Part shown: positions 1 to 64,000 of the stretch, piece after piece | Position numbering within the stretch: position 1 is the stretch's first letter | Layout of the letters: each line of letters starts with the position of its first letter | Assembly: GCA_002162095.1 (NCBI GenBank) | Contig: CP021424.1 | Span: 1,178,001 to 1,242,000 of the forward strand | Length of the DNA: 64,000 nt | Source of the DNA: Armatimonadetes bacterium Uphvl-Ar2 | GTDB taxonomy: Bacteria; Armatimonadota; Fimbriimonadia; Fimbriimonadales; Fimbriimonadaceae | Direction of reading: 5' to 3' | The notes under the pieces: generated by a model | The model's input: the letters and a program-made list of their open reading frames with translations, nothing else | Databases searched by the model: none | What the model was told of the DNA's origin: nothing | Translations under genes and position numbers: made by a program

Positions 1-453
1 TAGCTCGGGCGTGATTTCGTGACCCATTTGGGCGAGGTACTGATCGCGCTCCCGCTCGATCCGCCGGAGCATTTGCTGCACGTGGGCGGGCACCCGGATG
101 GTCTTGCCCTTGTTATCCAGCGCCCGCAGGATGGCTTGCCGGATCCAGTGCGTGGCGTAGGTGGAGAACCGGAAACCTCGATCGATATCAAACCGCTCCA
201 CGGCCCGCATCAGGCCGAGCGCTCCTTCTTGGATCAAATCTTCCAGGGGCACCGCACCGTTCATATACGTGCGGGCAATATTGATGACCAGGCGCATGTT
301 CGACTCGATGAGTCGCTTCCGAGCTTCTTCGTCCCCCGCCTGCGAGGCGCGCGCAAGAGTGACTTCCTCCTCATAACTGAGAAGGGGCGCACGCGTGAGA
401 TGGCCCAGATAGCTGGACATCTCCCCGGAGGATTCCTGCCTGGATTTCGGCAT
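1..453 (-). CDS. RNA polymerase sigma-70 factor (N-terminal part, runs off the window)
   Basis: The 151 visible codons encode the N-terminal part of a primary or group-2 sigma factor, which directs core RNA polymerase to promoters. A short N-terminus leads into region 1.2 (about residues 13-45), region 2 (about 47-118, with DLIQEGALGLMRAVERFD at 72-89 and the region 2.3/2.4 stretch FSTYATHWIRQAI at 96-108), and the start of region 3 (RVPAHV at 120-125). There is no long acidic region 1.1, so it resembles short SigA/RpoS/HrdB-like factors. The start at 453 is the only ATG placed just before region 1.2. The gene is divergent from the SpoIIM-like gene across about 107 bp. The C-terminal regions 3 and 4 lie outside the window, so the exact sigma class cannot be fixed. 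Confidence 0.93.
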   Translation of the reverse strand, partial: MPKSRQESSGEMSSYLGHLTRAPLLSYEEEVTLARASQAGDEEARKRLIESNMRLVINIARTYMNGAVPLEDLIQEGALGLMRAVERFDIDRGFRFSTYATHWIRQAILRALDNKGKTIRVPAHVQQMLRRIERERDQYLAQMGHEITPEL

Positions 454-538
454 GAAGTCTGCCTATTATGGCTCTTTATGCTTTGGCACCCCTGCCGGAT
501 GCAGGCGGGCTCAGAAGTCGGGTCCGAGGGCCCGATTC

Positions 539-546
539 GGTATCCT
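539..546 (+). promoter_or_regulatory. putative -10 element GGTATCCT before SpoIIM-like gene
   Basis: GGTATCCT lies 14 nt before the ATG at 561 and is identical to elements before tRNA-Thr, rpsF and alaS in this window. No convincing -35 box is visible. The function as a -10 box is inferred from recurrence and position. Confidence 0.45.
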
Positions 547-560
547 CCCCTCCGGGTGCC

Positions 561-1547
561 ATGACGGAAGAAGTTCTCATTCAGCGGCGCCTGCCCGAGT
601 GGCAAAGGCTGGCCGCGCTCACGGCTAAAGCCGATGTCGGCTTTAAGAGTCTGGACAGCCAGGAGATGGTGGAGTTTGTGCGGCTGTACCGCCAGGCCTC
701 GGGGGACTTGGCCTTCTTGGCCGCCCGCCCTACCAACCCGGACGTGGTGAACTTTCTCAACAGTGCCGTCTCCCGGGCCTATGCGGTTTTGTATCGATCG
801 CCCCAGCGACGCTGGTGGCAGATGATCCGCAACGGTTTGGTCACCGGGGCGGATACGGTTCGGCGCCGCGCGAAGTTTATCGGCCTCGCCGCCGCGCTCT
901 TTTTTGCGGGATGGATTGCCGCGTACTTCCTGATTGGGGCTCGGCCGGATTTGCGCCCGCTCTTGGTGCCGCCCGAGATGGAGATGGCCTTCGAGGCCTG
1001 GACATCGGGCGACCTGGAAGCGCGAACGTTTAGCGAAAGCATGGCGATGAGCGCGTTCTACGCCACTAATAACCCTCGGGTCGGGGTGGCCTCGGCCAGC
1101 CTGGGGTTGGCCTCCGGTGGGCTGATGACCATCGCCGCGATGTGGCAAAACGGCTTGGTCATCGGCGCGCTGGCTTACGAGACCAACCAAGTGGGGCGCC
1201 TGGGCTACATGCTCAGCTCCATCTATCCGCACGGCGTGCCCGAAATCGGCGGCATATTCATCACCGCCGCCTCCGGGTTTGTGCTGGGGTGGGCGTTTAT
1301 TCGCCCGGGCAATCGTCGCCGCGTGGATGCACTGAAAGAAGCGGGCAAGGACGCCTTCACTCTTCTGATCGTGGGGCTCGTTTTGATTTTTACCGCCGCT
1401 CCCATTGAGGGGTTCTTTAGCTTTTCCCCGGCGGTGCCCCAGCCGCTCAAGGTGGTGGTGGGCACGATCTTGCTGGCGGCTTACGGGACGTTCTTCTCGC
1501 GCTTTGGCCTGAACACTAACGCCACTGACGGGCGACCTTCGGCGTAA
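561..1547 (+). CDS. SpoIIM-like (stage II sporulation protein M / DUF95) membrane protein
   Basis: This 328-aa integral membrane protein belongs to the SpoIIM/DUF95 family. It has a soluble helical N-terminus (about 1-105), followed by about five hydrophobic segments (near residues 110-130, 185-225, 230-260, 275-295 and 305-325). In Bacillus, SpoIIM is part of the engulfment complex, but the family is common in non-sporulating bacteria where its role is unknown. The reading frame is open upstream, but the ATG at 561 is chosen because it follows a promoter-like GGTATCCT and begins the conserved helical domain. Its 3' end overlaps the convergent glycosyltransferase by 32 bp. No sporulation genes are visible nearby, so the name reflects homology only. 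Confidence 0.75.
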   Translation: MTEEVLIQRRLPEWQRLAALTAKADVGFKSLDSQEMVEFVRLYRQASGDLAFLAARPTNPDVVNFLNSAVSRAYAVLYRSPQRRWWQMIRNGLVTGADTVRRRAKFIGLAAALFFAGWIAAYFLIGARPDLRPLLVPPEMEMAFEAWTSGDLEARTFSESMAMSAFYATNNPRVGVASASLGLASGGLMTIAAMWQNGLVIGALAYETNQVGRLGYMLSSIYPHGVPEIGGIFITAASGFVLGWAFIRPGNRRRVDALKEAGKDAFTLLIVGLVLIFTAAPIEGFFSFSPAVPQPLKVVVGTILLAAYGTFFSRFGLNTNATDGRPSA

Positions 1548-2427
1548 GCAGCGTCGCCAAGTAGCGGGCGTAAGACTTGGCCCGGGTGGGCCGGCGGCGG
1601 ATGGCTTCTCCGTACGCTTGCCGCGCCCCCTTCAGGTCGCCGCGCAGGGCGCGTTCTGTGCCCAGGCAAACCCAGTTGTGGGCAAAGGCGTTGTCCAAAC
1701 CGGGCCTGGATTTGTCCTCGGCGCCTTCCCAGGTGGTGATCCACTCCCGAATGCGCCAACTGTCCTCGTCCATCTTGGTGGTGTTGCGGGCGGCGTTAGT
1801 GTCGTGCACGCGGTAGAACGTCAGCGGCTCATCCACGTGGGCGACCTCCCACCCACGCGCGATGCGCAGCCACATCTGCCAGTCCCCGCAGCCGTAAAAC
1901 TGGGGATCGAAGGGGCCGCTTTGCTCGGCGCACGCCCGCCGGAACAGCACGCTACTCGTGATGATCTGGTTGTGATCCACCAGCGTGGCCAATTGGTCAC
2001 CATTGCCCGTTTTGGGCCACGGGAAGCCCAGCGGGGCAGGATCGGGGTGCTGCTCGCTGCGGCCATTAATGAACCAGCCGCTGGTGTGGACGAGGCCCAC
2101 GCGGGGGTTCTTGTCAAGCGCCTCCACTTGCCGCTGCAGTTTTTCTGGCCCCCACACATCGTCGTCGTTGAAGACCGCGATGAACTCGCCTTCGGCAAGC
2201 TCCAACCCCCGGTTGAGGGTGGCGTAGGTGCCGAGGTTTTGCGGATTGAACTCAATGCGGGCTCCGCTGGCGTGGGCGGTCAGCCACTCGCGGGTGCCAT
2301 CGGTGCTGCCGTCATCAAGCGCGATGACCTCAAAGTCACGATAGGTTTGCGCTTGAATCGAGTCCCACGCTTCCTGAATGTAATCCAAATGGTTAAAACA
2401 GGTCAGGAGAATGGAGACGCGCGGCAT
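1516..2427 (-). CDS. Family 2 glycosyltransferase
   Basis: This 303-aa protein has a GT-A fold of CAZy family GT2 and would transfer a sugar from an activated nucleotide sugar. The N-terminus VSILLTCFNHLDYI and LDDGSTDGT (38-45) form the nucleotide-binding part, and NDDD (87-90) is the metal-binding DXD-like motif. The C-terminal third carries an Arg-rich region that might be TPR-like (GTERALRGDLKGARQAY). There is no membrane segment, so it is probably cytoplasmic or peripheral. The donor and acceptor cannot be predicted. It sits 2 nt downstream of the lipoprotein gene on the same strand, which suggests co-transcription. Confidence 0.85.
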   Translation of the reverse strand: MPRVSILLTCFNHLDYIQEAWDSIQAQTYRDFEVIALDDGSTDGTREWLTAHASGARIEFNPQNLGTYATLNRGLELAEGEFIAVFNDDDVWGPEKLQRQVEALDKNPRVGLVHTSGWFINGRSEQHPDPAPLGFPWPKTGNGDQLATLVDHNQIITSSVLFRRACAEQSGPFDPQFYGCGDWQMWLRIARGWEVAHVDEPLTFYRVHDTNAARNTTKMDEDSWRIREWITTWEGAEDKSRPGLDNAFAHNWVCLGTERALRGDLKGARQAYGEAIRRRPTRAKSYARYLATLLTPKVARQWR

Positions 2428-2429
2428 GA

Positions 2430-3164
2430 TTATTCGGGGCGAATGGCAACCGTGAAGTCGGCGATGTCTAGGCTGGGGTCGGCTTGGTCGCCGACCGGCT
2501 CCAAGTTGCCTTCGGAGATATTGCTATAGACGCGGTCCACATCTAACCTTAGGGTTAAGAAGCGGTTGGTTTGGCTCGGAATGCGACCATCCCCCAGAGC
2601 ATCCCACAGGCGCCCGGTGCCGCTGGGATTGGTATTGTTCATGGTCAGCAAGTTGATCTGCACCGACCGGTAGCGGTTTAGATCGGCGAGGGGCACCAGC
2701 TGACTCATGTCCACGCTAAAGCCGATCTCTTGGTTGCCTACCTCCACCGGAATCGTGTCCACGGGCGTGCCCGTCAGTGTCCACTCGTTGAGCGTGGAAT
2801 CGCGGAACTGATAGATTTGGTACTGCGGCGAGCCCAAAGGGTTCCAGAGGATGTAGTGGGTGGCATTGCCGGCCACAAAGCCGTTGCCACCGGGCGTGAC
2901 GACCGGCAGCGGGCCATCCGTCGTGGGCGAGACGTCCTCGCTGAGACGCAAGGCGACGATGTACACATAGGGCAGGCCCGGGCTCCCCGGCTCCAGGCCC
3001 GTGCGGATGGGGCCATCCGTGCGGAACCGCACCGTGATGCGCGTACCGGTGCTCGGCCCGGCATTATCCGGGTTCCTGGCGCATCCGCTCAGCCCCAGGC
3101 TGACCGCGACTACAGCAGCGAATCCGAGAGCGGGAAGATGAGGATGCGTTGGCAGGATTCGCAT
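2430..3164 (-). CDS. Putative lipoprotein of unknown function
   Basis: This 244-aa protein begins with a lipoprotein signal peptide (hydrophobic run about residues 11-24, lipobox LSGC with Cys at residue 28), so it is predicted to be lipidated and held at the inner or outer membrane. The mature part looks beta-rich, with no motif I recognise. The ATG at 3164 is chosen because it gives a normal-length signal peptide; the frame is open 60 nt further upstream. With this start it overlaps the upstream zinc-ribbon gene by 55 nt. It is probably in an operon with the zinc-ribbon protein and the glycosyltransferase. Confidence 0.65.
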   Translation of the reverse strand: MRILPTHPHLPALGFAAVVAVSLGLSGCARNPDNAGPSTGTRITVRFRTDGPIRTGLEPGSPGLPYVYIVALRLSEDVSPTTDGPLPVVTPGGNGFVAGNATHYILWNPLGSPQYQIYQFRDSTLNEWTLTGTPVDTIPVEVGNQEIGFSVDMSQLVPLADLNRYRSVQINLLTMNNTNPSGTGRLWDALGDGRIPSQTNRFLTLRLDVDRVYSNISEGNLEPVGDQADPSLDIADFTVAIRPE

Positions 3165-3832
3165 GTCGTGATTTGGTCTCGATGAATGGCATCGCGCAGG
3201 CGTTCGGCCACCGCCATGCCGCACGTTCCGCAGGTGCGGTTCGGGGTTAGGACGGCCATCGCCGTGCCTCCGGTTCGCTTGCGGATGGCGTTGTACTTGG
3301 CCAGGGCCTCGGCGGGCACCACAGCGGCCTTGGGCGCCCGGGCGACTTGGGCTTCTTTGAACGCGGCCTCAATCTCCACGTGGACGGCTTGGGCTTTCTT
3401 CCGCTTGCGCAGGATGGACTTCTTGACTTCGTCGAGAGCGGTCGTGGCGGCCTCAACTTGGGCAGTCAAGTTCGCCACTTCGGCGCGCAACGGTTCGGCT
3501 TCCGCCGTGGCTTTGTCGGCCAATTCCCGGCTGTGCTCAATGTCGATTTGCACGGCCGAAATCTGCCGGGCGTCCACCTTGCCGTCGTAAAGCTCTTTCT
3601 CCTGCTTTTCGGCGTGGGCTCGGCGCTGGCGGGCCGTTTCTTCCAGTTCGTGGAGTTTGGCTTTGGCTTGGTCGCGCTGGGCGGTTAGGGCTTCCAGGGC
3701 CTTCTGTTCGGCCTTGGCCTGAGCGAGTTCCTTTTGCCCGGTATCGAGGTTGTTTGCCTGAGCTTGGAGGTCTAGCAAACGCTCATCCACCCGGTGTAGT
3801 GCGTAGAGAAGCGTGAGCGTGGACTCTGGCAT
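3110..3832 (-). CDS. Coiled-coil protein with C4 zinc ribbon (DUF164/CdsZ-like)
   Basis: This 240-aa protein has a long charged helical coiled coil (about residues 10-170, rich in Ala, Glu, Gln and Lys) followed by a C-terminal zinc ribbon with two pairs, CGTCG and CESC, about 25 residues apart. This is the architecture of the DUF164 / zf-RING_7 family, whose members have been proposed to bind nucleic acids; a precise cellular role is not established. It is the first gene of a three-gene minus-strand run with the lipoprotein and glycosyltransferase genes, and starts about 80 bp from the oppositely oriented tRNA-Tyr. Confidence 0.8.
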   Translation of the reverse strand: MPESTLTLLYALHRVDERLLDLQAQANNLDTGQKELAQAKAEQKALEALTAQRDQAKAKLHELEETARQRRAHAEKQEKELYDGKVDARQISAVQIDIEHSRELADKATAEAEPLRAEVANLTAQVEAATTALDEVKKSILRKRKKAQAVHVEIEAAFKEAQVARAPKAAVVPAEALAKYNAIRKRTGGTAMAVLTPNRTCGTCGMAVAERLRDAIHRDQITTCESCQRILIFPLSDSLL

Positions 3833-3887
3833 ATCTGCATTATGGCGGGGTTTGGCCCTATCCGACCGACCGCCCTACGCCATGGCA

Positions 3888-3895
3888 GGTATGAT
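3888..3895 (+). promoter_or_regulatory. putative -10 element GGTATGAT before tRNA-Tyr
   Basis: GGTATGAT ends 14 nt before the mature 5' end of tRNA-Tyr. The same spacing (13-14 nt) to a GGTATNNT box is seen at the other two tRNA genes, which makes it a good -10 candidate. No clear TTGACA-like -35 box lies 16-19 nt upstream. Confidence 0.55.
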
Positions 3896-3909
3896 TCGCG
3901 TTCAGGTCT

Positions 3910-3995
3910 GGGGAGTTGCCCGAGCGGCCAATGGGAACAGACTGTAAATCTGTCGGCGAGAGCCTTCGCAGGTTCGAATCCTGCACTCCCCACCA
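3910..3995 (+). tRNA. tRNA-Tyr (anticodon GTA)
   Basis: This 86-nt class II tRNA has acceptor arms GGGGAGT (3910-3916) and ACTCCCC (3985-3991), discriminator A and an encoded CCA (3993-3995). The anticodon loop contains GTA at 3944-3946. A long variable arm (around 3952-3970) and the T-loop GGTTCGAATCC are present. The long extra arm with GTA is typical of bacterial tRNA-Tyr. It is the left boundary of the Fic-bearing segment. Confidence 0.95.
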
Positions 3996-4132
3996 TCGTT
4001 CCTGACCTGCCGTTGCTCTTACGAGTCGTTCGATTCTCGGCGGCATCCATTTACTCGCTGTTCCTTTTGAGGAGATTACGCTTTCACTCGAAGGCCTCTT
4101 TGTCCGAAATTGAAACTTGCTTGAAGGTTCCT

Positions 4133-4178
4133 GAGGAGAATAGAAGCCTTATTCTCCTCTAATATTGAGGAGAATAAG
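4133..4178 (+). promoter_or_regulatory. operator-like repeat cluster at the Fic gene start
   Basis: A perfect 12-bp inverted repeat, cttattctcctc (4148-4159) and gaggagaataag (4167-4178), is separated by 7 nt. A third copy of the half-site, gaggagaata, occurs in direct orientation at 4133-4142. The cluster sits 16 bp before the chosen GTG start and covers the alternative TTG start. It could be an operator for a repressor, possibly the Fic protein itself through its C-terminal winged-helix-like domain, or an RNA hairpin. The role is inference. Confidence 0.5.
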
Positions 4179-4194
4179 TGCCATAATCTCATTA

Positions 4195-5310
4195 GTGCCC
4201 ACTTACATCCACGAGCGCAAACAGTGGCCGGGCTACCGCTACGACGCAACCGCCATTCTGCCAAGCCTCGAACGAGTGACCTTGGCACGCGGGCGTCTGT
4301 TTGGCATTCTTGAGGCGATCGGACTGGATGAAAAGCAGGAACACGACGTTGCGGCCCTGACTGAAGAACTGGTCAAGTCCAGCGCAATCGAAGGAGAAAG
4401 ATTGAATCCCGAATCCGTGCGGAGTTCCGTCGCTAGGCGCCTCGGCGTAGAACGGGGCGGGCTGGCCTCCTCCGACCATTACGTGGATGGATTGGTGGAG
4501 ATGACCCTCGATGCCGCGCATCGATACGATCTCCCCCTGACCGAAAATCGGCTCTTCCGGTGGCACGCGGCCCTGTTTCCCACGGGACGCAACGCCTACG
4601 GCCCGGTATCAGTCGGCCAGTGGAGAACGGACGAAGAGGGGCCGATGGTGGTGGCATCTCAAAAGCGTGGCCGTGAGATCGTGCACTTTGTCGCCCCTCA
4701 TTCCGACAGAGTCGCCCATGAGATGTCTCAGTTCCTCGCATGGGTTGAGGACAAAAACGAGGAGAGCCTCATTCTCAAAGCGGGAATCGCTCATCTCTGG
4801 TTCGAGACGATCCACCCCCTCGATGATGGCAACGGCCGTATCGGGCGCAACATCATGGACTTGCTCCTCGCACGGGCCGATCAGCGCTCGCATCGACCGT
4901 ACAGCATGGCCAGCCAAATCCTCGCCCACCGGTCGGATTACTACGACATGCTCGAAGCCACGCAAAAGGGAAACCTCGACTACACAGCCTGGCTAAATTG
5001 GTACCTCATGATTCTCCATATGACCTTGGATGCAGCCACAGAAACGGTAAGTCAGGCGATCGGGAGGGCACAGTTTTGGCAAGCCGCTAAGGACGTTCCG
5101 CTCAACGACCGGCAGCGAAAGGCCGTCTCCCGGATGCTCATGGGCTGGGAGGGCCGCATGACGAACCGCAAGTACGCCAGCTTGTGCAATTGTTCTACGG
5201 CGACCGCGACGAGAGACCTCAATGACCTTGTCGACAAGTCCATCCTCCGCCCGGATGGTGCGGGCGGGCGAAGCACCGGCTACGAACTGGTGAAGCCCGA
5301 CTCCATCTGA
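4195..5310 (+). CDS. Fic/DUF4172 family protein AMPylase with C-terminal winged helix
   Basis: Fic proteins transfer AMP, or another nucleotide monophosphate, to hydroxyl side chains of target proteins. This 371-aa copy has an N-terminal DUF4172-type region (YIHERKQWPGYRYD near the start), an inhibitory-helix motif SSAIEGE (about 65-71), the FIC core motif HPLDDGNGRIGR with catalytic His near residue 207, and a C-terminal helix-turn-helix-like domain (about 305-365, including NRKYASLCNCSTATATRDL). It is therefore a class II, auto-inhibited Fic enzyme. The start is uncertain: GTG at 4195 matches the usual N-terminus of the family, and a TTG at 4165 would add 10 residues and overlap the palindrome. 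GC looks lower than in its neighbours and it lies between two tRNA genes, which suggests acquisition by transfer. Partners and targets are unknown. Confidence 0.88.
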   Translation: MPTYIHERKQWPGYRYDATAILPSLERVTLARGRLFGILEAIGLDEKQEHDVAALTEELVKSSAIEGERLNPESVRSSVARRLGVERGGLASSDHYVDGLVEMTLDAAHRYDLPLTENRLFRWHAALFPTGRNAYGPVSVGQWRTDEEGPMVVASQKRGREIVHFVAPHSDRVAHEMSQFLAWVEDKNEESLILKAGIAHLWFETIHPLDDGNGRIGRNIMDLLLARADQRSHRPYSMASQILAHRSDYYDMLEATQKGNLDYTAWLNWYLMILHMTLDAATETVSQAIGRAQFWQAAKDVPLNDRQRKAVSRMLMGWEGRMTNRKYASLCNCSTATATRDLNDLVDKSILRPDGAGGRSTGYELVKPDSI

Positions 5311-5359
5311 GCCAATAATCCTCCACGGGACCAGGTTGGCCCATCCGCCAGGGGTTGCA

Positions 5360-5367
5360 GGTATCCT
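5360..5367 (+). promoter_or_regulatory. putative -10 element GGTATCCT before tRNA-Thr
   Basis: GGTATCCT ends 13 nt before the mature 5' end of tRNA-Thr. A possible -35-like TTGGCC is at 5336-5341, with 20-nt spacing. Recurrence before the other tRNA genes supports the call. Confidence 0.55.
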
Positions 5368-5380
5368 CTCCCCCGCGCAA

Positions 5381-5455
5381 GCCCTCGTAGCTCAGAGGTA
5401 GAGCACCTCTTTGGTAAAGAGGAGGTCACGGGTTCAATTCCCGTCGAGGGCTCCA
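5381..5455 (+). tRNA. tRNA-Thr (anticodon GGT)
   Basis: This 75-nt tRNA has acceptor arms GCCCTCG (5381-5387) and CGAGGGC (5445-5451), an encoded CCA (5453-5455), anticodon stem CCTCT/AGAGG with loop TTGGTAA (anticodon GGT at 5413-5415), and the T-loop GGTTCAATTCC. It is the right boundary of the segment carrying the Fic gene. Confidence 0.95.
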
Positions 5456-5501
5456 TTCTTTTCCGGCACCCTGCCCACGCACAACTCTCGGCGTTTTCAA
5501 G

Positions 5502-5507
5502 TAGTCT
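5502..5507 (+). promoter_or_regulatory. TANNNT box (TAGTCT) 8 nt before the HD hydrolase ATG
   Basis: TAGTCT lies 8 nt before the ATG at 5516 and there is no Shine-Dalgarno sequence between. If it is a -10 box, the transcript would start at or next to the start codon. Similar boxes precede several other genes here. Confidence 0.35.
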
Positions 5508-5515
5508 GAACACAC

Positions 5516-6214
5516 ATGGACACCGTGACTCCCACGTCGCAAGGCACCGCCCGCCCACTTACGTTGGAAGACGTGAAGGCCTACCCCAAGGTGCGCACGC
5601 TGATTGATGGCGCCAACGAGCTCCTGAAGTCCATGGGCTACACCGAGCACGGGCACCGGCACGTCGGCATTGTCGCGGGCATCACCAAGTCCATCCTCAA
5701 GGGCCTCGGCCGCCCTTCCCGCGAAGTCGAGCTCGGCATGATTGCCGCCCACCTCCACGACATCGGCAACGTCATCAACCGCCATGATCACCCGATCAGC
5801 GGGGCCAACATCGCCTTCACCCTGCTCAATGAGATGGGCATGGAAGCGGCGGAGATCGCGCCGATCCTCGGGGCCATCGGCAATCACGAGGAACTCGTCG
5901 GCCAACCCGTGAGCGTGATGAGCGCCGCCCTCATCGTGGCGGACAAGAGCGATGTGCACTATTCCCGGGTTCAGAATCCGATGCTGGAAACCTTCGACAT
6001 CCACGACCGTGTGAATTACGCCGTGCAGCGCAGCCGCGTGGAAATGCTGAACGAGGACAAGACCATCGAGCTCACGCTCGAAATTGACGCCACTTTTGCC
6101 ACGGTGATGGAGTATTTCGAGATATTCCTCAGCCGCATGATCATGTGCCGCCGGTCTTGCGAAACCTTCGGCTACACCTTCCGCCTGCGGGTCAACGGTA
6201 CCGTTTTGGGCTAG
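5516..6214 (+). CDS. HD-domain metal-dependent phosphohydrolase
   Basis: This 232-aa protein has HD superfamily signatures: an early His (GHRHVG, about residues 46-51), the core HLHDIGN (about 82-88) preceded by MIAA, and downstream GNHEE and ADKSDV, which supply the remaining metal ligands. HD proteins hydrolyse phosphate esters of nucleotides or related molecules; the substrate here cannot be read from sequence. It stands alone between tRNA-Thr and the rpsF promoter. The ATG at 5516 has a TANNNT box 8 nt upstream and no Shine-Dalgarno, fitting a leaderless mRNA. Confidence 0.82.
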   Translation: MDTVTPTSQGTARPLTLEDVKAYPKVRTLIDGANELLKSMGYTEHGHRHVGIVAGITKSILKGLGRPSREVELGMIAAHLHDIGNVINRHDHPISGANIAFTLLNEMGMEAAEIAPILGAIGNHEELVGQPVSVMSAALIVADKSDVHYSRVQNPMLETFDIHDRVNYAVQRSRVEMLNEDKTIELTLEIDATFATVMEYFEIFLSRMIMCRRSCETFGYTFRLRVNGTVLG

Positions 6215-6238
6215 GCCCCGCACCCTTCAGCAGAGGTT

Positions 6239-6246
6239 GGTATCCT
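6239..6246 (+). promoter_or_regulatory. putative -10 element GGTATCCT of the rpsF-ssb operon
   Basis: GGTATCCT follows the HD hydrolase stop by about 25 nt and would give an mRNA leader of about 80 nt ahead of rpsF. It is identical to the tRNA-Thr and alaS boxes. Confidence 0.5.
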
Positions 6247-6252
6247 AACGGA

Positions 6253-6330
6253 TTCAAACGGGCTCTCTGCGGCGACTTGAATCGCCGTCCTCTATGGCCG
6301 CTCCGGCGACCTGAGAAAGCCCAGAGAGAG
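6253..6330 (+). promoter_or_regulatory. rpsF leader: structured rpsF leader, candidate S6:S18 autoregulatory RNA
   Basis: The leader has a clear hairpin, CGGCGA (6270-6275) with TCGCCG (6282-6287) around a 6-nt loop. It also has two competing long-range pairings: GGGCT (6260-6264) with AGCCC (6318-6322), and CTCTCTG (6263-6269) with CAGAGAG (6322-6328). The second would bury the purine-rich Shine-Dalgarno region of rpsF. Ribosomal S6 with S18 is known to bind its own mRNA leader in many bacteria through a motif containing CCG; CCG occurs here at 6298-6300 and 6303-6305. The match to that motif is not demonstrated. Confidence 0.4.
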
Positions 6331-6335
6331 CAAAC

Positions 6336-6626
6336 ATGCGAAACTACGAAGCGCTTTATATCGTTGCGGCCAACCTGACCGATGACCAAGTGTCCGCCAT
6401 TGCCAACCGCTGGAAGGAAGTCACCGAGAAGCTCGGCGGCACCGTGGAAGAAGCCGGCAAGTGGGAAACCCGACGCCTGGAGTTTGAAATCAAGGGCCAC
6501 CGCGACGGCACCTACATCCTGATGAAGTTCTCGGGCACCCCGGCGATTCAGCACGAGCTCAAGCGCCAAATGATGATCTCCGATGACATCCTGCGGCTGC
6601 GCATCTTCCTCATGGAGGCCGTGTGA
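6336..6626 (+). CDS. rpsF: 30S ribosomal protein S6
   Basis: The 96-aa protein has the typical S6 sequence: start MRNYEALYIV, middle GKWETRRLEFEIKGHRDGTY and end RLRIFLMEA. It binds S18 on the platform of the small subunit. An AGAGAGAG ribosome-binding region precedes the ATG by 5 nt. The stop overlaps the ssb start (GTGA), so ssb is translationally coupled. The usual third gene, rpsR (S18), is not next: the following gene is a sugar isomerase, so S18 must be encoded elsewhere. Confidence 0.97.
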   Translation: MRNYEALYIVAANLTDDQVSAIANRWKEVTEKLGGTVEEAGKWETRRLEFEIKGHRDGTYILMKFSGTPAIQHELKRQMMISDDILRLRIFLMEAV

Positions 6627-7066
6627 GCATCAACCGAGTCGTCCTGATTGGACGACTGGCCCGCGACCCCGAACTGCGCCAGACCAACACCGGCATGCAA
6701 GTGGTGGACTTCACCCTCGCGGTGGACAAGCGCCGCGGCAAGCGGGACGAAGAGCAGGAACCGAACTGGTTTCGCATCTCCGCTTTCGGTCAAACCGCTG
6801 ACTACGTGAGCCAGTACCTCTCCAAGGGTCGCCTCGTGGCCGTGGACGGTCGCCTGGAGCACCGCAAGTACCAAGATCGCGACGGCAACAACCGTGAAGC
6901 CATCAGCATCATCGCCGACAACGTGCAGGGCCTCGATCGTCCGCGTGAAGAAGGCGATATGGGCGGCGGCAACGGCGGCGGTCGCGCCACCCCGGCCCGC
7001 ACCAGCGGCGCCTCCCGTGGCCCGGCTCCGGCGGAAGACGACTTCGATCCGTTCGAAGACGACTAA
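6623..7066 (+). CDS. ssb: Single-stranded DNA-binding protein
   Basis: The 147-aa protein has an N-terminal OB fold (NRVVLIGRLARDPELR at about 4-19, through about residue 105), a Gly/Ala-rich disordered linker and the acidic tip DFDPFEDD, the docking peptide for replication and repair partners. It coats single-stranded DNA as a tetramer. The start is GTG at 6623, overlapping the rpsF stop by four bases. The full linker and intact tip indicate a functional main SSB. Confidence 0.97.
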   Translation: MSINRVVLIGRLARDPELRQTNTGMQVVDFTLAVDKRRGKRDEEQEPNWFRISAFGQTADYVSQYLSKGRLVAVDGRLEHRKYQDRDGNNREAISIIADNVQGLDRPREEGDMGGGNGGGRATPARTSGASRGPAPAEDDFDPFEDD

Positions 7067-7084
7067 GCCCTCCCAAAAACCAGC

Positions 7085-8128
7085 ATGTCTCGTCGCGAGT
7101 TCCTGACGGCGCACGACCCCCACAACATGGTGGGGTTGGTCGAGGATTTCCCCGATCAGTGTCGTCGGGCACTCGCGATTGCTCAATCCACCCCTCTTCC
7201 CCCGGGCCAACCTCGGCCCGACAACATCCTGGTGACCGGGATGGGCGGCAGTGCCGCCGGCGGCGACTTTGTGGCCGCTCTCTTCGATGACCAAGGCCGG
7301 GTGCCGTGCCAGGTCAACCGCGATTACAGTGTGCCGAACTGGGTCGGGCCGGGCACCCTCGCTTTCGTCTGCTCCTATAGCGGCCAAACCGAGGAGACGC
7401 TCGCCGCCTTTGCCGACCTGCGCCGACGCGGGGCGATGCCGTTCGTCATCAGTAGCGGCGGCCAGATTAGCGAGATCGCCCGCCAAGAAGGTTTCCCCCT
7501 CATCACCATTCCCGGGGGCCAACCGCCGCGCAGCGCCCTTGGTTACCTGCTGGTGCCCATCGTGCACGTGTGCGCCCACTTTGGCTTGCTTTCAGCCGTG
7601 GATTGGGACGCGTTCTTTGCCGTGCTGGATGGCGTGCGCGCCCAGTGCGGCCCGGAGAACGAAGCCAGCCCCACCGCCGAGCTGGCCCAAAATCTTCACA
7701 ATCGCTTAATCCTGTTGGACGGGCAAGGGGCCGCCGCCGCCCGCGTGGCCAACCGCGTCAAGGGGCAGATCAACGAAAACGCCAAGCGCATGGCCTTTGC
7801 CAGCGCCCAGCCCGAGCTCTGCCACAACGATATCGTGGGGCGCGAAGGTGCCCACCACCAAGCCGCCCAGTGGGCCACCGTCGCGCTCTATGTGAGTGAA
7901 GTCAGCGCCAAAATGCTGACCCGCAGCCAGGTCACGGCCCGCCTCACCGAAGACACCATGCCCACTTACGAGCTGTGCGCCCCGGGTCAGACCTTGTTTG
8001 AGCGCATGGTGGGCTTGGCTTACATCGGGGATTGGCTTTCGCTGGACCTCGCGGCGCTCGGCCAAGAAGACCCCACCGCCATCAAGTCCATTGATACGCT
8101 GAAGGCCGAGCTGGCCCGCGTCCCCTAA
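7085..8128 (+). CDS. SIS-domain bifunctional phosphoglucose/phosphomannose isomerase
   Basis: This 347-aa protein matches the archaeal/bacterial PGI/PMI family, which interconverts glucose-6-P or mannose-6-P with fructose-6-P. The first SIS domain contains GMGGSAAGGDF (about 52-62) and the sugar-phosphate loop CSYSGQTEET (about 97-106). The PGI/PMI-specific C-terminal domain holds KGQINENAK (about 222-230) and the catalytic-region segment CHNDIVG (about 242-248). It follows ssb by 18 nt. The ATG at 7085 matches the family N-terminus. The stop overlaps the convergent HAD gene by 4 bp. Confidence 0.85.
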   Translation: MSRREFLTAHDPHNMVGLVEDFPDQCRRALAIAQSTPLPPGQPRPDNILVTGMGGSAAGGDFVAALFDDQGRVPCQVNRDYSVPNWVGPGTLAFVCSYSGQTEETLAAFADLRRRGAMPFVISSGGQISEIARQEGFPLITIPGGQPPRSALGYLLVPIVHVCAHFGLLSAVDWDAFFAVLDGVRAQCGPENEASPTAELAQNLHNRLILLDGQGAAAARVANRVKGQINENAKRMAFASAQPELCHNDIVGREGAHHQAAQWATVALYVSEVSAKMLTRSQVTARLTEDTMPTYELCAPGQTLFERMVGLAYIGDWLSLDLAALGQEDPTAIKSIDTLKAELARVP

Positions 8129-8769
8129 GCGCCCAGAATCTCGGCTGCCGCGGGGAAGTTAGCGCGAGGCTCAAATCCCACAATTGTGCCTTCGGTAACG
8201 GGGTTAGGCACCACCACCACGTCCATGCCCGCCGCCCGCGCGGCAAGGGCGCCGTTCTGGCTGTCTTCAAAGGCAAGAACTTCGGACGGGACAAAGCCCA
8301 AGGCGCGGCAGGCCGCCAGATAGCTGGCGGGGTCGGGCTTGCAAACCCCCACCACGTCCCGCGACATGATAACGGGAAACACCTCGCGCAACCCCATCCG
8401 CCGCAAGAACCCGTCAATCCACGCGAACACGCTATTGCTGGCAATGGCCAGCGGCATACCGGCTTCTTGCAGGCCCTCGATCAGTTCTCGCACCCCCTCA
8501 CGCGGCACGGGCGGGTTGCCCATGAGCTCATGAAAGCGCATCATGCGTTGATGCTCCACCAGCGGGCGATCGTAGGGGCCGATCAAGGCTTCGAGGTGCG
8601 CAAAGACATCCCAGCTACCCGGAGGCGCCCCGACGCACTTGATCCACTCACTGTGCTCCAACGTGGCCCCGAGCGAAGCGAACGTCTCGTTCCACGAGTC
8701 AAACTCGCGCGACTCGGTATCCAAGATGAGGCCGTCGAAATCGAAGACGACCCCCTGGTAGCGCGGCAT
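8125..8769 (-). CDS. HAD-superfamily phosphatase (beta-phosphoglucomutase/phosphatase subgroup)
   Basis: This 214-aa HAD hydrolase has motif I DFDGLILDT (catalytic Asp near residue 9), motif II in AIASNSV (about 109-115), motif III Lys in CKPDP (about 146-150) and motif IV FEDSQNG (about 168-174). A helical cap domain of subclass I lies between motifs I and II, as in beta-phosphoglucomutase and small-sugar phosphatases. The exact substrate is unknown. Its start overlaps the sensor-kinase stop (TGATG), so the two are probably co-translated. Confidence 0.85.
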   Translation of the reverse strand: MPRYQGVVFDFDGLILDTESREFDSWNETFASLGATLEHSEWIKCVGAPPGSWDVFAHLEALIGPYDRPLVEHQRMMRFHELMGNPPVPREGVRELIEGLQEAGMPLAIASNSVFAWIDGFLRRMGLREVFPVIMSRDVVGVCKPDPASYLAACRALGFVPSEVLAFEDSQNGALAARAAGMDVVVVPNPVTEGTIVGFEPRANFPAAAEILGA

Positions 8770-10469
8770 CAGTCGTTGTGAGCCTTGGCCTTCTCGATGT
8801 CGAGTTCAATCGGCATGCGGAACTTGAAGAACGAGCCCTTGCCGACTTCGGATTCGACCCAAATGCGGCCCAGGTGGACATCCTCCACCAGGTGCTTGAC
8901 CAAGAACAAGCCGAGCCCCGTTCCGTAGATCTTGCGGTTGTCTTCGTTGTTCACGCGGTGGAACTTCTCGAAAACCTTGCTCAGGTGCTCGGCCGGGATC
9001 CCGATCCCTTGGTCTTCCACCCACACCTCAATTTCGTCGCCATCGCGGAAGGCGTGCACCACCACGTCCCCACCCTCGGGCGAGTACTTGATGGCGTTGT
9101 TGAGCAGGTTCGTGAGAATCTGGTCGAACTTGTCCTTGTCGCCAATTACGGTTTCCGGCAGATTGTCGTTGAACTTGCCGAAGACGTGGTGCTTCATGCT
9201 TGCTTGGCGTTGCACCATCACCACCTTCTCGAGCATTTCGCCAAGGGCAAAGCGCGAGTAGTCCGGCTTGAGCGACTGACCGCTTTCGATGCGGGCCGTG
9301 TTGAGCAAGTCGTCAATCAGGCGTCGGAGGCGGTCGCATTCCTGCTCGATGATGCTCAGGAACTCCTTCTGCTCTTCGCGAGTGAAGTCGTCGTCCATCA
9401 GCAGCGTGGACGTAAAGCCCTTGATGGCGGTGAGCGGCGTGCGCAGCTCGTGCGAGGCCATGGCGACGAACGAGGACTTCATGCGGTCCAGGTTCTTCTG
9501 GTCGGTGATGTCGTTGAGGATGGTGACGTAGCCGAGGCTCTTCCCTTCCTCGTTCTTCACCGCTGCGCCTTGGATCGTGTAGTGCCGTTCGACACCCTGC
9601 GGCATCACCGTCACTTCGGAAATCTCTTGCGCCGAACCGTTCACCCCGTCCTTGAGGAACTTGCAAACCTCTTCGCTCGGGATGATGTCGTGGATGGACT
9701 TGCCCAGCACGTCGTCGGTTTCGATGCCGAACAGGTGGCGCGCGGCCGAGTTCATCTGGCTGATCTTCTCTTGCGGGGAGACCAGGATGAGGCCGGTGGA
9801 GATGGATTCGAAGGTCTGGAGGAGCTCCTCGCGCTCTTCCACCACTTCGCGGTACAGCTGAAGGTTGGCGATGATGGAGCCAACGTTCTTGGCCATGCGC
9901 TCCAGCAGGCGCACGTCCTCGTCGTTAAAGTCGTCGCCGTGGCGCTTGTTAAAGGCGTGCAGAACCCCGATGGTGTTGCGCTCGACCACGCGGTTCTCTT
10001 CGTCCCGCTTTTCAATAATGAGCGGTACGGTAATCCCGTTCGTCACGTGAAGCAACGACACGAGATCCTTCTTGGTGCGGTTATCGTTCGGCGCGTCGTG
10101 GAACAAAAGCGGCTCGCCCGAACGGAACACTTCGCCCGAGACACCCTGAGTGGCCCGCACGCGGAACAGATTCAGCTTCTCAATCTCAACCCCGTGGCTG
10201 GGCGGAATCGCGATCAGTTCACCCTGCTCTTGATCGAAGAACATGACCACGATCTTTTCCGCCTGCAGGATCATCGCGATGCGCTGCACGAGGCGGCGGA
10301 GGGTGGATTCACCGTCTTGCAGCGGCGCCACTTCCATGGGGGTTTCCGGGCTGGCGGGCGACGACGGGGGCGTGGCCGGGCCTGTGTTCCCCTGGGCGAG
10401 TTGCGATTCCAGGTCATGGATTCGCTTTAGTAGCGCGTCGCGATCGTCAGTCATGGCGTTCGTGTTCAT
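8769..10469 (-). CDS. GAF-PAS sensor histidine kinase
   Basis: This 566-aa kinase has no membrane segment, so it is cytoplasmic. In order it has a short N-terminal coiled coil (about 8-27), a Pro-rich linker (30-50), a GAF domain (about 55-205), a PAS domain (about 215-330), a HisKA domain with the phospho-acceptor His340 in ASHELRTP, and a HATPase domain with N box (NLLNNAIKYSPEGG), G1 (VEDQGIGIP), F box (EKFHR) and G2 (GTGLGL). It would autophosphorylate in response to a small molecule, redox state or other cytoplasmic signal. No response regulator is adjacent, so it is an orphan here. The start at 10469 is preceded by GGAGAGGA; ATG at 10454 is an alternative. Confidence 0.93.
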   Translation of the reverse strand: MNTNAMTDDRDALLKRIHDLESQLAQGNTGPATPPSSPASPETPMEVAPLQDGESTLRRLVQRIAMILQAEKIVVMFFDQEQGELIAIPPSHGVEIEKLNLFRVRATQGVSGEVFRSGEPLLFHDAPNDNRTKKDLVSLLHVTNGITVPLIIEKRDEENRVVERNTIGVLHAFNKRHGDDFNDEDVRLLERMAKNVGSIIANLQLYREVVEEREELLQTFESISTGLILVSPQEKISQMNSAARHLFGIETDDVLGKSIHDIIPSEEVCKFLKDGVNGSAQEISEVTVMPQGVERHYTIQGAAVKNEEGKSLGYVTILNDITDQKNLDRMKSSFVAMASHELRTPLTAIKGFTSTLLMDDDFTREEQKEFLSIIEQECDRLRRLIDDLLNTARIESGQSLKPDYSRFALGEMLEKVVMVQRQASMKHHVFGKFNDNLPETVIGDKDKFDQILTNLLNNAIKYSPEGGDVVVHAFRDGDEIEVWVEDQGIGIPAEHLSKVFEKFHRVNNEDNRKIYGTGLGLFLVKHLVEDVHLGRIWVESEVGKGSFFKFRMPIELDIEKAKAHND

Positions 10470-10507
10470 TCCTCTCCGTGGCTGAAAAAAGCCCAGGCGG
10501 GGCCTTC

Positions 10508-10515
10508 ATCATACC
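10508..10515 (-). promoter_or_regulatory. putative -10 element GGTATGAT before the sensor kinase
   Basis: Read on the minus strand, GGTATGAT lies 38 nt before the kinase ATG and is identical to the tRNA-Tyr box. It would leave an untranslated leader of about 30 nt containing the GGAGAGGA ribosome-binding site. Confidence 0.4.
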
Positions 10516-10551
10516 TGCCAGACGGGATTGTTTCGGGCCAGGTTCCCTGGC

Positions 10552-10559
10552 GGTATATT
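10552..10559 (+). promoter_or_regulatory. putative -10 element GGTATATT, 7 nt before the Lon-N gene ATG
   Basis: TATATT ends 7 nt before the ATG at 10567, which would place the transcription start at the start codon. No Shine-Dalgarno fits between. TTGTTT at 10528-10533 is a weak -35 candidate. Confidence 0.5.
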
Positions 10560-10566
10560 GGGGTCC

Positions 10567-11238
10567 ATGGGCGGCCACTTGGAACCGTTGCCGCTGTTTC
10601 CTCTCCATACTGTGCTTTTTCCATACGCACCCCTGCAATTGCACGTCTTCGAGAGTAGGTACCGAGAACTGATCCAATATTGCTCCGAAGAAGATACGGG
10701 GTTTGGAATTGTTTTGATTCGGCAAGGCGCAGAGGTAGGAGGAGAGGCGGAACCCTATATGGTGGGCACGGCTGTCCGCATTGTGGATGTCCGCACAAAT
10801 GCTGACGGCACCCTCGCCGTGCAGGTGGTGGGCCAGCGCCGATTCCGGATTCGGCGGATGGATGACGACCGACCCTACCTCGTCGGGCAAGTCGAGCGCG
10901 TGGTGGAAATGGAAGTGGAGGACAGCCCTCGCTGCGATGCGCTCGTGCTGAAAACCCGCGAGTATCTCAAGCAGTATTTCGAGGGCCATTTCGCGCAGTT
11001 CGACATGAAAGTCGCCGAGGTGCGCCTGCACGAGGACCCCACCGTGCTCTCCTTCCAGGTCGCCAGCCTGCTGCACGTGGACGACCGGCAGAAGCAATAC
11101 CTGCTGGAGATGACCGACACCCTAGAGCGGCTAAGCACCATGCTGCCGATGCTGGAGCAGCTGATCCTAGAAGCCGAGCCCGGCCCCGTGCAGCCCATGC
11201 ACCGCCAAGATCACGAAGGCTGGATCTTTAAGAACTAA
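10567..11238 (+). CDS. Lon N-terminal (LAN/PUA-like) substrate-binding domain protein
   Basis: This 223-aa protein consists of the N-terminal domain of Lon protease without the ATPase or peptidase. It opens with LEPLPLFPLHTVLFPYAPL and FESRYREL, the usual signature, and has the mid-domain GTAVRIVDV and VVGQRRFRI, then a helical C-terminal part. Such stand-alone proteins are common, and their role, possibly substrate recognition, is not settled. ATG at 10567 is chosen over an upstream in-frame TTG because it begins the conserved domain and sits 7 nt after a -10-like box. Its end overlaps the convergent Rieske gene by 4 bp. Confidence 0.85.
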   Translation: MGGHLEPLPLFPLHTVLFPYAPLQLHVFESRYRELIQYCSEEDTGFGIVLIRQGAEVGGEAEPYMVGTAVRIVDVRTNADGTLAVQVVGQRRFRIRRMDDDRPYLVGQVERVVEMEVEDSPRCDALVLKTREYLKQYFEGHFAQFDMKVAEVRLHEDPTVLSFQVASLLHVDDRQKQYLLEMTDTLERLSTMLPMLEQLILEAEPGPVQPMHRQDHEGWIFKN

Positions 11239-12323
11239 CCCTGCAGACGCGCGGTGAGCAGCTGGTGGAAGTGGTGGATGCCCACCTCTTGCGTGGGGCT
11301 GTAGCGACCGTGCTGGTAGTTGCGGCTCTTGAGCCCGCGATGGACTAACTCCACCACCACCTCATCTTCCCGTTCCACGCGGTCCAGGGCCGCGCCCGCC
11401 CCCACATCCATCCGGCTCGCATCCTTCACGTAGCCAATGAAGGACACCCGGGTGCGGTCCACGCCCAGCGGGCGCACCACGTTCAGGCTGAGCCCCCACG
11501 GATAGAAGTTGAACATGAGATTGGGAAACACCCAGAAGTAGAACGCCGACACGCGCTGCCCCGCAAACCGGTGCCCGGCCGGGAGGTCAAAGCAATCCTC
11601 GCCCTCGTTGCCGATGGCCACCTGGAGCACGCCGTAAGGGAATCGCTCCACTTGGTAGGCGCCGTAGTCCAGCACCGCATTCAGGTCGGCGTGGACAAAC
11701 GGGATGTGGAAGCCTTCGAGGTAGTTGTCTACGTAGAGCGCCCAGTTGGCCCGGACAAGGTAGTCACGGGTGCGGCTGGGTTCGGGTTCAAAGGTCGCCA
11801 AGTCCATCCACCCCACCAGGTCTTGCATCTCGCGCATGACCGTTTCGAAGGCGGCCTCAGGTCGTAAAGACGCAAACAGATGCCGCCCCCACGTCGCGTA
11901 GGGCACCCGGGGGAGATGGTCGGCTTCGCTCGGAAAATCGGCCACTTGGTCGAATTCGGGCATGAATTGGAACTGACCGTCCAGCCCAAACCGCCGGCCG
12001 TGGTAGCGGCATCGCAAGAATCGCTCGTGCCCTGCCGCCTCGCACACCACCATGCCCCGGTGGGTGCACACGTTGCTCAGGCAGTGCACTTGGTCTTGGC
12101 GGTCGCGGGTGAAGACGAGGGGCTCATCCAGACTGCCCTCAAGGAGCGTGCAAGGCCACACGGCGTCGGGCACCTTCACCTGGTCGGTATCGCCTACCCA
12201 CTGCCAACTGGGCACAAACACGCGCTCCAGAATCTGTTGGTACACGACCGGATCGTTGTAAAGCCGCTTATCGGGGGTGCGAGCTTGGCGGATATCCGCA
12301 TGGATCAAGGGGATACTTGTCAT
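11235..12323 (-). CDS. Rieske non-heme iron oxygenase, alpha subunit
   Basis: This 362-aa protein is an aromatic-ring-hydroxylating-dioxygenase-type oxygenase. The N-terminal Rieske [2Fe-2S] domain has CTH (Cys86, His88) and CRYH (Cys105, His108). The C-terminal catalytic domain contains DNYLEGFHIPFVH, which supplies the two His ligands of the mononuclear iron. It is close to the choline-monooxygenase/carnitine-oxygenase branch. Substrate and reductase partner cannot be named; no ferredoxin or reductase gene is adjacent. ATG at 12323 is preferred to the one at 12335. It lies just downstream of tRNA-Leu. Confidence 0.87.
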   Translation of the reverse strand: MTSIPLIHADIRQARTPDKRLYNDPVVYQQILERVFVPSWQWVGDTDQVKVPDAVWPCTLLEGSLDEPLVFTRDRQDQVHCLSNVCTHRGMVVCEAAGHERFLRCRYHGRRFGLDGQFQFMPEFDQVADFPSEADHLPRVPYATWGRHLFASLRPEAAFETVMREMQDLVGWMDLATFEPEPSRTRDYLVRANWALYVDNYLEGFHIPFVHADLNAVLDYGAYQVERFPYGVLQVAIGNEGEDCFDLPAGHRFAGQRVSAFYFWVFPNLMFNFYPWGLSLNVVRPLGVDRTRVSFIGYVKDASRMDVGAGAALDRVEREDEVVVELVHRGLKSRNYQHGRYSPTQEVGIHHFHQLLTARLQG

Positions 12324-12339
12324 GATGCATAACAAGATT

Positions 12340-12425
12340 TGGTGCGCAGGAAAGGACTCGAACCTTCACGCCTTGTGAGCACTACCACCTCAAGGTAGCG
12401 TGTCTACCAATTTCACCACCTGCGC
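12340..12425 (-). tRNA. tRNA-Leu (anticodon GAG)
   Basis: This 86-nt class II tRNA on the minus strand has acceptor arms GCGCAGG and CCTGCGC, discriminator A and encoded CCA (12342-12340). The anticodon stem is CTACC/GGTAG with loop TTGAGGT (GAG at 12391-12389). It has a long variable arm and the T-loop GGTTCGAGTCC. A GGTATCAT box lies 14 nt upstream. Confidence 0.95.
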
Positions 12426-12439
12426 AACCGGGAACCAAG

Positions 12440-12447
12440 ATGATACC
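12440..12447 (-). promoter_or_regulatory. putative -10 element GGTATCAT before tRNA-Leu
   Basis: GGTATCAT (minus strand) ends 14 nt before the mature tRNA 5' end, the same geometry as at tRNA-Tyr and tRNA-Thr. Confidence 0.55.
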
Positions 12448-12474
12448 CGAGTTCAAACGAGACTAGGACTCCGC

Positions 12475-13065
12475 CTAGCCTCCCGATTGCCGCCCTTCAA
12501 TCGCCGCGATCAGCGACGCCGCCGCAAACCCCATGCGCATATCGAAGGCGTTGTTGGTGTTCTCGCGGAAGTCGATTTCCAGGTTGTAAACGAACGGGTT
12601 GAACCGCTGCCGCAAGTCCACCACCCGCTGCCCGTTGTTCAGCCGGAGGTCAAAGTTTTGCGGGATAAGGGCGGTGAGGAAGCGTCGCACCAGCGCCAAG
12701 GCTTGGTTGTCCTCGGTGATGCGTCCGATCTCATTGTCATTCGCGTCCATCACAATCCACTCGTCACGGATGATGGATGACCACCCCTTGCGCTTGTAGG
12801 CACCCAGCTTCTCGTTGGTCGTCAGGTCCACCACATCGTAAGCGGCGCTGAAGTCCATGATCGTGCGCGCCTTGATGCCGATCCACGGGCGTTGCATCGC
12901 CTCATCGGCGTAGAGCGTGATGTCCTCACGGAGCTTGAACCCCTTCTGGTGGCAGAACACGACCAAGTTGCCGCCGGAATCATAGATGCGGAAATTCGAT
13001 CCGATCAACTTGAAGACTTGCCGCTTGAGAAGGAACAACTGCGACGGAGCCAAAGGCGCGGACAT
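12475..13065 (-). CDS. LURP-one-related / phospholipid-scramblase-like protein
   Basis: This 196-aa protein looks like a LOR (LURP-one-related) or tubby-like beta-barrel: alternating short beta strands, FRIYDSGGNLVVFCHQKGF near the start, AYDVVDLTTNEKLGAYKRKG and WIVMDANDNEIGRI in the middle, and a hydrophobic C-terminal helix (MGFAAASLIAAIE). No enzymatic residues are apparent, and the biological role of bacterial members is unknown. It is downstream of gdhA on the same strand but separated by a good intrinsic terminator, so it probably has its own promoter. Confidence 0.7.
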   Translation of the reverse strand: MSAPLAPSQLFLLKRQVFKLIGSNFRIYDSGGNLVVFCHQKGFKLREDITLYADEAMQRPWIGIKARTIMDFSAAYDVVDLTTNEKLGAYKRKGWSSIIRDEWIVMDANDNEIGRITEDNQALALVRRFLTALIPQNFDLRLNNGQRVVDLRQRFNPFVYNLEIDFRENTNNAFDMRMGFAAASLIAAIEGRQSGG

Positions 13066-13105
13066 GACGATGGCGTTTTACCATGCGCCGCGCGGGCAAA
13101 AGAAT

Positions 13106-13134
13106 AGCCCGGCGCTCCACTGAAGCACCGGGCT
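13106..13134 (-). terminator. Rho-independent terminator after gdhA
   Basis: On the minus strand AGCCCGGTGCT and AGCGCCGGGCT form an 11-bp stem with one G-T pair and a 7-nt loop, followed by ATTCTTTT. It begins about 20 nt after the gdhA stop. Confidence 0.8.
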
Positions 13135-13154
13135 GACCTTGTGACCTCGACCCC

Positions 13155-14405
13155 TTAGGGGAAGATGCCGCGCATGGTGGTGGCTTCGGCCACGCGTTGC
13201 ACCGCAATGATCATGGCGGCGGTGCGCATGTCCACCTTGTGCTTCTCCATGGTCTCGTAGACCGCGTGATAGCTGCGCCGCATGATGTTGCTCAGGCGGT
13301 CGTTGACCTGCGCTTCTTCCCAGAAGTAGTTCTGCAGGTCTTGCACCCACTCGAAGTAACTGGTGACCACGCCCCCGGCGTTGGCCAGGATGTCGGGGAT
13401 GACCAACACGCCCTTATCGTGCAGGATCTTGTCCGCTTCCGGCGTGGTCGGGCCGTTGGCACCTTCCACCACGAGCTTGGCTTTGATCTTGTCGGCATTG
13501 GCGACCGTGATCTGCTCTTGGATGGCCGACGGCATCAGCACGTCGCACTCCAGTTCCAGCAGTTGCTCATTGGTGATCTGCTCGCACTCCTTGTAGTTGC
13601 GCACACCCCCTTCCACGCCGCTGTACCGATGGTACAGGTCGTTGATCGGCAAGCCCTTCGGGTTGTAAATACCGCCCACCGCGTCGCTGACGGCGACCAC
13701 GATGGCCCCCTCTTGTTCGGCGAGGCGTGCGGCCACAGAGCCCACGTTCCCAAAACCTTGCACCACCACCTTGGCGCCGTTGAGGCTGGTGCCCAAGCTC
13801 TTGCAGCCTTCGGCGGCCGTGACGACGACGCCCCGACCGGTGGCTTCCACACGACCCTCAGAACCGCCCAGTTCCAGCGGCTTGCCCGTCACCACGCCCG
13901 GCACGGTGTAGCCCGCCTGCATGGAATAGGTGTCCATGATCCAGCCCATCACCTCGGCGTTCGTGCCGATATCGGGGGCGGGGATGTCGCTCCGCTCGCC
14001 CATGATGTTGTTGATCGAGGTGGCGTAGCGGCGCGTCAGCTTCTCGAGTTCACGCTTGCTTAGGCGCTTGGTGTTGACCTTGACGGCGCCCTTGGCCCCG
14101 CCGTAGGGAATGTTGACGACGGCACACTTCCACGTCATCCACATCGCCAGCGCGGTCACTTCTTCGACGTCCACTTCGGGGTGGTAGCGAATGCCCCCCT
14201 TCGTGGGGCCTCGGCTCAGGTTATGTTGAACCCGATAGCCTTCGAAAACTCGCACCTCGCCACTGTCCATCACCACCGGGAAGGCCGTGATGACCTGCCG
14301 GACGGGATGGGCAAGGACCTGGTGCAGGCCTTCATCCAAATTAAGATACTGGGACGCCATCGCCAGTTGCTGGCGCGCCATTTGAAGAACGCGATGACCG
14401 CTCAT
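13155..14405 (-). CDS. gdhA: Glutamate dehydrogenase (Glu/Leu/Phe/Val dehydrogenase family)
   Basis: This 416-aa enzyme is of the hexameric NAD(P)-dependent type that interconverts glutamate and 2-oxoglutarate plus ammonia. Family features include the substrate-binding region with PTKGGIRYHPEVD (about 66-78), the catalytic-Lys region KCAVVNIPYGGAKGAV (about 91-106) and the Rossmann fold VQGFGNVG (about 219-226). Sequence alone does not settle the cofactor. It starts 6 nt after the mreD stop and ends at a strong terminator, so it appears to be the last gene of the mreB-C-D transcript, which is an unusual neighbour for a metabolic enzyme. Confidence 0.92.
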   Translation of the reverse strand: MSGHRVLQMARQQLAMASQYLNLDEGLHQVLAHPVRQVITAFPVVMDSGEVRVFEGYRVQHNLSRGPTKGGIRYHPEVDVEEVTALAMWMTWKCAVVNIPYGGAKGAVKVNTKRLSKRELEKLTRRYATSINNIMGERSDIPAPDIGTNAEVMGWIMDTYSMQAGYTVPGVVTGKPLELGGSEGRVEATGRGVVVTAAEGCKSLGTSLNGAKVVVQGFGNVGSVAARLAEQEGAIVVAVSDAVGGIYNPKGLPINDLYHRYSGVEGGVRNYKECEQITNEQLLELECDVLMPSAIQEQITVANADKIKAKLVVEGANGPTTPEADKILHDKGVLVIPDILANAGGVVTSYFEWVQDLQNYFWEEAQVNDRLSNIMRRSYHAVYETMEKHKVDMRTAAMIIAVQRVAEATTMRGIFP

Positions 14406-14411
14406 GTCGTT

Positions 14412-14894
14412 TTAGAACACCCGACGCACAAACCAATATTGCAGGATATGGGTGAACCCAAACGCCAGAGCAACATTGATCAAGGCCGCCAAGAGTGTAG
14501 CCTGAAAAACCCGCCCAAGTTCTGCCGGTGGGGAGACTAGGATCAGAAGAATCGAAGCCAGCAGGGCCGCCGTACCTACGAGCAGGCTGCGTTGAACCTT
14601 GTTGAGGGCCGTATCGCGCTGCGCAAGCATGGAAAGCGCAAACGCCAAAACAATCCGGCTGAGGCAAAGCCCGGCCATATCCCCGCCCGAAATCCCCCCG
14701 GCAATGACGCCACTGGCCAAACCCCACAGCGCGGCTTGGCCGGGCCGACAGAACGTGGCGATGAGGAGCGTGAGCACCAGAAGCGGATCGGCTAACCCTC
14801 CGGGAAGCATCGCACCCCCCGGCCACGCCACCATGAGCAAGCCCGCCAAAAACCACATGATGCCGTGCAGCACCCAGCCGATGTTCGGGTTCAT
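14412..14894 (-). CDS. mreD: Rod-shape-determining protein MreD
   Basis: This 160-aa very hydrophobic protein has about five membrane segments. It lies directly after mreC with an ATGA overlap at 14894-14891, which is the main reason for the call because MreD sequences diverge strongly. MreD is part of the membrane complex that links MreB filaments to lateral peptidoglycan synthesis. An upstream ATG at 14906 is possible, but the coupled ATG is preferred. Confidence 0.8.
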   Translation of the reverse strand: MNPNIGWVLHGIMWFLAGLLMVAWPGGAMLPGGLADPLLVLTLLIATFCRPGQAALWGLASGVIAGGISGGDMAGLCLSRIVLAFALSMLAQRDTALNKVQRSLLVGTAALLASILLILVSPPAELGRVFQATLLAALINVALAFGFTHILQYWFVRRVF

Positions 14895-15697
14895 TTGAGA
14901 ATCCAAGCCTCCCGGACGCGGTCCACCTTGGCGCGGGGCACCAAGAATGCGCGCAACGAGCCAAAGTCACGGTCCTTGTTGGATTCGGTGACAAACCCAA
15001 TGGGCACGCCCGGCGGGATGTGCTCCGAGAAACCCGAAGTCACGATCACTGAGCCCGGCTTAATCGCCACCGGCTGGGTGTATTCAAAAATGAGGCGCTG
15101 CGAGGACTCGCCGCGCACCAGGCCCACGGCCGGGGGCTCTCCGCGCAGCGCCGCCCCCACCGCTTGGCTGTTGCTGGTGATCAGCGCCGCTTGGCAGCGC
15201 ACCGCATCCACTTGGGTCACCACGGCCAGCAGACCTCCATCGGCCACCACCCCCTGGCCCACCACCACACCGTGTTCCCGCCCCTTACTGAGGGTGATGG
15301 TGGCGCGGTAAGGCGAATACAACAGAATCTGGGCCGGTACCCGGATGCGCCCGTAGTTCGGGCCCTGTTGCTGCTTGGCCAGCGACTCGTAGCTACGCTG
15401 CCACTCGGCGGCCTCGGCCGCATAGAGTTCCATGGCCGACTTGAGTTGCGCAATGGTTTGGCGCTGCTGGGCGACCGCGCCAGCCGACCCGATGCCGCTG
15501 AAGAACATTCCCGGCCCTTCGATCATCGGGCGCAAACCCGTCCCAAGGGGCAGGTAAACGGTGCGTACTGTGCGGGTGAGGGGGTCCACAGATTGGTTGC
15601 CTCGGGCCACGGTTTGCATGCGCCCCAGGGCCAGCCCCATCACCAGGGCAAGGATCAACCAGACGGTATCCGGGCTGAGGCGGCGGCGCTTTTTCAC
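14891..15697 (-). CDS. mreC: Rod-shape-determining protein MreC
   Basis: This 268-aa protein has a short basic N-terminus, one membrane anchor (about residues 8-24, [19 protein letters not shown]), a coiled-coil segment (about 77-110) and the periplasmic beta-barrel domains ([20 protein letters not shown] and following). It bridges MreB and MreD to the peptidoglycan synthases. The start is a GTG at 15697 overlapping the mreB stop. It is slightly short but complete for the family. Confidence 0.9.
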
Positions 15698-16737
15698 CCG
15701 CGTGACATCCGTTCGAGCATACGTCGCAGATTCGGATTCGAGAGCTCTTCCAGCATTCGCCCCGTGCCAATCGCAACGCAGTCCAACGGATTATCCGCGA
15801 TGTGAACGGGCATTCCCGTTTCTTGAGTCAGCAGCCGGTCGAGGCCACGGAGCAGGGCTCCTCCACCCGCCAGCACAATCCCGTTGTTCATACAGTCGGC
15901 GGCCAGTTCGGGCGGCGTCGCCTCCAAAGTCGTCTTGACGGCCTCGACGATCTCGCGCACCGGGTCGGCAATGGCCTGGCGAATCTCTTCGCTCGTCACA
16001 ATTGAACTGCGCGGAAGCCCGCTGAGCAAGTCGCGCCCCCGAATCTCCATTTCCAGTTCTTGCTCGAGCGGGGCGGCGCTGCCGATTTCGATCTTAATCT
16101 GCTCGGCGGTGCGCTCCCCAATCGTCAGGTTGTAAGCGCGGCGCACATAAGCGGTGATGGCGTCGTCAATCTCGTCGCCGGCGGTGCGCACGGACTCGGA
16201 ATGGACAATGCCTGCGAGCGAAATCACAGCGACCTCGGTGGTGCCCCCGCCGATGTCCACAATCATCGAGCCAATCGGCTCCTCAATCGGCAGGCCCGCT
16301 CCCATGGCGGCGGCCATCGGTTCTTCGATGACGAAGGCTTCGTTGGCGCCGGCTTGGCGGCACGCGTCCAGCACCGCATCGCGCTCGACTTCGGTCACGC
16401 CGCTCGGGATGCCCACCACGACCGTCATCCGTAGTACGGTGCCCGTCTTGGCGCGCTTGATAAAGCCGTCAATCATCTTCTGCGTTTGCAGAAAGTCGGC
16501 AATCACCCCGTCCTTGAGCGGGCGGGCGGCCACGATGTTGGCGGGGGTACGGCCCAGCATCCGCTTGGCCTCGGTGCCCACGGCAATCACTTCGCCGGTG
16601 TCTTTGTTGACCGCCACTACACTGGGTTCGCGGAGCAGAATCCCTCGCCCCCCCATAAATACAAGCGTGTTCGCGGTACCGAGATCAATTCCGATATCCC
16701 GCGAAAAACGTTGCGTAAGGAGGCGCCAAAGTGACAA
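15694..16737 (-). CDS. mreB: Rod-shape-determining actin homologue MreB
   Basis: MreB forms membrane-bound filaments that guide cell-wall elongation. The sequence shows the actin-fold motifs: phosphate 1 [14 protein letters not shown] near the N-terminus, phosphate 2 [13 protein letters not shown], and the adenosine motif [15 protein letters not shown]. The frame is open to a TTG at 16797, but that TTG lies inside the hairpin of a terminator belonging to the upstream gene. The TTG at 16737 gives 347 aa, the usual MreB length, and an N-terminus ([19 protein letters not shown]) like the amphipathic membrane-binding leader of other MreBs. I therefore chose it, without a visible Shine-Dalgarno. 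Confidence 0.93.
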
Positions 16738-16776
16738 GGGTTTGTTACGTTCAGTATGGACGACTTGAGACAGAAA

Positions 16777-16806
16777 CGGAACCCGTTGGTCTCCCAACGG
16801 GTTCCG
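16777..16806 (-). terminator. Rho-independent terminator between the Gly/Ala-rich gene and mreB
   Basis: A perfect 13-bp stem, CGGAACCCGTTGG with CCAACGGGTTCCG, has a 4-nt loop and is followed on the minus strand by TTTCTGT. It starts about 20 nt after the stop of the upstream small gene and ends about 40 nt before the chosen mreB start. Confidence 0.75.
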
Positions 16807-16827
16807 GAGGCCTAGCCTAGATGAAAA

Positions 16828-17163
16828 TTAGCCGCCCGACGTGGCGCTGATTCCCGGACGCTGGCGAGCTTGACCACCGCCAGCCGGGGCGGCACCACCG
16901 CCTGCCGGGGCCGCACCGCCGCCAAAGCCGCTGCGCGGAGCTCCCCCGCCGGCCGCTTGGCCACCATTGGCACCCGAAGGCGAAATGCTGTTGGTGTAAA
17001 CCACGCTCGCCGCTTTGATCTCGGCCGCGTTGACGACGACCGGAGCCGGGTTCGGCTTAGTTTCCGGTTCGGGCTTCGTAAAATAGAAAGCGGCGGCCGT
17101 GCCAAGCGCAAGCACGCCGGCAGTGACGGACACAATCAGGTCATTCTGGTTCTTAACGGCCAT
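16828..17163 (-). CDS. Small Gly/Ala/Pro-rich protein with N-terminal membrane anchor
   Basis: This 111-aa protein is not recognised. Residues about 9-27 form one hydrophobic segment (IVSVTAGVLALGTAAAFYF), followed by a Pro-rich stretch, a short conserved-looking patch (VVVNAAEIKAASVVYTNSIS) and a low-complexity tail in which GGGAAPA repeats. It is probably a single-pass protein with a disordered exported tail. GAGAGG before the ATG is a good ribosome-binding site and GGTACACT further upstream is a possible -10 box. It has its own terminator, so it seems monocistronic. Confidence 0.6.
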   Translation of the reverse strand: MAVKNQNDLIVSVTAGVLALGTAAAFYFTKPEPETKPNPAPVVVNAAEIKAASVVYTNSISPSGANGGQAAGGGAPRSGFGGGAAPAGGGAAPAGGGQARQRPGISATSGG

Positions 17164-17195
17164 ACAAACCTCTCAGTCCGCCTAGTGTACCGGTA

Positions 17196-18731
17196 TTAGT
17201 GACGGAAATGTCGCCGCCCGGTGAGAATCATCGCAATTCCCAATTCGTTGGCCTTGGCGATGACGTCCCCGTCCTTCTTGCTGCCCCCGGGTTGGATCAC
17301 CGCCGTGACCCCCGCCGCATGAGCCGTCTCGATGCTATCCGGGAAGGGGAAGAACGCGTCACTGGCTAGCGCCGCCCCGTGGGTGCCCTCGCCCGCCTGC
17401 TCGATGGAGAGACGCACACTTTGCACGCGGTTCATCTGCCCGGCCCCCACGCCGCGCAAGCCTTCCGGCCCCGCGATGACAATTCCGTTGCTCTTGACGT
17501 GCGGGACGATGCGCCAGGCCATGCGTAGGGCTTCCCATTCGGCCTCGGTGGGCTGCCGGTCGGTGGCCACGCGCCAGTCCGCTTCCTCGCCCTTGGTGTC
17601 CGTGCTTTGCGCCAAGAATCCGCCGCTTACCGTGCGCAGGCTCAGCCCGCCGTTGGCGCTCGGCGCCGGCACTGTAAGCACGCGCACATCCGCCCCCCAG
17701 CCGCTGCGATTGGCGATGAGGTCCAGGGCTTCGGGCTCGTAACCCAGGGCCAAAATCACTTCAAGGAAGTTGCCCTTGGCCGTCATGGCCTTCGCCGTCG
17801 CGACGTCTAAGTGGCCGTGGTAGGCGGCAATGCCCCCGAAGGCGGAAATCGGGTCGCTGGCCCGGGCGCGGTCGTAGGCTTCCGCCCCCGTGGCTCCCGT
17901 GGCCGCCCCGCACGGGTTGCCGTGCTTGATGATGGCCATGCTGCCCGCCGGGAGATCCATCACCAATCCCCAGGCCGCGTCGGCGTCCAGGATGTTGTTG
18001 TAGCTCAGCTCTTTGCCACTGTGCTGCACCGCCTGCGCAATGCCGGGGGCGCCCAGCGGGTCGGCATAGAGGGCCGCGGCTTGGTGCGGGTTCTCGCCGT
18101 AGCGCAAGGCCAGTTGCCGTCGCCCCGTCACGGTCAGGGTTTCGCCGAGTTCTTCTTGGCCGGTGGCCTGGCGCAAGTAGCGGCTAATCAGGGCATCGTA
18201 GGCCGCCGTGTGAGCAAAAGCCAGCGCCGCGTAGGGCGCACGCAAGTCCGCCTCCGTGCCTTCCGCCACGGCTTTCATCACATCCGCGTATTGCGCCGGG
18301 TTCGTTACCACCAGCACGCTGCCGTGGTTCTTGGCCGCCGCCCGCAGCATGGCTGGCCCGCCGATGTCAATGTTCTCGATGACCGTCGGGAGGTCCGCGC
18401 CGCCCTGCACGGCCTTCTCGAATTCGTAGAGATTCACCACCAAAATCTCGATGTTCTCAATGCCGTGCTCGGCCAGCGCCGCCTGGTGGGCCGGGTTGCT
18501 TCGGTCGGCCAGCAAGCCACCGTGAATGTTCGGGTGCAGGGTCTTCACCCGTCCATCCATGATCTCCGGGAACCCCGTGACCTCGCTCACGTCGGTCACC
18601 GCCAGCCCGGCTTCGCGCAGGGTGCGCGCCGTCCCGCCCGTGCTGAGCAGGGTGTAGCCGTGCGCCACCAGGGCTTGGGCAAGTTCGGTGAGCCCGGACT
18701 TATCGGTGACGGAGAGCAAAGCGCGTGGCAT
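17196..18731 (-). CDS. purH: Bifunctional AICAR transformylase / IMP cyclohydrolase
   Basis: This 511-aa enzyme carries out the last two steps of purine synthesis, AICAR to FAICAR to IMP. The N-terminal IMP cyclohydrolase domain (about 1-190) starts [12 protein letters not shown], with STGGTA at about 30-35 and [10 protein letters not shown]. The C-terminal transformylase domain has the catalytic segment IIKHGNPCG (about 263-271). Length and motifs are those of a complete enzyme. It lies about 30 nt upstream of the small anchored protein and 11 nt downstream of the Ig-like gene on the same strand. Confidence 0.97.
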
Positions 18732-18742
18732 TGCTCATGGTC

Positions 18743-20422
18743 TTACCGGTTGGGCGCGTCCGTCCGGGTCCTTTCGCCCGCATTCCCGGCGGTGCCGCCG
18801 CCGGGGTTACCGCCCGTGGCCCCACCCGTGGTGGGGGGACGGCCACCGCCCGCCGTGGTGCCCGTGGTGGCCGGGGGATTGTTTTCATCCACCGGCGGCA
18901 CTTCGTTGGGGTCCTTCACCGTGATGGTCAAGGTCTTGGTGGCCGACCTTCCGTTGGCGTCGATCGCGGTGAGCGTCACCTTGGTCGTGGCCGGGAGGTT
19001 GATTTCCACCGTGCCGTTGTTAGTATCCACCGCCTGCTTTTCGTTGCCGATGGCCAGTTCCACGCGCACGGCGCCGGTCACGGTCCACTCCAGCTTGACG
19101 GGCAAGCCCAAATCCACTTCGGTGGCACTGGCCTGGAACGCAACGATCGTTGCGTCGGTGCCTTCGTACAGCTCCACGTCCACCGATTGCGAGGCCATCT
19201 TGCCTTCGGCGTTTTCCACCACCAGGCGGTAAGTCACGCGGCCCGGGCTGCCATCGGCCGGGATCTGCACGCCGTCCAGGCGCGGGTTCAGATCGCGACC
19301 AATCGGTGAGAGCGAGGCCTTCACCACCGAATCACTCAGGCGGTAGCGCACTTGCAGGGTTTCGCCAATGCGGGCGCGCTTCGGCTCGATATCAAAGGCC
19401 AGAATTTCAGGCTCCGGCACTCGCTCCGGTTCCAAAACCGTGATAGTGCGCACCACCGGCGTCCCGTTCCAGTTGTTCCGCACCGGGGTGATGGTCACCA
19501 CGTATTGGCCGGGTTCGGTGGGCGTCCAGGTGTACACATCCCGGGCCGCCAGCTTTTCGTCCACGTTCTGGCTGCCAATCTGCAGGCGCACACTCTCCGC
19601 ATCACTTGCCGTCCACTCGAGGTTCACCACCTCGCCAACCTTGAGAGATTCCGGGGCGATCTTGCTGGAAATCAGGCGCGGCGCTTTCGGCATCATCGCA
19701 ATCCATCCCACCACCAGCAAGAGCAAAGCGATCATGCCCACCAGCCAGCTGGGGGAGATGACCCCGCGCTGCTCCAGCGTGGCCTGGGTGTTCGCCCCCA
19801 CCGCGGGTTGGGTAGTGGAGCGGGCCGTGATGGTGAGCGAGTGGAGCTGGACGCTCCCAATCAGTTTGCGGCGCTTGGGCGTGACCGGGATGCCGATGGA
19901 AACCGTTTGCCCCGGCGCCACCGTCACGGATTCGCGCTCAGGCTCGTAGGCCACGGCGTTGTCCGGGTCGGTCACCGAAACCTGGAGCGTCTCTTCCGAG
20001 TTGCCCATGTTGGTGACGGAGAGACGGAACGTCGGGTCACCCTCTTCATTTGCGCCCGCCAGGGCGCGGCGCGGATTGATATCGGCGGTGAGGTGGTGGA
20101 ACGTGCGGAGCGTAAGTACGCCCGGGGCGGTGCGGCTCTCGCCCGTGGTAAGCGAACGCACTTTGACCACAAACGGGTAGCTGCCCGCCAGGCTGTCGCT
20201 CTCGCGAGAGGGCTTGAAGAAAACCTTCTGCTCGGTCACTTCGCCGGGGACGGCGTCGAACGTGGGAGCCGGAATCGCCACCCAGCCGGGGTCCAGCCCT
20301 TCCACCGAGAGTTCGTAGCGGTCACTGTCGCCCTCCAGCAGGCGAACCTCGACCCCCAGCGTCACCGTACTCCCCGGATCAATCGTTAACTGATCGGCTG
20401 CCAGACGTACGGACACGCTCAT
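18743..20422 (-). CDS. Membrane protein with Ig-like/CARDB-like repeats and one central transmembrane helix
   Basis: The 559-aa protein has no N-terminal signal peptide. Residues 1-220 form beta-rich domains resembling CARDB/NEW3-type Ig-like modules (TVTLGVEV, VTNMGNSEETLQVSV, VAPGQTVSI). A single hydrophobic helix follows (about 225-244, WLVGMIALLLLVVGWIAMM), then three further Ig-like repeats (about 250-500), and a Pro/Gly/Thr-rich tail (about 500-559). The C-terminal repeats share the pattern of a proposed-ligand domain with V.L.W. strands. The function is unknown; adhesion or envelope scaffolding is possible. The start codon has a TACCAT box 8 nt upstream and no Shine-Dalgarno. Confidence 0.7.
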   Translation of the reverse strand: MSVSVRLAADQLTIDPGSTVTLGVEVRLLEGDSDRYELSVEGLDPGWVAIPAPTFDAVPGEVTEQKVFFKPSRESDSLAGSYPFVVKVRSLTTGESRTAPGVLTLRTFHHLTADINPRRALAGANEEGDPTFRLSVTNMGNSEETLQVSVTDPDNAVAYEPERESVTVAPGQTVSIGIPVTPKRRKLIGSVQLHSLTITARSTTQPAVGANTQATLEQRGVISPSWLVGMIALLLLVVGWIAMMPKAPRLISSKIAPESLKVGEVVNLEWTASDAESVRLQIGSQNVDEKLAARDVYTWTPTEPGQYVVTITPVRNNWNGTPVVRTITVLEPERVPEPEILAFDIEPKRARIGETLQVRYRLSDSVVKASLSPIGRDLNPRLDGVQIPADGSPGRVTYRLVVENAEGKMASQSVDVELYEGTDATIVAFQASATEVDLGLPVKLEWTVTGAVRVELAIGNEKQAVDTNNGTVEINLPATTKVTLTAIDANGRSATKTLTITVKDPNEVPPVDENNPPATTGTTAGGGRPPTTGGATGGNPGGGTAGNAGERTRTDAPNR

Positions 20423-20430
20423 ACCTGCGA

Positions 20431-20438
20431 ATGGTACC
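20431..20438 (-). promoter_or_regulatory. GGTACCAT box 8 nt before the Ig-like gene
   Basis: On the minus strand TACCAT ends 8 nt before the ATG at 20422, in a position suited to a leaderless transcript. The box lies in the 41-bp divergent gap shared with the ceramidase-like gene. Confidence 0.35.
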
Positions 20439-20451
20439 AGCCTCGCGGCGG

Positions 20452-20457
20452 TAACCT
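20452..20457 (+). promoter_or_regulatory. TAACCT box 6 nt before the ceramidase-like gene
   Basis: GGTAACCT (20450-20457) ends 6 nt before the ATG at 20464, which has no Shine-Dalgarno. It is a candidate -10 box for leaderless transcription. Confidence 0.35.
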
Positions 20458-20463
20458 GAGCGC

Positions 20464-21669
20464 ATGCGAGGCGGGAGACGGGCTCAAGCCCTGGGTCTGA
20501 TACTGGGCCTGGGCGCCCTCTCTTGGTCTCAAGGCGTGGTTCGGCACGACCTCACACCCCCCGAGCCCCTCCCGTTGGGCGGCTACACCGAGCGCGGAGC
20601 CCACACCTTTGAGCATGGCCCTGCGCGGCTTTTCGCCCGCGCCGTGGCCCTGCGCACTTCAGGCAGCCCCGTGGTGCTGGTGAGCCTGGAAATGCTGACC
20701 ATCCCCGAAGGCCTTCGCGACGCCGTGCGCCAGCGGGTGGGCGACCAAGCCGAAGTGGTGCTGATAGCCACCCACACCCACTGCGCGCCGGACAGCCAAA
20801 TGCTGAACCCGCGCATGACATTCCCCATCCCGGGCATTGCCACATTCCGTTCGCGGTGGCTGGAGTGGTACGCCGACCGGATCGCCGAGGCCGTGCAAGC
20901 GGCCCGCCGGCAGCCGCTATCCCTGGATGTCCTGACCTACGCGCGGGAGAGTCAGCCTTTCCAGCGCTCGCGCCGCCCGGGCATCACCGAGAGTGAGAGC
21001 CTGGCTGTGTTCGCGGGGTCGCAACCATGGCTGGTGGCCGTGCCCGCCCATGCGACGGTGCTCCCCGCCAGTCATCGCACCCTCAGCGGCGATTGGCCGG
21101 GGGCCGTGGCTCAGCACACGGGTGCCCTCGTGGTGCCTGGCTCCATTGGAGATGCCAGCCCCGCCACCCGCCAGGGGGAAAGCGTCTTTGCCTTTGCGCG
21201 GCGGATTTCTAGTTGGGTGGAGTCCGCTCCTCGTCGGCCCCTGGCCGCAACAAGCGCCAAAGTGGTGGTCGCCCCCGTCAAGCTCCCTGACGCCGTGCCG
21301 CACCCCGAGTTTGTGAGCTCCAACGGCGTCACGCCCGAACTCGCCCAACTGGTGATGACCCGATTTGCCCCGCCCGCGGCCGAACTCACCTTAATTCAGC
21401 TCGGCGACCTGCTCCTCATCGGCGTTCCGGGCGAACCCACGGGGGCGTTTGCCCGCCAGCTACGAGCAGCGGCGTGGCAACGGGGGTTCCGAAACAGCTA
21501 CGTGCTAAGCCACACCAACGGATGGGCGGGGTATTTATTGACCGCCGAGGAGTACCAACAGGGCGGCTACGAGGCCACGCTCAGCTTCTACGGACCCGAC
21601 GTTCTGACGTTGTTCGAAGAATCAGTCTCCGCCGGCTGTGAGCGGCTCCGGTCGATGGCCGTGCGGTAG
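20464..21669 (+). CDS. Neutral/alkaline ceramidase-like exported hydrolase
   Basis: This 401-aa protein has an N-terminal signal peptide (about residues 7-24, ALGLILGLGALSWSQG). It resembles the neutral/alkaline non-lysosomal ceramidase family: PLGGYTERGAH at the start of the mature domain, the zinc-region THTHCAPD (about 102-109), and a later catalytic-domain segment PGSIGDASPA. At about 400 residues it lacks the C-terminal Ig-like domain of full-length ceramidases (about 650-700 residues), so it belongs to the short bacterial branch, whose substrate need not be ceramide. Its 3' end overlaps the convergent M48 gene by 82 bp. Confidence 0.75.
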   Translation: MRGGRRAQALGLILGLGALSWSQGVVRHDLTPPEPLPLGGYTERGAHTFEHGPARLFARAVALRTSGSPVVLVSLEMLTIPEGLRDAVRQRVGDQAEVVLIATHTHCAPDSQMLNPRMTFPIPGIATFRSRWLEWYADRIAEAVQAARRQPLSLDVLTYARESQPFQRSRRPGITESESLAVFAGSQPWLVAVPAHATVLPASHRTLSGDWPGAVAQHTGALVVPGSIGDASPATRQGESVFAFARRISSWVESAPRRPLAATSAKVVVAPVKLPDAVPHPEFVSSNGVTPELAQLVMTRFAPPAAELTLIQLGDLLLIGVPGEPTGAFARQLRAAAWQRGFRNSYVLSHTNGWAGYLLTAEEYQQGGYEATLSFYGPDVLTLFEESVSAGCERLRSMAVR

Positions 21670-22916
21670 TTGAAGTCGAACAAGGCGCGCTGCAGGTTCG
21701 TGCGCACGCTTTCGATCATGCTGTCCATTCCCTCTTCGGTGCCTTCGCGGTCGTCCCACTTGACTTCAAAGAGGCGTCGGCCACTGCCGCGCACGATGCC
21801 GTCGTTGGTCACATCCAGGTCCACCAGAGTGGGCTCGGAATCGAAGAAGCGGTTTAGCTTTTCCTCTGCATCGTCGGCGCGGGCCACCGAGTCATCCCCG
21901 CGAAACACGTGGATCGGCATCTTGCCAAAACTAAGCTTCAGTCCGCCGTTGTCTTCGGGCTCCACCCGGGCCGCCATGCTGGTGGTCACCAGGCTTCGCT
22001 GAATCGGAATACGATAGGTGGCCATCTTGGCGCGCATGAACTGCACACGTTCCCGCGAGGGCGGGTGGGTGCGGTAAATGCCAAGCGACTGAATGGGCGC
22101 GAACCGCTCGTTGTACGCCATCCGCTCCATAAAGGTGAGGAGCCCGGTGGCGTTATAGGAGCTCTGCATCATGTATTGCACGCCGCCCAGGTCCGCGCTG
22201 GTTTCGGCTTCCACACTCCAGCCGCTGCTGAGGGCCTGCACCAGCGCCTGCGCCCCAATGGCGAGGTTGCCAAGGTCTTCGCCGCCCCCCAGAATGGCCG
22301 CCAGCAACAACGGCAAGCTCACCAGACTGGCGCGCTCTTGGCGCTTGCGAAGCTCGGCCACATGCCGGAAGGAGGCGTGGGCGATTTCGTGGGCCATGAC
22401 GCCCGCGAGCTCGTGGTCGCTTTCCACGTCTTCCACCAGCCCGCGATAGAAGTAGATATAGCCACCGGGAACGCTGAAGGCGTTCACGTCCGGCTCGTCA
22501 ATGACGAAAAACTGATACTTGAGTTTGACGTGGCGCTTTTCGCCCCACGTGTTGTCCACCATGCGGGCGTTGGCAATGGCGGCCAGGGTTTCGCCAATCT
22601 TCGTCACCCGGGCCACCATTTCCGGGTTCTCGACGAACTTCACCTGCTTGACGATCTCTTTGTGGACCTCGGCCCCGAGGTCTTCGTCGCTCTTGATATC
22701 CCGGGCGAGGTTCGGATCTTCGGGCGGCGCGGCCGGAGGAGCCTCGGCGTTGCCTTGCTCTTGCGCCACCGAGGCCATCAGTTCCGTGACAAAGTACGGC
22801 GTGTGCGAGGCGCACACGTCGCAGTCGGCCCCGTGCGGCGCAAGCAAACCCTGCGCCCAGGCCGAGCCCGCCAGGACTAAGCTGAGGGCTCCGGAGATAG
22901 CCAAGCGGCGAAACAC
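21588..22916 (-). CDS. M48-family zinc metalloprotease (BepA/Oma1-like), exported
   Basis: This 442-aa protein has a signal peptide (about 1-21, ending AWAQG) and an M48 catalytic domain with HEIAH at residues 176-180 and a third ligand Glu in AETSADLGG further on. The layout resembles BepA/YfgC or LoiP-type periplasmic proteases that survey outer-membrane proteins. Part of the C-terminal domain (about 330-440) is not recognised. The frame is open well upstream, but the GTG at 22916 is chosen because it begins the signal peptide and lies 1 nt after the cupin stop. It is the last gene of the alcohol-dehydrogenase operon. Confidence 0.85.
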   Translation of the reverse strand: MFRRLAISGALSLVLAGSAWAQGLLAPHGADCDVCASHTPYFVTELMASVAQEQGNAEAPPAAPPEDPNLARDIKSDEDLGAEVHKEIVKQVKFVENPEMVARVTKIGETLAAIANARMVDNTWGEKRHVKLKYQFFVIDEPDVNAFSVPGGYIYFYRGLVEDVESDHELAGVMAHEIAHASFRHVAELRKRQERASLVSLPLLLAAILGGGEDLGNLAIGAQALVQALSSGWSVEAETSADLGGVQYMMQSSYNATGLLTFMERMAYNERFAPIQSLGIYRTHPPSRERVQFMRAKMATYRIPIQRSLVTTSMAARVEPEDNGGLKLSFGKMPIHVFRGDDSVARADDAEEKLNRFFDSEPTLVDLDVTNDGIVRGSGRRLFEVKWDDREGTEEGMDSMIESVRTNLQRALFDFNYRTAIDRSRSQPAETDSSNNVRTSGP

Positions 22917-22917
22917 G

Positions 22918-23322
22918 TTAGGAGTTAGACGACTGCGATGCGGCCGAGGGGTCAAGGAGCACGGGGCGGTCCCGGTCTCGGTCCACGATGCAGAGGATGC
23001 CGAAGGGCTCGTCAAACGGGTTCGAGAATTGGTGCGGCACGTTGCTTGCCACATGAACCACATCCCCCGGCTGAATCTCATCCACTTGATCTCCAAGCCG
23101 AACCGTACCCCGACCCCGCAACACCACGACCGCGTGTTCGTGTTGGTGTCGCTCAAAACTGGTGTAGCCGCCCGCTTCAACTTCAAAGTACCGAACTTGG
23201 AACTGAGTTTGTTCGCTATCCACCAAAACTCGCCGCGTCACCTGCATCCAGGTCCCCGGCTCATCTTTGTATCGATCCATCGCGACCGATGGCCACGCGT
23301 GGTCACCGCACCGGTGGATCAT
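22918..23322 (-). CDS. Cupin-domain protein
   Basis: This 134-aa protein has a single conserved cupin barrel. The two cupin motifs are visible: FERHQHEHAVVVLRG (about 56-70, His ligands) and GDVVHVASNVPHQFSN (about 85-100). It may bind a metal and a small carboxylate or sugar. The ATG at 23322 overlaps the stop of the preceding dehydrogenase gene (ATGA), so it is translationally coupled and probably acts in the same pathway. A longer open frame upstream is antisense-like overlap and is not used. Confidence 0.82.
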   Translation of the reverse strand: MIHRCGDHAWPSVAMDRYKDEPGTWMQVTRRVLVDSEQTQFQVRYFEVEAGGYTSFERHQHEHAVVVLRGRGTVRLGDQVDEIQPGDVVHVASNVPHQFSNPFDEPFGILCIVDRDRDRPVLLDPSAASQSSNS

Positions 23323-24273
23323 GGGAAGGTCACCATCACTTTCACCGTTTCTCCCGCCTTCATACGGTCGTAGGCGGCGGGGAGTTCGTCGAGGCTGGCC
23401 CACTCGGTGATCACCTGAGCCGCCCGGACGCGTCCCTCGCGCAGCCACTGCACCGCCACCGCCGTATCCGTGGGGCCGCACGAATACGAGTTCACCCAGG
23501 TGATGTCTTGGAAGTAGTAATCCTCCCACGGCCGCTCCACCCACTCGCCCGGGGGCAGCGGCGCAAAGAGGCCGATGCGGGTTTCGGGCGCGGCGATCTT
23601 CAGAGCCGCTTCCACTGCGCCCACGCTACCGGGGGCCACCACAATGGCGGCAAACTTTTCATCTCCCGGGGCCAGGCGGGCGTCAATCCCTTGCTGCCGC
23701 GCCCACTCGACGCGGGCGGGGTTCAGGTCGTATCCCACCGCGCCCGGGCACACCAGAGCGTGCATCAAGCCCATGCCCCCAGGCCAATCACGGCCAGCGG
23801 CTCACCCTCTTGGTAGTGCATGCGCCGCAGCTGCTTGGCCACGCACGCCAGGGGCTCCACCAGGGCCGCATCGCGCGGGTCGAGGTCATCCACCCGATGA
23901 GTGTCGGCCAGGTTTGCTGCCGAGACCGCAAAATGCGTGGCCATACCACCGGGGTCGAGGCGCGTCGCCTTCCAGGTGGGGCAGTGCACGTGGGCACCCC
24001 GCTGGCACGCCGCGCACTGCCCGCACGGCGCGTGGTGGTGCGGGGCTACCCGGCATCCCACCGGGAATCGCTCATCTTGGCTCTCAATGACCACGCCCGC
24101 CACTTCGTGCCCGATGACGTGCGGCGCCTTGCGGTCCAGATACCAGGTCATCAGCTCGCCGCTGCACAGGCCACAGGCCTCGGTGCGCACCAGAATCCCG
24201 CCCGGCGGGCACCCCACATCCGGGGCTTCTTCAATGCAGAGCCTCCCCCGGCGTGATAGCGGGCCAGCCTCAT
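23319..24273 (-). pseudogene. Zinc-dependent medium-chain alcohol dehydrogenase, interrupted by two frameshifts
   Basis: The sequence is a complete MDR dehydrogenase if two bases are restored. The start ATG at 24273 overlaps the upstream dehydrogenase stop (ATGA) and reads MRLARYHAGG, then the frame shifts at a GGGGG run (24249-24245). The frame beginning RLCIEEAPDVG continues with GHEVAGVV, the structural-zinc cysteines (CGQCAACQRGAHVHC) and AVIGLG. A second GGGGG run (23780-23776) breaks it inside the Rossmann GLGGMG motif. The last part (MHALVCPGAVGYDLNPARVE to VKVMVTFP) is intact and couples to the cupin gene. Each break is a one-base deficit in a five-G run. It may be a real pseudogene or a homopolymer sequencing error in an intact gene. 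Confidence 0.85.
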
Positions 24274-25256
24274 GGCCGGAACACGTACTTCAAGCCCTTG
24301 CTGGCCTCGAGGTCGCGGAACACTTGCTCCCCGTCCTCCAGGGCGCGCTCACCGCTCACCAGCGGGCTCAGGTCAAATTCAGGGTCCAGCAGCCAGCTGC
24401 GGGCCGTGCGCACGGCCTTGGTGCCGAAGTGGAACGGCGAAATCAGCGAGATCTCGTCGTAGTGCAGGCGCCCGGTATCAAACTTGGCGGTGGTCCCGCT
24501 GGGGCACCCACCAAAGAGCACCACGGTGCCGCCCCGGCGGACCATGTTCAGGCTGGCTTCCCACACTTCCACCTTGCCGGTGCACTCAATCACCAAGTCG
24601 TAGTTGGTACCCACGTCGGGGTACTTCACCGTCCGTGCGCCGAAGCCTTCCCCAATCGCCAATCGCTCGGGGTTGCGGCCGGCCAGCGTGATGTTCCGCA
24701 CGCCTTGCTGCCGCAGGCTGGCCACAAACATCAAGCCGATTGCACCCGGACCAATGATCAGCACCCGGTCGTCCACGTGGGCGTTGGCCCGCTCGAGGCC
24801 GTGCGCCACGCACGCCAGGGGCTCCAGCAGGGCCGCCCGGTCGTAGCTAAGCCAGGCAGGCTTTTGGAAGACGTTAAGCGCGGCAATCCGGGCCGGAATG
24901 AGCAGGTATTCAGCGTAGCTGCCCAGCACCTTGGTCGCCATGATGCTTTCGCACAGGTTTTCTTGCCCTCGTTGGCACCAGGCGCAATCTTGGCACGGCG
25001 CGCTGTGGACGCCCATCACGGCATCGCCCACGGCAAAGGGTGCGCCCTCACCCACCGCCACCACATCGCCACTGTATTCATGGCCAAACGTGCCCGGCAT
25101 GGGGATCTGCGGGTGACCGCGCAAGAATGCCTTCAAATCCGTCCCGCACGTCATAGCGGCACGCACCCGCACCAGGATTTCCCCTGGCCCGGGCTGCGGA
25201 ATGGCGATTCGACGAAGGCCCAAGGCCCCCGGCGACTCCAAAACGAGTGCCCTCAT
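24270..25256 (-). CDS. Zinc-dependent medium-chain alcohol dehydrogenase
   Basis: This 328-aa MDR enzyme has the catalytic-zinc Cys in MTCGTD (about 35-40), GHEYSG (about 56-61), the structural-zinc cysteines in CQDCAWCQRGQENLC (about 82-96), and a Rossmann fold with IIGPGAIGL (about 157-165). It resembles threonine/sorbitol dehydrogenases and would oxidise an alcohol or polyol with NAD(P). ATG at 25256 is chosen; an in-frame ATG at 25340 would fill the divergent promoter gap. It is the first gene of an operon with a second dehydrogenase, a cupin and an M48 protease. The true substrate is unknown. Confidence 0.85.
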   Translation of the reverse strand: MRALVLESPGALGLRRIAIPQPGPGEILVRVRAAMTCGTDLKAFLRGHPQIPMPGTFGHEYSGDVVAVGEGAPFAVGDAVMGVHSAPCQDCAWCQRGQENLCESIMATKVLGSYAEYLLIPARIAALNVFQKPAWLSYDRAALLEPLACVAHGLERANAHVDDRVLIIGPGAIGLMFVASLRQQGVRNITLAGRNPERLAIGEGFGARTVKYPDVGTNYDLVIECTGKVEVWEASLNMVRRGGTVVLFGGCPSGTTAKFDTGRLHYDEISLISPFHFGTKAVRTARSWLLDPEFDLSPLVSGERALEDGEQVFRDLEASKGLKYVFRP

Positions 25257-25346
25257 GGTTCCGGTAGCGACAACGGATGAACTCACGCGAATATCTGCGT
25301 AGTCTACGTCAGTCGGGCAACTTTTGTTTTCGGTCATCATGTGACC

Positions 25347-25793
25347 ATGCCCACCGTAACGTCGTCCGTTTGGATCAACGCCCCGCTAGATCGCGTGTAC
25401 GCAATCGCCAAGGATAACCGTTCTTTCCCTGAATTCATGAAGGACCTGGAGTCTTTGACCGTGGTAGAAGAGGACGGAAGTCGCGTGGTGAGTGACTACG
25501 TGGGGACCATCAGCGCCTTTGGGATGAAAGTCCGGTGGAAGCAAGAGGACGTATGGGACGACGCCCAGCACCTGTGCACGTTCCGGCAGATCGAAGGGGA
25601 TTACGACCAGATGGACGGCACCTGGAAGTTCGCTGAGCTGAACGGCGGCACCCAGTTTGATAGCGTGCTGGACTACGAATACCGCGTGCCCGGGCTGGGC
25701 AACTTGGTGAACAAGGTGGTGTTCGGGCTGGTGAAGCAGAACGTGGATGCGATCCTTGAGGCCATCAAGAACCGCGCCGAAGCCGCGTCTTAG
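25347..25793 (+). CDS. SRPBCC/START-like lipid- or polyketide-binding protein
   Basis: This 148-aa protein matches the START/Bet v1-like (polyketide cyclase, COQ10-type) fold: SSVWINAPLDRVYAIAKD at the start, FPEFMKDLESL, then alternating beta strands and a long C-terminal helix (FGLVKQNVDAILEAIKNRAEA). Proteins of this fold bind a hydrophobic ligand in a deep cavity; the ligand is unknown. The start could also be GTG at 25341. It is divergent from the dehydrogenase operon across 90 bp. Confidence 0.8.
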   Translation: MPTVTSSVWINAPLDRVYAIAKDNRSFPEFMKDLESLTVVEEDGSRVVSDYVGTISAFGMKVRWKQEDVWDDAQHLCTFRQIEGDYDQMDGTWKFAELNGGTQFDSVLDYEYRVPGLGNLVNKVVFGLVKQNVDAILEAIKNRAEAAS

Positions 25794-25796
25794 ACC

Positions 25797-26282
25797 TCAG
25801 TTGTGAGGTGGTTTCGGGATGTCGCCGGCGTATTCCACGCTTTGGATGCGCCACTTCTTGGCGGGCAGGCCCAGGAACGTGGTCTTGCGTTCCGAGACGA
25901 ACCAGATGTTCACCTTTGCTGCAATCTCGACGGTTTGGCCGGGTGATGGCTTTATCTTCATGTGAAGAGGCGACGGAATTACGGCCCGGTCCCCCTCAAG
26001 CTTGATCCCTCGATGACCAACGACGACCTCGGGCCTCAGTTGCCGAACGGTTAATGGGTCAAGGGAGGCTTCGGCGCCCTTCGCGGCGGCGTAGCTGGTG
26101 GCAAACATTTCGGCCACACCCCCGGGCTGACCCTGCTTGGTCGCCGCTATGCTCTTCTCGAGCTCAGTCGCGATGCTTTTGTAGCCAGCCTCAGGGCTAT
26201 AGAAGTCCATGAGCGTGGTCACGGCAAGAGCCAGCGGCACCACGAAGATGGCGAGAATGGCATGAAACTTCAACTCAGCCAT
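25797..26282 (-). CDS. Single-pass membrane protein, third member of a tandem paralogue family
   Basis: This 161-aa protein of unrecognised family has one N-terminal hydrophobic segment (about 8-26, ILAIFVVPLALAVTTLMDF) followed by an outward-facing domain. It shares with its two upstream neighbours the order ESIA/KSIA..G.PGG, RPEVVV/KPEVTV, a beta segment ending in an S-E-R/K pair, and KKWRIQSVEYAG near the C-terminus. It is the most divergent copy. ATG at 26282 is chosen; GTG at 26318 or ATG at 26387 are alternatives, none with a good ribosome-binding site. GC looks lower than in flanking genes. Confidence 0.6.
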   Translation of the reverse strand: MAELKFHAILAIFVVPLALAVTTLMDFYSPEAGYKSIATELEKSIAATKQGQPGGVAEMFATSYAAAKGAEASLDPLTVRQLRPEVVVGHRGIKLEGDRAVIPSPLHMKIKPSPGQTVEIAAKVNIWFVSERKTTFLGLPAKKWRIQSVEYAGDIPKPPHN

Positions 26283-26373
26283 ATCGAATCGAGGTGATTT
26301 CTTAGATTTCTCGGTCACGGTCGTCCGGTTAGGTGCCAGCGGCTGATTTGAGGTCGCAGGAGCAAATGTGATC

Positions 26374-26838
26374 TCACTCCAACGCAAGTTCGCCCAAGTA
26401 TTGAACGTCCGTAACGCGCCACCTCTTTACGGGAAAGATAAGGAGTTGGGTAGACCGCTCGGGAGAGAACACAATCTTGACATTCGCCGACATATCCATC
26501 GAAGTCCCAAAGAACGAGATTTTCATGAAGAATGGGGACGTGATTGTCGGAGTCGCTCCACTCATATCGATCCCGCGAGCCGGAACCGTAACTTCAGGCT
26601 TTGCCAACCTAATGTTTTGAATGTCGGTCGGAGTAGCGCCACCATCGAGCTGAGTCAGCTCCACCCAATACAGTTCTGCGATGCCGCCTGGTCGTCCTTC
26701 TTTGCTCCTGGCAATGCTCTCGTCAAGGGCCTGAAGGATTAACTGTTCATCGGTCGGCTGGGAAAGGAAGACTGCCAAGTAGGTGACAACCAACCCCACC
26801 ACCAAGGAACCCCCTACCCACCACAAGGCTTTCCGCAT
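26374..26838 (-). CDS. Single-pass membrane protein, second member of a tandem paralogue family
   Basis: This 154-aa protein has the start MRKALWWVGGSLVVGLVVTYL, nearly the same as the next gene upstream, so it is anchored by an N-terminal helix. The external domain carries LILQALDESIARSKEGRPGG, KPEVTVPARG and VKRWRVTDVQYLG. The ATG at 26838 is preceded by AGAGGA and begins the anchor. The family is not one I recognise; tandem copies suggest duplication and divergence. GC seems lower than the local average. Confidence 0.65.
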   Translation of the reverse strand: MRKALWWVGGSLVVGLVVTYLAVFLSQPTDEQLILQALDESIARSKEGRPGGIAELYWVELTQLDGGATPTDIQNIRLAKPEVTVPARGIDMSGATPTITSPFFMKISFFGTSMDMSANVKIVFSPERSTQLLIFPVKRWRVTDVQYLGELALE

Positions 26839-26927
26839 TGATCCTCTGCACCCCAAACGCAACGATTTCGGGCTCTTTCTTGTTCGCTATTGTAGCTTGA
26901 TATTGGTCAATACCGAGTCCTACCCGC

Positions 26928-27404
26928 TCAGTAAGGCGGGGTGAACCCGCCTTCCACATCCACTTTGATAATGCGCCACTTGCGCACGGGGATGACGAGA
27001 TTCTTGGTGCCGCTTTCGGCGGCAAAGGTGATGGTCACGCGGTCCAAGGTTTCGTCCATGGATTGCCCCAGCATGCTCAGCTTCACGTTCACGGGCGTGG
27101 TGATGGTCGCGGTGTCCCCGTCCAGCACCACCTCGCGGTGCATCACGGTCACTTCCGGCTTGGCCCGCTTGATGTAGTCGGCAATCTCCATCCGGTTCAC
27201 GCCTTCGTCACCGTTCCAGGTCAGGTTTCGGCTCAGGTACTCCAGCACGCCCCCGGGGCGCCCCGCCCGGCTGGCGGCAATGCTCTCATCCAGCGCTTGC
27301 AAGATCAGCTGCTTATCGCTGGGTTGGTTCAGCAACGAGGCCACGAACATCCCGATCAGGGCCAGCACCAGCGCTCCGCCCCCCCACCACACGGCTTTCC
27401 GCAT
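26928..27404 (-). CDS. Single-pass membrane protein, first member of a tandem paralogue family
   Basis: This 158-aa protein begins MRKAVWWGGGALVLALIGMF (membrane anchor), then LILQALDESIAASRAGRPGG, a small alpha/beta domain, AKPEVTVMHREVVLDGDTAT, and RKWRIIKVDVEGGF at the end. AAAGGAAAGGT before the ATG is a reasonable ribosome-binding site. The domain might be NTF2- or SnoaL-like by its general strand/helix pattern, but that is speculative. It lies 14 nt downstream of ribF on the same strand. Confidence 0.68.
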   Translation of the reverse strand: MRKAVWWGGGALVLALIGMFVASLLNQPSDKQLILQALDESIAASRAGRPGGVLEYLSRNLTWNGDEGVNRMEIADYIKRAKPEVTVMHREVVLDGDTATITTPVNVKLSMLGQSMDETLDRVTITFAAESGTKNLVIPVRKWRIIKVDVEGGFTPPY

Positions 27405-27418
27405 ACCTTTCCTTTACG

Positions 27419-28354
27419 CTAGGGCGCGCAATCTGTCGCTTCTTCGCTCAGGTGAACCCGCGCTTCCGCCACATCGGCGGCGATTTGTGCGGTTAAGGCT
27501 TCTAGCGAATCGAAGTTGGCTTCCGGCCGGATCCGCCGCACAAACTGCACTTCCAGCGCTTCGCCGTAGAACGCTGCGCCTTCGTAATCCAACAGGTAGG
27601 TCTCTACCGTGCGGTGCGTGCCCTGCACCGCCGGGCGCATGCCAATGCTGGTGGCCCCCCGGTAGGCGCGGCCCTCCAGATGCACCCACGTCGCGTAAAC
27701 CCCGTCCGCCGGCAAAATCTGGTCGCCGGGGCGGGCAAGGTTGGCGGTAGGGTAGCCCAGTTGGCGACCCAGACGCTGCCCGCCCACCACCACTCCGGCC
27801 AGGGCGTAGGGTCGCCCCAGCCATCGCGCCGCGTCTTCCACGCGCCCTTCGGCGATGGCCACCCGGATGGCGGTGCTGCTCACCCGCTGCCCATCGATCA
27901 AGTAGGGCGGCACGATCTGAGTGTCGTAGCGCTGGGCCAGCCACTCACCGGTGCCCGCGCGGCCCCGTCCCAGGGCAAAATCGTGGCCCACCACCAGGTG
28001 CCGGGCGCAAAGGGCGTCATCCAAAATCTCCGCCGCGAAGGTTTCGGCCGTCTTGGTGGCCATGTCGGCATCGAAGGGCAGCACCAGGGCAATCCCCACG
28101 CCCATCTGCCGGAAGGCGCGCAGATTTTGCTCCAAGGTGGCGATGGCGGCTGGCTTGCGGTCGGGAGCCAGCGTCGAAGCCGGGTGCCGGTCAAACGTCA
28201 CCAAGGCGCAGGGGATTTCGTGGCGCGCGGCTTCGGCCACCGCCGTCTGGATGACCTCCTGGTGGCCCCGGTGCACACCGTCAAACGTGCCAATACACAC
28301 CACGGCATCCTTCCATTCCGGGCGCAGATGAATTCGGCCAAAGTGGGTCAGCAT
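27419..28354 (-). CDS. ribF: Bifunctional riboflavin kinase / FAD synthetase
   Basis: This 311-aa enzyme makes FMN from riboflavin and FAD from FMN. The N-terminal FAD synthetase domain has GTFDGVHRGH (about 21-30) and the later VSSTAIR motif. The C-terminal riboflavin kinase domain has GRQLGYPTANL (about 202-212) and the catalytic region NIG/SIGMRP (about 237-241). The ATG at 28354 overlaps the stop of the preceding gene (TGATG). A much longer open frame upstream is a GC-rich artefact. It is complete for the family. Confidence 0.95.
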   Translation of the reverse strand: MLTHFGRIHLRPEWKDAVVCIGTFDGVHRGHQEVIQTAVAEAARHEIPCALVTFDRHPASTLAPDRKPAAIATLEQNLRAFRQMGVGIALVLPFDADMATKTAETFAAEILDDALCARHLVVGHDFALGRGRAGTGEWLAQRYDTQIVPPYLIDGQRVSSTAIRVAIAEGRVEDAARWLGRPYALAGVVVGGQRLGRQLGYPTANLARPGDQILPADGVYATWVHLEGRAYRGATSIGMRPAVQGTHRTVETYLLDYEGAAFYGEALEVQFVRRIRPEANFDSLEALTAQIAADVAEARVHLSEEATDCAP

Positions 28355-28839
28355 CAGGGGGCCTCCGCGCGGGCTTGCTTGCGCACCACCAGATAGATCA
28401 GCGCCGCCGAGGCCACGTAGCCGATGAGCAAGGCCTTTGGGTCGGCCCACACCCGGTCCAGCCGGACCACGTCTTTGGTTTCGAGCGCGCCCATGCCACC
28501 GGCATCGGAAAGCGAAATTACGGCCCACAGGGTCGCGCCAAACACGAGCGGAATCGTGAACGGCTGCGGCATGCGGTACCCCTCTTGACCAAAGAGCGCC
28601 GGCACCCCGACCATGAGCAGGAGCTGAACCAACACCGCCACCGCGAGGGGCAAAGCCAGCAGCATCAGCCCCGGGCCAAGGCGTAGGGAATCGGGTTGCG
28701 TGAGGACGACCCCCACCACCAAGTGGGCAAAGGCCGAGCACAAAACGGGCAGGTCACCACTGGAAATGGTGTCGCGAAAACGTTGGCCCCAAGTCTCGTT
28801 CGCTGGGGTCGGCGGCGCAGGCTCCATCCCGGCAGCCAT
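28354..28839 (-). CDS. Hypothetical membrane protein (about four transmembrane helices)
   Basis: This 161-aa protein of unknown function has a hydrophilic, Pro-rich N-terminus and about four hydrophobic segments (near 33-48, 55-80, 95-112, 136-153). It resembles Yip1-domain proteins only in overall layout. It starts 2 nt after the csrA stop and its stop overlaps the ribF start, so it is transcribed between them. Confidence 0.6.
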   Translation of the reverse strand: MAAGMEPAPPTPANETWGQRFRDTISSGDLPVLCSAFAHLVVGVVLTQPDSLRLGPGLMLLALPLAVAVLVQLLLMVGVPALFGQEGYRMPQPFTIPLVFGATLWAVISLSDAGGMGALETKDVVRLDRVWADPKALLIGYVASAALIYLVVRKQARAEAP

Positions 28840-28841
28840 CC

Positions 28842-29054
28842 CTAGAGGTCGTCAGGAACGTCCGACGGCGAAACGTCAGCGGCCGCCTGGTTTTCAGACT
28901 GAATCAGGTCAAAAATTTCTTTACGATAGACCTTCACATTGTCGGGGGCTTTGATTCCCAACCGAACTTGTTCCCCTCGTACTTCGAGAACGACAACTTC
29001 GATTCCTTCCCCAATGACAATGCTTTGGTTGACTTTTCGGGTCAGGACCAGCAT
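28842..29054 (-). CDS. csrA: Carbon storage regulator CsrA
   Basis: This 70-aa RNA-binding translational regulator begins MLVLTRKVNQSIVIG and has VRLGIKAP and VYRKEI, with a short hydrophilic tail. CsrA dimers bind GGA motifs in mRNA leaders, notably flagellin mRNA. It directly follows fliW, whose product antagonises CsrA, so the pair forms the known FliW-CsrA partner switch controlling flagellar assembly. Confidence 0.97.
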   Translation of the reverse strand: MLVLTRKVNQSIVIGEGIEVVVLEVRGEQVRLGIKAPDNVKVYRKEIFDLIQSENQAAADVSPSDVPDDL

Positions 29055-29098
29055 GGATGCCCTCCGTGGCTTTCCAATCGAGATTCGGGGTGCGGCGA

Positions 29099-29554
29099 CT
29101 AAGCAGCCTGGGCGTCTGCAAAAACCTGGTGCCGCGTGGGGTACGCCAAGTCTTCGAGGATCACCTGGACCGCCCGTCGGTTCTCCGCATTGATGACAAT
29201 CGGACCCGCAAGGTTCAGCGTCATCTTTTCCGGGTGTCCCGAAGGAATGTTGGCAATAGTATAGACGAGGCGGGGGGTTTCTTGCGCTAGTCCGAGGCGT
29301 TTCACCACTTGGCCGGGCATTTCTGGGGCGTAATCCGCCACATATTGCGCCGGATCGACCATCAGGAAGGCCAAGTCGCCGTTGTCCAGACTCTGGAACC
29401 AGCGGAACACGCTGCCCGGCTTGTGCTCAATGATGACGAACCGCGTCTGGTTCTCAAATCCGATCATGGGCTCGACCAGGTTGATGACGTCCGCTTCCTC
29501 CACTTGCAAAAGGCCAAAGCGTCGAGTTTCGAGAGAGATCATCGTGGTGGTCAT
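29099..29554 (-). CDS. fliW: Flagellar assembly factor FliW
   Basis: This 151-aa protein shows FliW features: ETRRFGLLQVEEADVINL at the start, EPMIGFEN, FRWFQSLD, LAFLMVDP, and a C-terminal PIVINAENRRAVQVIL. FliW binds flagellin and CsrA, releasing flagellin mRNA repression when free flagellin is scarce. Its ATG overlaps the flgL stop (ATGA) and csrA follows 44 nt downstream. Confidence 0.95.
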   Translation of the reverse strand: MTTTMISLETRRFGLLQVEEADVINLVEPMIGFENQTRFVIIEHKPGSVFRWFQSLDNGDLAFLMVDPAQYVADYAPEMPGQVVKRLGLAQETPRLVYTIANIPSGHPEKMTLNLAGPIVINAENRRAVQVILEDLAYPTRHQVFADAQAA

Positions 29555-30432
29555 AGGTAGTCCATGAGGCTGAGCTGCGAAGCCCGCGCCGTGACAGTCA
29601 GGGCGGCTTGGTAAGCCGTCTGGGCAAGTTGGAGATTGGTCATGGCTTCCGCCAAGTCCACGTCTTGGACCTCAGAAATCCGGGTCGTCAAATCATCAAT
29701 GCGGCGCTGGGTTTGCTCCTTCTGGTTCGCCACGGTCTGCATCAGTGTGCCGATGCTGCCCCGCGCGGCGTTCACTTGGCTGCGGCTGTCTTCCAGCTCC
29801 ACCAGGTCGGTGCCACTGATGTCCTGCGTCCGGCCCGCCAGCAAGTTGCTCTTGAGGTTCTCCAAGCGGTTGTAAAGGTCCGTCACCAGCGGCCCCGCTT
29901 GCGGTAGGTTCACGCGCATGGTTTCGCCGGGTCGGATCTCTACGTTCACCGGCAGGTCATCGCCGTTGTAGGTGATGCCCGTGCCCGAGACCGTGAAGGC
30001 CCGGGTGCCCGTGTCTTGGCCCGACATGAGGTAGCCGCCAGTGGTGGTGCGGGTATTGCCCAGGTCCACCAAACGCTTCTGGATCTCCCCGATTTGCGTG
30101 GCCAAAGCCTGCAGAGATTCGGGCTGGGCGGCGGCCGAGGCCCCCTGGATCGCCAGCGTCTTTGCCTCTTGAGTGAGGTCAGAAATCTGCCCCAAAGTGG
30201 TTTCGGTCAGGCCCAGATATTCGTCGGCGTGGCGCAGATTGCGGTCAGTTTGTTCAAGCCGGCGTTGCAGCCCCTGGGCGCTCAGCACGCGCTGGCCCGC
30301 CACCGGGTCTTCGCTCATGCGCTCGAACCGCTTGCCGGTCATCACCTGGCGCTGCAGCGCGAACATCTGCGTCTGCGATTCCTGGATCCGTCCCAGGTGG
30401 GACTGATACATCTGCGAAGTACTAATCCGCAT
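29551..30432 (-). CDS. flgL: Flagellar hook-filament junction protein FlgL
   Basis: This 293-aa protein is a flagellin-like junction protein placed between FlgK and the filament. It has the conserved N-terminal helix (RISTSQMYQSHLGRIQ) and C-terminal helix (DLAEAMTNLQLAQTAYQAAL...SLMDYL), which form the coiled-coil D0/D1 region. The middle is short. It starts in overlap with the flgK stop. Confidence 0.93.
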   Translation of the reverse strand: MRISTSQMYQSHLGRIQESQTQMFALQRQVMTGKRFERMSEDPVAGQRVLSAQGLQRRLEQTDRNLRHADEYLGLTETTLGQISDLTQEAKTLAIQGASAAAQPESLQALATQIGEIQKRLVDLGNTRTTTGGYLMSGQDTGTRAFTVSGTGITYNGDDLPVNVEIRPGETMRVNLPQAGPLVTDLYNRLENLKSNLLAGRTQDISGTDLVELEDSRSQVNAARGSIGTLMQTVANQKEQTQRRIDDLTTRISEVQDVDLAEAMTNLQLAQTAYQAALTVTARASQLSLMDYL

Positions 30433-31811
30433 TATCGTCTCACCATGTTAATAATGTCTTCGGTCATCTGGTCGAAGATGGTCAGGGCCTTGGCTGCGGC
30501 CTGGTAGCTCCGCTGGAACTTGACCATTTCCGCCATCTCCTCGTCAATCGAGACGCCCGAGACGGCCAATTGCTGGTTCTCCACCTGCGTCTTGATGTCC
30601 CCGGCCACGTCGGCTTGCTGGCGGTAGTACGCACTCTCCGAGGCCATAGTGTTCAGGGCGTTCTCGTAGTACGACGTGAACGAGCGGTTGCCTAAGTTGC
30701 CTTGGCTGGCATCGCGGAGTGCGGCCATCTGGTGGGCCAGGCCGCCATCGGATTCCTTGCCCGTGGTTCCCGCCGCAATCGCGTCGGCGGAGGCGAGGAT
30801 CGCATCACTCAAGCGAAAATCAATTGCCCCTGAGTTGCCGTTGGTAGCATCAAAGAAGTTCTGCCCGGTGCTGCCGTCCTTGCCAATCCCGCCGAAGTGC
30901 AGACCGTTGATGCTCTGCCGCAGCGTGTTGGCGATCGCATTCAGTTCGGTTTGGCGCGTTTGGATGGAACCAAGACTCTGTAACAGTCCGCCCAGCTGTC
31001 CTCCGCGGACGGGATAGCTCGTCGTACCTGCGGTGAGGTTGCCGGTCGCCGCATCGTAGGTGCGCGGAATCGGGCGCGTGCCCGCGCCGTCCACCAAGAG
31101 GTGCCCGGCCGAATACACGGAGTAGGTGCCGTCTTGGAACTGGCTCACCCGCACGTCGATGAGCCCGGAGAGCTCTTGCACGGCCAAGTCGCGCTGGTCC
31201 ATCAGATCGTTGGGCGTGCCCAAGCCCGCCTGCGCGGACTTGATCTCCTTATTGAGCGTGTTGATCTGCGCGGCCAACTGGTCAATCCGGTTAAAGACGC
31301 GGTCAATCTCGGTGGCCGTCTCGGTGTTGATGGTGCTCAGGTCGCCATACGCGGTACGAATGCGGTCCGAGAGCGCCTGACCGGTTTGGCGCACTTGCAC
31401 GCGCGCCGCCGGGTCATCCGGCCGGGAACCTAGGGCTCCCCACGAGTCAAAGAACTTGCCCAGGGCACTGCTAATGCCCAGATCGCCGGGTTCGTTATAG
31501 ACCCCTTCGATCCGCGTCATCTGCTGCGAAAGCGTGGTGGCACGGTTGAGGTCCGACTCCACATTGCGGCGGCTGCCGTCGAGGAACATGTCCCGCGCCC
31601 GGGCGATGGAACCAAGCGTAACGCCCCGTCCCACCGACATCATGCCGCGTTGATAAAAGGTCTGTGGCGGAAGCGTGGCAAAGTCCACCCGCTGGCGTGA
31701 ATAGCCCGGGGTGTTGACGTTCGCCAGGTTGTGTCCCGCCGTCTCAATGCCGCGCTGGAAGCTCCGCAACGCGCTGCTTGAGATGAAGAGGCCACTAAAA
31801 CTACCGCTCAT
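30432..31811 (-). CDS. flgK: Flagellar hook-associated protein 1, FlgK
   Basis: This 459-aa protein joins the hook to the filament. The N-terminus contains the conserved ETAGHNLANVNTPGYSRQRV and the C-terminus contains VSIDEEMAEMVKFQRSYQAA. It is somewhat short for FlgK, owing to a compact central domain. It follows flgN with a 30-nt gap and is coupled to flgL. Confidence 0.96.
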   Translation of the reverse strand: MSGSFSGLFISSSALRSFQRGIETAGHNLANVNTPGYSRQRVDFATLPPQTFYQRGMMSVGRGVTLGSIARARDMFLDGSRRNVESDLNRATTLSQQMTRIEGVYNEPGDLGISSALGKFFDSWGALGSRPDDPAARVQVRQTGQALSDRIRTAYGDLSTINTETATEIDRVFNRIDQLAAQINTLNKEIKSAQAGLGTPNDLMDQRDLAVQELSGLIDVRVSQFQDGTYSVYSAGHLLVDGAGTRPIPRTYDAATGNLTAGTTSYPVRGGQLGGLLQSLGSIQTRQTELNAIANTLRQSINGLHFGGIGKDGSTGQNFFDATNGNSGAIDFRLSDAILASADAIAAGTTGKESDGGLAHQMAALRDASQGNLGNRSFTSYYENALNTMASESAYYRQQADVAGDIKTQVENQQLAVSGVSIDEEMAEMVKFQRSYQAAAKALTIFDQMTEDIINMVRR

Positions 31812-31841
31812 ACATTACTCCTTAAGGTGATTGTCGGCTGT

Positions 31842-32324
31842 TTAAGCGGCTTGGTCCATAGCAAGGCTACGAGAGTTGGACTTTGCCGGTCCGTAGCCGG
31901 GCGTTTGGGCCTGGGCTTCGCGCACCAAGATGGCGGCGGTGCCGTTGATGAAGTCCAGTTCGCTGGCAATCAGCGCCTGATTCTTGTCAATGACGGCTTG
32001 CAAGTTGCGACCAACCACGACGACGCGGTTGGCGAGGGCTTGGACTTGCTGCGCTTCGGCTTTTTCAAGCACATTGACGAGACTTCGAAGACTCGGCTCC
32101 ACGCCCAGTTCTTCGGCCAGCCCGCGCGCCAATGCCGCCGCTTTGTCATCCAGTTCCTGCATCTTGTCCATCAAATCGTCCAAATCCGTTTGGATCTCTT
32201 CGATCTTTTCCACTTTGCGCAGGGTGAGTGCCACCGTCTGTCGGTGCAAGGCCGTCAGCAGGCGCTCAGACATGCTGAGCCACTCCCACCACGTTGCCTG
32301 AAGGTCTTGGGTCGTCTTAGCCAT
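31842..32324 (-). CDS. flgN: FlgN-type export chaperone
   Basis: This 160-aa all-helical, charged protein has the FlgN pattern: an N-terminal helix (WWEWLSMSERLLTALHRQTVAL), a central coiled coil and a C-terminal amphipathic segment. FlgN binds FlgK and FlgL before export. Sequence identity in this family is low, so position just ahead of flgK is strong support. It overlaps the flgJ-like gene by 8 nt. Confidence 0.85.
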   Translation of the reverse strand: MAKTTQDLQATWWEWLSMSERLLTALHRQTVALTLRKVEKIEEIQTDLDDLMDKMQELDDKAAALARGLAEELGVEPSLRSLVNVLEKAEAQQVQALANRVVVVGRNLQAVIDKNQALIASELDFINGTAAILVREAQAQTPGYGPAKSNSRSLAMDQAA

Positions 32325-32703
32325 GGGTTTCTATTCCTTGAGTTTCTTGTCGGGGCACGGTTTGCGTGCGGAGATACGCGGACCCGGTAGCGGCAAACAC
32401 CGACCGGGCGAGTCCAAAGCCCGGACCCGTTTGGGTCGCGTTCTTGGCAATCGAGTCGTCGAGAAAGTCGTAGGCCAGCGCGCCCATGCCCTGCGGGGCT
32501 TCGCCCATCGTGCTCTGCCGCATGGTTTGCAGCATCTGCTTGACGAACATCGCCTCGAACTGCTCTGCCGCATCCTGCAGCTTGCGCAGCCCTTGCAGTT
32601 GCTCGGGGCTCGGGTCCACTTGCGAGACTTGGCGCTTGAGGTCGCGCAGCCAGTCCGCCCGTACAGTGCGGTTGGCGGCGGTGGCCAACGGGGCGGGCAT
32701 CAT
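32317..32703 (-). CDS. flgJ: Flagellar rod-binding protein (FlgJ N-terminal domain only)
   Basis: This 128-aa protein carries only the rod-binding domain: LQDAAEQFEAMFVKQMLQTMR (about 44-64) and the following ALAYDFLDDSIAKN. The muramidase half found in gammaproteobacterial FlgJ is absent, as in many other phyla, so a separate enzyme must open the peptidoglycan. It starts at overlapping ATGs with the flgI stop. Confidence 0.9.
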   Translation of the reverse strand: MMPAPLATAANRTVRADWLRDLKRQVSQVDPSPEQLQGLRKLQDAAEQFEAMFVKQMLQTMRQSTMGEAPQGMGALAYDFLDDSIAKNATQTGPGFGLARSVFAATGSAYLRTQTVPRQETQGIETHG

Positions 32704-33902
32704 CGGATGATCACCCGCGCCTTCAGGGCGCCTTGCTCGGCCAGGGCTTGCAGGATCGCGATGACATCGCGGGCCGTCAGCTTGAGCGTCTGGAGAATTT
32801 GAGCCAAATCTTCGACCGTGGCATTGGGCGCCACCACCGCAATCTGGGTCTTGTCTTCTTCCACGCTGGTGTTGGTGATGGGCACCACCACGGTGTCACC
32901 GCGACCAAACGCGTTAGGTTGGCTAATGAGATAGCCCGTATCAATTCGGACCTTGAGGCTGCCGTGGGCAATCACGGCCGGGCCGAGCTTGACGTCGCCA
33001 CCAATCACAATGGTGCCGGTGCGTTCGTTGATAACCACGGAGGTCGGCAGGTTGGCCCGCACCATTAGGCCTTCGATCTCCTTGGCCACAAAGGTCGGCG
33101 CCACGCCATCCGGGATGGTGAGCTTCAGCGTCACTCCGTCCATCGCTTCGGCGTGGGTGTCGGCGAATTCGCTGTTGATGGCCGTCGCGGCGCGCTCCAC
33201 GGTGGTGAAGTCCGGCTCGTCGAGGTCAAAGTACATCACGTTGCCGTCAAAAACGATCTGCGTATTCACGCTGCGCTCGATGTCGGCCCCGTTGGGAATC
33301 ATCGCCACCGTACTGTGGTTGCTGCGCACGGAGCTTCCCCCGTTACCGGCGTTGAAGCCGCCAATGCTCACCGGGCCGCTGGCCACGGCGTAGGTGATGT
33401 CCGGGTTCGTCGGGCTGGTGAGGAATGAGGGCAGAAGCACCCCGCCCTGAAGGCTGCTGGCGTCGCCCAGGCTGCTCACGGTGACGTCGAGCTTGCGACC
33501 CGGCGCGGCAAACGCGGGCATCTCGGCGTTGATGGAGACGACAGCGATGTTCTTGGCGCGGTACGCCTGCTCATTCACCTGCGTGCCCCAACGGGCCAAC
33601 GCATTCGCCATCAGCGTGGTGGTGAAGGGCGTGGAACGCGAGTCCCCGGTGCCCTGCAAACCGACGATGAGACCGTAGCCAATCAGTTTGTTGCCACGGG
33701 CGCCCCGAAATCCACCAATATCGGCAAGTCGAACCGGAATTCCTTCACTCGTCGCTTCGGCAATCAGACGTCGGCGGCCTTCGCGTTGCTCTTGCATTTG
33801 CTTGAGCTGTTCGGCCGAAAGCGTGGGCGGTTTTTCGTCTTGCGCCCAGCCCATCAGGGGCAGCGCGAGACAAAAGAGAGCCAGGATTGAGGAAAGTTTC
33901 AT
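32700..33902 (-). CDS. flgI: Flagellar P-ring protein FlgI
   Basis: This 400-aa protein has a Sec signal peptide (about 1-20, ending GWAQ) and the typical FlgI body: RLADIGGFRGARGNKLIGYGLIVGL, GTGDSRSTPFTT, and the conserved C-terminus. It forms the periplasmic P-ring around the rod, so the cell envelope has an outer membrane. A hydrophilic insert at residues about 21-50 precedes the conserved start. It is coupled with flgH upstream. Confidence 0.96.
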   Translation of the reverse strand: MKLSSILALFCLALPLMGWAQDEKPPTLSAEQLKQMQEQREGRRRLIAEATSEGIPVRLADIGGFRGARGNKLIGYGLIVGLQGTGDSRSTPFTTTLMANALARWGTQVNEQAYRAKNIAVVSINAEMPAFAAPGRKLDVTVSSLGDASSLQGGVLLPSFLTSPTNPDITYAVASGPVSIGGFNAGNGGSSVRSNHSTVAMIPNGADIERSVNTQIVFDGNVMYFDLDEPDFTTVERAATAINSEFADTHAEAMDGVTLKLTIPDGVAPTFVAKEIEGLMVRANLPTSVVINERTGTIVIGGDVKLGPAVIAHGSLKVRIDTGYLISQPNAFGRGDTVVVPITNTSVEEDKTQIAVVAPNATVEDLAQILQTLKLTARDVIAILQALAEQGALKARVIIR

Positions 33903-34498
33903 TAGAACAACCAGTCCATAATCTGTGTCAGGATGCCGCGTCGTTGCCGGTCGGCGATCAGGCCCTTGCCTTCCATTCGGATCTCGGCGTCGGCCAAATT
34001 CGTGCTTAGCACGGTGTTATCGGCGCGGATGTCGTCGCGGCGGACAATGCCGCTCAAAACCAGGGTTTGGGTTTCGCGGTTGGTGACCAGCGAACGCGTG
34101 CCTTCCACCACCAGCTGACCCGAAGGCGTGACCTCGCGGACAATGACGCTCATGCGGGCTCGCATGCTGCTGTTCTGCTGCGTGGTGCCCGTGCCACCCA
34201 CGCTGGACGATGCGCTGGAAGTCAGCGGGCCGAACAAGCGGGAAATCAGACCGCCCAGGGCGGCGGTGCCGGCATCGTTGCTGTCGCTCTTGGTCGCCGA
34301 GGTGTCGGCGGAGAACCGGGCCAGGGTGGACTCTTCAATGAGAATCGTCACGATGTCCCCCACGCGGCTGGCCTTGCGATCCACAAACGGGTTGCGGGCG
34401 TCAGGCGCGGTGAGGCTGCCGGGGTTCTCTTTGCCCCCATCCTGGGCGGTGGCCCACAGGGGAAGCGCGGCGAGCAGAAGGATCAGAGTTCGTTTCAT
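33902..34498 (-). CDS. flgH: Flagellar L-ring protein FlgH without lipobox
   Basis: This 198-aa protein is FlgH by its conserved RKASRVGDIVTILIEE (about 41-56), MRARMSVIVREV, LVVEGTR and RDDI...DAEI regions. FlgH normally is a lipoprotein; here the signal peptide ends LWATAQD and the whole protein has no cysteine, so lipidation is impossible and signal peptidase I cleavage after ATA is likely. It forms the ring in the outer membrane. It is coupled to flgA and flgI. Confidence 0.92.
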   Translation of the reverse strand: MKRTLILLLAALPLWATAQDGGKENPGSLTAPDARNPFVDRKASRVGDIVTILIEESTLARFSADTSATKSDSNDAGTAALGGLISRLFGPLTSSASSSVGGTGTTQQNSSMRARMSVIVREVTPSGQLVVEGTRSLVTNRETQTLVLSGIVRRDDIRADNTVLSTNLADAEIRMEGKGLIADRQRRGILTQIMDWLF

Positions 34499-35586
34499 GA
34501 AGTCACCTCAACGGTGTCGGAGGAGGTGGCGCGGCCCGAAAGCTCAGCGCCGGAATCGGTCTTGACCACGACCATGCCGGTCGCGGAGTCCACGCGGCGG
34601 ACCGTGCCGGTGGTTTCCACCCGCAGGGCGCCCCGAATCACGATGACCGTGACGGTTTGGCCGGTGCGCATGGTGACGGAGGGGGAAGAATCGCGCAGCG
34701 GTACCGTGATTCCCGCCACCCGGACGCCTTCGACAAAGATGCCGAGCGTGACGGAGACCTTTGCGCCGTTGGCATTCACCCGTTCGGAGCGGATTTCGGC
34801 CGTCCCGGGGGCAATGGTCAGCGGATCCAGCGTCCCATCGAGTTCAAAGTGCTCGTGTCCCCGGGCGTTGCGGGCGGCAAGCCGGGCGGCATTGACGAGC
34901 AGCGTCGGGTCCACTTCCTGTCCGGCGCGCACCACATTGACGCGCTCGGCTCCCGACCACTGCACCTGCGCCCCGGGGGCAGCCGTGCGAAGTCGAGCGA
35001 GGAGGAGGGCTCGATCGAAGGTGCGCTTGACGCCAAACGGCGGTGCGGCCCCCAGATCGATGTCGGCGAAGTCGCCCGCACCGTCCACCAGATCGCCGAG
35101 GGTAATTCGATCTCCGGCCACCAAAGCGTCGCTCTTCAGCGACCACTGGGGCACGGCACCGGCCGCGCCAGCGGAGACGGTGGAGGACTGGACGGAGAGG
35201 GGATCTCCCGTAAGAATCCGACCCATCCCGTCCGTAGCGGGCGGGCTCATCGAGGGCCGGATCGAACTGGTGAAGAATCCACCTTGAACTTGGGTGTCGC
35301 TCTCTTGCAGACGCGCCAGCAGGATGCGCCCTGCCACTTGCCCTTGCACCCGCACCGTGCCATCTGTCGCGACGGTGAAGTCGCCAGAAGACAGGGAGAG
35401 ACGCGGCAAGAAGCCCGGGCCATCGGCGTGCTTCAGCTCGCCATCGCGGACCACCAGCGGGGCTTCGCGGGCGTAGAGCACGCGGCCTTCGCGGATGAAC
35501 CGCAGGTAGCCATCGCCTTCCACGCGCACCCACACGGGGGCGGCTGGGGCGGGGGCCAGGACGGTCAAGAGAACGAGGTTCAGCAT
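34495..35586 (-). CDS. flgA: FlgA P-ring chaperone fused to an N-terminal FlgF/G-like hook-basal-body domain
   Basis: This 363-aa protein has a likely signal peptide (1-15) and then a segment (about 19-95) that resembles the central domain of FlgG/FlgF: VEGDGYLRF, REGRVLYARE, DGELKHADG, FLPRLSL, VATDGTVRV. The C-terminal two thirds (about 145-363) is FlgA-like, with a SAF-type domain containing SVTMRTGQTVTVIVIRGALRV and a final beta domain. FlgA chaperones P-ring assembly in the periplasm and normally is about 220-240 residues. The gene starts 5 nt after flgG, the likely source of the extra domain. The frame is continuous, so the fusion is not an artefact of ORF joining. Confidence 0.8.
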   Translation of the reverse strand: MLNLVLLTVLAPAPAAPVWVRVEGDGYLRFIREGRVLYAREAPLVVRDGELKHADGPGFLPRLSLSSGDFTVATDGTVRVQGQVAGRILLARLQESDTQVQGGFFTSSIRPSMSPPATDGMGRILTGDPLSVQSSTVSAGAAGAVPQWSLKSDALVAGDRITLGDLVDGAGDFADIDLGAAPPFGVKRTFDRALLLARLRTAAPGAQVQWSGAERVNVVRAGQEVDPTLLVNAARLAARNARGHEHFELDGTLDPLTIAPGTAEIRSERVNANGAKVSVTLGIFVEGVRVAGITVPLRDSSPSVTMRTGQTVTVIVIRGALRVETTGTVRRVDSATGMVVVKTDSGAELSGRATSSDTVEVTS

Positions 35587-35591
35587 AAGAA

Positions 35592-36380
35592 TTACCGCTT
35601 GAGGTTGTTGAGAATGCCGAGCATTTCGTCGGCGGTCGTGATCGCCTTCGAGTTGATTTCGTAAGCACGCTGGGCCGTGATCATGCGGACCATTTCTTCC
35701 ACGATCTGCACGTTCGAGCCTTCAAGGAAGCGCTGCGCAATGTTGCCCGCGCCTTGGGTGCCCGGCGTCACGTCGGTGGCTTCACCGCTGGCGCCGCCCG
35801 GGCGGTAAAGGTTCTGGCCGATGCGGGTCAGGCCCGGCGGGTTTGTGAAAGTCGTCAGTGTGAGGTTGCCCAGGGTTTGCGGCTCTTCGTTGCCCGGCAC
35901 CGTGGCCGTGATCGTGCCGTCCAGCGCAATCGTGATGGCCGTCGAGCCCGGCGGAACGGTAACGGCCGGTTCCAGCGGGTAGCCGTCTTTGTTCACCAGC
36001 AGACCATTGGAATCCGCATTGAACGCCCCGTCGCGGGTGTAGGCAAACGTTCCGTCCGGCAGAGAAACCTTAAAGAAGCCCTCGCCGTTGATGGCCATAT
36101 CGGTGGCGTTGCCCGTGTTGAGCATGCCCCCTTGGTCAAAGCTGGTGGCACTGGCGGCAAACCGCACCCCGAGACCCACCTGGGTGGCCTGCGGCGTTTG
36201 GAAGGTGCCCCCGAGCGTGCTGCCGCTCGCCCGATAGGTTTGATAAATCAGGTCTTGGAATTCGGCGCGTTGGCCTTTGAATCCGGTGGTGTTCACGTTC
36301 GCCAGGTTGTTGGCCAGCACGTCCAAATTGGTCTGCTGGGCAATCATCCCGGTTCCGGCGGTATTCAGGGCTCTCATCAT
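35592..36380 (-). CDS. flgG: Flagellar distal rod protein FlgG
   Basis: This 262-aa rod protein has the N-terminal flagellar rod motif QQTNLDVLANNLANVNTTGFK, a central domain with GEGFFKVSLPDGTFAYTRDG, and the C-terminal helix EGSNVQIVEEMVRMITAQRA. The open frame extends upstream, but the ATG-ATG at 36380/36377 begins the conserved MRALNTAGTGM. It is separated from flgF by about 107 nt containing a GC-rich hairpin (36461-36478). Confidence 0.95.
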   Translation of the reverse strand: MMRALNTAGTGMIAQQTNLDVLANNLANVNTTGFKGQRAEFQDLIYQTYRASGSTLGGTFQTPQATQVGLGVRFAASATSFDQGGMLNTGNATDMAINGEGFFKVSLPDGTFAYTRDGAFNADSNGLLVNKDGYPLEPAVTVPPGSTAITIALDGTITATVPGNEEPQTLGNLTLTTFTNPPGLTRIGQNLYRPGGASGEATDVTPGTQGAGNIAQRFLEGSNVQIVEEMVRMITAQRAYEINSKAITTADEMLGILNNLKR

Positions 36381-36487
36381 AAGGGTCGTTGTCTCTCTTG
36401 GTGGTTTGGTTTTTGGGTCCGACCCCGCTTCTCTCGCCTGGTCAAGGCTCAAGGGTTCGTCCGGGGCTCATCCCCCGGGCCTGAACG

Positions 36488-37210
36488 TTAGCGGGAGTTC
36501 AAAATCTGAAGAAGTCGTCCGGTCATGTCTTCCTGGCCGGTCACGGATCGTTGCGCCATTTCAAACACGCGCTGGGTGCGGATCATGGCGATCATCTCTT
36601 CCACCGCCTGCACGTTGCTGCCTTCCACGGCACCACTGGCGAGGCGAGGGGTGGCCACAGGCGCGGCATCGGCGGATTGATAGTTGTTGTCGCCCACCTT
36701 GCTAAAGGTGCCTCGGAACACGCCGAGCTGAGCAATGGCTTGGCCTTCGGACTGCACTTCACCGGCTTCGGTGATCAGCACTTCGCCGGTCAGCGGGCCA
36801 ATGGGGCGGAGGCGGTTGTCCAGCACGGGCTGTCCGGTTTGGGTCACCAGGCGGCCAGTGTTATCCAGCGTAAAAGACCCGGCGCGGGTGTAGCGCACGC
36901 CTTGGTCGGTTTGCACCGCGAACATGCCTTCCTCCTGGATGGCGACATCCAGCGGGTTGCCGGTCACTTGCAGGGTGCCTTGTTCCATGTCCGTGTACTT
37001 CACGTTCATGGCTTGCACCGCGCCCATTTCGCCCAGGCTGCGCCCATTGCCACCGAAGTCGGCCATGGTGCGCATCAAGGCCTCATTGAAGGCGATTCCA
37101 TCCCGCTTAAAGCCGGTGGTTGACGCGTTCGCTAGGTTCTGGGCGATGACGTCGAGCTGTGCTTGCGCATTCAGCATCGCCGCACCGGCAGAATAAACAC
37201 CTCTTTGCAT
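36488..37210 (-). CDS. flgF: Flagellar rod protein FlgF
   Basis: This 240-aa protein has the rod/hook N-terminal motif AQLDVIAQNLANASTTGFK, a shortened central domain (EEGMFAVQTDQGVRYTRAG) and the C-terminal EGSNVQAVEEMIAMIRTQR. The order flgF-flgG-flgA-flgH-flgI supports FlgF as the proximal rod protein. It is the first gene of the flagellar run; its promoter should lie in the 117-bp divergent gap with the M50-like gene. No convincing sigma-28 box is visible there. Confidence 0.92.
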   Translation of the reverse strand: MQRGVYSAGAAMLNAQAQLDVIAQNLANASTTGFKRDGIAFNEALMRTMADFGGNGRSLGEMGAVQAMNVKYTDMEQGTLQVTGNPLDVAIQEEGMFAVQTDQGVRYTRAGSFTLDNTGRLVTQTGQPVLDNRLRPIGPLTGEVLITEAGEVQSEGQAIAQLGVFRGTFSKVGDNNYQSADAAPVATPRLASGAVEGSNVQAVEEMIAMIRTQRVFEMAQRSVTGQEDMTGRLLQILNSR

Positions 37211-37327
37211 CCCACATCGTCTTTCGGTAGATCTACGGGGGACCTAGAGGGGGCAAACTTGACAATCGACTTCAGGTTTTCGGGACTCTGCCTCGAAACC
37301 CCCGTTGGATCCGTAAGAAAATTGCAC

Positions 37328-38017
37328 ATGAAGCTCCGCGCCGACCAATCCTCCCTGCTCGGGGCTTCCGCTTTGGCCCTGGCGTTGCAGTGGGTGCCCA
37401 TGCTGCGGCCGCTCAGTCTGCCGTTCATCTATCTCAACACCCACATCCACGAGCTGATGCACGCCGTGGCCACGGTGTTGACCGGTGGCGTGGCGGCAAG
37501 AATCGAGGTCTACGCGGACGGCAGCGGGGTGATGTATAGCGCCGGCGGGTTCATGCCCATCATCGCCAGCGCGGGCTATATGGGCTCGATGCTGGTGGGG
37601 ACCGGCCTGCTGATGGCCAGCCGCACACCCGAATCTGCCCGCAAGGCGATTGGGGCACTGGTGGCAATCCTGGCCGTGGGAAGCCTGCTGTGGCTGCGGG
37701 GTGATTTGGTGGGCTTGCTCACGGCGCTGGCCTGGCTGGCGGGGCTTACCGTGATTCTCAAGCGAGCCGATGCCGGCGCGGTGCGCTGGACGGGCCAGTT
37801 TGTGGGTTTGCTACTGGTGCTAGCGAGTTGGGATGCCTTCCGCACCCTGTGGGCCGTGAGCCAAACCGGGAGCCATAGCGATGCCATGAACATGCAGATG
37901 AGCACGGGGATTCCGGCCATCTTTTGGGCGGGGTTCTGGGCGTTGCTCTCGGTGGCGGCAACAATTTGGGGGCTCGTCCAAGCCTGGACGAACCCCCAAA
38001 TGAAGCGGAAATCCTAG
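37328..38017 (+). CDS. M50B-like membrane metalloprotease family protein
   Basis: This 229-aa polytopic protein has about six hydrophobic segments and HELMH (residues 41-45) matching the HExxH zinc motif of site-2-protease-like M50B proteins. The second-ligand region typical of true M50 proteases (an NPDG-like motif) is not evident, so activity is uncertain. ATG at 37328 is chosen because it immediately precedes the conserved part; the frame is open upstream. A TTGACA sits at 37259-37264, but no matching -10 box is obvious. Its stop is 2 nt from the convergent PEP-CTERM stop. Confidence 0.72.
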   Translation: MKLRADQSSLLGASALALALQWVPMLRPLSLPFIYLNTHIHELMHAVATVLTGGVAARIEVYADGSGVMYSAGGFMPIIASAGYMGSMLVGTGLLMASRTPESARKAIGALVAILAVGSLLWLRGDLVGLLTALAWLAGLTVILKRADAGAVRWTGQFVGLLLVLASWDAFRTLWAVSQTGSHSDAMNMQMSTGIPAIFWAGFWALLSVAATIWGLVQAWTNPQMKRKS

Positions 38018-38019
38018 CT

Positions 38020-38745
38020 TCAGGACTTCTTGGCGCGGCGGCGGCGAGCGAGAGCCGCAAGGCCCGCACCCAGCACCAGCATCGTGCCCGGTTCCGGCAC
38101 GGCGTCCGTCACCATGGCGTTGTCGTACCACATGTCGTGGGTGCTGCTCAGCGAGTCACCAATGCGGAACACGTTCGGGGCACCGGCGGCGCCACGGGCG
38201 AATTGACCCGCCTGGACGTCGTTGATGAAGAACTTGGCGTTGGTATCGTCCACGTGGATCGCCAGCTTCACCCATTGGTCGGTCACGACATCGGGGCCAC
38301 CCGTCAGGGGAACCCAGTTCACACCCGCAAAGGCAACCCGGGCAAACCACTTGTTACTGGCGGTTCCGTTGAAAGTGCCGATCGCCCAGATGTTCTGCAG
38401 CGTGCCCGTGCTTTGAGTGCCCGAGTACGACATCAGCGACATGTAGCGTCGGCCCTGCGGCGGATACGTATCCACGTAAACCCACGTTTCAGCCACCGTC
38501 AGGCCGGTCGTGGACGGCGTGAAGTCGTGGCGAGCTTGCCCCGAGGCCGTCGTGACCTTGGCCGCAAACGAGTCGATGGAGTAGTTCGTGGTGCCGTTAC
38601 CGGCAACTACCGCCGCACTACCGAAACCCGTCGGCGAATACCAACCGCTGCTGAAGGAGCCGGATTCGAAATCATCGCTGAAGAGCACGGCGGCCTGCGA
38701 GACTCCGACCGCGGCCAGCGCCATCGCTGCAAATAAACCTCTCAT
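38020..38745 (-). CDS. PEP-CTERM exported protein (LamG/concanavalin-like body)
   Basis: This 241-aa protein has a signal peptide (about 1-18, ending VSQA), a beta-rich body resembling a LamG/3-keto-disaccharide-hydrolase-like jelly roll (LFSDDFESGSFSSGW at its start), and a C-terminal PEP-CTERM sorting signal: VPEPGTMLVLGAGLAAL and an Arg-rich tip. PEP-CTERM proteins are processed by an exosortase and often go to the surface or extracellular polymer. GAGGTG precedes the ATG at 38745. No exosortase is in the window. Confidence 0.9.
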   Translation of the reverse strand: MRGLFAAMALAAVGVSQAAVLFSDDFESGSFSSGWYSPTGFGSAAVVAGNGTTNYSIDSFAAKVTTASGQARHDFTPSTTGLTVAETWVYVDTYPPQGRRYMSLMSYSGTQSTGTLQNIWAIGTFNGTASNKWFARVAFAGVNWVPLTGGPDVVTDQWVKLAIHVDDTNAKFFINDVQAGQFARGAAGAPNVFRIGDSLSSTHDMWYDNAMVTDAVPEPGTMLVLGAGLAALARRRRAKKS

Positions 38746-38817
38746 AGTTTCACCTCGCGCACATCGGCGCAATTAGGTTCAGCCTACCAGCCGTAGCCTA
38801 GACAGGCTCGCATTTGA

Positions 38818-38835
38818 CCCCGTACTTTTACGGGG
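38818..38835. terminator. Hairpin between the ARC ATPase and PEP-CTERM genes
   Basis: A perfect 7-bp stem, CCCCGTA with TACGGGG, has a 4-nt loop. It lies just after the ARC stop on the minus strand, where it is followed only by a weak T-tract (TCAAATG). It may terminate ARC transcription or act in the leader of the PEP-CTERM gene. Confidence 0.4.
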
Positions 38836-38842
38836 TTTAACC

Positions 38843-40501
38843 CTATAGTACGGTGCGGCGATACGAGTCGCTTGGAAGCCGTTCGCGGATGCTATGCACG
38901 GTCGCCACATCGGCAGGGTCAATGTCCAGCAAACGCAGCCAGTCGTCCACCCCGTCGTTCTTGGGGAAGATTTCGCCTTCGCGGTACTCATCCCGCAGGG
39001 CATCGTCCAGGTCTTGCTTGGTGATGCCGGCCTTGTTCGCTCCGTCGGCCACCGCCCGGCGAATGGCCGAATCCTTGGCCCGGTCCACCACCGATTTCAG
39101 CAGCGCACCGCTCACAAAGTCCTTCCAGTGCAAGGTATCGGTCCGGCCATCCCGGCGGTAAACGCGCAAAAACTCCGTCGCGGTTTCAGTCCGCCACAGG
39201 CGGCTAATCGTCCATTCCAGTAGGGCTTCGCGGGCGCAAGCCTCGCCGTCGTGGGCCTCAATTTCGGCCGGATACAGCGGCAAGCGGTCGTGCAGATACA
39301 ACGCCAGAATGTCCCGCGCGCCCTCCCGGGTCGGTCGCTCGATCTTCACCTTGCGATTGATCCGCTCGGGCCGCAGGATGGCGGGGTCAATGTAGTCCGG
39401 CCGGTTGCTGGTCAGCACGATGACCACGTTCTCTAGGCTCACTAAGCCGTCCATTTCGGCGCAGAACTGCGGCACCACCGTATTGGCGATGTTGAGATAG
39501 CGACCACTGCTTCGAGTGCGTAGCAGGCTCTCGGCTTCGTCAATGAAGACCACCACCAGGTGGCCCTCGGCGGCGCGTTCGCGGGCGGTGGCGAAAATCT
39601 CACGCACCATGCGCTCCGTCTCGCCCAGCCACATGTTCAAAATCTTCGGCCCGCTGATGTTGAGGAACACCTCTTGCACCGGTCGCCCCAAGCGCTCGCT
39701 GTATTCGCGGGCGAGGTTGTAGGCAATCGCGCGGCCAATCAGCGTCTTGCCGCAGCCCGGAGGCCCGTAGAGCAAGATGCCCTTCACGGGTTTCTTATCA
39801 AACTGCGCGTAGAGCTCGGGGTGGAGGAGCGGAAACTCCAGCGTCTCCCGAATCAGATCCACCGCCACTTCTTGCCCGCCAATGGCTTCCCAGGGGGTGC
39901 GGGGCACTTCTTCGAGGAAGTAATCGCGCGTCCCGGCTCGGGGCAGGTGCTCCACCGCAATCCTTCCGCTGGCATCCAGGCGCACCTCGTCGCCCTTGTT
40001 GATGCGGTACTCGCCCAGTTGGGGGCCAATGAGCACAAACTTGCCGCCTTCGCCCTGGGTGTCGGCGCCCACGCGCAGGGTGTCCTCGCGCACTTCGGCC
40101 ACGCGCACCGCCGCGCCCGTGGGCAGGGTCGGCACCACCGCCACGATGGCGTAGGCTTCGTTCAGGCGCACCCGCGCCCCGGGGATCAGACTTTCCGGGG
40201 CCACTTCCGGGTTCACCGTCACCACAAATTCCGTGTCGCCCTGCACCACCATCGCCAATCCGTCGTCCATGGCCCGCACATAGGTGCCGATGCGGTTGGC
40301 GGGCTGGGTCAGGGTTTGCACCACCTCTTCGTACTTTTGCAGGGCTTCGCTCTGGTCGGCCAACGCCCGGTCTTGCGCCTCGATCTCGGTGACAAGCTCG
40401 CCCAGGTAGGCCTGCAGGCGCGGGTCGGGGTCCGGAACCATGTCCCGGATGCGCTGCGCCAGCCGGTAGAGTCGGCTTTCCGCGTCGGGGGTGGGGGTCA
40501 T
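38843..40501 (-). CDS. arc: Proteasome-type AAA ATPase (ARC/Mpa family)
   Basis: This 552-aa AAA ATPase is related to Mpa/ARC, the hexameric unfoldase of the bacterial proteasome. It has an N-terminal coiled coil (about 29-65), one or two OB domains (about 70-195) and an AAA domain with Walker A GPPGCGKT (246-253), Walker B VVVFIDE (316-322) and the arginine-finger region. The C-terminal end reads SYRRTVL and lacks the penultimate Tyr that Mpa uses (QYL) to open the 20S gate. No prcA/prcB, pafA, dop or Pup/UBact gene is in the window. It may act without the 20S core or with partners elsewhere. It begins 33 nt after prfA. Confidence 0.9.
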   Translation of the reverse strand: MTPTPDAESRLYRLAQRIRDMVPDPDPRLQAYLGELVTEIEAQDRALADQSEALQKYEEVVQTLTQPANRIGTYVRAMDDGLAMVVQGDTEFVVTVNPEVAPESLIPGARVRLNEAYAIVAVVPTLPTGAAVRVAEVREDTLRVGADTQGEGGKFVLIGPQLGEYRINKGDEVRLDASGRIAVEHLPRAGTRDYFLEEVPRTPWEAIGGQEVAVDLIRETLEFPLLHPELYAQFDKKPVKGILLYGPPGCGKTLIGRAIAYNLAREYSERLGRPVQEVFLNISGPKILNMWLGETERMVREIFATARERAAEGHLVVVFIDEAESLLRTRSSGRYLNIANTVVPQFCAEMDGLVSLENVVIVLTSNRPDYIDPAILRPERINRKVKIERPTREGARDILALYLHDRLPLYPAEIEAHDGEACAREALLEWTISRLWRTETATEFLRVYRRDGRTDTLHWKDFVSGALLKSVVDRAKDSAIRRAVADGANKAGITKQDLDDALRDEYREGEIFPKNDGVDDWLRLLDIDPADVATVHSIRERLPSDSYRRTVL

Positions 40502-40534
40502 ATCGCGTTCTACGTTGCGGCGGAGGGGAAAGGT

Positions 40535-41596
40535 TTACATTCCCGCTTGGGCGAGTTTTTCGGCCTGTTCGGCCTGCACCAGCGCGTCAATCATTTTCTG
40601 AATGTCCCCATCCATAAAGAGCGGCAGGCTGTGGGTGGTGAACCCGATCCGGTGGTCGGTGATGCGGTCCTGCGGGAAGTTGTAGGTGCGGATTTTCTCG
40701 CTGCGGTCACCGCTCCCAATCTGCCCTTTGCGCAGTTCGCCGCGCTCCTTGGCCAGCCGCTCCTGTTCGGCTTCGTAGAGCTTGCTGCGCAGCACCGCCA
40801 TGGCCTTGAGCTTGTTTTGTTGTTGGCTGCGCTCGTCTTGGCACGTCACCACAATGCCGCTGGGGCGATGGACGATCCGGATGGCCGTTTCGTTCTTCTG
40901 CATGTGCTGACCACCGGCACTGGAGGACCGGAACGTGCTGACTTCGAGGTCTTTTTCGTTGATTTCGAGGTCGCGCTCCTCGGCTTCGGGCAAAACGGCC
41001 ACCGTGGCGGTGCTGGTGTGGATGCGGCCTTGGCTTTCGGTGGCGGGAACGCGTTGCACTCGGTGGACCCCGCTCTCGTGCTTGAGCTGGCTATACGCCC
41101 CGCGCCCATCAATGCTGAACACCACCCGGCTGACCCCGCCGATACCGGATTCTTCGTGCTCGATAATCTCTGTTTTCCAACGACGTCGCTCGGCGTACCG
41201 CACGTACATACGGAAGAGTTCATTGGCAAAGAGACCGGCCTCGTCGCCCCCGGCCGCGCTCCGCACTTCCACGATGACGTTCTTCTCGTCGTTCGGGTCG
41301 CGAGGGAGCAGGAGTACCTTGAGTTCTTGCTCTCCGGCTTCGATTTGGGCGCGCAGGGGCTCGATTTCGGCTTCTGCCATCTCCCGCATTTCGGGGTCGC
41401 TGAGCAGCTCTTGGGCTTCGGCGAGTTCCTGGCGGTGCCGCATGTAGGTGCGCACCACGGCCACCACGTCTTCCAGTTCGGCGCGGGCTCGCCCGAGTCT
41501 TTCGAGTTCCTTGGGTTGCTGCGCCACCTCGGGAGATTGAAGTTGGGATTCAATCTCCTCGAAGCGGTCCAGGATTTCTTGCAGTCGCTCGATCAT
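40535..41596 (-). CDS. prfA: Peptide chain release factor 1
   Basis: This 353-aa class I release factor recognises UAA/UAG. The PAT anticodon-like motif is in HRVQRVPATESQGRIH and the catalytic GGQ is in SSAGGQHMQKNETAIR. The N-terminal coiled coil is intact. The usual downstream partner, prmC, is not adjacent; an ARC ATPase follows instead. It lies 15 nt after alaS on the same strand. Confidence 0.97.
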   Translation of the reverse strand: MIERLQEILDRFEEIESQLQSPEVAQQPKELERLGRARAELEDVVAVVRTYMRHRQELAEAQELLSDPEMREMAEAEIEPLRAQIEAGEQELKVLLLPRDPNDEKNVIVEVRSAAGGDEAGLFANELFRMYVRYAERRRWKTEIIEHEESGIGGVSRVVFSIDGRGAYSQLKHESGVHRVQRVPATESQGRIHTSTATVAVLPEAEERDLEINEKDLEVSTFRSSSAGGQHMQKNETAIRIVHRPSGIVVTCQDERSQQQNKLKAMAVLRSKLYEAEQERLAKERGELRKGQIGSGDRSEKIRTYNFPQDRITDHRIGFTTHSLPLFMDGDIQKMIDALVQAEQAEKLAQAGM

Positions 41597-41611
41597 GCCG
41601 GGTTCCGTGCG

Positions 41612-44296
<2,685 letters not shown>

Positions 44297-44308
44297 ACCG
44301 AAGCCAAC

Positions 44309-44316
44309 AGGATACC
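44309..44316 (-). promoter_or_regulatory. putative -10 element GGTATCCT before alaS
   Basis: On the minus strand GGTATCCT ends 12 nt before the alaS ATG at 44296. The octamer is the same as at tRNA-Thr, rpsF and the SpoIIM-like gene. A very short or absent 5' leader would follow. Confidence 0.5.
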
Positions 44317-44388
44317 GGTGCGGCCTGCGGGTTCGGGGTCGGAGGGGCTTGGCTTCGCCACGCGGGCCGGGCCTGGTCGCGCGAAACT

Positions 44389-44396
44389 GGTAATTT
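44389..44396 (+). promoter_or_regulatory. GGTAATTT box 7 nt before the 44404 gene
   Basis: TAATTT ends 7 nt before the GTG at 44404, with no Shine-Dalgarno between, which fits a leaderless transcript. Confidence 0.4.
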
Positions 44397-44403
44397 TGAG
44401 GCC

Positions 44404-44739
44404 GTGAACACCTACGCGATTTGGGTTAACCTCGCCCCGGGCGCCAAAGACCTGGAACTGGTGGCGGCCGTGAACGCCTATCTCGGCGCATTGCAGCAAG
44501 AAGGCACGGTCGAATCGTGGAGTGTGCAGCGGCGGCAGTTTGGCTTTGGCCCGTCCGAGCTGGGCGAATTTATGATCCAGATTCGCACCCAGAACCTGAC
44601 GCAATTGGAGGCCGCTTTCACGCACGCGGCCCGGCGCAGCGGGGAGCTGGAGCGATTGCACATCGAGGTCTACTCGCGGGTGCAAGACTTCCGGAGCGGA
44701 CTTTATCGCGACTTCCCCGACGCGGTGCGCGTCTCGTAA
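44404..44739 (+). CDS. Small conserved-looking protein (ferredoxin-like fold suspected)
   Basis: This 111-aa soluble protein begins NTYAIWVNLAPGAKDLELVAAVNAYLGAL. The beta-alpha-beta-beta-alpha pattern suggests a dimeric alpha/beta-barrel or DUF6614-like domain, but I do not recognise it with certainty. GTG at 44404 is chosen because conserved-looking sequence begins there and a TAATTT box lies 7 nt upstream; the frame is open further upstream as an artefact. It is followed 9 nt later by the FAD oxidoreductase, so the two may act together. Confidence 0.7.
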   Translation: MNTYAIWVNLAPGAKDLELVAAVNAYLGALQQEGTVESWSVQRRQFGFGPSELGEFMIQIRTQNLTQLEAAFTHAARRSGELERLHIEVYSRVQDFRSGLYRDFPDAVRVS

Positions 44740-44748
44740 GGGCGGTTT

Positions 44749-46317
44749 ATGGCAACGATCCGGTGTGATGTACTGATTCTCGGCGGCGGGACCGGGGGCT
44801 GCGCGGCGGCGCAAGCACTGGCCGTGAGCGGGCTCCGAGTGGTGATAACCGAGCCCACGGACTGGATCGGCGGGCAGTTCACCAGCCAGATGGTGCCGAG
44901 CGACGAGCACCCCTGGATCGAGCGATTTGGTAGCAGCGAGCGGTTCCGTGCCTTCCGCCGCGCCATGCGCGATCACTACCGCATGCACGAGAACCTCACC
45001 CTGCCGGCCCGCCGCAAGCTCTACCTCAATCCCGGCAACGGATGGGTGAGCCGCATTTGTGTGGACCCCCGGGTGGCGCACCGCGTGCTAGAGGAATCGC
45101 TGGGCGCGACCCGCGCCACCGGACGCCTGCAAGTGCTGCTGAACACCGAACCGATTGCCGCCCAAGTGGACGGCGACCGGGTTGCAGTCGTCACCGTGCG
45201 CGACCACCAAACGGGCGACGAAACCGAGATCCTACCGACCTATATTCTCGAGGCCACGGAAGTGGGCGACCTCTATCCCCTGGCGGGCATTGAGTACAAG
45301 ATTGGAGCCGAAAGCCGCGCCGAAACCGATGAGCCTCATGCCCTCGATGGGGAGGCCGATCCGGGCCGGATTCAGTCGTTCACCTGGGTGTTTGCCATGA
45401 GTTTTGGGGGCGACCCCCACGCCGTCGCCGAGCCCCCCGCCGACTACGAGAAATGGCGACATTTTGCGCCGCCAGAGTGGCCGTATCCGCAGATTGGTTG
45501 GAACTACTACGACCGCCGGCACAAAACCACGCGCCCCTTTGGCATTGAAGGGGAATGGTCGCAAAACCTCTTCACTTACCGCCAGTGCGCGGACCCCGAA
45601 CACTTCACGGACGGGCGCTCCGCCGCCACGCTGGTGAACTGGCCGCAGAACGACTTCCAGGCCGGGGCCATCGTCGAGGTCACTGAAGAGGAGCGCCAAG
45701 CCCGGATGCACGATGCCCGGCAGCTCTCGCTTAGCCTCTTCCATTGGCTGCGCACCGAAGCCCCGCGCCCCGATGGCGGCGTGGGCTACCCCGACCTCCG
45801 GCTCGCCCCCGAGATCAGCGGCACTCCCGATGGCCTGGCCAAGGCCCCGTATCACCGCGAAGGGCGGCGGCTGAAGGCGAGGTTCACCATGCGAGAGCAG
45901 GATGTCTCGGAGGCCTGCAACCCGGGCCGCGACCGCGCCGTGGAGTACCCCGATGCCGTGGGCGTGGGCTGCTATGCCATTGACCTGCACCCCGCAGCCA
46001 ACGGCGAAATGGGCCTGGAGGCCCGCGCTTTGCCCTTCCAAATCCCCCTCGGGGCCTTGCTGCCCGAGCGGGTCACCAATGTGATTGCCGCCGGCAAGGG
46101 CATCGGCGTGACGCACATCACCAACGGTTGCACCCGCCTGCACCCGGTGGAGTGGGTGATTGGTGAAGCGGCTGGCCTCCTTGCGGGCTATTGCCTGAAG
46201 GAAGACAAGACCCCGCACCAAATTCACGAATCCGCTGAAGAAACCAAAGCTTTTCAGCAATTCCTCGAGAGTGAAGGCGTGGAAACCCAGTGGCCAACTT
46301 TACGCGCCATGTGGTAG
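44749..46317 (+). CDS. FAD-dependent oxidoreductase
   Basis: This 522-aa flavoprotein belongs to the FAD_oxidored (PF12831-like) family. The dinucleotide-binding motif LILGGGTGGCAAAQAL is at about 9-24, WIGGQFTSQ (about 39-47) follows, and a conserved C-terminal region contains VIAAGKGIGVTHITNGCTRLHP. No signal peptide or membrane segment is present. Members are often found with sugar-degrading genes or xanthan-lyase-like annotations, but the substrate is not known. Confidence 0.88.
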   Translation: MATIRCDVLILGGGTGGCAAAQALAVSGLRVVITEPTDWIGGQFTSQMVPSDEHPWIERFGSSERFRAFRRAMRDHYRMHENLTLPARRKLYLNPGNGWVSRICVDPRVAHRVLEESLGATRATGRLQVLLNTEPIAAQVDGDRVAVVTVRDHQTGDETEILPTYILEATEVGDLYPLAGIEYKIGAESRAETDEPHALDGEADPGRIQSFTWVFAMSFGGDPHAVAEPPADYEKWRHFAPPEWPYPQIGWNYYDRRHKTTRPFGIEGEWSQNLFTYRQCADPEHFTDGRSAATLVNWPQNDFQAGAIVEVTEEERQARMHDARQLSLSLFHWLRTEAPRPDGGVGYPDLRLAPEISGTPDGLAKAPYHREGRRLKARFTMREQDVSEACNPGRDRAVEYPDAVGVGCYAIDLHPAANGEMGLEARALPFQIPLGALLPERVTNVIAAGKGIGVTHITNGCTRLHPVEWVIGEAAGLLAGYCLKEDKTPHQIHESAEETKAFQQFLESEGVETQWPTLRAMW

Positions 46318-46341
46318 CACAGAGCTTGGCGTGGTGAACCC

Positions 46342-46944
46342 GTGACGAAGTGCCCCAACTGCGAAAAGACCATCCCCCACCACGTGGACCAGTGCATGTT
46401 TTGCGGTTGTGTGGTGCGTGCCACCCAGGGCTACGTGGAGAAGCGCACGAACGTGTGCCCAGGGTGTGAGATGATCCTGAAGGACACCACCGAAATCTGC
46501 CCCAGTTGCGGCACCAACGTGATGCACCTGGCCCGCAGCACCAAAGAGGTGATGGGGTTCAGTTACTCGGGCAAGGCTCCCCCGTTCGCGTGGCCGCTGT
46601 ACTACGTGATTAGCGGGTATTGGATTCTGGCGGGGATTGCTTCCATTGCCTTGCCGGCCTTGATGGGCGCGGGCGTCGGCGGTTCGTGTTGGGGCATCGT
46701 ACAGGCGCTGCTAGGGGTGGGGCTGCTTCTCAAAGTCAATCGGGTGCGGCGGATCGTCAACACCATCTGCTTCATCGGGCTTGCTTTTGGCCTGCTTATG
46801 ATCGGATTCAGCCTGTTTGCCCTGATTGTGGACGGCCAGTTTGGGTTCGCCGTGTTTGCCAATGGCCTGATGACAGTGGTTACCAACGGGCTGATGATTT
46901 GGGTGATTGGCCTGACACAAGATGCCTTTGACGACTTCGACTAG
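46342..46944 (+). CDS. Zinc-ribbon membrane protein
   Basis: This 200-aa protein has two N-terminal zinc ribbons with four CxxC pairs (CPNC and CMFC at about 4-21; CPGC and CPSC at about 39-56), then about four transmembrane helices (about 85-190) and the acidic end DAFDDFD. It is a cytoplasmic metal-binding head on a membrane anchor. The function is unknown. The start is a GTG at 46342. Confidence 0.75.
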   Translation: MTKCPNCEKTIPHHVDQCMFCGCVVRATQGYVEKRTNVCPGCEMILKDTTEICPSCGTNVMHLARSTKEVMGFSYSGKAPPFAWPLYYVISGYWILAGIASIALPALMGAGVGGSCWGIVQALLGVGLLLKVNRVRRIVNTICFIGLAFGLLMIGFSLFALIVDGQFGFAVFANGLMTVVTNGLMIWVIGLTQDAFDDFD

Positions 46945-46957
46945 CGCCAATTCCTGC

Positions 46958-46963
46958 TATCCT
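46958..46963 (+). promoter_or_regulatory. TATCCT box 8 nt before the CBS-DUF1385 gene
   Basis: TGCTATCCT resembles an extended -10 box and ends 8 nt before the GTG at 46972, which has no Shine-Dalgarno. It is a leaderless-start candidate and possibly the promoter of the secG run. Confidence 0.45.
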
Positions 46964-46971
46964 CAACCTCT

Positions 46972-48126
46972 GTGAACGCGAGGTTGACGCCCCGTTTGGA
47001 TCCCGTTACCGAGCCGCTCTACCGGCTGGCGGTGGCGGCGAGCGTCATTTCGCCCAATAACACCCTCCGCCTCGCCGCCGCGCGGCTCGCCGAAGAAGGC
47101 CTCGGGGCCATCCCCGTCAACCAGGACCACCAATACGTTGGCCTCATTACCGAGCGAGATTTAGCCCGGGCGCTGGCCAGCGGGGCCACCCCCGATGACA
47201 TCATCGAACCCTGGGTGCGCACCCAAGACCCCACGCTCTCCCCGGCCGAAACCGGCGCCGCCGCCCTGCGCACGATGGTGGAACACGAGCTGAGCGCCGT
47301 GGCCGTGGTGGGGCCAGATCGCCAGTTTGTTGGCCTCGTCACGCCTCGCCTGCTGGTCACACCCCTCGAGTTCGAAAACCGACCCCGCCAGGTAGGTGGC
47401 ATGGCCACCCCATTCGGGGTGTATCTCACCACCGGCGCGGCCAGCGGCGGGGTGCCGATGTGGGCCCTGATCGCCAGTGGGGCCTACCTCTTTGGGCTTT
47501 TCTTCGTGGGGGCGCACGTGGCGCTCTTCGCCTTCTTAGCCCTGCCGACGAAGGCGCAGATCCCCTGGATATACGACCTCATGTCGTTCGTCTTCTTCCT
47601 CTTGGCTCTGCGGCTTTCCCCACTCGCCAAGATTCACGCTGCCGAGCACATGACGGTGCACGCGATTGAGCAGAACGAGGCCATCACGCCCGAAGTCGTG
47701 GCCCGCATGCCGCGCGTCCACCCCCGGTGTGGCACTAACCTCGCCATTGGGGCTTCGCTGTTCTTGGGGGTTTTGAACTCGCCGTGGCCTGCCGAACAGG
47801 AGTTGCGCCTGCTCATTGCGGTGTTGGTGACGGTCACGCTCTTCCGGCCCCTGGGCTCGTTTGTGCAAATGTGGGGCACCACCGCCCCCGCCAAGGCCAA
47901 GCACATTGCGCTGGGCGTCGCCGCCGGCCGAGACCTGCTGCAGAAGTACGAGAATCAGTACATCCCGCCCGCCTCGGTGCCGCGTAAATTGCTTCATTCC
48001 GGCATCTTGCAAATCATGGTCGGGGCAACCCTCGCCCAGCTGGTGGCCCTGGCCGCGTATGAAGTCCTTCGGGTGCCCGCCACCCAGCGGGTAATCTCCG
48101 CTTTTCTCCTTCCTTTTGGACCATGA
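46972..48126 (+). CDS. CBS-domain pair fused to DUF1385 membrane protein
   Basis: This 384-aa protein starts with two CBS-like repeats (about 20-130: ISPNNTLRLAAARLAEEGLGAIPV, then ETGAAALRTMVEHELSAVAVV), followed by a DUF1385 region (about 135-384) with several membrane helices and the signature KIHAAEHMTVHAIEQ. CBS pairs usually bind adenine nucleotides and regulate an attached domain. DUF1385 proteins are normally stand-alone, so the fusion suggests a nucleotide-sensing switch on an uncharacterised membrane protein. secG overlaps its stop (ATGA). Confidence 0.82.
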   Translation: MNARLTPRLDPVTEPLYRLAVAASVISPNNTLRLAAARLAEEGLGAIPVNQDHQYVGLITERDLARALASGATPDDIIEPWVRTQDPTLSPAETGAAALRTMVEHELSAVAVVGPDRQFVGLVTPRLLVTPLEFENRPRQVGGMATPFGVYLTTGAASGGVPMWALIASGAYLFGLFFVGAHVALFAFLALPTKAQIPWIYDLMSFVFFLLALRLSPLAKIHAAEHMTVHAIEQNEAITPEVVARMPRVHPRCGTNLAIGASLFLGVLNSPWPAEQELRLLIAVLVTVTLFRPLGSFVQMWGTTAPAKAKHIALGVAAGRDLLQKYENQYIPPASVPRKLLHSGILQIMVGATLAQLVALAAYEVLRVPATQRVISAFLLPFGP

Positions 48127-48365
48127 ATCAAACTATCTACAACGTTCTCCTCGGCATCACCGGGCTGGTGGCGGTGCTCTTTATCCTGCTGGTGTTCGTC
48201 ACCGGTAAGGGCGACGCCATGTCCAGCGGGGGTGGAGGCGTGCGGACCACATTTAAGGGGAAAGCGAGCTTTGAAGACCAAATCTCCCGCTGGATCATGG
48301 GGTTGGGTCTCTCCTTTGTTGGCTTGACGATTCTGCTTGACGTCCTCGCCCAGCGCCTTAAGTAA
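48123..48365 (+). CDS. secG: Preprotein translocase subunit SecG
   Basis: This 80-aa protein has two membrane helices (about 6-28 and 57-76) separated by a Gly/Ser-rich loop, the SecG layout. It assists SecYEG-mediated protein export. The ATG overlaps the DUF1385 stop (ATGA). Confidence 0.88.
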   Translation: MNQTIYNVLLGITGLVAVLFILLVFVTGKGDAMSSGGGGVRTTFKGKASFEDQISRWIMGLGLSFVGLTILLDVLAQRLK

Positions 48366-49071
48366 CGGCTCGTTACGGATTCTTCATACAAACGACCTGC
48401 ACGGCCGTTTGACCGAAGCGCGTGCCCATGCCTTGCGCCCCTTGCGCGAGGCGGCCGACCTCTACTTTGATACCGGCGATCTCATCACCGCCGGCAACCT
48501 GGCCGTGCCTCTGCAGCGGGATGAAGCCTGGGCTCACTTGGCGGACTTGAACTGCAGCGCGAGCGTGATTGGCAACCGCGAGACACACGTTTTGCGGGCC
48601 GTTTTCAGCAAGAAACTTGAGGGCCACCAGCACCCGGTGCTGTGCGGCAACCTGGTGGACAAGGACGGCAGCGACTTCTTGCCCCGCACCCTGGTTTTCG
48701 AGACGGCAACGGGCCGCGTGGGCGTGGTGGCGGTGAGCGTGGCGATGGTGACCCGACGCATGAAGACGGCCCCGCTAAGCCACTTTCTGTGGGATCCGCC
48801 CCTGGAGACGGCCTTGCGCCTGGCCGAAGAGCTACGCCCTCAGGTGGACCACCTCTTTGCCCTCACCCACATCGGGTTGCGCCAAGATCGCGAGCTGGCG
48901 GCCACGGGGGTGTTTGACGTGATATTCGGAGGGCATTCACACGATGTGTTGATGACGCCAGAGCAGGTGGGGCGCACCTGGATCGCCCAAGGAGGCTCGC
49001 ACGCCCGCTTTGTAGGCGTTTACGAGTGGGACGGGGAAACGCTAGCCGGAGGACTACAACCGTGGCCTTAA
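48337..49071 (+). CDS. Metallophosphoesterase (5'-nucleotidase-like)
   Basis: This 244-aa protein is a calcineurin-like metallophosphoesterase, with metal ligands in RILHTNDLHG (about 14-23), FDTGDLIT, GNRE and HIG/GGHSHD. It lacks the C-terminal substrate-binding domain of full UshA-type 5'-nucleotidases and has no signal peptide. The only usable in-frame start is TTG at 48337, overlapping secG by 29 nt, without a Shine-Dalgarno; the start is therefore uncertain. Confidence 0.82.
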   Translation: MTSSPSALSNGSLRILHTNDLHGRLTEARAHALRPLREAADLYFDTGDLITAGNLAVPLQRDEAWAHLADLNCSASVIGNRETHVLRAVFSKKLEGHQHPVLCGNLVDKDGSDFLPRTLVFETATGRVGVVAVSVAMVTRRMKTAPLSHFLWDPPLETALRLAEELRPQVDHLFALTHIGLRQDRELAATGVFDVIFGGHSHDVLMTPEQVGRTWIAQGGSHARFVGVYEWDGETLAGGLQPWP

Positions 49072-49655
49072 CTCCCCTCGTGCAAGCCACGGGACTCGGC
49101 AAGGAGTTGGGAGGGCGGTGGCTCTTCCGGGGCGTGACGTTTGAACTCGGCGCGGGGGACGTGCTCCTGCTCATCGGCCCCAATGGGAGCGGCAAATCCA
49201 CCTTGCTGAAGGTGGTGAGCGGCCTGGTGGCGCCCACGCTGGGGAGCGTGACCCGCCCCGACCTCAACCGAGTGGGGTTCACCGCGCTCGATCAATCCCT
49301 TTACAGTGCCCTCACGCCCACGGAGCACTTGGAACTGGCCGCCCAACTGCGAGGCGTGGAGCCCGAAGCCGACATGTGGCTGCGGCGGATGCAACTGCTC
49401 CCCCAAGCCCGGCAAGCCACCGGCACCCTAAGCACCGGCCAGCGGGCGCGCCTGAAGCTGGCCCTAGCCCTGCAGGCCCGCCCCGACCTGCTGCTGATGG
49501 ACGAGCCCAGTGCCGCCCTGGATGATGCGGGCCGCGCCCTGTGGCAAGAAGCCCTGCAAGAGCACCGCCAGGCGGGGGCCACCATCATCGCGACCAACGA
49601 CAAGGAGGACCACCGGTTTGGCACCTGCGCCATCACGCTCGGCGAACCGAAGTGA
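49062..49655 (+). CDS. ccmA: ABC transporter ATP-binding protein (CcmA-like)
   Basis: This 197-aa ABC ATPase has Walker A GPNGSGKST (about 40-48), signature STGQRARL, and Walker B LLLMDEP. Its small size and pairing with a CcmB-like permease suggest the heme exporter of cytochrome c maturation system I. GTG at 49062 is preceded by GGAGG 9 nt upstream. It overlaps the phosphoesterase end by 10 nt. Walker and signature motifs are intact. Confidence 0.8.
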   Translation: MALTPLVQATGLGKELGGRWLFRGVTFELGAGDVLLLIGPNGSGKSTLLKVVSGLVAPTLGSVTRPDLNRVGFTALDQSLYSALTPTEHLELAAQLRGVEPEADMWLRRMQLLPQARQATGTLSTGQRARLKLALALQARPDLLLMDEPSAALDDAGRALWQEALQEHRQAGATIIATNDKEDHRFGTCAITLGEPK

Positions 49656-50310
49656 GCTCCGCGCCCTGTGGCGCAAGGAGTGGCAGAGCGAGTTGCGCTC
49701 CCGCAACGGGCTTCTGGCCGCCACGCTCTTTGGCTTTTTGGCCGTGGTGGCTCTCACCATGCCCGCCTCCACCGAGCGACTCACCCCGGCCGTGGCCAGC
49801 GCGCAACTAGCAGTGGTGGTGCTGTTCTCGGTGATGATTGCGGTGCCGCGCCTGTTCCTAACCGAAGACGAACAGGGCACCCTGGACACCCTCCGCCTGT
49901 GGGCCGACCCGGGGGCGATCTTTTTGGCCAAGGCCCTGATGGGGATGGTGCTGTGCATCGGCCAGGCCCTGCTGATGGGCGGGGCGTTCTTTATCCTGAC
50001 CAACGCCACGGTCACCCAGCCCCTTATTGCGCTGGCCGGCCTGGTGGCCTACGGCGCGGCCCTGGCGGCCACGGTAGGGATGGCCTCGGCGCTGGTGCCG
50101 GGGGCGCAAAACCGATGGCTCATCGCCCTGGTCATCTCCTTGCCTTTGTGCTTGCCCGTGGTGGTGTTCGGCACGGGGGTGATGGCGGCGGCCCTGGGCT
50201 CCCAAAAGGAGACCTCGGGCTGGCTCACCGTAGGCGTGCTCTTGGTCACTGCCGTGGCCACCCTGGTGCTCGGGGCGGTTTCCACCCGGGCGATTTGGCG
50301 GCTCCGCTAG
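49618..50310 (+). CDS. ccmB: CcmB-like heme exporter permease
   Basis: This 230-aa protein has about six membrane helices and the CcmB order: RALWRKEWQSELRSRNGL before the first helix, and FLTEDEQGTLDTLRLW in the middle. The open frame begins at 49510, but a TTG at 49618 is preceded by AAGGAGG (49602-49608) at a good distance, so I choose it; it overlaps ccmA by 38 nt. With CcmA it would form the heme-handling ABC unit. No CcmC, CcmE, CcmF or CcmH follows. Confidence 0.78.
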   Translation: MAPAPSRSANRSELRALWRKEWQSELRSRNGLLAATLFGFLAVVALTMPASTERLTPAVASAQLAVVVLFSVMIAVPRLFLTEDEQGTLDTLRLWADPGAIFLAKALMGMVLCIGQALLMGGAFFILTNATVTQPLIALAGLVAYGAALAATVGMASALVPGAQNRWLIALVISLPLCLPVVVFGTGVMAAALGSQKETSGWLTVGVLLVTAVATLVLGAVSTRAIWRLR

Positions 50311-50314
50311 TCCG

Positions 50315-51325
50315 CTACGCCAAGTGCGCGGCGGGGTGAACCTCGTTGGCGGGGTCCCATTGGCCACTGGCCAGGCCGTCCAGATTGCGGATCGTCGTCT
50401 CGGCAATGGCGGTTACGGCCTGCCGAGTGAAGAACCCCTGATGCCCGGTGATGAGCACTTGCGGGAAGGACATCAGCCGCACCAATTGGTCGTCCGTGAG
50501 AACCTTGTCACTGAGGTCGCGGAAGAACACACCCTCTTCCTCTTCGTAGACGTCCAGCCCTACCCCGCCGAGCCGTCCCGTTTTGAGGCACTTGATGAGG
50601 GCGCGGTGGTCAATCACTGCGCCCCGGCTCGTGTTGATGAGGAAGCTTCCGGCCGGCATCAAGTCCAGCTCGGCCTGGCCCACAAAATGGTGGGTGCTGG
50701 GCAGGAGCGGGCAGTGCAAGCTGACCACGAAGCTCTCGCGGAACAGCGTCTCCTTATCCACAAAGGTGATGGGGAGGGCGCGGGCTTCATCCGACGGCGC
50801 CGGGTCGTATCCGAGCACCCGGCAGCCAAATCCCAGCATGATGCGCGCGAAGGCGAGGCCGATGTGGCCAAGCCCAACGACGCCCACGGTTTGGCCGTGC
50901 AGATCTTGCCCCATAAGGCCCTCGATGGCGAAATTGAACTCACGGACGCGATTGTAGGCGCGGTGCACCCGGCGGTTGAGGGTGAGGAGAAGGGCGACCG
51001 CGTGCTCGGCCACGCTGTAGGGTGAATAGGCAGGCACCCGCAGCACCGGCAACTCCAGGCGAGCCGCCGCTTCCAGGTCCACATGGTTGAACCCGGCGCT
51101 GCGCAACACCAAGCCCCGGATGCCTTGCGCTTTCAGGGTTTCGAGCACGAGTGCAGACCCGGAATCCCCCACCACGAGGCAGGCCGCTTCGTGCCCGGCA
51201 GAAAGTCCCGCCGTCCGCTCGCTCAGGTTCTCCTGGATGAAAGTAAGTTCGTGGCCTGCGCCTATATTGGCCTCGCGCAAGGAGGACTCATCGAAGGAAC
51301 GTGTCCCGAAAACAACACACCGCAT
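50315..51325 (-). CDS. D-2-hydroxyacid dehydrogenase (D-lactate dehydrogenase-like)
   Basis: This 336-aa NAD-dependent enzyme has the Rossmann motif VGVVGLGHIGLAFA (about 147-160), the substrate/NAD-region NTSRGAVIDH (about 231-240) and the catalytic-His region TGHQGFFT (about 291-298). The strong match around GGVGLDVYEEEEGVFF is typical of fermentative D-lactate dehydrogenases (LdhA). It is divergent from the small 51400 gene; TACTAT 5 nt before the ATG may be part of its promoter. Confidence 0.88.
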   Translation of the reverse strand: MRCVVFGTRSFDESSLREANIGAGHELTFIQENLSERTAGLSAGHEAACLVVGDSGSALVLETLKAQGIRGLVLRSAGFNHVDLEAAARLELPVLRVPAYSPYSVAEHAVALLLTLNRRVHRAYNRVREFNFAIEGLMGQDLHGQTVGVVGLGHIGLAFARIMLGFGCRVLGYDPAPSDEARALPITFVDKETLFRESFVVSLHCPLLPSTHHFVGQAELDLMPAGSFLINTSRGAVIDHRALIKCLKTGRLGGVGLDVYEEEEGVFFRDLSDKVLTDDQLVRLMSFPQVLITGHQGFFTRQAVTAIAETTIRNLDGLASGQWDPANEVHPAAHLA

Positions 51326-51399
51326 GAAAATAGTATCTCACGATCTCCGTGCCGTGTGGAACATCTACTTTACTGAAGGGGGGATGGGGATGATGTACG

Positions 51400-51621
51400 A
51401 TGTTATCGAATGAGATCGAATGGGATTCACCCACATGGAAGAGGCTCGTGGCCGAAGCGAAGCGGAGTCACGAATCGGTGGAGGAAACCATCCGGCGGGT
51501 GGTGAGTGCGCACTTTGCGCACAGCTATGTGGCCACGCTGGTGGAGTTTCCGGGCCTCGGCGAGAGGTTAGGGGTGGTGAACGCTCCCAGCCCTAAAGCC
51601 GAGACCAAGGCCACCGAATAA
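51400..51621 (+). CDS. Small hypothetical protein (73 aa)
   Basis: The ORF encodes a charged, mostly helical protein with WKRLVAEAKRSHESVEETIRRVVSAHF in its first half, which could be a ribbon-helix-helix-like or coiled-coil element, and a disordered C-terminus. I do not recognise it. GGGGATG lies upstream as a possible ribosome-binding region. It ends at a strong bidirectional-looking hairpin. It may be a real small gene but the support is modest. Confidence 0.45.
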   Translation: MLSNEIEWDSPTWKRLVAEAKRSHESVEETIRRVVSAHFAHSYVATLVEFPGLGERLGVVNAPSPKAETKATE

Positions 51622-51627
51622 CAGAAC

Positions 51628-51660
51628 GCGCCCCGGGCAGCCACTGCTGCTCCGGGGCGC
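51628..51660. terminator. Hairpin terminator at the end of the rpsI operon
   Basis: GCGCCCCGG and CCGGGGCGC form a 9-bp stem, extended by GCAG/CTGC inside the loop. It lies 24 nt after the rpsI stop on the minus strand and 7 nt after the 51400 gene on the plus strand. The T-tract is weak on both sides, so it is probably a shared, bidirectional terminator. Confidence 0.6.
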
Positions 51661-51683
51661 TTGAACAAGACGAAAGGAGTTCC

Positions 51684-52085
51684 TTAGCGCTTAACGAACT
51701 GGAAGCCGCGGCGAGCCTTCTTGCGGCCGTACTTCTTGCGTTCCTTAATGCGGGCATCTCGGGTGAGATAGCCTTCGCGCTTCAGCGGCGGGCGGAGTTC
51801 CGTATCATATTCGATGAGCGCGCGCGCCACACCGAGCTTGACGGCCCCGGCTTGACCACTTAGTCCGCCACCCTTGACCTTGGCGACCACGTTGAAGCGG
51901 CCTTCCATGTCCAGAGCGGTCAGCGGGCTGCGGGCCAGGATTTCAAGCACCGGACGACCGAAGTACTCCTTGTAGTCGCGGCCGTTGACCGTGATCAGGC
52001 CTTCACCCGGCGTGATCCAGACGCGGGCGATGGCGCACTTGCGTCGGCCCGTGCCGTAGTTTCGATCCGAAGTTTTCGTAGCCAT
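51684..52085 (-). CDS. rpsI: 30S ribosomal protein S9
   Basis: The 133-aa S9 has its C-terminal tail ending [14 protein letters not shown]9's last residues reach the P-site tRNA. The body has [25 protein letters not shown] and [19 protein letters not shown]. It follows rplM by 3 nt, the usual L13-S9 pair, and is the last gene of the block. Confidence 0.97.
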
Positions 52086-52088
52086 GTC

Positions 52089-52523
52089 TTACTTGGTCAC
52101 CTTGAGCGGAGTCGGGTTTTGGGCTTCGTGCGGGTGCTCGGAGCCAGCGTAAACTTTGAGCTTCTTGATGGTGGCGCGGCCCAGGCGGTGCTTGGGCAGC
52201 ATCCCCCACACGACCTTTTCGATCATGCGAGCCGGGGTGCGCTCCATCATGTCGCCACGGCTGATGTTGCGGATCCCGCCGGGATACATCGTGTGCCAGT
52301 AGATCAGTTCTTCTTCCTTGCGACCGGTCCACACCGCCTTATCGGCGTTGATCACGATCACAAAGTCACCACAGTCCATGTGGTAGGTAAAGGTGGGTTT
52401 GTGCTTCCCGCGGATCACCTGGGCGACCTGCGCGGCAAGACGCCCGACCGGAACGCCCGTAGCATCCACAATGTGCCACTTGCGCTCGATCGTGCTGGGC
52501 TTGGCCACATACGTTCGATTCAT
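52089..52523 (-). CDS. rplM: 50S ribosomal protein L13
   Basis: The 144-aa L13 is identified by WHIVDATGVPVGRLAAQVA, the GDFVIVINADK segment, and RMIEKVVWGMLPK. Its ATG overlaps the truA stop (ATGA), so it is translated with truA. Confidence 0.97.
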   Translation of the reverse strand: MNRTYVAKPSTIERKWHIVDATGVPVGRLAAQVAQVIRGKHKPTFTYHMDCGDFVIVINADKAVWTGRKEEELIYWHTMYPGGIRNISRGDMMERTPARMIEKVVWGMLPKHRLGRATIKKLKVYAGSEHPHEAQNPTPLKVTK

Positions 52524-53344
52524 TCGTCTTGTCCTTGTTCTTTTTGTCGGTGGGCTTCACTTCCTGGCCCCACTTGGGGTCGGGGGTGTCGCCCGTATTC
52601 AACTCGTATTAGTGTGAGGCCCGCCGCCGGGAGGACGGTCGGCCACACAATTCTTTCTTTCCGCTTGGTTTGCAAGAGTTCAGGGATGGACTCGGGGGTC
52701 CGGGCTCCGCGCCCCACTTCCCAGAGCGCGCCGGCGATGCGTCGCATCATTCCTCTCACAAAGGCCGTGCCAACCACGTCCAGCCGGATTTCATCCCGGA
52801 CTTGCGTCATCTCTACGGAGTAGAGCGTGCGCACCCGGTTGGTTTGGCGGGGGACCGATTGGCTACTAAAAGCGAGGAAATCGTGGGTGCCGACAAAATG
52901 CGCGGCGGCGGCTTGCATGCGGTCGAAGTCCAGAGCCCCGGGGCTCCAGTAGGCGTATCGCGCGCGGTGCGGATCGCGGACTCCGGTCATGATTCGGTAC
53001 TGGTAATGCCGATGCTTCGCCCAGAAGCGGCTATGAAAGTCATCGGCCACCTGGGTCGCCTTCAGCACCACTACGTCAGTCGGCAGCGCTTTGGTCATCA
53101 CGCGCGGCCATTTCTCAATGGGCATCGCGGTGGCGGTGTCAAAGTGGCAAACCTGCCCTTTGGCGTGCGCGCCGGCGTCCGTGCGGCTGGCGCCCCACAG
53201 TTGGTTTTCCTCGCCAGTGACCTGGCGTACAGCGGATGTCAATATGCCGTGGACGGTGCGTTCTCCGTCCTGTGAGGCCCATCCTCGAAAGTCTGAGCCA
53301 TCGTACGCAACGACGAATTTGATGCGGTGAACTTTAGTCGACAA
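52520..53344 (-). CDS. truA: tRNA pseudouridine(38-40) synthase
   Basis: This 274-aa enzyme isomerises U38-U40 in tRNA anticodon arms. It has YDGSDFRGWASQ near the N-terminus, the catalytic-Asp motif GASRTDAGAHA, and AFVRGMMRRIAG. The start is uncertain: TTG at 53344 (reading STKVHRIKFVVAYDG) overlaps the rplQ stop by 11 nt and gives the usual short N-terminus; the frame is open further up but only as antisense-like extension. Position between rplQ and rplM is common. Confidence 0.9.
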   Translation of the reverse strand: MSTKVHRIKFVVAYDGSDFRGWASQDGERTVHGILTSAVRQVTGEENQLWGASRTDAGAHAKGQVCHFDTATAMPIEKWPRVMTKALPTDVVVLKATQVADDFHSRFWAKHRHYQYRIMTGVRDPHRARYAYWSPGALDFDRMQAAAAHFVGTHDFLAFSSQSVPRQTNRVRTLYSVEMTQVRDEIRLDVVGTAFVRGMMRRIAGALWEVGRGARTPESIPELLQTKRKERIVWPTVLPAAGLTLIRVEYGRHPRPQVGPGSEAHRQKEQGQDE

Positions 53345-53783
53345 GCTCGACGACGGCGGTTTCCGCCGCATCACCACGTCGCACCCCGGTTCGCACCACA
53401 CGGGTGTAGCCACCCTTGCGGTCACGGAAACGCGGCGCCACGTTGTCAAACAGGTGCTGCACCAGGTCTTCACCGTTGATGAGGCTGCGTTCCTTCAGGA
53501 TCGTCATCTTCTCAGTGTCGGTCTTCCCGGCCAGGATGTTCTTGTTGTAGTTGGTGCTGCCGCTGTGGCCCACCAGAACCCGTCGGGCCATGCGGCGCGA
53601 CGCGAGGGTATCGGCCTTGCCCAGCGTGATCATGCGATCCGCCAGACGGCGCAGTTCCTTGGCGCGGCCCAGGGTGGTGTGCACATATCCGTGGCGGATG
53701 AGCTGGCGCACCAGGTTATTGAGAAGGGCTCGGCGCTGGTCGCTGGGTAATCCAAGCTTTCGTCGGTCAACTTTATGTCGCAT
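53334..53783 (-). CDS. rplQ: 50S ribosomal protein L17
   Basis: The 149-aa L17 begins MRHKVDRRKLGLPSDQRRAL and has LVRQLIRHGYVHTTLGRAKE. It ends with a short extension past GGYTRVVRTGVRRGDAAE. It follows rpoA by 9 nt, as usual. Confidence 0.97.
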   Translation of the reverse strand: MRHKVDRRKLGLPSDQRRALLNNLVRQLIRHGYVHTTLGRAKELRRLADRMITLGKADTLASRRMARRVLVGHSGSTNYNKNILAGKTDTEKMTILKERSLINGEDLVQHLFDNVAPRFRDRKGGYTRVVRTGVRRGDAAETAVVELVD

Positions 53784-53792
53784 GTTCGTTCC

Positions 53793-54779
53793 TTACAGAT
53801 CGTCGTCGTCGTCGTCCAACAGGTCAATGGAGGCAAAGGAGCCGCGAGCCGGCTTCAAATCCACTCCGTGCTGACTGAGGCGCTCTCGTACTTCGTTCAG
53901 CGACTTCTTCCCGAAGCCGCGAATGCTGGTGAGTTCGCCTTCATTGCTGATCGCGAGTTGCCGCAGAGTCATGATGCCTGCGCGGCGGAGACAGTTAAAA
54001 GTGCGTTGGCTGAAGTCCAGATCATCGATGCTCATATCGGGCACGTTGATCAGTTCATCTTCCTGGGCGTCGTTGTCGACTTCCGGCCGACCCAGGCCGA
54101 CGCGGCCCAGTTCGAAGAACATACGGAAATACTTGTCCAGGATGTGGGCGGCCTGCGTAAGGGCGTCGTTCGGCGCCACGCTGCCGTTGGTCCACACTTC
54201 GAGCACCAAGCGCTCGTAGTCCGTGCGGTTGCCCACGCGGGTGGATTCCACGATGTAGTTGGCCTTGGTCACCGGGGTGTACTGGCTGCCCATCGGGATC
54301 AGGCCAATCACGCCGCGGTACTTCTCTTGGGCCGTGGGGAGCACGTAGCCCACGCCCGTCTCAACAAAGAACTCGGCGGTGAAGCGCTCATTCTCATCGC
54401 TGAGGGTGAGGAGGCAGTACTCGGGGTTGCGGATCTCGACCCCTTCGGGGCAAACGAGGTCGGCACCGGTCACGCGGCCCGGACCCTGCACGTCCACCTT
54501 CAGCACGAGTTCATCGTCTTCGTGGTCCGGGTCAACGGCAATGGCCAGTTCGCGCAAGTTCAGGATCAGTTCGGTGACGTCTTCCTTCGCTCCGGGGATC
54601 GTCCCAAACTCGTGGAAAACCCGATCGATCTTGATGGCAGCCACGGCCGCCCCCGGGATGGAGCTAAGCAGCACCCGGCGCAGCGCGTTGCCGATCGTTT
54701 GGCCGTAACCGCGTTCTAGCGGCTCCAGCACAAAGCGAGCGTAGTTTTCGGTGGTATCGAGAACTTGAATGTGAGGCAT
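53793..54779 (-). CDS. rpoA: DNA-directed RNA polymerase subunit alpha
   Basis: This 328-aa subunit has the N-terminal assembly domain (PLERGYGQTIGNALRRVLLSS near residues 18-38) and the C-terminal promoter/activator-contact domain with CLRRAGIMTLRQL and IRGFGKKSLNEVRERL. It ends in a run of Asp (DDDDDDL). ATG at 54779 gives the normal start. It lies after rpsK; rpsD, often between them, is absent. Confidence 0.98.
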   Translation of the reverse strand: MPHIQVLDTTENYARFVLEPLERGYGQTIGNALRRVLLSSIPGAAVAAIKIDRVFHEFGTIPGAKEDVTELILNLRELAIAVDPDHEDDELVLKVDVQGPGRVTGADLVCPEGVEIRNPEYCLLTLSDENERFTAEFFVETGVGYVLPTAQEKYRGVIGLIPMGSQYTPVTKANYIVESTRVGNRTDYERLVLEVWTNGSVAPNDALTQAAHILDKYFRMFFELGRVGLGRPEVDNDAQEDELINVPDMSIDDLDFSQRTFNCLRRAGIMTLRQLAISNEGELTSIRGFGKKSLNEVRERLSQHGVDLKPARGSFASIDLLDDDDDDL

Positions 54780-54804
54780 GAGATTCGAGGAGAGGTGAGA
54801 GGGC

Positions 54805-55197
54805 TTAGACGCGGCGCTTCTTGGGCGGGCGGCAACCGTTGTGCGGCAGCGGCGTGATGTCGCGGATCGTCTTGACTTCCAAGCCGTTCGCATTCAGGCT
54901 GCGGATGGCCGTTTCGCGACCGCTACCCGGGCCGGAGATGTAGACATCGACCGAAGCCATGCCGTGCTCCTTGGCCTTCTTGCAGCAGCTTTCGGCGCTG
55001 AGCTGAGCGGCAAACGGGGTGCCCTTGCGGCTACCCTTGAAGCCCACGTGGCCGGCACTGGCCCAGCAAAGCACGTTGCCCTGCGGATCGGTGATGGACA
55101 CGATGGTGTTGTTGAAAGTGGCGTGAACGTAGGCTCGGCCGTGGGCGACCTGACGTCGCTCCTTCTGCTTGCCTCGGGTTGTGGTCTTGCGTGCCAT
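54805..55197 (-). CDS. rpsK: 30S ribosomal protein S11
   Basis: The 130-aa S11 is identified by [36 protein letters not shown] and the C-terminal [20 protein letters not shown]. The N-terminus is Lys/Arg/Thr-rich. Confidence 0.98.
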
Positions 55198-55206
55198 GGT
55201 TCGTCC

Positions 55207-55584
55207 TTACTTCTTGGCCTTCTTCTTGCCGGCAACGGTCTTGGCCTTACCCTTGCGGGTGCGGGCGTTGCGGCGAGTGTTCTGACCGCGCGTCGGCAAG
55301 CCGCGGCGATGGCGCAGGCCACGGTAGCTACCGATTTCGATCAGTCGTCGAATGTTCGAGAAGATTTCGCGGCGCAGGTCCCCTTCCACCTGGTAGTTGT
55401 CGTCCAGGGTTTGACGGATGGCACCAATCTGGTCATCCGAAAGGTCGCGAACCTTGGTCCGAGGGTCGATACCGGTCTTTTCCAAGATCTCGGTCGCCAC
55501 CTTCGGGCCAACGCCAAAAATGCTCTGAATGCTGTAATAAACAGCCTTGTCTCGCGGGAGGTCTACACCAGCAATACGCGCCAT
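55207..55584 (-). CDS. rpsM: 30S ribosomal protein S13
   Basis: The 125-aa S13 starts [20 protein letters not shown] and has [27 protein letters not shown] before a basic tail. It lies 27 nt after rpmJ. Confidence 0.98.
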
Positions 55585-55611
55585 CTTTCTCTAATTCCTT
55601 GGTTTCTTCCT

Positions 55612-55725
55612 TTAGCCTTGTCGTTGCTTGTGCTTGGGGTTTTCGCAGATCACCCGGACGACACCCGCCCGCTTGATCACCTTGCACTTTTCGCAAATTT
55701 TCTTTACACTTGCTCGAACTTTCAT
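55612..55725 (-). CDS. rpmJ: 50S ribosomal protein L36
   Basis: The 37-aa L36 has its four zinc ligands in CEKC and CENPKH, so it is the zinc-binding (C+) form. The ATG at 55725 follows AGGTGAGCG; the open frame extends upstream but is not coding. It is the first gene after a 239-bp gap that contains a promoter-like box. Confidence 0.95.
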
Positions 55726-55808
55726 CGCGCTCACCTTGACCTGTTTTGCTAGGCCGGGCGACTTTTTAATAGCGTCCCACGTCCTGAAAGGCGCGCGAGG
55801 CTCTATCA

Positions 55809-55845
55809 CGTTCGCATTTGCCTCACTTGGAAGCTAACGCGAACG
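55809..55845 (-). repeat. Inverted repeat in the rpmJ leader
   Basis: CGTTCGC (55809-55815) and GCGAACG (55839-55845) pair across 23 nt, just downstream of a GGTATAGT box read on the minus strand. It lies in the leader of the rpmJ-rpsM-rpsK-rpoA run and could be a regulatory hairpin. Evidence is the repeat itself only. Confidence 0.35.
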
Positions 55846-55848
55846 CAA

Positions 55849-55856
55849 ACTATACC
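55849..55856 (-). promoter_or_regulatory. putative -10 element GGTATAGT for the rpmJ-rpoA-rpsI run
   Basis: In the 239-bp gap between infA and rpmJ, GGTATAGT (minus strand) would start a leader of about 115 nt. It fits the GGTATNNT pattern and splits the ribosomal block into two transcription units. Confidence 0.45.
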
Positions 55857-55964
55857 GGTCGTCGGGCCTCTATCTCTAGGGCTTCGGCGACAAAGCGGGG
55901 CCATCGGCCCGGTCAAGTCCGCACATTCTTTGCGGCAACGTCCCCCCAGCGGCGGGACCCTACG

Positions 55965-56234
55965 TCAGTCGTTGTAGCGGAAAACGATCCGACCCCGTTC
56001 CGGGTCGTAAGGCGTGATTTCAACTTTCACACGGTCGCCTTCCATCAATCGGATCCAGTGGCGCCGCATCTTGCCGCTAATCGTGCACAGAATTTCGCTC
56101 TCCGTCTCCAGCAGCATCACTTTGAACTGGGTATTCGGGAGATTCTCCACGATCTTGGCGTCAAGGGTAATGACGGACTCCTTGTTGGGGTCCGTTTTCT
56201 CCTTGTAGGTAAAGGGGCGGCGTCGTCGGGCCAT
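55965..56234 (-). CDS. infA: Translation initiation factor IF-1
   Basis: This 89-aa protein has the S1-like OB fold: VITLDAKIVENLPNTQFKV, GKMRRHWIRLMEGDRVKVE and DPERGRIVFRY. Typical IF-1 is about 72 aa; here about 15 extra, basic residues (MARRRRPFTYKEKTD) precede the fold. IF-1 binds the A site of the 30S during initiation. It lies 3 nt after the map stop. Confidence 0.95.
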   Translation of the reverse strand: MARRRRPFTYKEKTDPNKESVITLDAKIVENLPNTQFKVMLLETESEILCTISGKMRRHWIRLMEGDRVKVEITPYDPERGRIVFRYND

Positions 56235-56237
56235 AGC

Positions 56238-57002
56238 TTATAGAGGGTTGGCTTCGTCCGCCGTCAACAGCACCGGACCGTCCGGCGTGATGGCGACAGT
56301 GTGTTCGAAGTGTGCGGAGAGTGTACCGTCCTTCGTCACGAGCGTCCAGTCATCCGGTAAGGTCACCACTTCGGGGCGGCCGGCATTCACCATCGGCTCA
56401 ATGCAGATCGTCATGCCGTTGCGCAGGCGTTCTCCACGCCCGGCGCGGCCGAAGTTGGGCACGCTGGGTTCTTCGTGCAGCTTCTTGCCGATGCCGTGAC
56501 CGACCAGGTCCGTTACGATGCTGTAGCCGGCGCCTTCGACGTACTTCTGAATCTTCTGGCTAATGTCGCCCACCCGGTTGCCCTCGCGAGCTTGGGCAAT
56601 GCCTTGGAACAGCGACTCCCGCGTGATGTTGAGCAGGCGCTGCGCCTCGCGGCTGATCTCGCCCACCGGGAAGGTCCACGCACTATCCGTGTGGAACCCC
56701 TTGTAAAACACGCCAAAGTCCAGGCCAATGATGTCGCCTTCTTGCAGGGTGCGGTCATCGGGAATGCCATGCACCACCGCCTCATTTACGCTGATGCACG
56801 CGGCGGCGGGGAAGCCCCGGTAGCCCAAGAAGCTGGGCTCCGCGCCGTGCGCACGGATGGTCTTGAGGGCGAGCTCATCTAGCTCACGTGGGGTGGTGTG
56901 GCCCGGGCGGATGGCCGAGCTGACCTCGCGCATGGTGGCGGCCAGAATCCGACCCCCCTCGCGCATGATGTCCAGCTCGCTCTTGGTCTTGATCGTAATC
57001 AC
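56238..57002 (-). CDS. map: Methionine aminopeptidase, type I
   Basis: This 254-aa enzyme removes N-terminal Met. Metal and catalytic residues are visible: His in VVHGIP (about 77-82), Asp pair in GLDFGVFYKGFHTDSAW (about 93-109), His in VGHGIGKKLHEEP (about 166-178), and Glu in ICIEPM and HFEHTV. Its ATG overlaps the adk stop. Confidence 0.97.
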   Translation of the reverse strand: MITIKTKSELDIMREGGRILAATMREVSSAIRPGHTTPRELDELALKTIRAHGAEPSFLGYRGFPAAACISVNEAVVHGIPDDRTLQEGDIIGLDFGVFYKGFHTDSAWTFPVGEISREAQRLLNITRESLFQGIAQAREGNRVGDISQKIQKYVEGAGYSIVTDLVGHGIGKKLHEEPSVPNFGRAGRGERLRNGMTICIEPMVNAGRPEVVTLPDDWTLVTKDGTLSAHFEHTVAITPDGPVLLTADEANPL

Positions 57003-57649
57003 GAGAGTCCCTCCACAATTTCCCGGTAGACCTCTTCGGCCTCATGGGTGGCATCCACATGCCGCAACGTGCCGCGTTCCTCGTAGAACTCCACCAGCGG
57101 CGAGGTCTGCTCGTTGAACACCACCAAGCGCTGCCGAATGGTGTCCGGCTGGTCGTCCGCGCGCACAAACAGCGGGCTGTTGCACACATCGCACAGGCCA
57201 TCCCGCTTGGGCGGCTTGTTGGTGCGATGATAGAGGGCGCCGCACTTGGTACAACCCATCCGGCCGCTAAGACGGCGAATGAGCACGTCCTCGGAGACTT
57301 CGAGCGAGATCACCCGCTGGATCGGCATTTCCGCCTGGGCGAGTTCGAGTTCCAGCGCTTCGGCCTGCCGAATGGTGCGCGGGAAGCCGTCCAGGACGAA
57401 CCCCTTTTTGCGGGCTTCATCCGAGCGGATCCGCTTCAGCATCATCTGAATGGTGACCCCGTTGGGCACCAGCTCGCCGCGATCAATGTAACTTTTGGCG
57501 AGTTGACCGAGGTCAGTTTCGGCCTCAATCTCCGCGCGGAAAATAACCCCACTGCTTAAAGTGCGGACACCCAAGCGCTCTTCGATGAGAGCGGCTTGGG
57601 TGCCTTTGCCAACGCCCGGGGGGCCGATCAAAATCAATCGGATCGGCAA
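56999..57649 (-). CDS. adk: Adenylate kinase
   Basis: This 216-aa long-type adenylate kinase makes 2 ADP from ATP plus AMP. It has the P-loop GPPGVGKGTQA (about 9-19), DGFPRTIRQAEAL and a zinc-binding lid with CTKC and CDVC (about 130-155). It lies 6 nt after secY, the common order. Confidence 0.97.
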   Translation of the reverse strand: MPIRLILIGPPGVGKGTQAALIEERLGVRTLSSGVIFRAEIEAETDLGQLAKSYIDRGELVPNGVTIQMMLKRIRSDEARKKGFVLDGFPRTIRQAEALELELAQAEMPIQRVISLEVSEDVLIRRLSGRMGCTKCGALYHRTNKPPKRDGLCDVCNSPLFVRADDQPDTIRQRLVVFNEQTSPLVEFYEERGTLRHVDATHEAEEVYREIVEGLS

Positions 57650-57655
57650 GCCGGG

Positions 57656-59008
57656 TTAGCCTCCGCCGTATTGCTTGGTGATCAGGTTGGCTTCAATCTG
57701 GCGCATGGTTTCCAGCGCCACGCTCACCATGATGAGAAGCGAGGTGCCCCCAATCATGCCAATGCTCGGGATATTCACGAACAACGGGAAGACGTACTGG
57801 CTCAGCGCGGCAATCGAGAGGAACAGAGCCCCCACAAAGGTCACGCGCGTAATGACGCCGTTGAGGAAGTCCTTGGTCTGCTTGCCCGGACGAATACCCG
57901 GCACGTACGAGCCAGCTCGCTTGAGGTTGTTGGCGATGTCCTCCACGTTGTAGATCATGGCGTTCCACACAAAGGTGAAGCCGAAGATCAACAGCATGTA
58001 GAACAGCGCGCCGACGTAGCCTTGCCAGCGGCTGAAGTCCGGCGCCATGAAGGCCCCGATGTTGCCGAGGGCATCGTGCATCGACGAGCCGGCCGGGAAC
58101 ATCTGCTGGAACTGGTACGGCATGTAGATCAGCGCCACCGCGAAGATGACCGGGATCACGCCCGCCATGTTCACTGAGATCGGCAGGTAGCTCGTGCCGC
58201 CACCCTTGGCCTGCGTGCCAAAGTTCCGCCGCATGTGCTGCACCGGGATGCGCCGCTGCGCCGTGGTGAAAAGCACTACGAAGTACGTCACCGCCAGGAA
58301 CAGAGCCGCCACGATGACCAATTGCCACCACTGCACCAGCACGCCGTAGTTGCGCTGGATTTGCTCCACCAGGCTCGGCATGGAGATGATAATCCCCGCG
58401 AAAATGAGCAAGGAAACCCCGTTGCCAATGCCTTTTTCGCTCGCTTGCTCACCAAGCCACAGCAACAAGAACGAACCGGCAGTCCAGAAGACGGCCACCG
58501 TCACGTACTGCTGAGCAGTCGGCGTGATGGCCAGGGGCCGCGCAATAAGCTGGAAGATCCCGACCGACTGGAACACGCCCAGAATCAAGGCCAGGGCGCG
58601 CGTGCGGCGGTTCTGCTGCTTGCGGGCGTATTCGCCTCCTTCTTGGAGCTCCATCTTCCACGCCGGGTTGGCGTAGGTAAGGACTTGCAGGATAATGCTG
58701 GCCGAAATGTAAGGGCCAAGGCCGAGCGCCAAAATGGACAGCCGCTTGAATGCACCGCCCCCAATCTGGTTCATCAGGCCGAGGAACGAGTTATCGTTCA
58801 CCAGCTTTTCCAACATGGCCGGTTGAACGCCCGGAATGGGCACGACCACGTGGATGCAGAGTGCGTAAACCGCAAAGATGATGAGGACGAAGGTGATTCG
58901 TCCTCTTAGTTCCTCATCGGCCCAAGCGAGCCGAAGGGTTTCCGTGAGTGAACGTTGCGGGGCGCCGGGCGCGCCCATTGGCCCCCCAACCGCGCCCCCC
59001 AAGCTCAC
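57656..59008 (-). CDS. secY: Preprotein translocase subunit SecY
   Basis: This 450-aa protein has ten membrane helices and forms the protein-conducting channel of the Sec system. Typical segments include PIPGVQP after the first helix, [29 protein letters not shown], and the C-terminal [21 protein letters not shown]. An Ala/Gly/Pro-rich N-terminal leader of about 17 residues is unusual. Its ATG overlaps the rplO stop. Confidence 0.98.
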
Positions 59009-59442
59009 AGAGTGACCGCCTCGCCGCCCGCGGCTTCAATCGCGGCCTTGGCCGTGGCGCTGAACTTGTGCGCGTTGACCTTGAGCTTCTTGCTCAGAGT
59101 GCCAAAGCCCAGGATCTTCACGCCGTCCATCATGCCTCCAATCACACCCTTGGCCATCAGGGCCTCGGCGGTGACTTCAGCACCCTTATCGAAGTGCTTC
59201 TCGAGGTCATCAAGATTGACAACCGCGTACTCCTTGTGGTTGACGTTGCGGAAGCCCTTCTTTACCGGAAGTCGGCGGTGGATCGGAGTCTGACCACCTT
59301 CAAACCAGGGACTGATTTGTCGGCGAGCCTTCTGACCCTTGGTGCCACGCGTGCAGGTCTTGCCCATGCCGCTCCCGATGCCACGTCCAACGCGGCGTCG
59401 GCGCTTGGTGCTGCCCGGATTCGGGCTCATTTCGTGCAACAT
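59005..59442 (-). CDS. rplO: 50S ribosomal protein L15
   Basis: The 145-aa L15 has the Gly/Arg-rich N-terminus ([33 protein letters not shown]), [18 protein letters not shown], and [20 protein letters not shown] at the end. It directly follows rpmD. Confidence 0.97.
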
Positions 59443-59814
59443 TTACTTAGCTTCCTCCTCGGATTTCTTGGCGCGAGTGCGCTTCGGCTTGGCTTCCGCT
59501 TCGGCTTCGGCCGGAGCCGCTTCCTTCTTGGCGGGAGCCTTCTTGGCCGTTTCCTTCTTGGCGGCCGGCTTGGCTTCGGCCGCCGGGGCGGCGCCTTCCA
59601 GCTTGCCAAAGCGGCGGCGTCGGCGAACCTTGGTCACGCCTTCCACTTCTTCGACTTCCAGCAGGTGCTTGACCTGGTGGATCATGCCGCGAATCACCGG
59701 CGTGTCTTCTTGGTACACAAAGCGACCCGTCTTGTTCAGGCCCAGGGCCTTCACGGTGCGCAGGTTCTTCGGAACGGCACCAATGGTGCTCTTCTTCAGG
59801 GTGATCTTAAGCAT
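59443..59814 (-). CDS. rpmD: 50S ribosomal protein L30 with long basic/Ala-rich tail
   Basis: Residues 1-62 match L30 (MLKITLKKSTIGAVPKNLRTVKALGLNKTG, DTPVIRGMIHQVKHLLEVEEV). The remaining about 60 residues form a low-complexity tail rich in Ala, Lys and Glu (AAKKETAKKAPAKK and similar). Normal L30 is about 60 aa. The tail is probably disordered and may bind rRNA. The gene overlaps rpsE by 8 nt. Confidence 0.94.
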   Translation of the reverse strand: MLKITLKKSTIGAVPKNLRTVKALGLNKTGRFVYQEDTPVIRGMIHQVKHLLEVEEVEGVTKVRRRRRFGKLEGAAPAAEAKPAAKKETAKKAPAKKEAAPAEAEAEAKPKRTRAKKSEEEAK

Positions 59815-60382
59815 GGTCAGCCTCTTCCTTGCGGGCGCGCTCCAGCCAGGGCACCAATTCCTTAGAGTCCTTGCCTCGGCGCTGGGCGGCGGCTTCCGGC
59901 TTGGCCAGTTCCTTGAACGCCTTGACCGTGGCGTAGGCCACGTTCACGTTGTTCCGGCTGCCCAGACACTTCGCCAGCACGTCGTGCACACCCGCCGCTT
60001 CCAGACACTGGCGCACGGCGGAACCGGCCTTAACCCCGGTACCGGGCGCGGCCGGTCGCAGAACGACCGTCGAGCTGGAATAGTGAGCCTTGACTTCGTG
60101 CGGGATGGTGTTGCCGATCATTTCGATCTTGAACATGTCCTTGCGCGCCGCGTCTTCGGCCTTGCGTATGGCATCGGGGATGCTGCGGGCCTTTCCAAGC
60201 CCGAGCCCAATGCTGCCCTTGTTGTCGCCCACGACCACGAGGATCGACCAAGACATCGTCTTGCCGCCCTTGTTGGTCTTGGACACCTTGTTGGACCGAA
60301 CGACGCGAACGTCGAGTTGCGGCCCTTCGGCATTACGATTACTGGGGGCTCGACGCCCAACCAAACGAGGTCCACGTGCCAT
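59807..60382 (-). CDS. rpsE: 30S ribosomal protein S5
   Basis: The 191-aa S5 is identified by VRSNKVSKTNKGGKTMSWSILVVVGDNKGSIGLGLGKA, IPHEVKAHYSSSTVVLRPA, and GTGVKAGSAVRQCLEAAGVHDVLAKCLGS. The N-terminus has about 25 extra residues ahead of the conserved part. Confidence 0.97.
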   Translation of the reverse strand: MARGPRLVGRRAPSNRNAEGPQLDVRVVRSNKVSKTNKGGKTMSWSILVVVGDNKGSIGLGLGKARSIPDAIRKAEDAARKDMFKIEMIGNTIPHEVKAHYSSSTVVLRPAAPGTGVKAGSAVRQCLEAAGVHDVLAKCLGSRNNVNVAYATVKAFKELAKPEAAAQRRGKDSKELVPWLERARKEEADHA

Positions 60383-60385
60383 GGT

Positions 60386-60739
60386 TTAGAACTCCAAACC
60401 CGCGGCGCGGGCTCCTTCGGCAACCTTCGCAATGCGACCTTGATAGCGGAAGCCGCCACGGTCGAAAACGACCGCCTTGATTCCCGCCGCCTTGGCGCGC
60501 TCAGCAACCTTCTTGCCAACCGCCAGGGCGCCGTCTTGCGTGGTGCCTTTGTCGCTGCCCGTTTCCACACTGCCCGCGGCTGCGAGGGTGTTCCCGGTCG
60601 TATCGTCAATAATTTGCGCGTAGATGTGCTTGCTGCTGCGGAAAACGCAGAGGCGCGGCCGTTCGGCGGTGCCCGTTACCTTCTTCCGCACGCGGCCATG
60701 ACGTGCAACGCGCGAGTCGGATCTTGTGGTCTTCGCCAT
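60386..60739 (-). CDS. rplR: 50S ribosomal protein L18
   Basis: The 117-aa L18 has [31 protein letters not shown] and [20 protein letters not shown]. It binds 5S rRNA. The order L6-L18-S5-L30-L15 is standard. Confidence 0.97.
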
Positions 60740-61293
60740 TACTTCGTCGCCCTCTTACCTTGTCGCAGCCGCACCACTTCGCCCTTGTAGCGCACGCCCT
60801 TGCCCTTGTACGGGTCCGGCTTGCGCGCCTTGCGAATGTCAGCGGCCATTTGGCCAACCTTGGCCTTGTCAATGCCCTTCACGATAATCGTGGTGACCTT
60901 CTTCTTGTCGTCCACGACCAGTTCGTATTCAATGCCGTCCGCCGGATCAATGTTCACCGGGTGGCTGTAGCCCAGGCTCAGCGTCAGGCCCTTGCCGGCC
61001 TGCGTTGCGCGGTAACCCACGCCGTGGATTTCCAGCGACTTGGCGTGACCTTCGCTCACCCCGGCCACCATGTTGGCGATGAGGGTGCGCGTGAGACCGT
61101 GCTGAGATCGGTTGAGGCGGTGGTTGTCCGGGCGGCTCACCGTCACGGTGTTGCCATCCACGGCCACGGTGATCGAGTCGGCCACCTTCTGATGAAGCTC
61201 GCCCTTCGGACCCTTGACCTTAACCACATTGTCCACGACTTCCACGGTGACGTTGCCCGGGAAGACGATCGGCTTAATTCCAATTCGTGACAT
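60739..61293 (-). CDS. rplF: 50S ribosomal protein L6
   Basis: The 184-aa L6 starts MSRIGIKPI and has [27 protein letters not shown], and the C-terminal [16 protein letters not shown]. Its stop overlaps the rplR start by one base. Confidence 0.98.
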
Positions 61294-61305
61294 GTGCGTG
61301 ACTCC

Positions 61306-61701
61306 TTACCAAACTTCGCCGAGGACCTCGCCCCCGACTTTGCGTCGTCGCGCCTCGCGGTCGGTCATCACGCCCAGCGGGGTGGTGATGATGCGCGTGG
61401 CCAAGCCGCTGCGAATCGGGCGAAGCTCGTTCGAACCCTTATAAACGCGCAGACCGGGCGTGCTCACGCGGCGCAATTGATGAATCATCGGTCGGCGGCG
61501 CTGGTCGTACTTCAGCTTGATGCGAATGACAGGGAACTTCGTTTCCTGCACCACTTCCCAGCCGTCAATGAAGCCTTCGGCTTCCAGAACCTTCGCCAGT
61601 TCCACTTTAATCTTGCTCATCGGAACGTCCACCGTGGTGTGCCGGGCAACCAGCCCGTTGCGCACCCGCGCGAACATATCCGCAATCGGATCGCTATGCA
61701 T
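61306..61701 (-). CDS. rpsH: 30S ribosomal protein S8
   Basis: The 131-aa S8 has DPIADMFARVRNG at the start, then VDVPMSKIKVELAKVLEAEGFI, and GLATRIITTPLGVMTDREAR near the end. It binds the central domain of 16S rRNA. Confidence 0.97.
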   Translation of the reverse strand: MHSDPIADMFARVRNGLVARHTTVDVPMSKIKVELAKVLEAEGFIDGWEVVQETKFPVIRIKLKYDQRRRPMIHQLRRVSTPGLRVYKGSNELRPIRSGLATRIITTPLGVMTDREARRRKVGGEVLGEVW

Positions 61702-61713
61702 CGTGTTGTCTCC

Positions 61714-61899
61714 TTACCAGCTGGACTTCACCACGCCCGGAAGGTTGCCCTTGTGAGCGTTTTCGCGCAGGCAGATCCGGCAGATGCCGAAGTATCGGAA
61801 GTAACCGTGCGGTCGGCCACACAGGTTGCAGCGGCTATAACCGCGCGTGCTGAATTTGGGCTTCCGCTTCGCTTTTTCAATGAGTGCTTTCTTAGCCAT
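61714..61899 (-). CDS. rpsN: 30S ribosomal protein S14, type Z
   Basis: The 61-aa zinc-binding S14 has [20 protein letters not shown] with four zinc cysteines and ends [11 protein letters not shown]. In most genomes rplN, rplX and rplE precede it; here the upstream neighbour is an isochorismatase-like gene 229 bp away, so rpsN begins the transcription unit. Confidence 0.97.
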
Positions 61900-62048
61900 G
61901 TTTGTCCCGCCGTTCCCGGGCCGGTTTGCCGTGCACCGTTTCTCCGTTCGGATTCGTCCGGAAAGAAACGAGTCGACACCTCGCCTGTGGCTTGGTTGTG
62001 GGTCCTGCGCACAATAGAACTCGCGCTCGCTCGCGCACAGGGAACGGA

Positions 62049-62056
62049 AAGATACC
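62049..62056 (-). promoter_or_regulatory. putative -10 element GGTATCTT for the rpsN-secY-infA run
   Basis: In the 229-bp gap upstream of rpsN, GGTATCTT (minus strand) would give a leader of about 140 nt. It fits the GGTATNNT pattern. The leader contains no obvious strong hairpin. Confidence 0.4.
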
Positions 62057-62128
62057 TCTTTCCTTCCTTTTCCCTTCGGTGGAACTAGGATTCTGCCCCG
62101 TTCTACCGGGACTTACGACGGGTTCCCC

Positions 62129-62680
62129 TTACCCTGCGAATCGTTTGACCAGGCCCAGAACGTCACGGAACGCCCCGTGGTCGGCCCCGCCCATGGCTTC
62201 GTAGACCACGCTCTCGGTGTGGGTGATGACCGCGCCAATGTCGCGCAGGCGCTGCATCGCCACCGTGTGCATCCCAGAGCTGCGAGCGCTGATCGCGTCC
62301 TCGGCTAGGAACACGTCGTATTCCGACCCCAGCAAGTCCACGGCGGTTTGCGTCACGCAGATGTGGCTCTCAATGCCGACCAACACCACTTGGTTGCGCT
62401 GAGTTGCTTCGAGTTGCGCCACAAAGGCCTCCGCCCCCGCCGCACTGAACGCCATTTTGCCAACGATAGGCTGGCTCACCAGCGGGGCAATCGCCTCGTG
62501 GGTGCCGCCCATGCGCTCGGGGTACTGCTCGGTGGCCAGCACGGGGATGTTGAGTAGCTTCGCGGCTTCCAAAAGGAACTGCGTGCGGTGGACCACCCGG
62601 TCGGCTTCGTGAATCGCGGCCAAAAAAGTCGGCTGCTCATCAATGACCACGATAACGGCGTCTTCGGCGTGAATCTTCAT
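62129..62680 (-). CDS. Isochorismatase-like cysteine hydrolase
   Basis: This 183-aa protein has the isochorismatase fold: VIVVIDEQPTFL (catalytic Asp near 14), a Lys in VGKMAFSA (near 74) and the nucleophile region GIESHICVTQTA (Cys near residue 109). Members hydrolyse amides or enol ethers such as nicotinamide, isochorismate or carbamoyl compounds. The substrate is unknown. It is 9 nt after the fumarylacetoacetase stop, so the two may be in one operon. Confidence 0.87.
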   Translation of the reverse strand: MKIHAEDAVIVVIDEQPTFLAAIHEADRVVHRTQFLLEAAKLLNIPVLATEQYPERMGGTHEAIAPLVSQPIVGKMAFSAAGAEAFVAQLEATQRNQVVLVGIESHICVTQTAVDLLGSEYDVFLAEDAISARSSGMHTVAMQRLRDIGAVITHTESVVYEAMGGADHGAFRDVLGLVKRFAG

Positions 62681-62689
62681 GCGCGTTCC

Positions 62690-63949
62690 TTACAGGGCGG
62701 GCTTGATGGTGCCGCGCACCTCGCCAAACCCGATGCGATAGCCCTCGCCCTGGGCGTAGGCCGACATGATAACGGTGTCGCCATCGTGCAGGAACGTGCG
62801 GCGCTCGTTAGTCTCGGCCATTGTCAACGGTCGCTCGCCCTTCCAGGTGAGTTCCAGCAAGGAACCGAACGAATCCGGCGTCTCCCCGCTGATGGTGCCG
62901 GTGGCATAGAGATCGCCGAGTTCCACCGGGGTGCCGTTGCTCGTCTGATGGGCCAGCTGCTGGGCGATGGACCAATACAGGTTGCTCATGTTGCTCCGGC
63001 AGATCACCTGCGGGGTCTTCATGCTGCCCGTTTTGATGCTGACTTCGAGCTGCACGTCAAAGTGCGGATTGCCCTTCTGGCGCAGATAGGGCAGCGGCTC
63101 GGGGTCTTGCGCCATGCCTTCGATGCGGAACGGCTCCAGCGCGTCCAGGGTCACGATCCACGGCGATACGCTGGTGGCAAACGACTTGGCGAGGAACGGA
63201 CCGAGCGGCTGGTATTCCCAACGCTGCACGTCGCGGGCGCTCCAGTCATTCACGATGACCAAGCCCAAGATGTGCTCTTCCGCCTGCGTGGTGGGGATAC
63301 GGCGGCCCATATCCACGCCACTGCCCACGTAAAAGCCCATTTCGAGTTCAAAGTCCAATTCTCGGCAGGGGCCCCACTCGGGGGCTTCCGCGTCGGCGGC
63401 CTTGATTTGGCCCTTGGGGCGGATGATCGGCGTGCCCGAGGCCACCACCGTGTTCGCGCGGCCGTTGTAACCAATCGGCACCCAACGGTAGTTGGGGAGA
63501 AGCGGGTCGCCTTGCGGGCGGAACATCTGCCCCACATTGCGGGCATGGTGGATGCCGCTATAGAAGTCCACGTACGCCATCGGCGGGATCGGCACCTGCA
63601 AGTTGGCCTTCTCCAGCGGGATCATCGCCCGCTTTTGCAGCTTCTCCCGGGTGCGCAGGGCGTCGTGGTCGTGCCGGAGCAGGTTGAAAACCACCTGGCG
63701 CAGGTAGCTCAGCTTCTCCCGGTCCATGTCGATGAACGACTCGAGCACCGGAAACTCGCTGTCATCAATCAGCCCGGCTTCGCTCAGCGCCAGCAGGTCC
63801 AGCGCATAGGGGCCAATTGCGGCGACCATCGTCTCGCCCTGCCCCTTGATGTCGGCCAGGCCGAAGGGGATGTTCTGGATCGGGAAGGGGCTATCGGCCG
63901 GGATATCAATCCAGGATTTCGCGCTGGCCGGGATGGAGAAAGTCTTCAT
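62690..63949 (-). CDS. fahA: Fumarylacetoacetase
   Basis: This 419-aa enzyme hydrolyses fumarylacetoacetate to fumarate and acetoacetate, the last step of tyrosine/homogentisate breakdown. Its N-terminal SH3-like domain (PFPIQNIPFGLADIKG) and catalytic domain (DFYSGIHHARNVGQMFRP, with the catalytic His, and ELDFELEMGFYVGSG metal ligands) are complete and of normal length. Its ATG overlaps the upstream gene's stop. Confidence 0.95.
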   Translation of the reverse strand: MKTFSIPASAKSWIDIPADSPFPIQNIPFGLADIKGQGETMVAAIGPYALDLLALSEAGLIDDSEFPVLESFIDMDREKLSYLRQVVFNLLRHDHDALRTREKLQKRAMIPLEKANLQVPIPPMAYVDFYSGIHHARNVGQMFRPQGDPLLPNYRWVPIGYNGRANTVVASGTPIIRPKGQIKAADAEAPEWGPCRELDFELEMGFYVGSGVDMGRRIPTTQAEEHILGLVIVNDWSARDVQRWEYQPLGPFLAKSFATSVSPWIVTLDALEPFRIEGMAQDPEPLPYLRQKGNPHFDVQLEVSIKTGSMKTPQVICRSNMSNLYWSIAQQLAHQTSNGTPVELGDLYATGTISGETPDSFGSLLELTWKGERPLTMAETNERRTFLHDGDTVIMSAYAQGEGYRIGFGEVRGTIKPAL

Positions 63950-64000
63950 GAGTTGTGCTTGAAAAAGGCCGCGAGGCCGTCGCGGGGTTCGGCCACGCTG
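63946..64000 (-). CDS. C-terminal end of an enoyl-CoA hydratase/isomerase family protein (partial)
   Basis: The last 17 codons before the stop read VAEPRDGLAAFFKHNS, the typical C-terminal motif of crotonases (a -DG/EG-hydrophobic-AF- tail). The stop overlaps the fahA start (ATGA), so the gene is co-translated with it. The rest is outside the window. Confidence 0.65.
   Translation of the reverse strand, partial: SVAEPRDGLAAFFKHNS

Follow-up and report, generated by a model that had tools for sequence, protein, structure and literature searches.

The two closest described systems provide precedents for a Fic protein that represses its own gene and for one whose dimers form on DNA. CccR of Yersinia pseudotuberculosis, a Fic protein with a C-terminal helix-turn-helix (HTH), represses its own promoter via inverted repeats near the -35/-10 boxes, with evidence from footprinting, EMSA and lacZ (excerpts of PMC9755527). 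CbFic2 of Coxiella burnetii (PDB 8CIL) binds random DNA with nanomolar affinity and dimerises on it, and its DNA-bound dimers deAMPylate while free monomers AMPylate (excerpts of PMC10628234); the same excerpts name no specific site and no autoregulation. For the anti-phage Fic protein SoFic, no operator in front of its gene sofic is mentioned in the excerpts of PMC12249575.

Here, we describe an array of half-sites in front of a fic gene in a 64,000-nucleotide stretch of contig CP021424.1 from Armatimonadetes bacterium Uphvl-Ar2 (the window). Like cccR, this gene has inverted-repeat sites over its own (predicted) promoter. However, the excerpted CccR description gives a single pair of 10-bp repeats at a distance of 26 bp, whereas the window has a lattice of alternating forward (F) and reverse (R) half-sites in the order F-R-F-R, with F-R spacings of 17-18 and R-F spacings of 15-16 or 26-27 (start to start). 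This lattice was not found in the literature on DNA-binding Fic proteins, chiefly that on CccR and CbFic2 as excerpted, in a search that lay outside preprints and most subscription papers.

The Fic protein and its gene

The nearest solved structure to the window Fic is CbFic2 8CIL (sequence E 7.1e-86; fold TM 0.86 with chain B), and the two are alike in their DUF4172-Fic-winged HTH order, class II inhibitory motif and Fic motif. The N-terminal DUF4172 (PF13776) matches with E 4.5e-27 and 94.6 bits against a cut-off of 25, and the Fic domain (PF02661) with 59.9 bits against a cut-off of 24. The HPxxDGNGRxGR-type motif reads HPLDDGNGRIGR, and the invariant Fic-domain columns include H207, G212, N213, G214, R215 and R218. 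The inhibitory motif (S/T)xxxE(G/N) is present as SSAIEG, which aligns with SAIEG of 8cil and whose residues I65, E66 and G67 are invariant in 37 sequences. The C-terminal HTH-like domain proposed in an earlier sequence-only reading appears in the AlphaFold2 model (mean pLDDT 89.8) as a winged HTH with helices 305-315, 324-331 and 335-347 plus wing strands. In domains, motifs and fold, the protein thus has the features of the CbFic2-like class II DUF4172-Fic-wHTH proteins. The model reaches a TM of 0.47-0.48 against 7xux, a Fic protein structure that may be that of CccR. The PADLOC SoFic model, which has no curated cut-off, matches residues 15-360 with E 2.4e-41, and the NCBIfam SoFic equivalog NF046030 gives 53.6 bits, far under its cut-off of 550.

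The likely start of fic is the GTG at 4195, because the DUF4172 match opens at the fourth residue counted from it, the relative L012 has an ATG at the aligned position, and the annotated starts of plasmid homologues lie at most two codons from this position in 15 of 16 cases (11 codons upstream in the other). The TTG at 4165, considered by the sequence-only reading as a start hidden in a hairpin, was rejected, as the DUF4172 match opens 13 residues into that frame. An extended -10-like element precedes the GTG (Table 1). Among the 21 closest loci, all have a TATAAT match (at least 5/6) in the 45 bases before the start, 9 of them with the extended TG, in a count made without a shuffle control. 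A sigma-70 -35/-10 scan of this region of the window found no promoter. The -10-like CATAAT with its extended TG, seven bases before the GTG, suggests a nearly leaderless transcript. A terminator scan called the R2-F3 hairpin on the minus strand only, and a second, unrelated terminator-like site at 4080-4095.

The fic gene stands alone between tRNA-Tyr and tRNA-Thr genes (window 3910-3995 and 5381-5455). In G120, a genome from the same genus, no Fic match reaches E <= 0.001, and a comparison of flanking synteny with this sister genome gave no lead. Given this lone position and the genome without a Fic match, fic may be an accessory insertion.

An array of four half-sites

Two features that had been noticed from the letters are exactly as described: the perfect 12-bp inverted repeat formed by CTTATTCTCCTC (4148-4159) and GAGGAGAATAAG (4167-4178), with arms 7 bp apart, and the third copy GAGGAGAATA as an exact 10-bp match. 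The array is larger, however, and when read as 11-letter half-sites consists of four TGAGGAGAATA-like sites in F-R-F-R order between 4132 and 4194 (Table 1). The repeat score of the region -140 to +5 around the GTG is 8 against a shuffle mean of 1.8, and none of 100 dinucleotide shuffles equalled it. In the relatives L040 and L012, the R4 position is intact (TGAGGCGATTA), and in L039, a 91%-identical relative, both the degenerate R4 and the extra forward site are kept. This extra site lies 64 bp upstream of F1.

Table 1. Features of the fic locus, in window positions
Feature	Position	Strand	Remarks
Extra forward half-site	4068-4078	+	TGAGGAGATTA; one mismatch to TGAGGAGAATA; out of register with main array
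Half-site F1	4132-4142	+	TGAGGAGAATA; includes the third copy at 4133-4142
Half-site R2	4150-4160	-	reverse strand AGAGGAGAATA
Half-site F3	4166-4176	+	TGAGGAGAATA
Half-site R4, degenerate	4184-4194	-	forward letters TAATCTCATTA, reverse strand TAATGAGATTA; overlaps -10-like hexamer
Proposed operator dyad O1 (F1-R2, 29 bp)	4132-4160		one mismatch to dyad pattern; putative dimer site
Proposed operator dyad O2 (F3-R4, 29 bp)	4166-4194		two mismatches to dyad pattern; putative dimer site
Extended -10-like element TGcCATAAT	4179-4187	+	from sequence; CATAAT ends 7 bases before GTG 4195
fic gene, GTG start (likely), 371 aa	4195-5310	+	encodes DUF4172, the Fic motif HPLDDGNGRIGR, SSAIEG as inhibitory motif and a C-terminal winged HTH
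Predicted recognition helix, residues 335-347	5197-5235	+	T335 and A336 at its start, includes T339; AlphaFold2 model and covariation with half-site letters

The exact 12-mer has no occurrence in the 2.63-Mb genome other than the two in the array. Allowing one mismatch, the half-site has seven matches in the genome against five for a reversed-pattern control. A genome-wide scan with the 29-bp dyad pattern (up to three mismatches) returned O1, O2 and one three-mismatch stray at genome position 1965965.

Conservation and spacing of the lattice

We collected 109 loci including the window, oriented them by tblastn and kept 100, dropping the duplicates L010, L011, L014, L018 and L101, one locus whose N-terminal part was not located (L097) and three of another Fic family (L036-L038). 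Repeats were scored de novo over -140 to +5 of each locus, which passed when at most 5 of 100 shuffles did as well. The sequence-only reading had proposed searching for the half-site upstream of DUF4172-Fic homologues, and the outcome was clearly positive: the array passes in 84 of the 100 loci (73 at 0/100 shuffles), which are related to one another (at 70% identity, the 83 analysed further below amount to an effective number of about 41), and in 12 of 16 held-out plasmid loci, taken from 385 plasmid records and fetched after the rule had been written down. The remaining 16 loci and 4 plasmid loci failed at this threshold. Among control regions, 5/97 far-upstream, 2/100 in-gene and 8/98 downstream stretches passed. 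The record titles name Chthonomonas and Fimbriimonas (Armatimonadota), Ignavibacteriae, Deltaproteobacteria, Burkholderiales and Marinomonas, and the passing plasmid loci include Alphaproteobacteria, Pantoea and Acinetobacter. The same lattice precedes DUF4172-Fic homologues in several phyla, with differing letters.

The spacing between sites is regular. The site caller contains no spacing term; its register weights favour TGA and TGC starts. Counting sites with up to two mismatches, 245 adjacent pairs comprise 122 F-R pairs at 17-18, 74 R-F pairs at 15-16, 11 R-F pairs at 26-27 and 38 others (start to start), and F-R pairs at other spacings number 7. The 207 in-register pairs compare with a mean of 12.7 and a maximum of 24 over 1000 position randomisations, and at least one such pair is present in 91 of 100 loci. 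Since the F-R distance is constant while the R-F distance takes two values, we take F-R to be the dimer site and R-F the distance between dimers; with roughly one helical turn between the two R-F values, adjacent F-R dyads would keep their relative face. The binding unit is probably the forward-reverse dyad rather than the reverse-forward pair at 4148-4178 that the sequence-only reading had noticed. The R site next to the predicted promoter is in fixed register with a -10-like hexamer (at least 5/6), which sits at offset -2 in 35 of 99 loci and at -3 in another 16, with any other offset in at most 6.

Three loci (L050, L069 and L078) have two reverse-forward-reverse blocks upstream of fic, with a reverse-reverse distance of 27 bp, and L048 and L058 have similar arrays plus one more forward site in between. 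Among distant Fic genes (25-31% identity, 20 loci), 7 passed at up to 5/100 shuffles, and their repeats are different and less regular. These distant genes belong to another Fic family, and L148, L151 and L152 among them have different inverted or direct repeats upstream, such as TTATTATCAG in L152. An Aureibacter plasmid (L171) carries two tandem Fic genes, the second of which, annotated DUF4172, has no detectable array.

Half-site letters and the recognition helix

The letters of the half-site differ between lineages. The window and L039 have TGAGGAG, and the closest Fimbriimonad relatives of the window have TGAGGCG; groups of Burkholderiales carry TGAGTCG, TGAGCCG and TGAAGCG, and TGCGGCG and TGATACG occur elsewhere. 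These letters are associated with the predicted recognition helix: the window and L039 combine T or A at residue 335 with A at half-site position 6, and the next-ranked relatives D335 with C6. Asp at residue 336 goes with C at position 3 in 7 of 7 such loci and with none of the 76 loci with A there.

Paralogues within one genome and the held-out plasmid loci carry most weight for this association. Of seven paralogue stretches, six were used, leaving aside L121 with its near-absent upstream sequence; half-sites were read by eye. The three paralogues of G093 have TGATACG, TGTCCTG-like and TGATGCG sites with the helices SPMTAF, IPKTAQ and SVPTAF, respectively. Of the G081 copies, two have both D335 and the half-site TGAGGCG in common, and TGATCGA stands at a third. 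The two D335 copies lie about 3 kb apart on contig C3 (127256-132503; L014/L042 and L118). In the held-out set, Asp-336 occurs in five loci, all with C3; of the remaining 11 loci, 10 have A and one has G. Some loci depart from a simple code: L027 combines T335 with C6, H335 is found with both C6 and A6, and the held-out L157 has Y339 with G4 against A4 in 9 of 9 earlier Y339 loci. Position 3 is mixed A and C among the sites of the held-out L159.

Across 83 of the 100 loci (the 84 passing ones minus L092, whose HTH is cut off), residues 335, 336 and 339 rank 1, 6 and 7 by mean normalised mutual information among 371 columns. The triplet 335/336/339, picked after inspection of the letter/residue table and the mutual information, gave a marginal partial r of 0.223 with a deep clade retained (all 11 half-site letters; thinning at 85% left 65 of 89 rows), a value matched by 50 of 1000 random triplets. 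In the same run, the best nine-residue segments start at 292-294, 36-39, 122-123 and 78, and the segment at 333 reached 0.211 against a maximum of 0.367. With three settings altered together (the clade of 10 removed, letters 3-8 only, 90% thinning; 68 rows), the triplet was reached by 0 of 2000 random triplets over all pairs and over pairs at least 45% or 50% identical, and by 10 of 2000 over pairs at least 60% identical; T335 as a single column ranked 145 of 349 over all pairs. Independent pairs were drawn from the same 83 loci on a tree built without the HTH. For position 3 against residue 336, two pairs were supported and both were concordant (p 0.5; four pairs when all branches are counted). 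Position 4 against F/Y/W339 gave six pairs with about 3.4 concordant and 0.1 discordant, and position 6 against residue 335 three pairs with about 1.3 concordant, while position 5 against R335 or S339 gave six pairs each, none concordant. These tree-based tests have low power owing to too few independent changes, and some lend no support to the helix-letter link.

Discussion

The array is very probably the operator of fic itself, at which bound Fic would repress its own promoter, as judged from its position, conservation and letters. This agrees with the autoregulation that the sequence-only reading had considered plausible, in that the array is conserved near homologues and its letters are associated with the recognition helix of the protein. 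We propose the following hypothetical mechanism, in which (i) Fic dimers would form via the DUF4172 helix, as reported for CbFic2; (ii) these would bind 29-bp forward-reverse dyads of the pattern TGAGGAGAATA-N7-TATTCTCCTCA via the C-terminal winged HTH; (iii) two such dyads, with centres 34 bp apart, would occupy -63 to -1 relative to the GTG; and (iv) the second dimer, lying over the -10-like element and adjoining the start codon, would block RNA polymerase and keep the level of Fic low. As O2 overlaps the -10-like element and adjoins the start, bound Fic should exclude RNA polymerase. The nanomolar affinity of CbFic2 for random DNA counts against a settled sequence specificity in the family (excerpts of PMC10628234). 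The degeneracy of R4 in the window also tells against the reading, as do the loci that failed the shuffle threshold, the relatedness of the rows and the marginal covariation with the deep clade retained.

Autoregulation might also work with the dimer on the reverse-forward pair R2-F3, flanked by F1 and R4 as accessory half-sites. We regard this arrangement as unlikely: no other pair in the window matches as well as R2-F3, and the CccR footprint, by our own matching, would be reverse-forward in the present notation (excerpts of PMC9755527), but it is the R-F spacing that takes two values (74 and 11 pairs) and the F-R spacing that is fixed (122 pairs against 7). That Fic binds the array and activates transcription, or merely parks there with altered enzyme activity, is improbable. 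The shift in the AMPylation/deAMPylation balance of CbFic2 on DNA binding (excerpts of PMC10628234) would fit such a role, whereas the place of O2 over the -10-like element and next to the start is the usual one for a repressor, and CccR is a repressor (excerpts of PMC9755527).

Gene-adjacent operators often serve another regulator, and the array could in principle be the operator of a cellular protein other than Fic. We give this very little credence, as the lattice accompanies the gene across phyla and plasmids, paralogues within one genome have different half-sites, and the letters go with the recognition helix of Fic. Least probable of all is an mRNA hairpin of R2 and F3 that governs translation, for instance by masking the TTG at 4165, an alternative raised by the sequence-only reading. 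The region 4125-4215 does fold well as RNA (-31.9 kcal/mol, z -5.0, with 0 of 200 shuffles as good). However, a hairpin would not require the letters shared by the direct copies F1 and F3 and by R4, the hairpin lies upstream of the -10-like element, and both the DUF4172 match and the plasmid annotations place the start near the GTG rather than the TTG.

Beyond autorepression, the operator might double as an antidote, although we consider this a long shot. If DNA-bound dimers deAMPylate and free monomers AMPylate, as in CbFic2, its sites, being the only strong ones in the cell, would keep the few Fic molecules harmless. Loss of the operator DNA through plasmid loss or phage breakdown of host DNA would then both free and derepress Fic, and fic would be a single-gene switch for addiction or abortive infection in which the operator DNA serves as the antitoxin. 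The results supply a list of operators predicted for an enzyme family, together with a spacing rule and an initial match between recognition-helix residues and operator letters. It can now be tested directly whether these enzymes are set to AMPylate or deAMPylate by a specific site or by DNA of any sequence. DUF4172-Fic genes are likely self-regulated single-gene systems, on chromosomes as well as on plasmids. The 385 plasmid records each hold a homologue at E <= 1e-40, and 101 of these are on plasmids typed as conjugative.

Follow-up and report, generated by a model that had tools for sequence, protein, structure and literature searches.

Salmonella FlgA binds the P-ring protein FlgI through its C-terminal domain; the mechanism that sorts FlgI to the nascent rod, and the one by which FlgA releases it, have been stated to be unknown, with the suggestion that FlgA may act as a pilot (PMC4895218). 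The surface of the Salmonella rod that faces the P ring is acidic, formation of the P ring is thought to start with basic residues of FlgI contacting this acidic rod, and the FlgG residues Asp109, Asp154 and Glu203 face Lys63/Lys95 of FlgI (PMC8298488). In Gammaproteobacteria a periplasmic accessory protein, FlhE, has been proposed to control rod assembly by acting on the distal rod, suggesting that the rod can come under the control of a protein in the periplasm (PMC11247099). FlhE is a separate protein that is not fused to FlgA, and no FlgG-type domain has been described in it. A literature search of open-licence papers returned no description of an architecture combining FlgA with the D1 domain of FlgG, in agreement with the first-pass annotation of the DNA studied here, to which the architecture was not known from described FlgA proteins.

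The window (the whole stretch of DNA analysed, 64,000 nucleotides) contains a flgA gene in which open reading frame, family and fold searches identified such an N-terminal FlgG-type D1 domain. The open reading frame occupies 34495..35586 on the minus strand, with its ATG at 35586 and its stop codon at 34495-34497, and comprises 363 codons; the coordinates and the length of 363 aa had been given correctly by the first-pass annotation, as had the spacing to flgG, since flgA starts 5 nt past the flgG stop codon. At its other end flgA overlaps flgH by 4 nt, and the gene order on the minus strand is flgF-flgG-flgA-flgH-flgI-flgJ. Upstream lie flgF (36488..37210; TIGR02490, E 7e-47) and flgG (35592..36452), the latter identified by TIGR02488 (E 1e-101). 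The flgG open reading frame begins with TTG and encodes 286 aa, and translation probably begins at the ATG of residue 25-26. Immediately 3′ of flgA, in the window and in its relatives, are the genes for the L and P rings: flgH (33902..34498), named from its position and from matches to the flgH-position genes of relatives, and flgI (32700..33902; NF003676 FlgI, E 8.5e-100 over residues 60-399), whose product carries an N-terminal extension of ~35 aa. They are followed by a gene for a flgJ-like rod protein (32317..32703; 128 aa), assigned from its open reading frame and synteny and of insufficient length for a muramidase domain. All of these genes are on the minus strand.

Searched alone, the window FlgA gave a weak match to TIGR02490 (flgF) over residues 22-107 (E 0.05), was not listed against PF22692 up to E 10, and matched PF13144 (ChapFlgA) over residues 304-361 (E 9e-5) with 22.9 bits, slightly below the cut-off of 23.8 bits. 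An alignment of 27 FlgA orthologues was used as the basis of the profile searches and of an AlphaFold model. Among these orthologues, PF22692 (LlgE_F_G_D1) was matched in 24 (best E 2e-13) and TIGR02488 FlgG in 21 (best E 4e-14), together with PF13144 in 20 and TIGR03170 in 24. When the profile of the alignment was compared with PDB sequences, FlgG (6jf2) matched collinearly at profile positions 11-128 (E 1e-15) and Salmonella FlgA (3tee) at positions 315-381 (E 3e-6). The N- and C-terminal D0-helix domains that serve polymerisation (PF00460 and PF06429), both of which are present in the window's own FlgG and FlgF, were not matched in the window FlgA or in the 27 orthologues.

The AlphaFold model, built from the orthologue alignment alone with no FlgG sequence included, had a mean pLDDT of 90.4 (~96 in the N-terminal domain), a break at residues 132-142 and a pTM of 0.53, as expected of domains joined by a flexible linker. 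Model residues 16-133 superimposed on the 20 kDa fragment of FlgG (6jf2) with Z 17.2 and rmsd 2.2 Å over 118 aligned residues (VIA-align), and the same domain resembled FlgE (9wwj, Z 16.8), FlgG (7cbm, Z 16.2) and 8wk3, a proximal rod entry with FlgF (Z 12.8). Profile searches of the N-terminal region and prediction of the full protein, two of the checks proposed in the first-pass annotation, thus both recovered FlgG. The FlgG/FlgF-like character that it had noted for residues about 19-95 is upheld; the extent is not, as the domain spans residues ~16-130 and includes the P-G-x-x-G-x-G end of FlgG D1. Model residues 145-363 aligned with Thermotoga maritima FlgA (3frn, residues 17-283; Z 9.0, rmsd 8.7), and residues 304-363 aligned with the barrel of Salmonella FlgA (3tee; Z 7.9, rmsd 2.2), indicating that the fused D1 precedes a complete four-domain FlgA. 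The fold comparisons to 3frn and 3vjp (Z 9.0-9.6, rmsd 8.6-8.7) were made across domains that are shifted relative to one another.

From its N-terminus, the protein therefore comprises a putative Sec signal peptide (residues ~1-15; 35542..35586), the D1-like domain (residues ~16-130; 35197..35541), a flexible linker (residues ~132-142; 35161..35193) and the FlgA core (residues ~145-363; 34498..35154), all encoded on the minus strand. The signal peptide was recognised by eye (MLNLVLLTVLAPAPA); it is short and hydrophobic, its start carries no basic residue, and the pLDDT of this first block is 57. The linker, with pLDDT below 50, varies strongly in length and sequence among relatives. Within the core, the C-terminal barrel (~304-363) is predicted to be the part that binds FlgI, by analogy with Salmonella FlgA. 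Profiles, fold and phylogeny together make it almost certain that residues ~16-130 are a FlgE/F/G-type D1 domain. A chance resemblance or an assembly artefact, as might be suspected from the weak scores of the single window sequence, is already refuted by the profile matches, by the high-confidence fold identity and by the recurrence of the fusion in 76 genome assemblies.

The fused protein is a variant of FlgA and not a separate new system. It has in common with Salmonella FlgA (3vjp, 3tee; PMC4895218) the C-terminal β-barrel, the core domains and the partners FlgH and FlgI. In contrast, Salmonella FlgA (219 aa) is without a FlgG-type domain, and the core here is four-domain and T. maritima-like. 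T. maritima FlgA (3frn) has an extra N-terminal D0 (17-84) ahead of the Salmonella-like part, and this D0 corresponds to the residues from ~145 onwards here; residues 16-130 have no counterpart in it. With FlgG (6jf2, 7cbm), FlgA-D1 shares the D1 fold, the GxGYL/GxGFF and Y-x-R/K motifs, the DG turns and the P-G end, but it lacks the D0 helices and the L-stretch, and its charge has moved from about -6 to 0. Moreover, FlgG is exported by the type III pathway, whereas the fused FlgA bears an apparent Sec leader. The architecture is one in which a structural filament domain has been reused inside an assembly factor.

We surveyed 291 Armatimonadota genomes by profile search, counting fusions by hand from the match table. 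The fusion was present in one open frame in 76 genomes (a few cut at contig ends): 70 from the window's own family (f1), five from f5 and one from f3, where f2-f5 are sister families in the same order. Related genomes therefore carry the same fusion, as the first-pass annotation had proposed to ask, and among the genomes of the phylum surveyed it was seen in one order, in three of its five families. The fused flgA always adjoins flgG, in the gene order seen in the window, and a copy 98% identical to the window FlgA is found in the MAG Chthonomonas sp. UBA2785 (Armatimonadota), the sole near-identical match when the single protein was scanned against named genomes. Among the 291 genomes no fusion was seen in f2, f4 or other families of the phylum, which have either separate adjacent flgG and flgA or FlgA alone. 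Fusion-like matches over profile positions 11-320 in other Armatimonadota classes cross stop codons and were rejected as adjacent, separate flgG and flgA genes, and the long FlgA open frames of f2 (343-437) had no D1 match upstream.

Outside the phylum, no fusion was found in ~295 genomes, many of them non-flagellated and with large phyla such as Pseudomonadota not among them; ~106 of these genomes gave no match at E 1e-40, and for 27 of those there were only separate FlgG and FlgA matches at E 1e-3. Five further phylum sets in the same survey likewise contained no fusion, and the best match outside the phylum crosses a stop codon. In a plasmid scan, two annotated matches were ordinary FlgG genes and a third fell at no annotated gene.

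Within the families that bear the fusion, D1-less FlgA proteins with their own leader were identified in two genomes of genus g6 in f1 (G107 and G108) and in one of f5 (G034), at loci L102, L103 and L104; a further member of g6 (G007) has D1. Their position inside bearing families implies a minimum of two losses of D1, and hence that the FlgA core functions without it. Such natural losses, within the same genus or family, offer controls for D1 function.

A tree was built from 87 D1 domains (few columns, long FlgA rows); in it the FlgA-D1 copies formed one group (100/100), and the fusion thus has a single origin. The group fell on the FlgG side relative to FlgF (100/99), where it joined the FlgG sequences of f1 (99/92). 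In an AU test a grouping of FlgA-D1 with FlgF was not rejected (p 0.30). Because the test leaves this alternative standing, FlgG is favoured over FlgF as the donor but not proven; the neighbouring flgG, named as the likely donor by the first-pass annotation, is a likely source. A piece of the adjacent flgG, minus the D0 helices, would have been duplicated and fused once onto the front of FlgA. Although f3 bears the fusion, its FlgG groups with that of f2/f4, suggesting either that the fusion predates the split and was later lost or that f3 acquired it.

Comparison of the window with its 98% relative gave a dN/dS of 0.07 for D1 and 0.115 for the core (12 and 13 nucleotide differences), and D1 is under purifying selection, on these few changes. 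Within the family, conservation of D1 equals or exceeds that of the FlgA core (mean identity 34% versus 28%). FlgA-D1 evolves faster than FlgG-D1 (mean pairwise identity 32% versus 53%), which fits a release from the rod lattice. The mean net charge is +0.4 for FlgA-D1 and -5.6 for FlgG-D1, and over 38 same-genome pairs FlgA-D1 averages 6.2 above FlgG-D1, a difference that reflects one ancestral event and not 38 independent ones. The acidic FlgG columns 94, 117, 123 and 132 are lost in FlgA-D1, and conserved Arg/Lys residues occur at FlgG positions 104 (92%), 111 (74%), 172 (82%) and 200 (87%), the last being 77% acidic in FlgG; the corresponding window residues are Arg29, Arg35, Arg87 and Arg110. 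Acid is kept or gained at positions 154 (76% D/E, 29 of 38), 98 (84%) and the 108/109 turn. Position 203 is hydrophobic (Leu/Ile/Met/Val), and the Arg116 motif, invariant among the FlgF/G proteins compared, is kept.

By analogy with Salmonella FlgA, and from its leader, the fused protein is likely to be a Sec-exported periplasmic chaperone of FlgI. Without D0, FlgA-D1 should be unable to polymerise into the rod. We favour the reading that D1 is a putative rod-docking or targeting module delivering FlgI to the distal rod, with a probability of roughly 0.45, over one in which it imitates the rod. Docking to the rod had been suggested in the first-pass annotation, which did not raise mimicry; it is plausible, and the change of charge in FlgA-D1 points in its direction. 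The C-terminal barrel would hold FlgI, the tethered and less acidic D1 would dock on the acidic distal rod, either laterally or by the D1-D1 contacts of rod subunits, and docking would raise the concentration of FlgI at the site of P-ring formation. Consistent with docking are the retention of D1 beside flgG in 76 genomes, its single origin, purifying selection and the charge shift; the loss of negative charge together with the fixed arginines fits recognition of an acidic rod better, while the acidic turns that were kept fit mimicry directed at FlgI. However, the charge shift could also be an adaptation to free periplasmic life rather than to rod binding, D1 is dispensable in the lineages that lost it, and most flagellated bacteria manage without a FlgA-D1. 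Tentatively, a single ancient partial duplication of flgG is proposed to have converted a structural domain of the rod into one for targeting, with the P-ring subunit being brought to the rod by a replica of the rod itself. If true, docking would be a direct and previously undescribed answer, in one lineage, to how FlgI locates the distal rod, and a chaperone that bears a domain from the site where it assembles its ring would provide a natural, testable handle on the delivery and release of FlgI.

The acids at 154, 98 and 108/109 also suit a D1 that imitates the rod towards FlgI, covering its rod-facing surface and blocking early ring closure until FlgG later displaces D1. Position 154 and the 108/109 turn correspond to FlgI-facing residues of FlgG, and each of the two FlgI lysines, Lys63 and Lys95, is conserved in 31 of 37 D1-bearing genomes. 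Nevertheless, both lysine positions are mostly basic in D1-less genomes too, the window FlgI has Ser at the second of them, the site of Glu203 has become hydrophobic, and the total charge of D1 has shifted away from that of the rod; such a mimic, the main rival to docking, is considered rather unlikely. The repeated loss and faster evolution of D1 would be expected if it merely conferred stability, solubility or distance without any partner; its retention in three families under purifying selection, and conserved basic residues that are missing in FlgG, render this improbable. Retention of the complete D1 fold, including the Arg116 motif, would also permit an axial pairing of D1 with the D1 domains of the terminal FlgG layer, or else with the FlgJ cap, timing the P ring to the end of the rod. 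Despite the proposed precedent of FlhE for periplasmic rod control (PMC11247099), we consider this pairing distinctly improbable.

Two features of FlgI were considered as possible correlates of D1 and dropped. Lys63 and Lys95 are mostly basic irrespective of D1. In f1 (loci L083-L122), FlgI has a charged extension of ~35-60 aa after the leader and ahead of the conserved VRIKDIARFRG start. This extension is absent from f5, f2 and other classes, and thus occurs in f1 only, is missing in D1-bearing f5 and is retained in the D1-less G108. In the window FlgI (32700-33902, minus strand), the Ser at the Lys95 position stands where Salmonella and E. coli have a Lys that faces the rod.

Several other genes on the minus strand of the window were recorded. 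At 25797-27404, three adjacent small membrane-anchored proteins (196, 162 and 158 aa) appear to be tandem duplicates; two of them were scanned against NCBIfam and gave no match. A protein with a PEP-CTERM sorting signal (38020-38772; TIGR02595) adjoins the flagellar cluster, and 1.6 kb upstream of flgF lies a gene for a 552-aa AAA protein (38843-40501) that closely resembles the Pup-proteasome ATPase (match to TIGR03689 at E 1.5e-134, a little below the cut-off).
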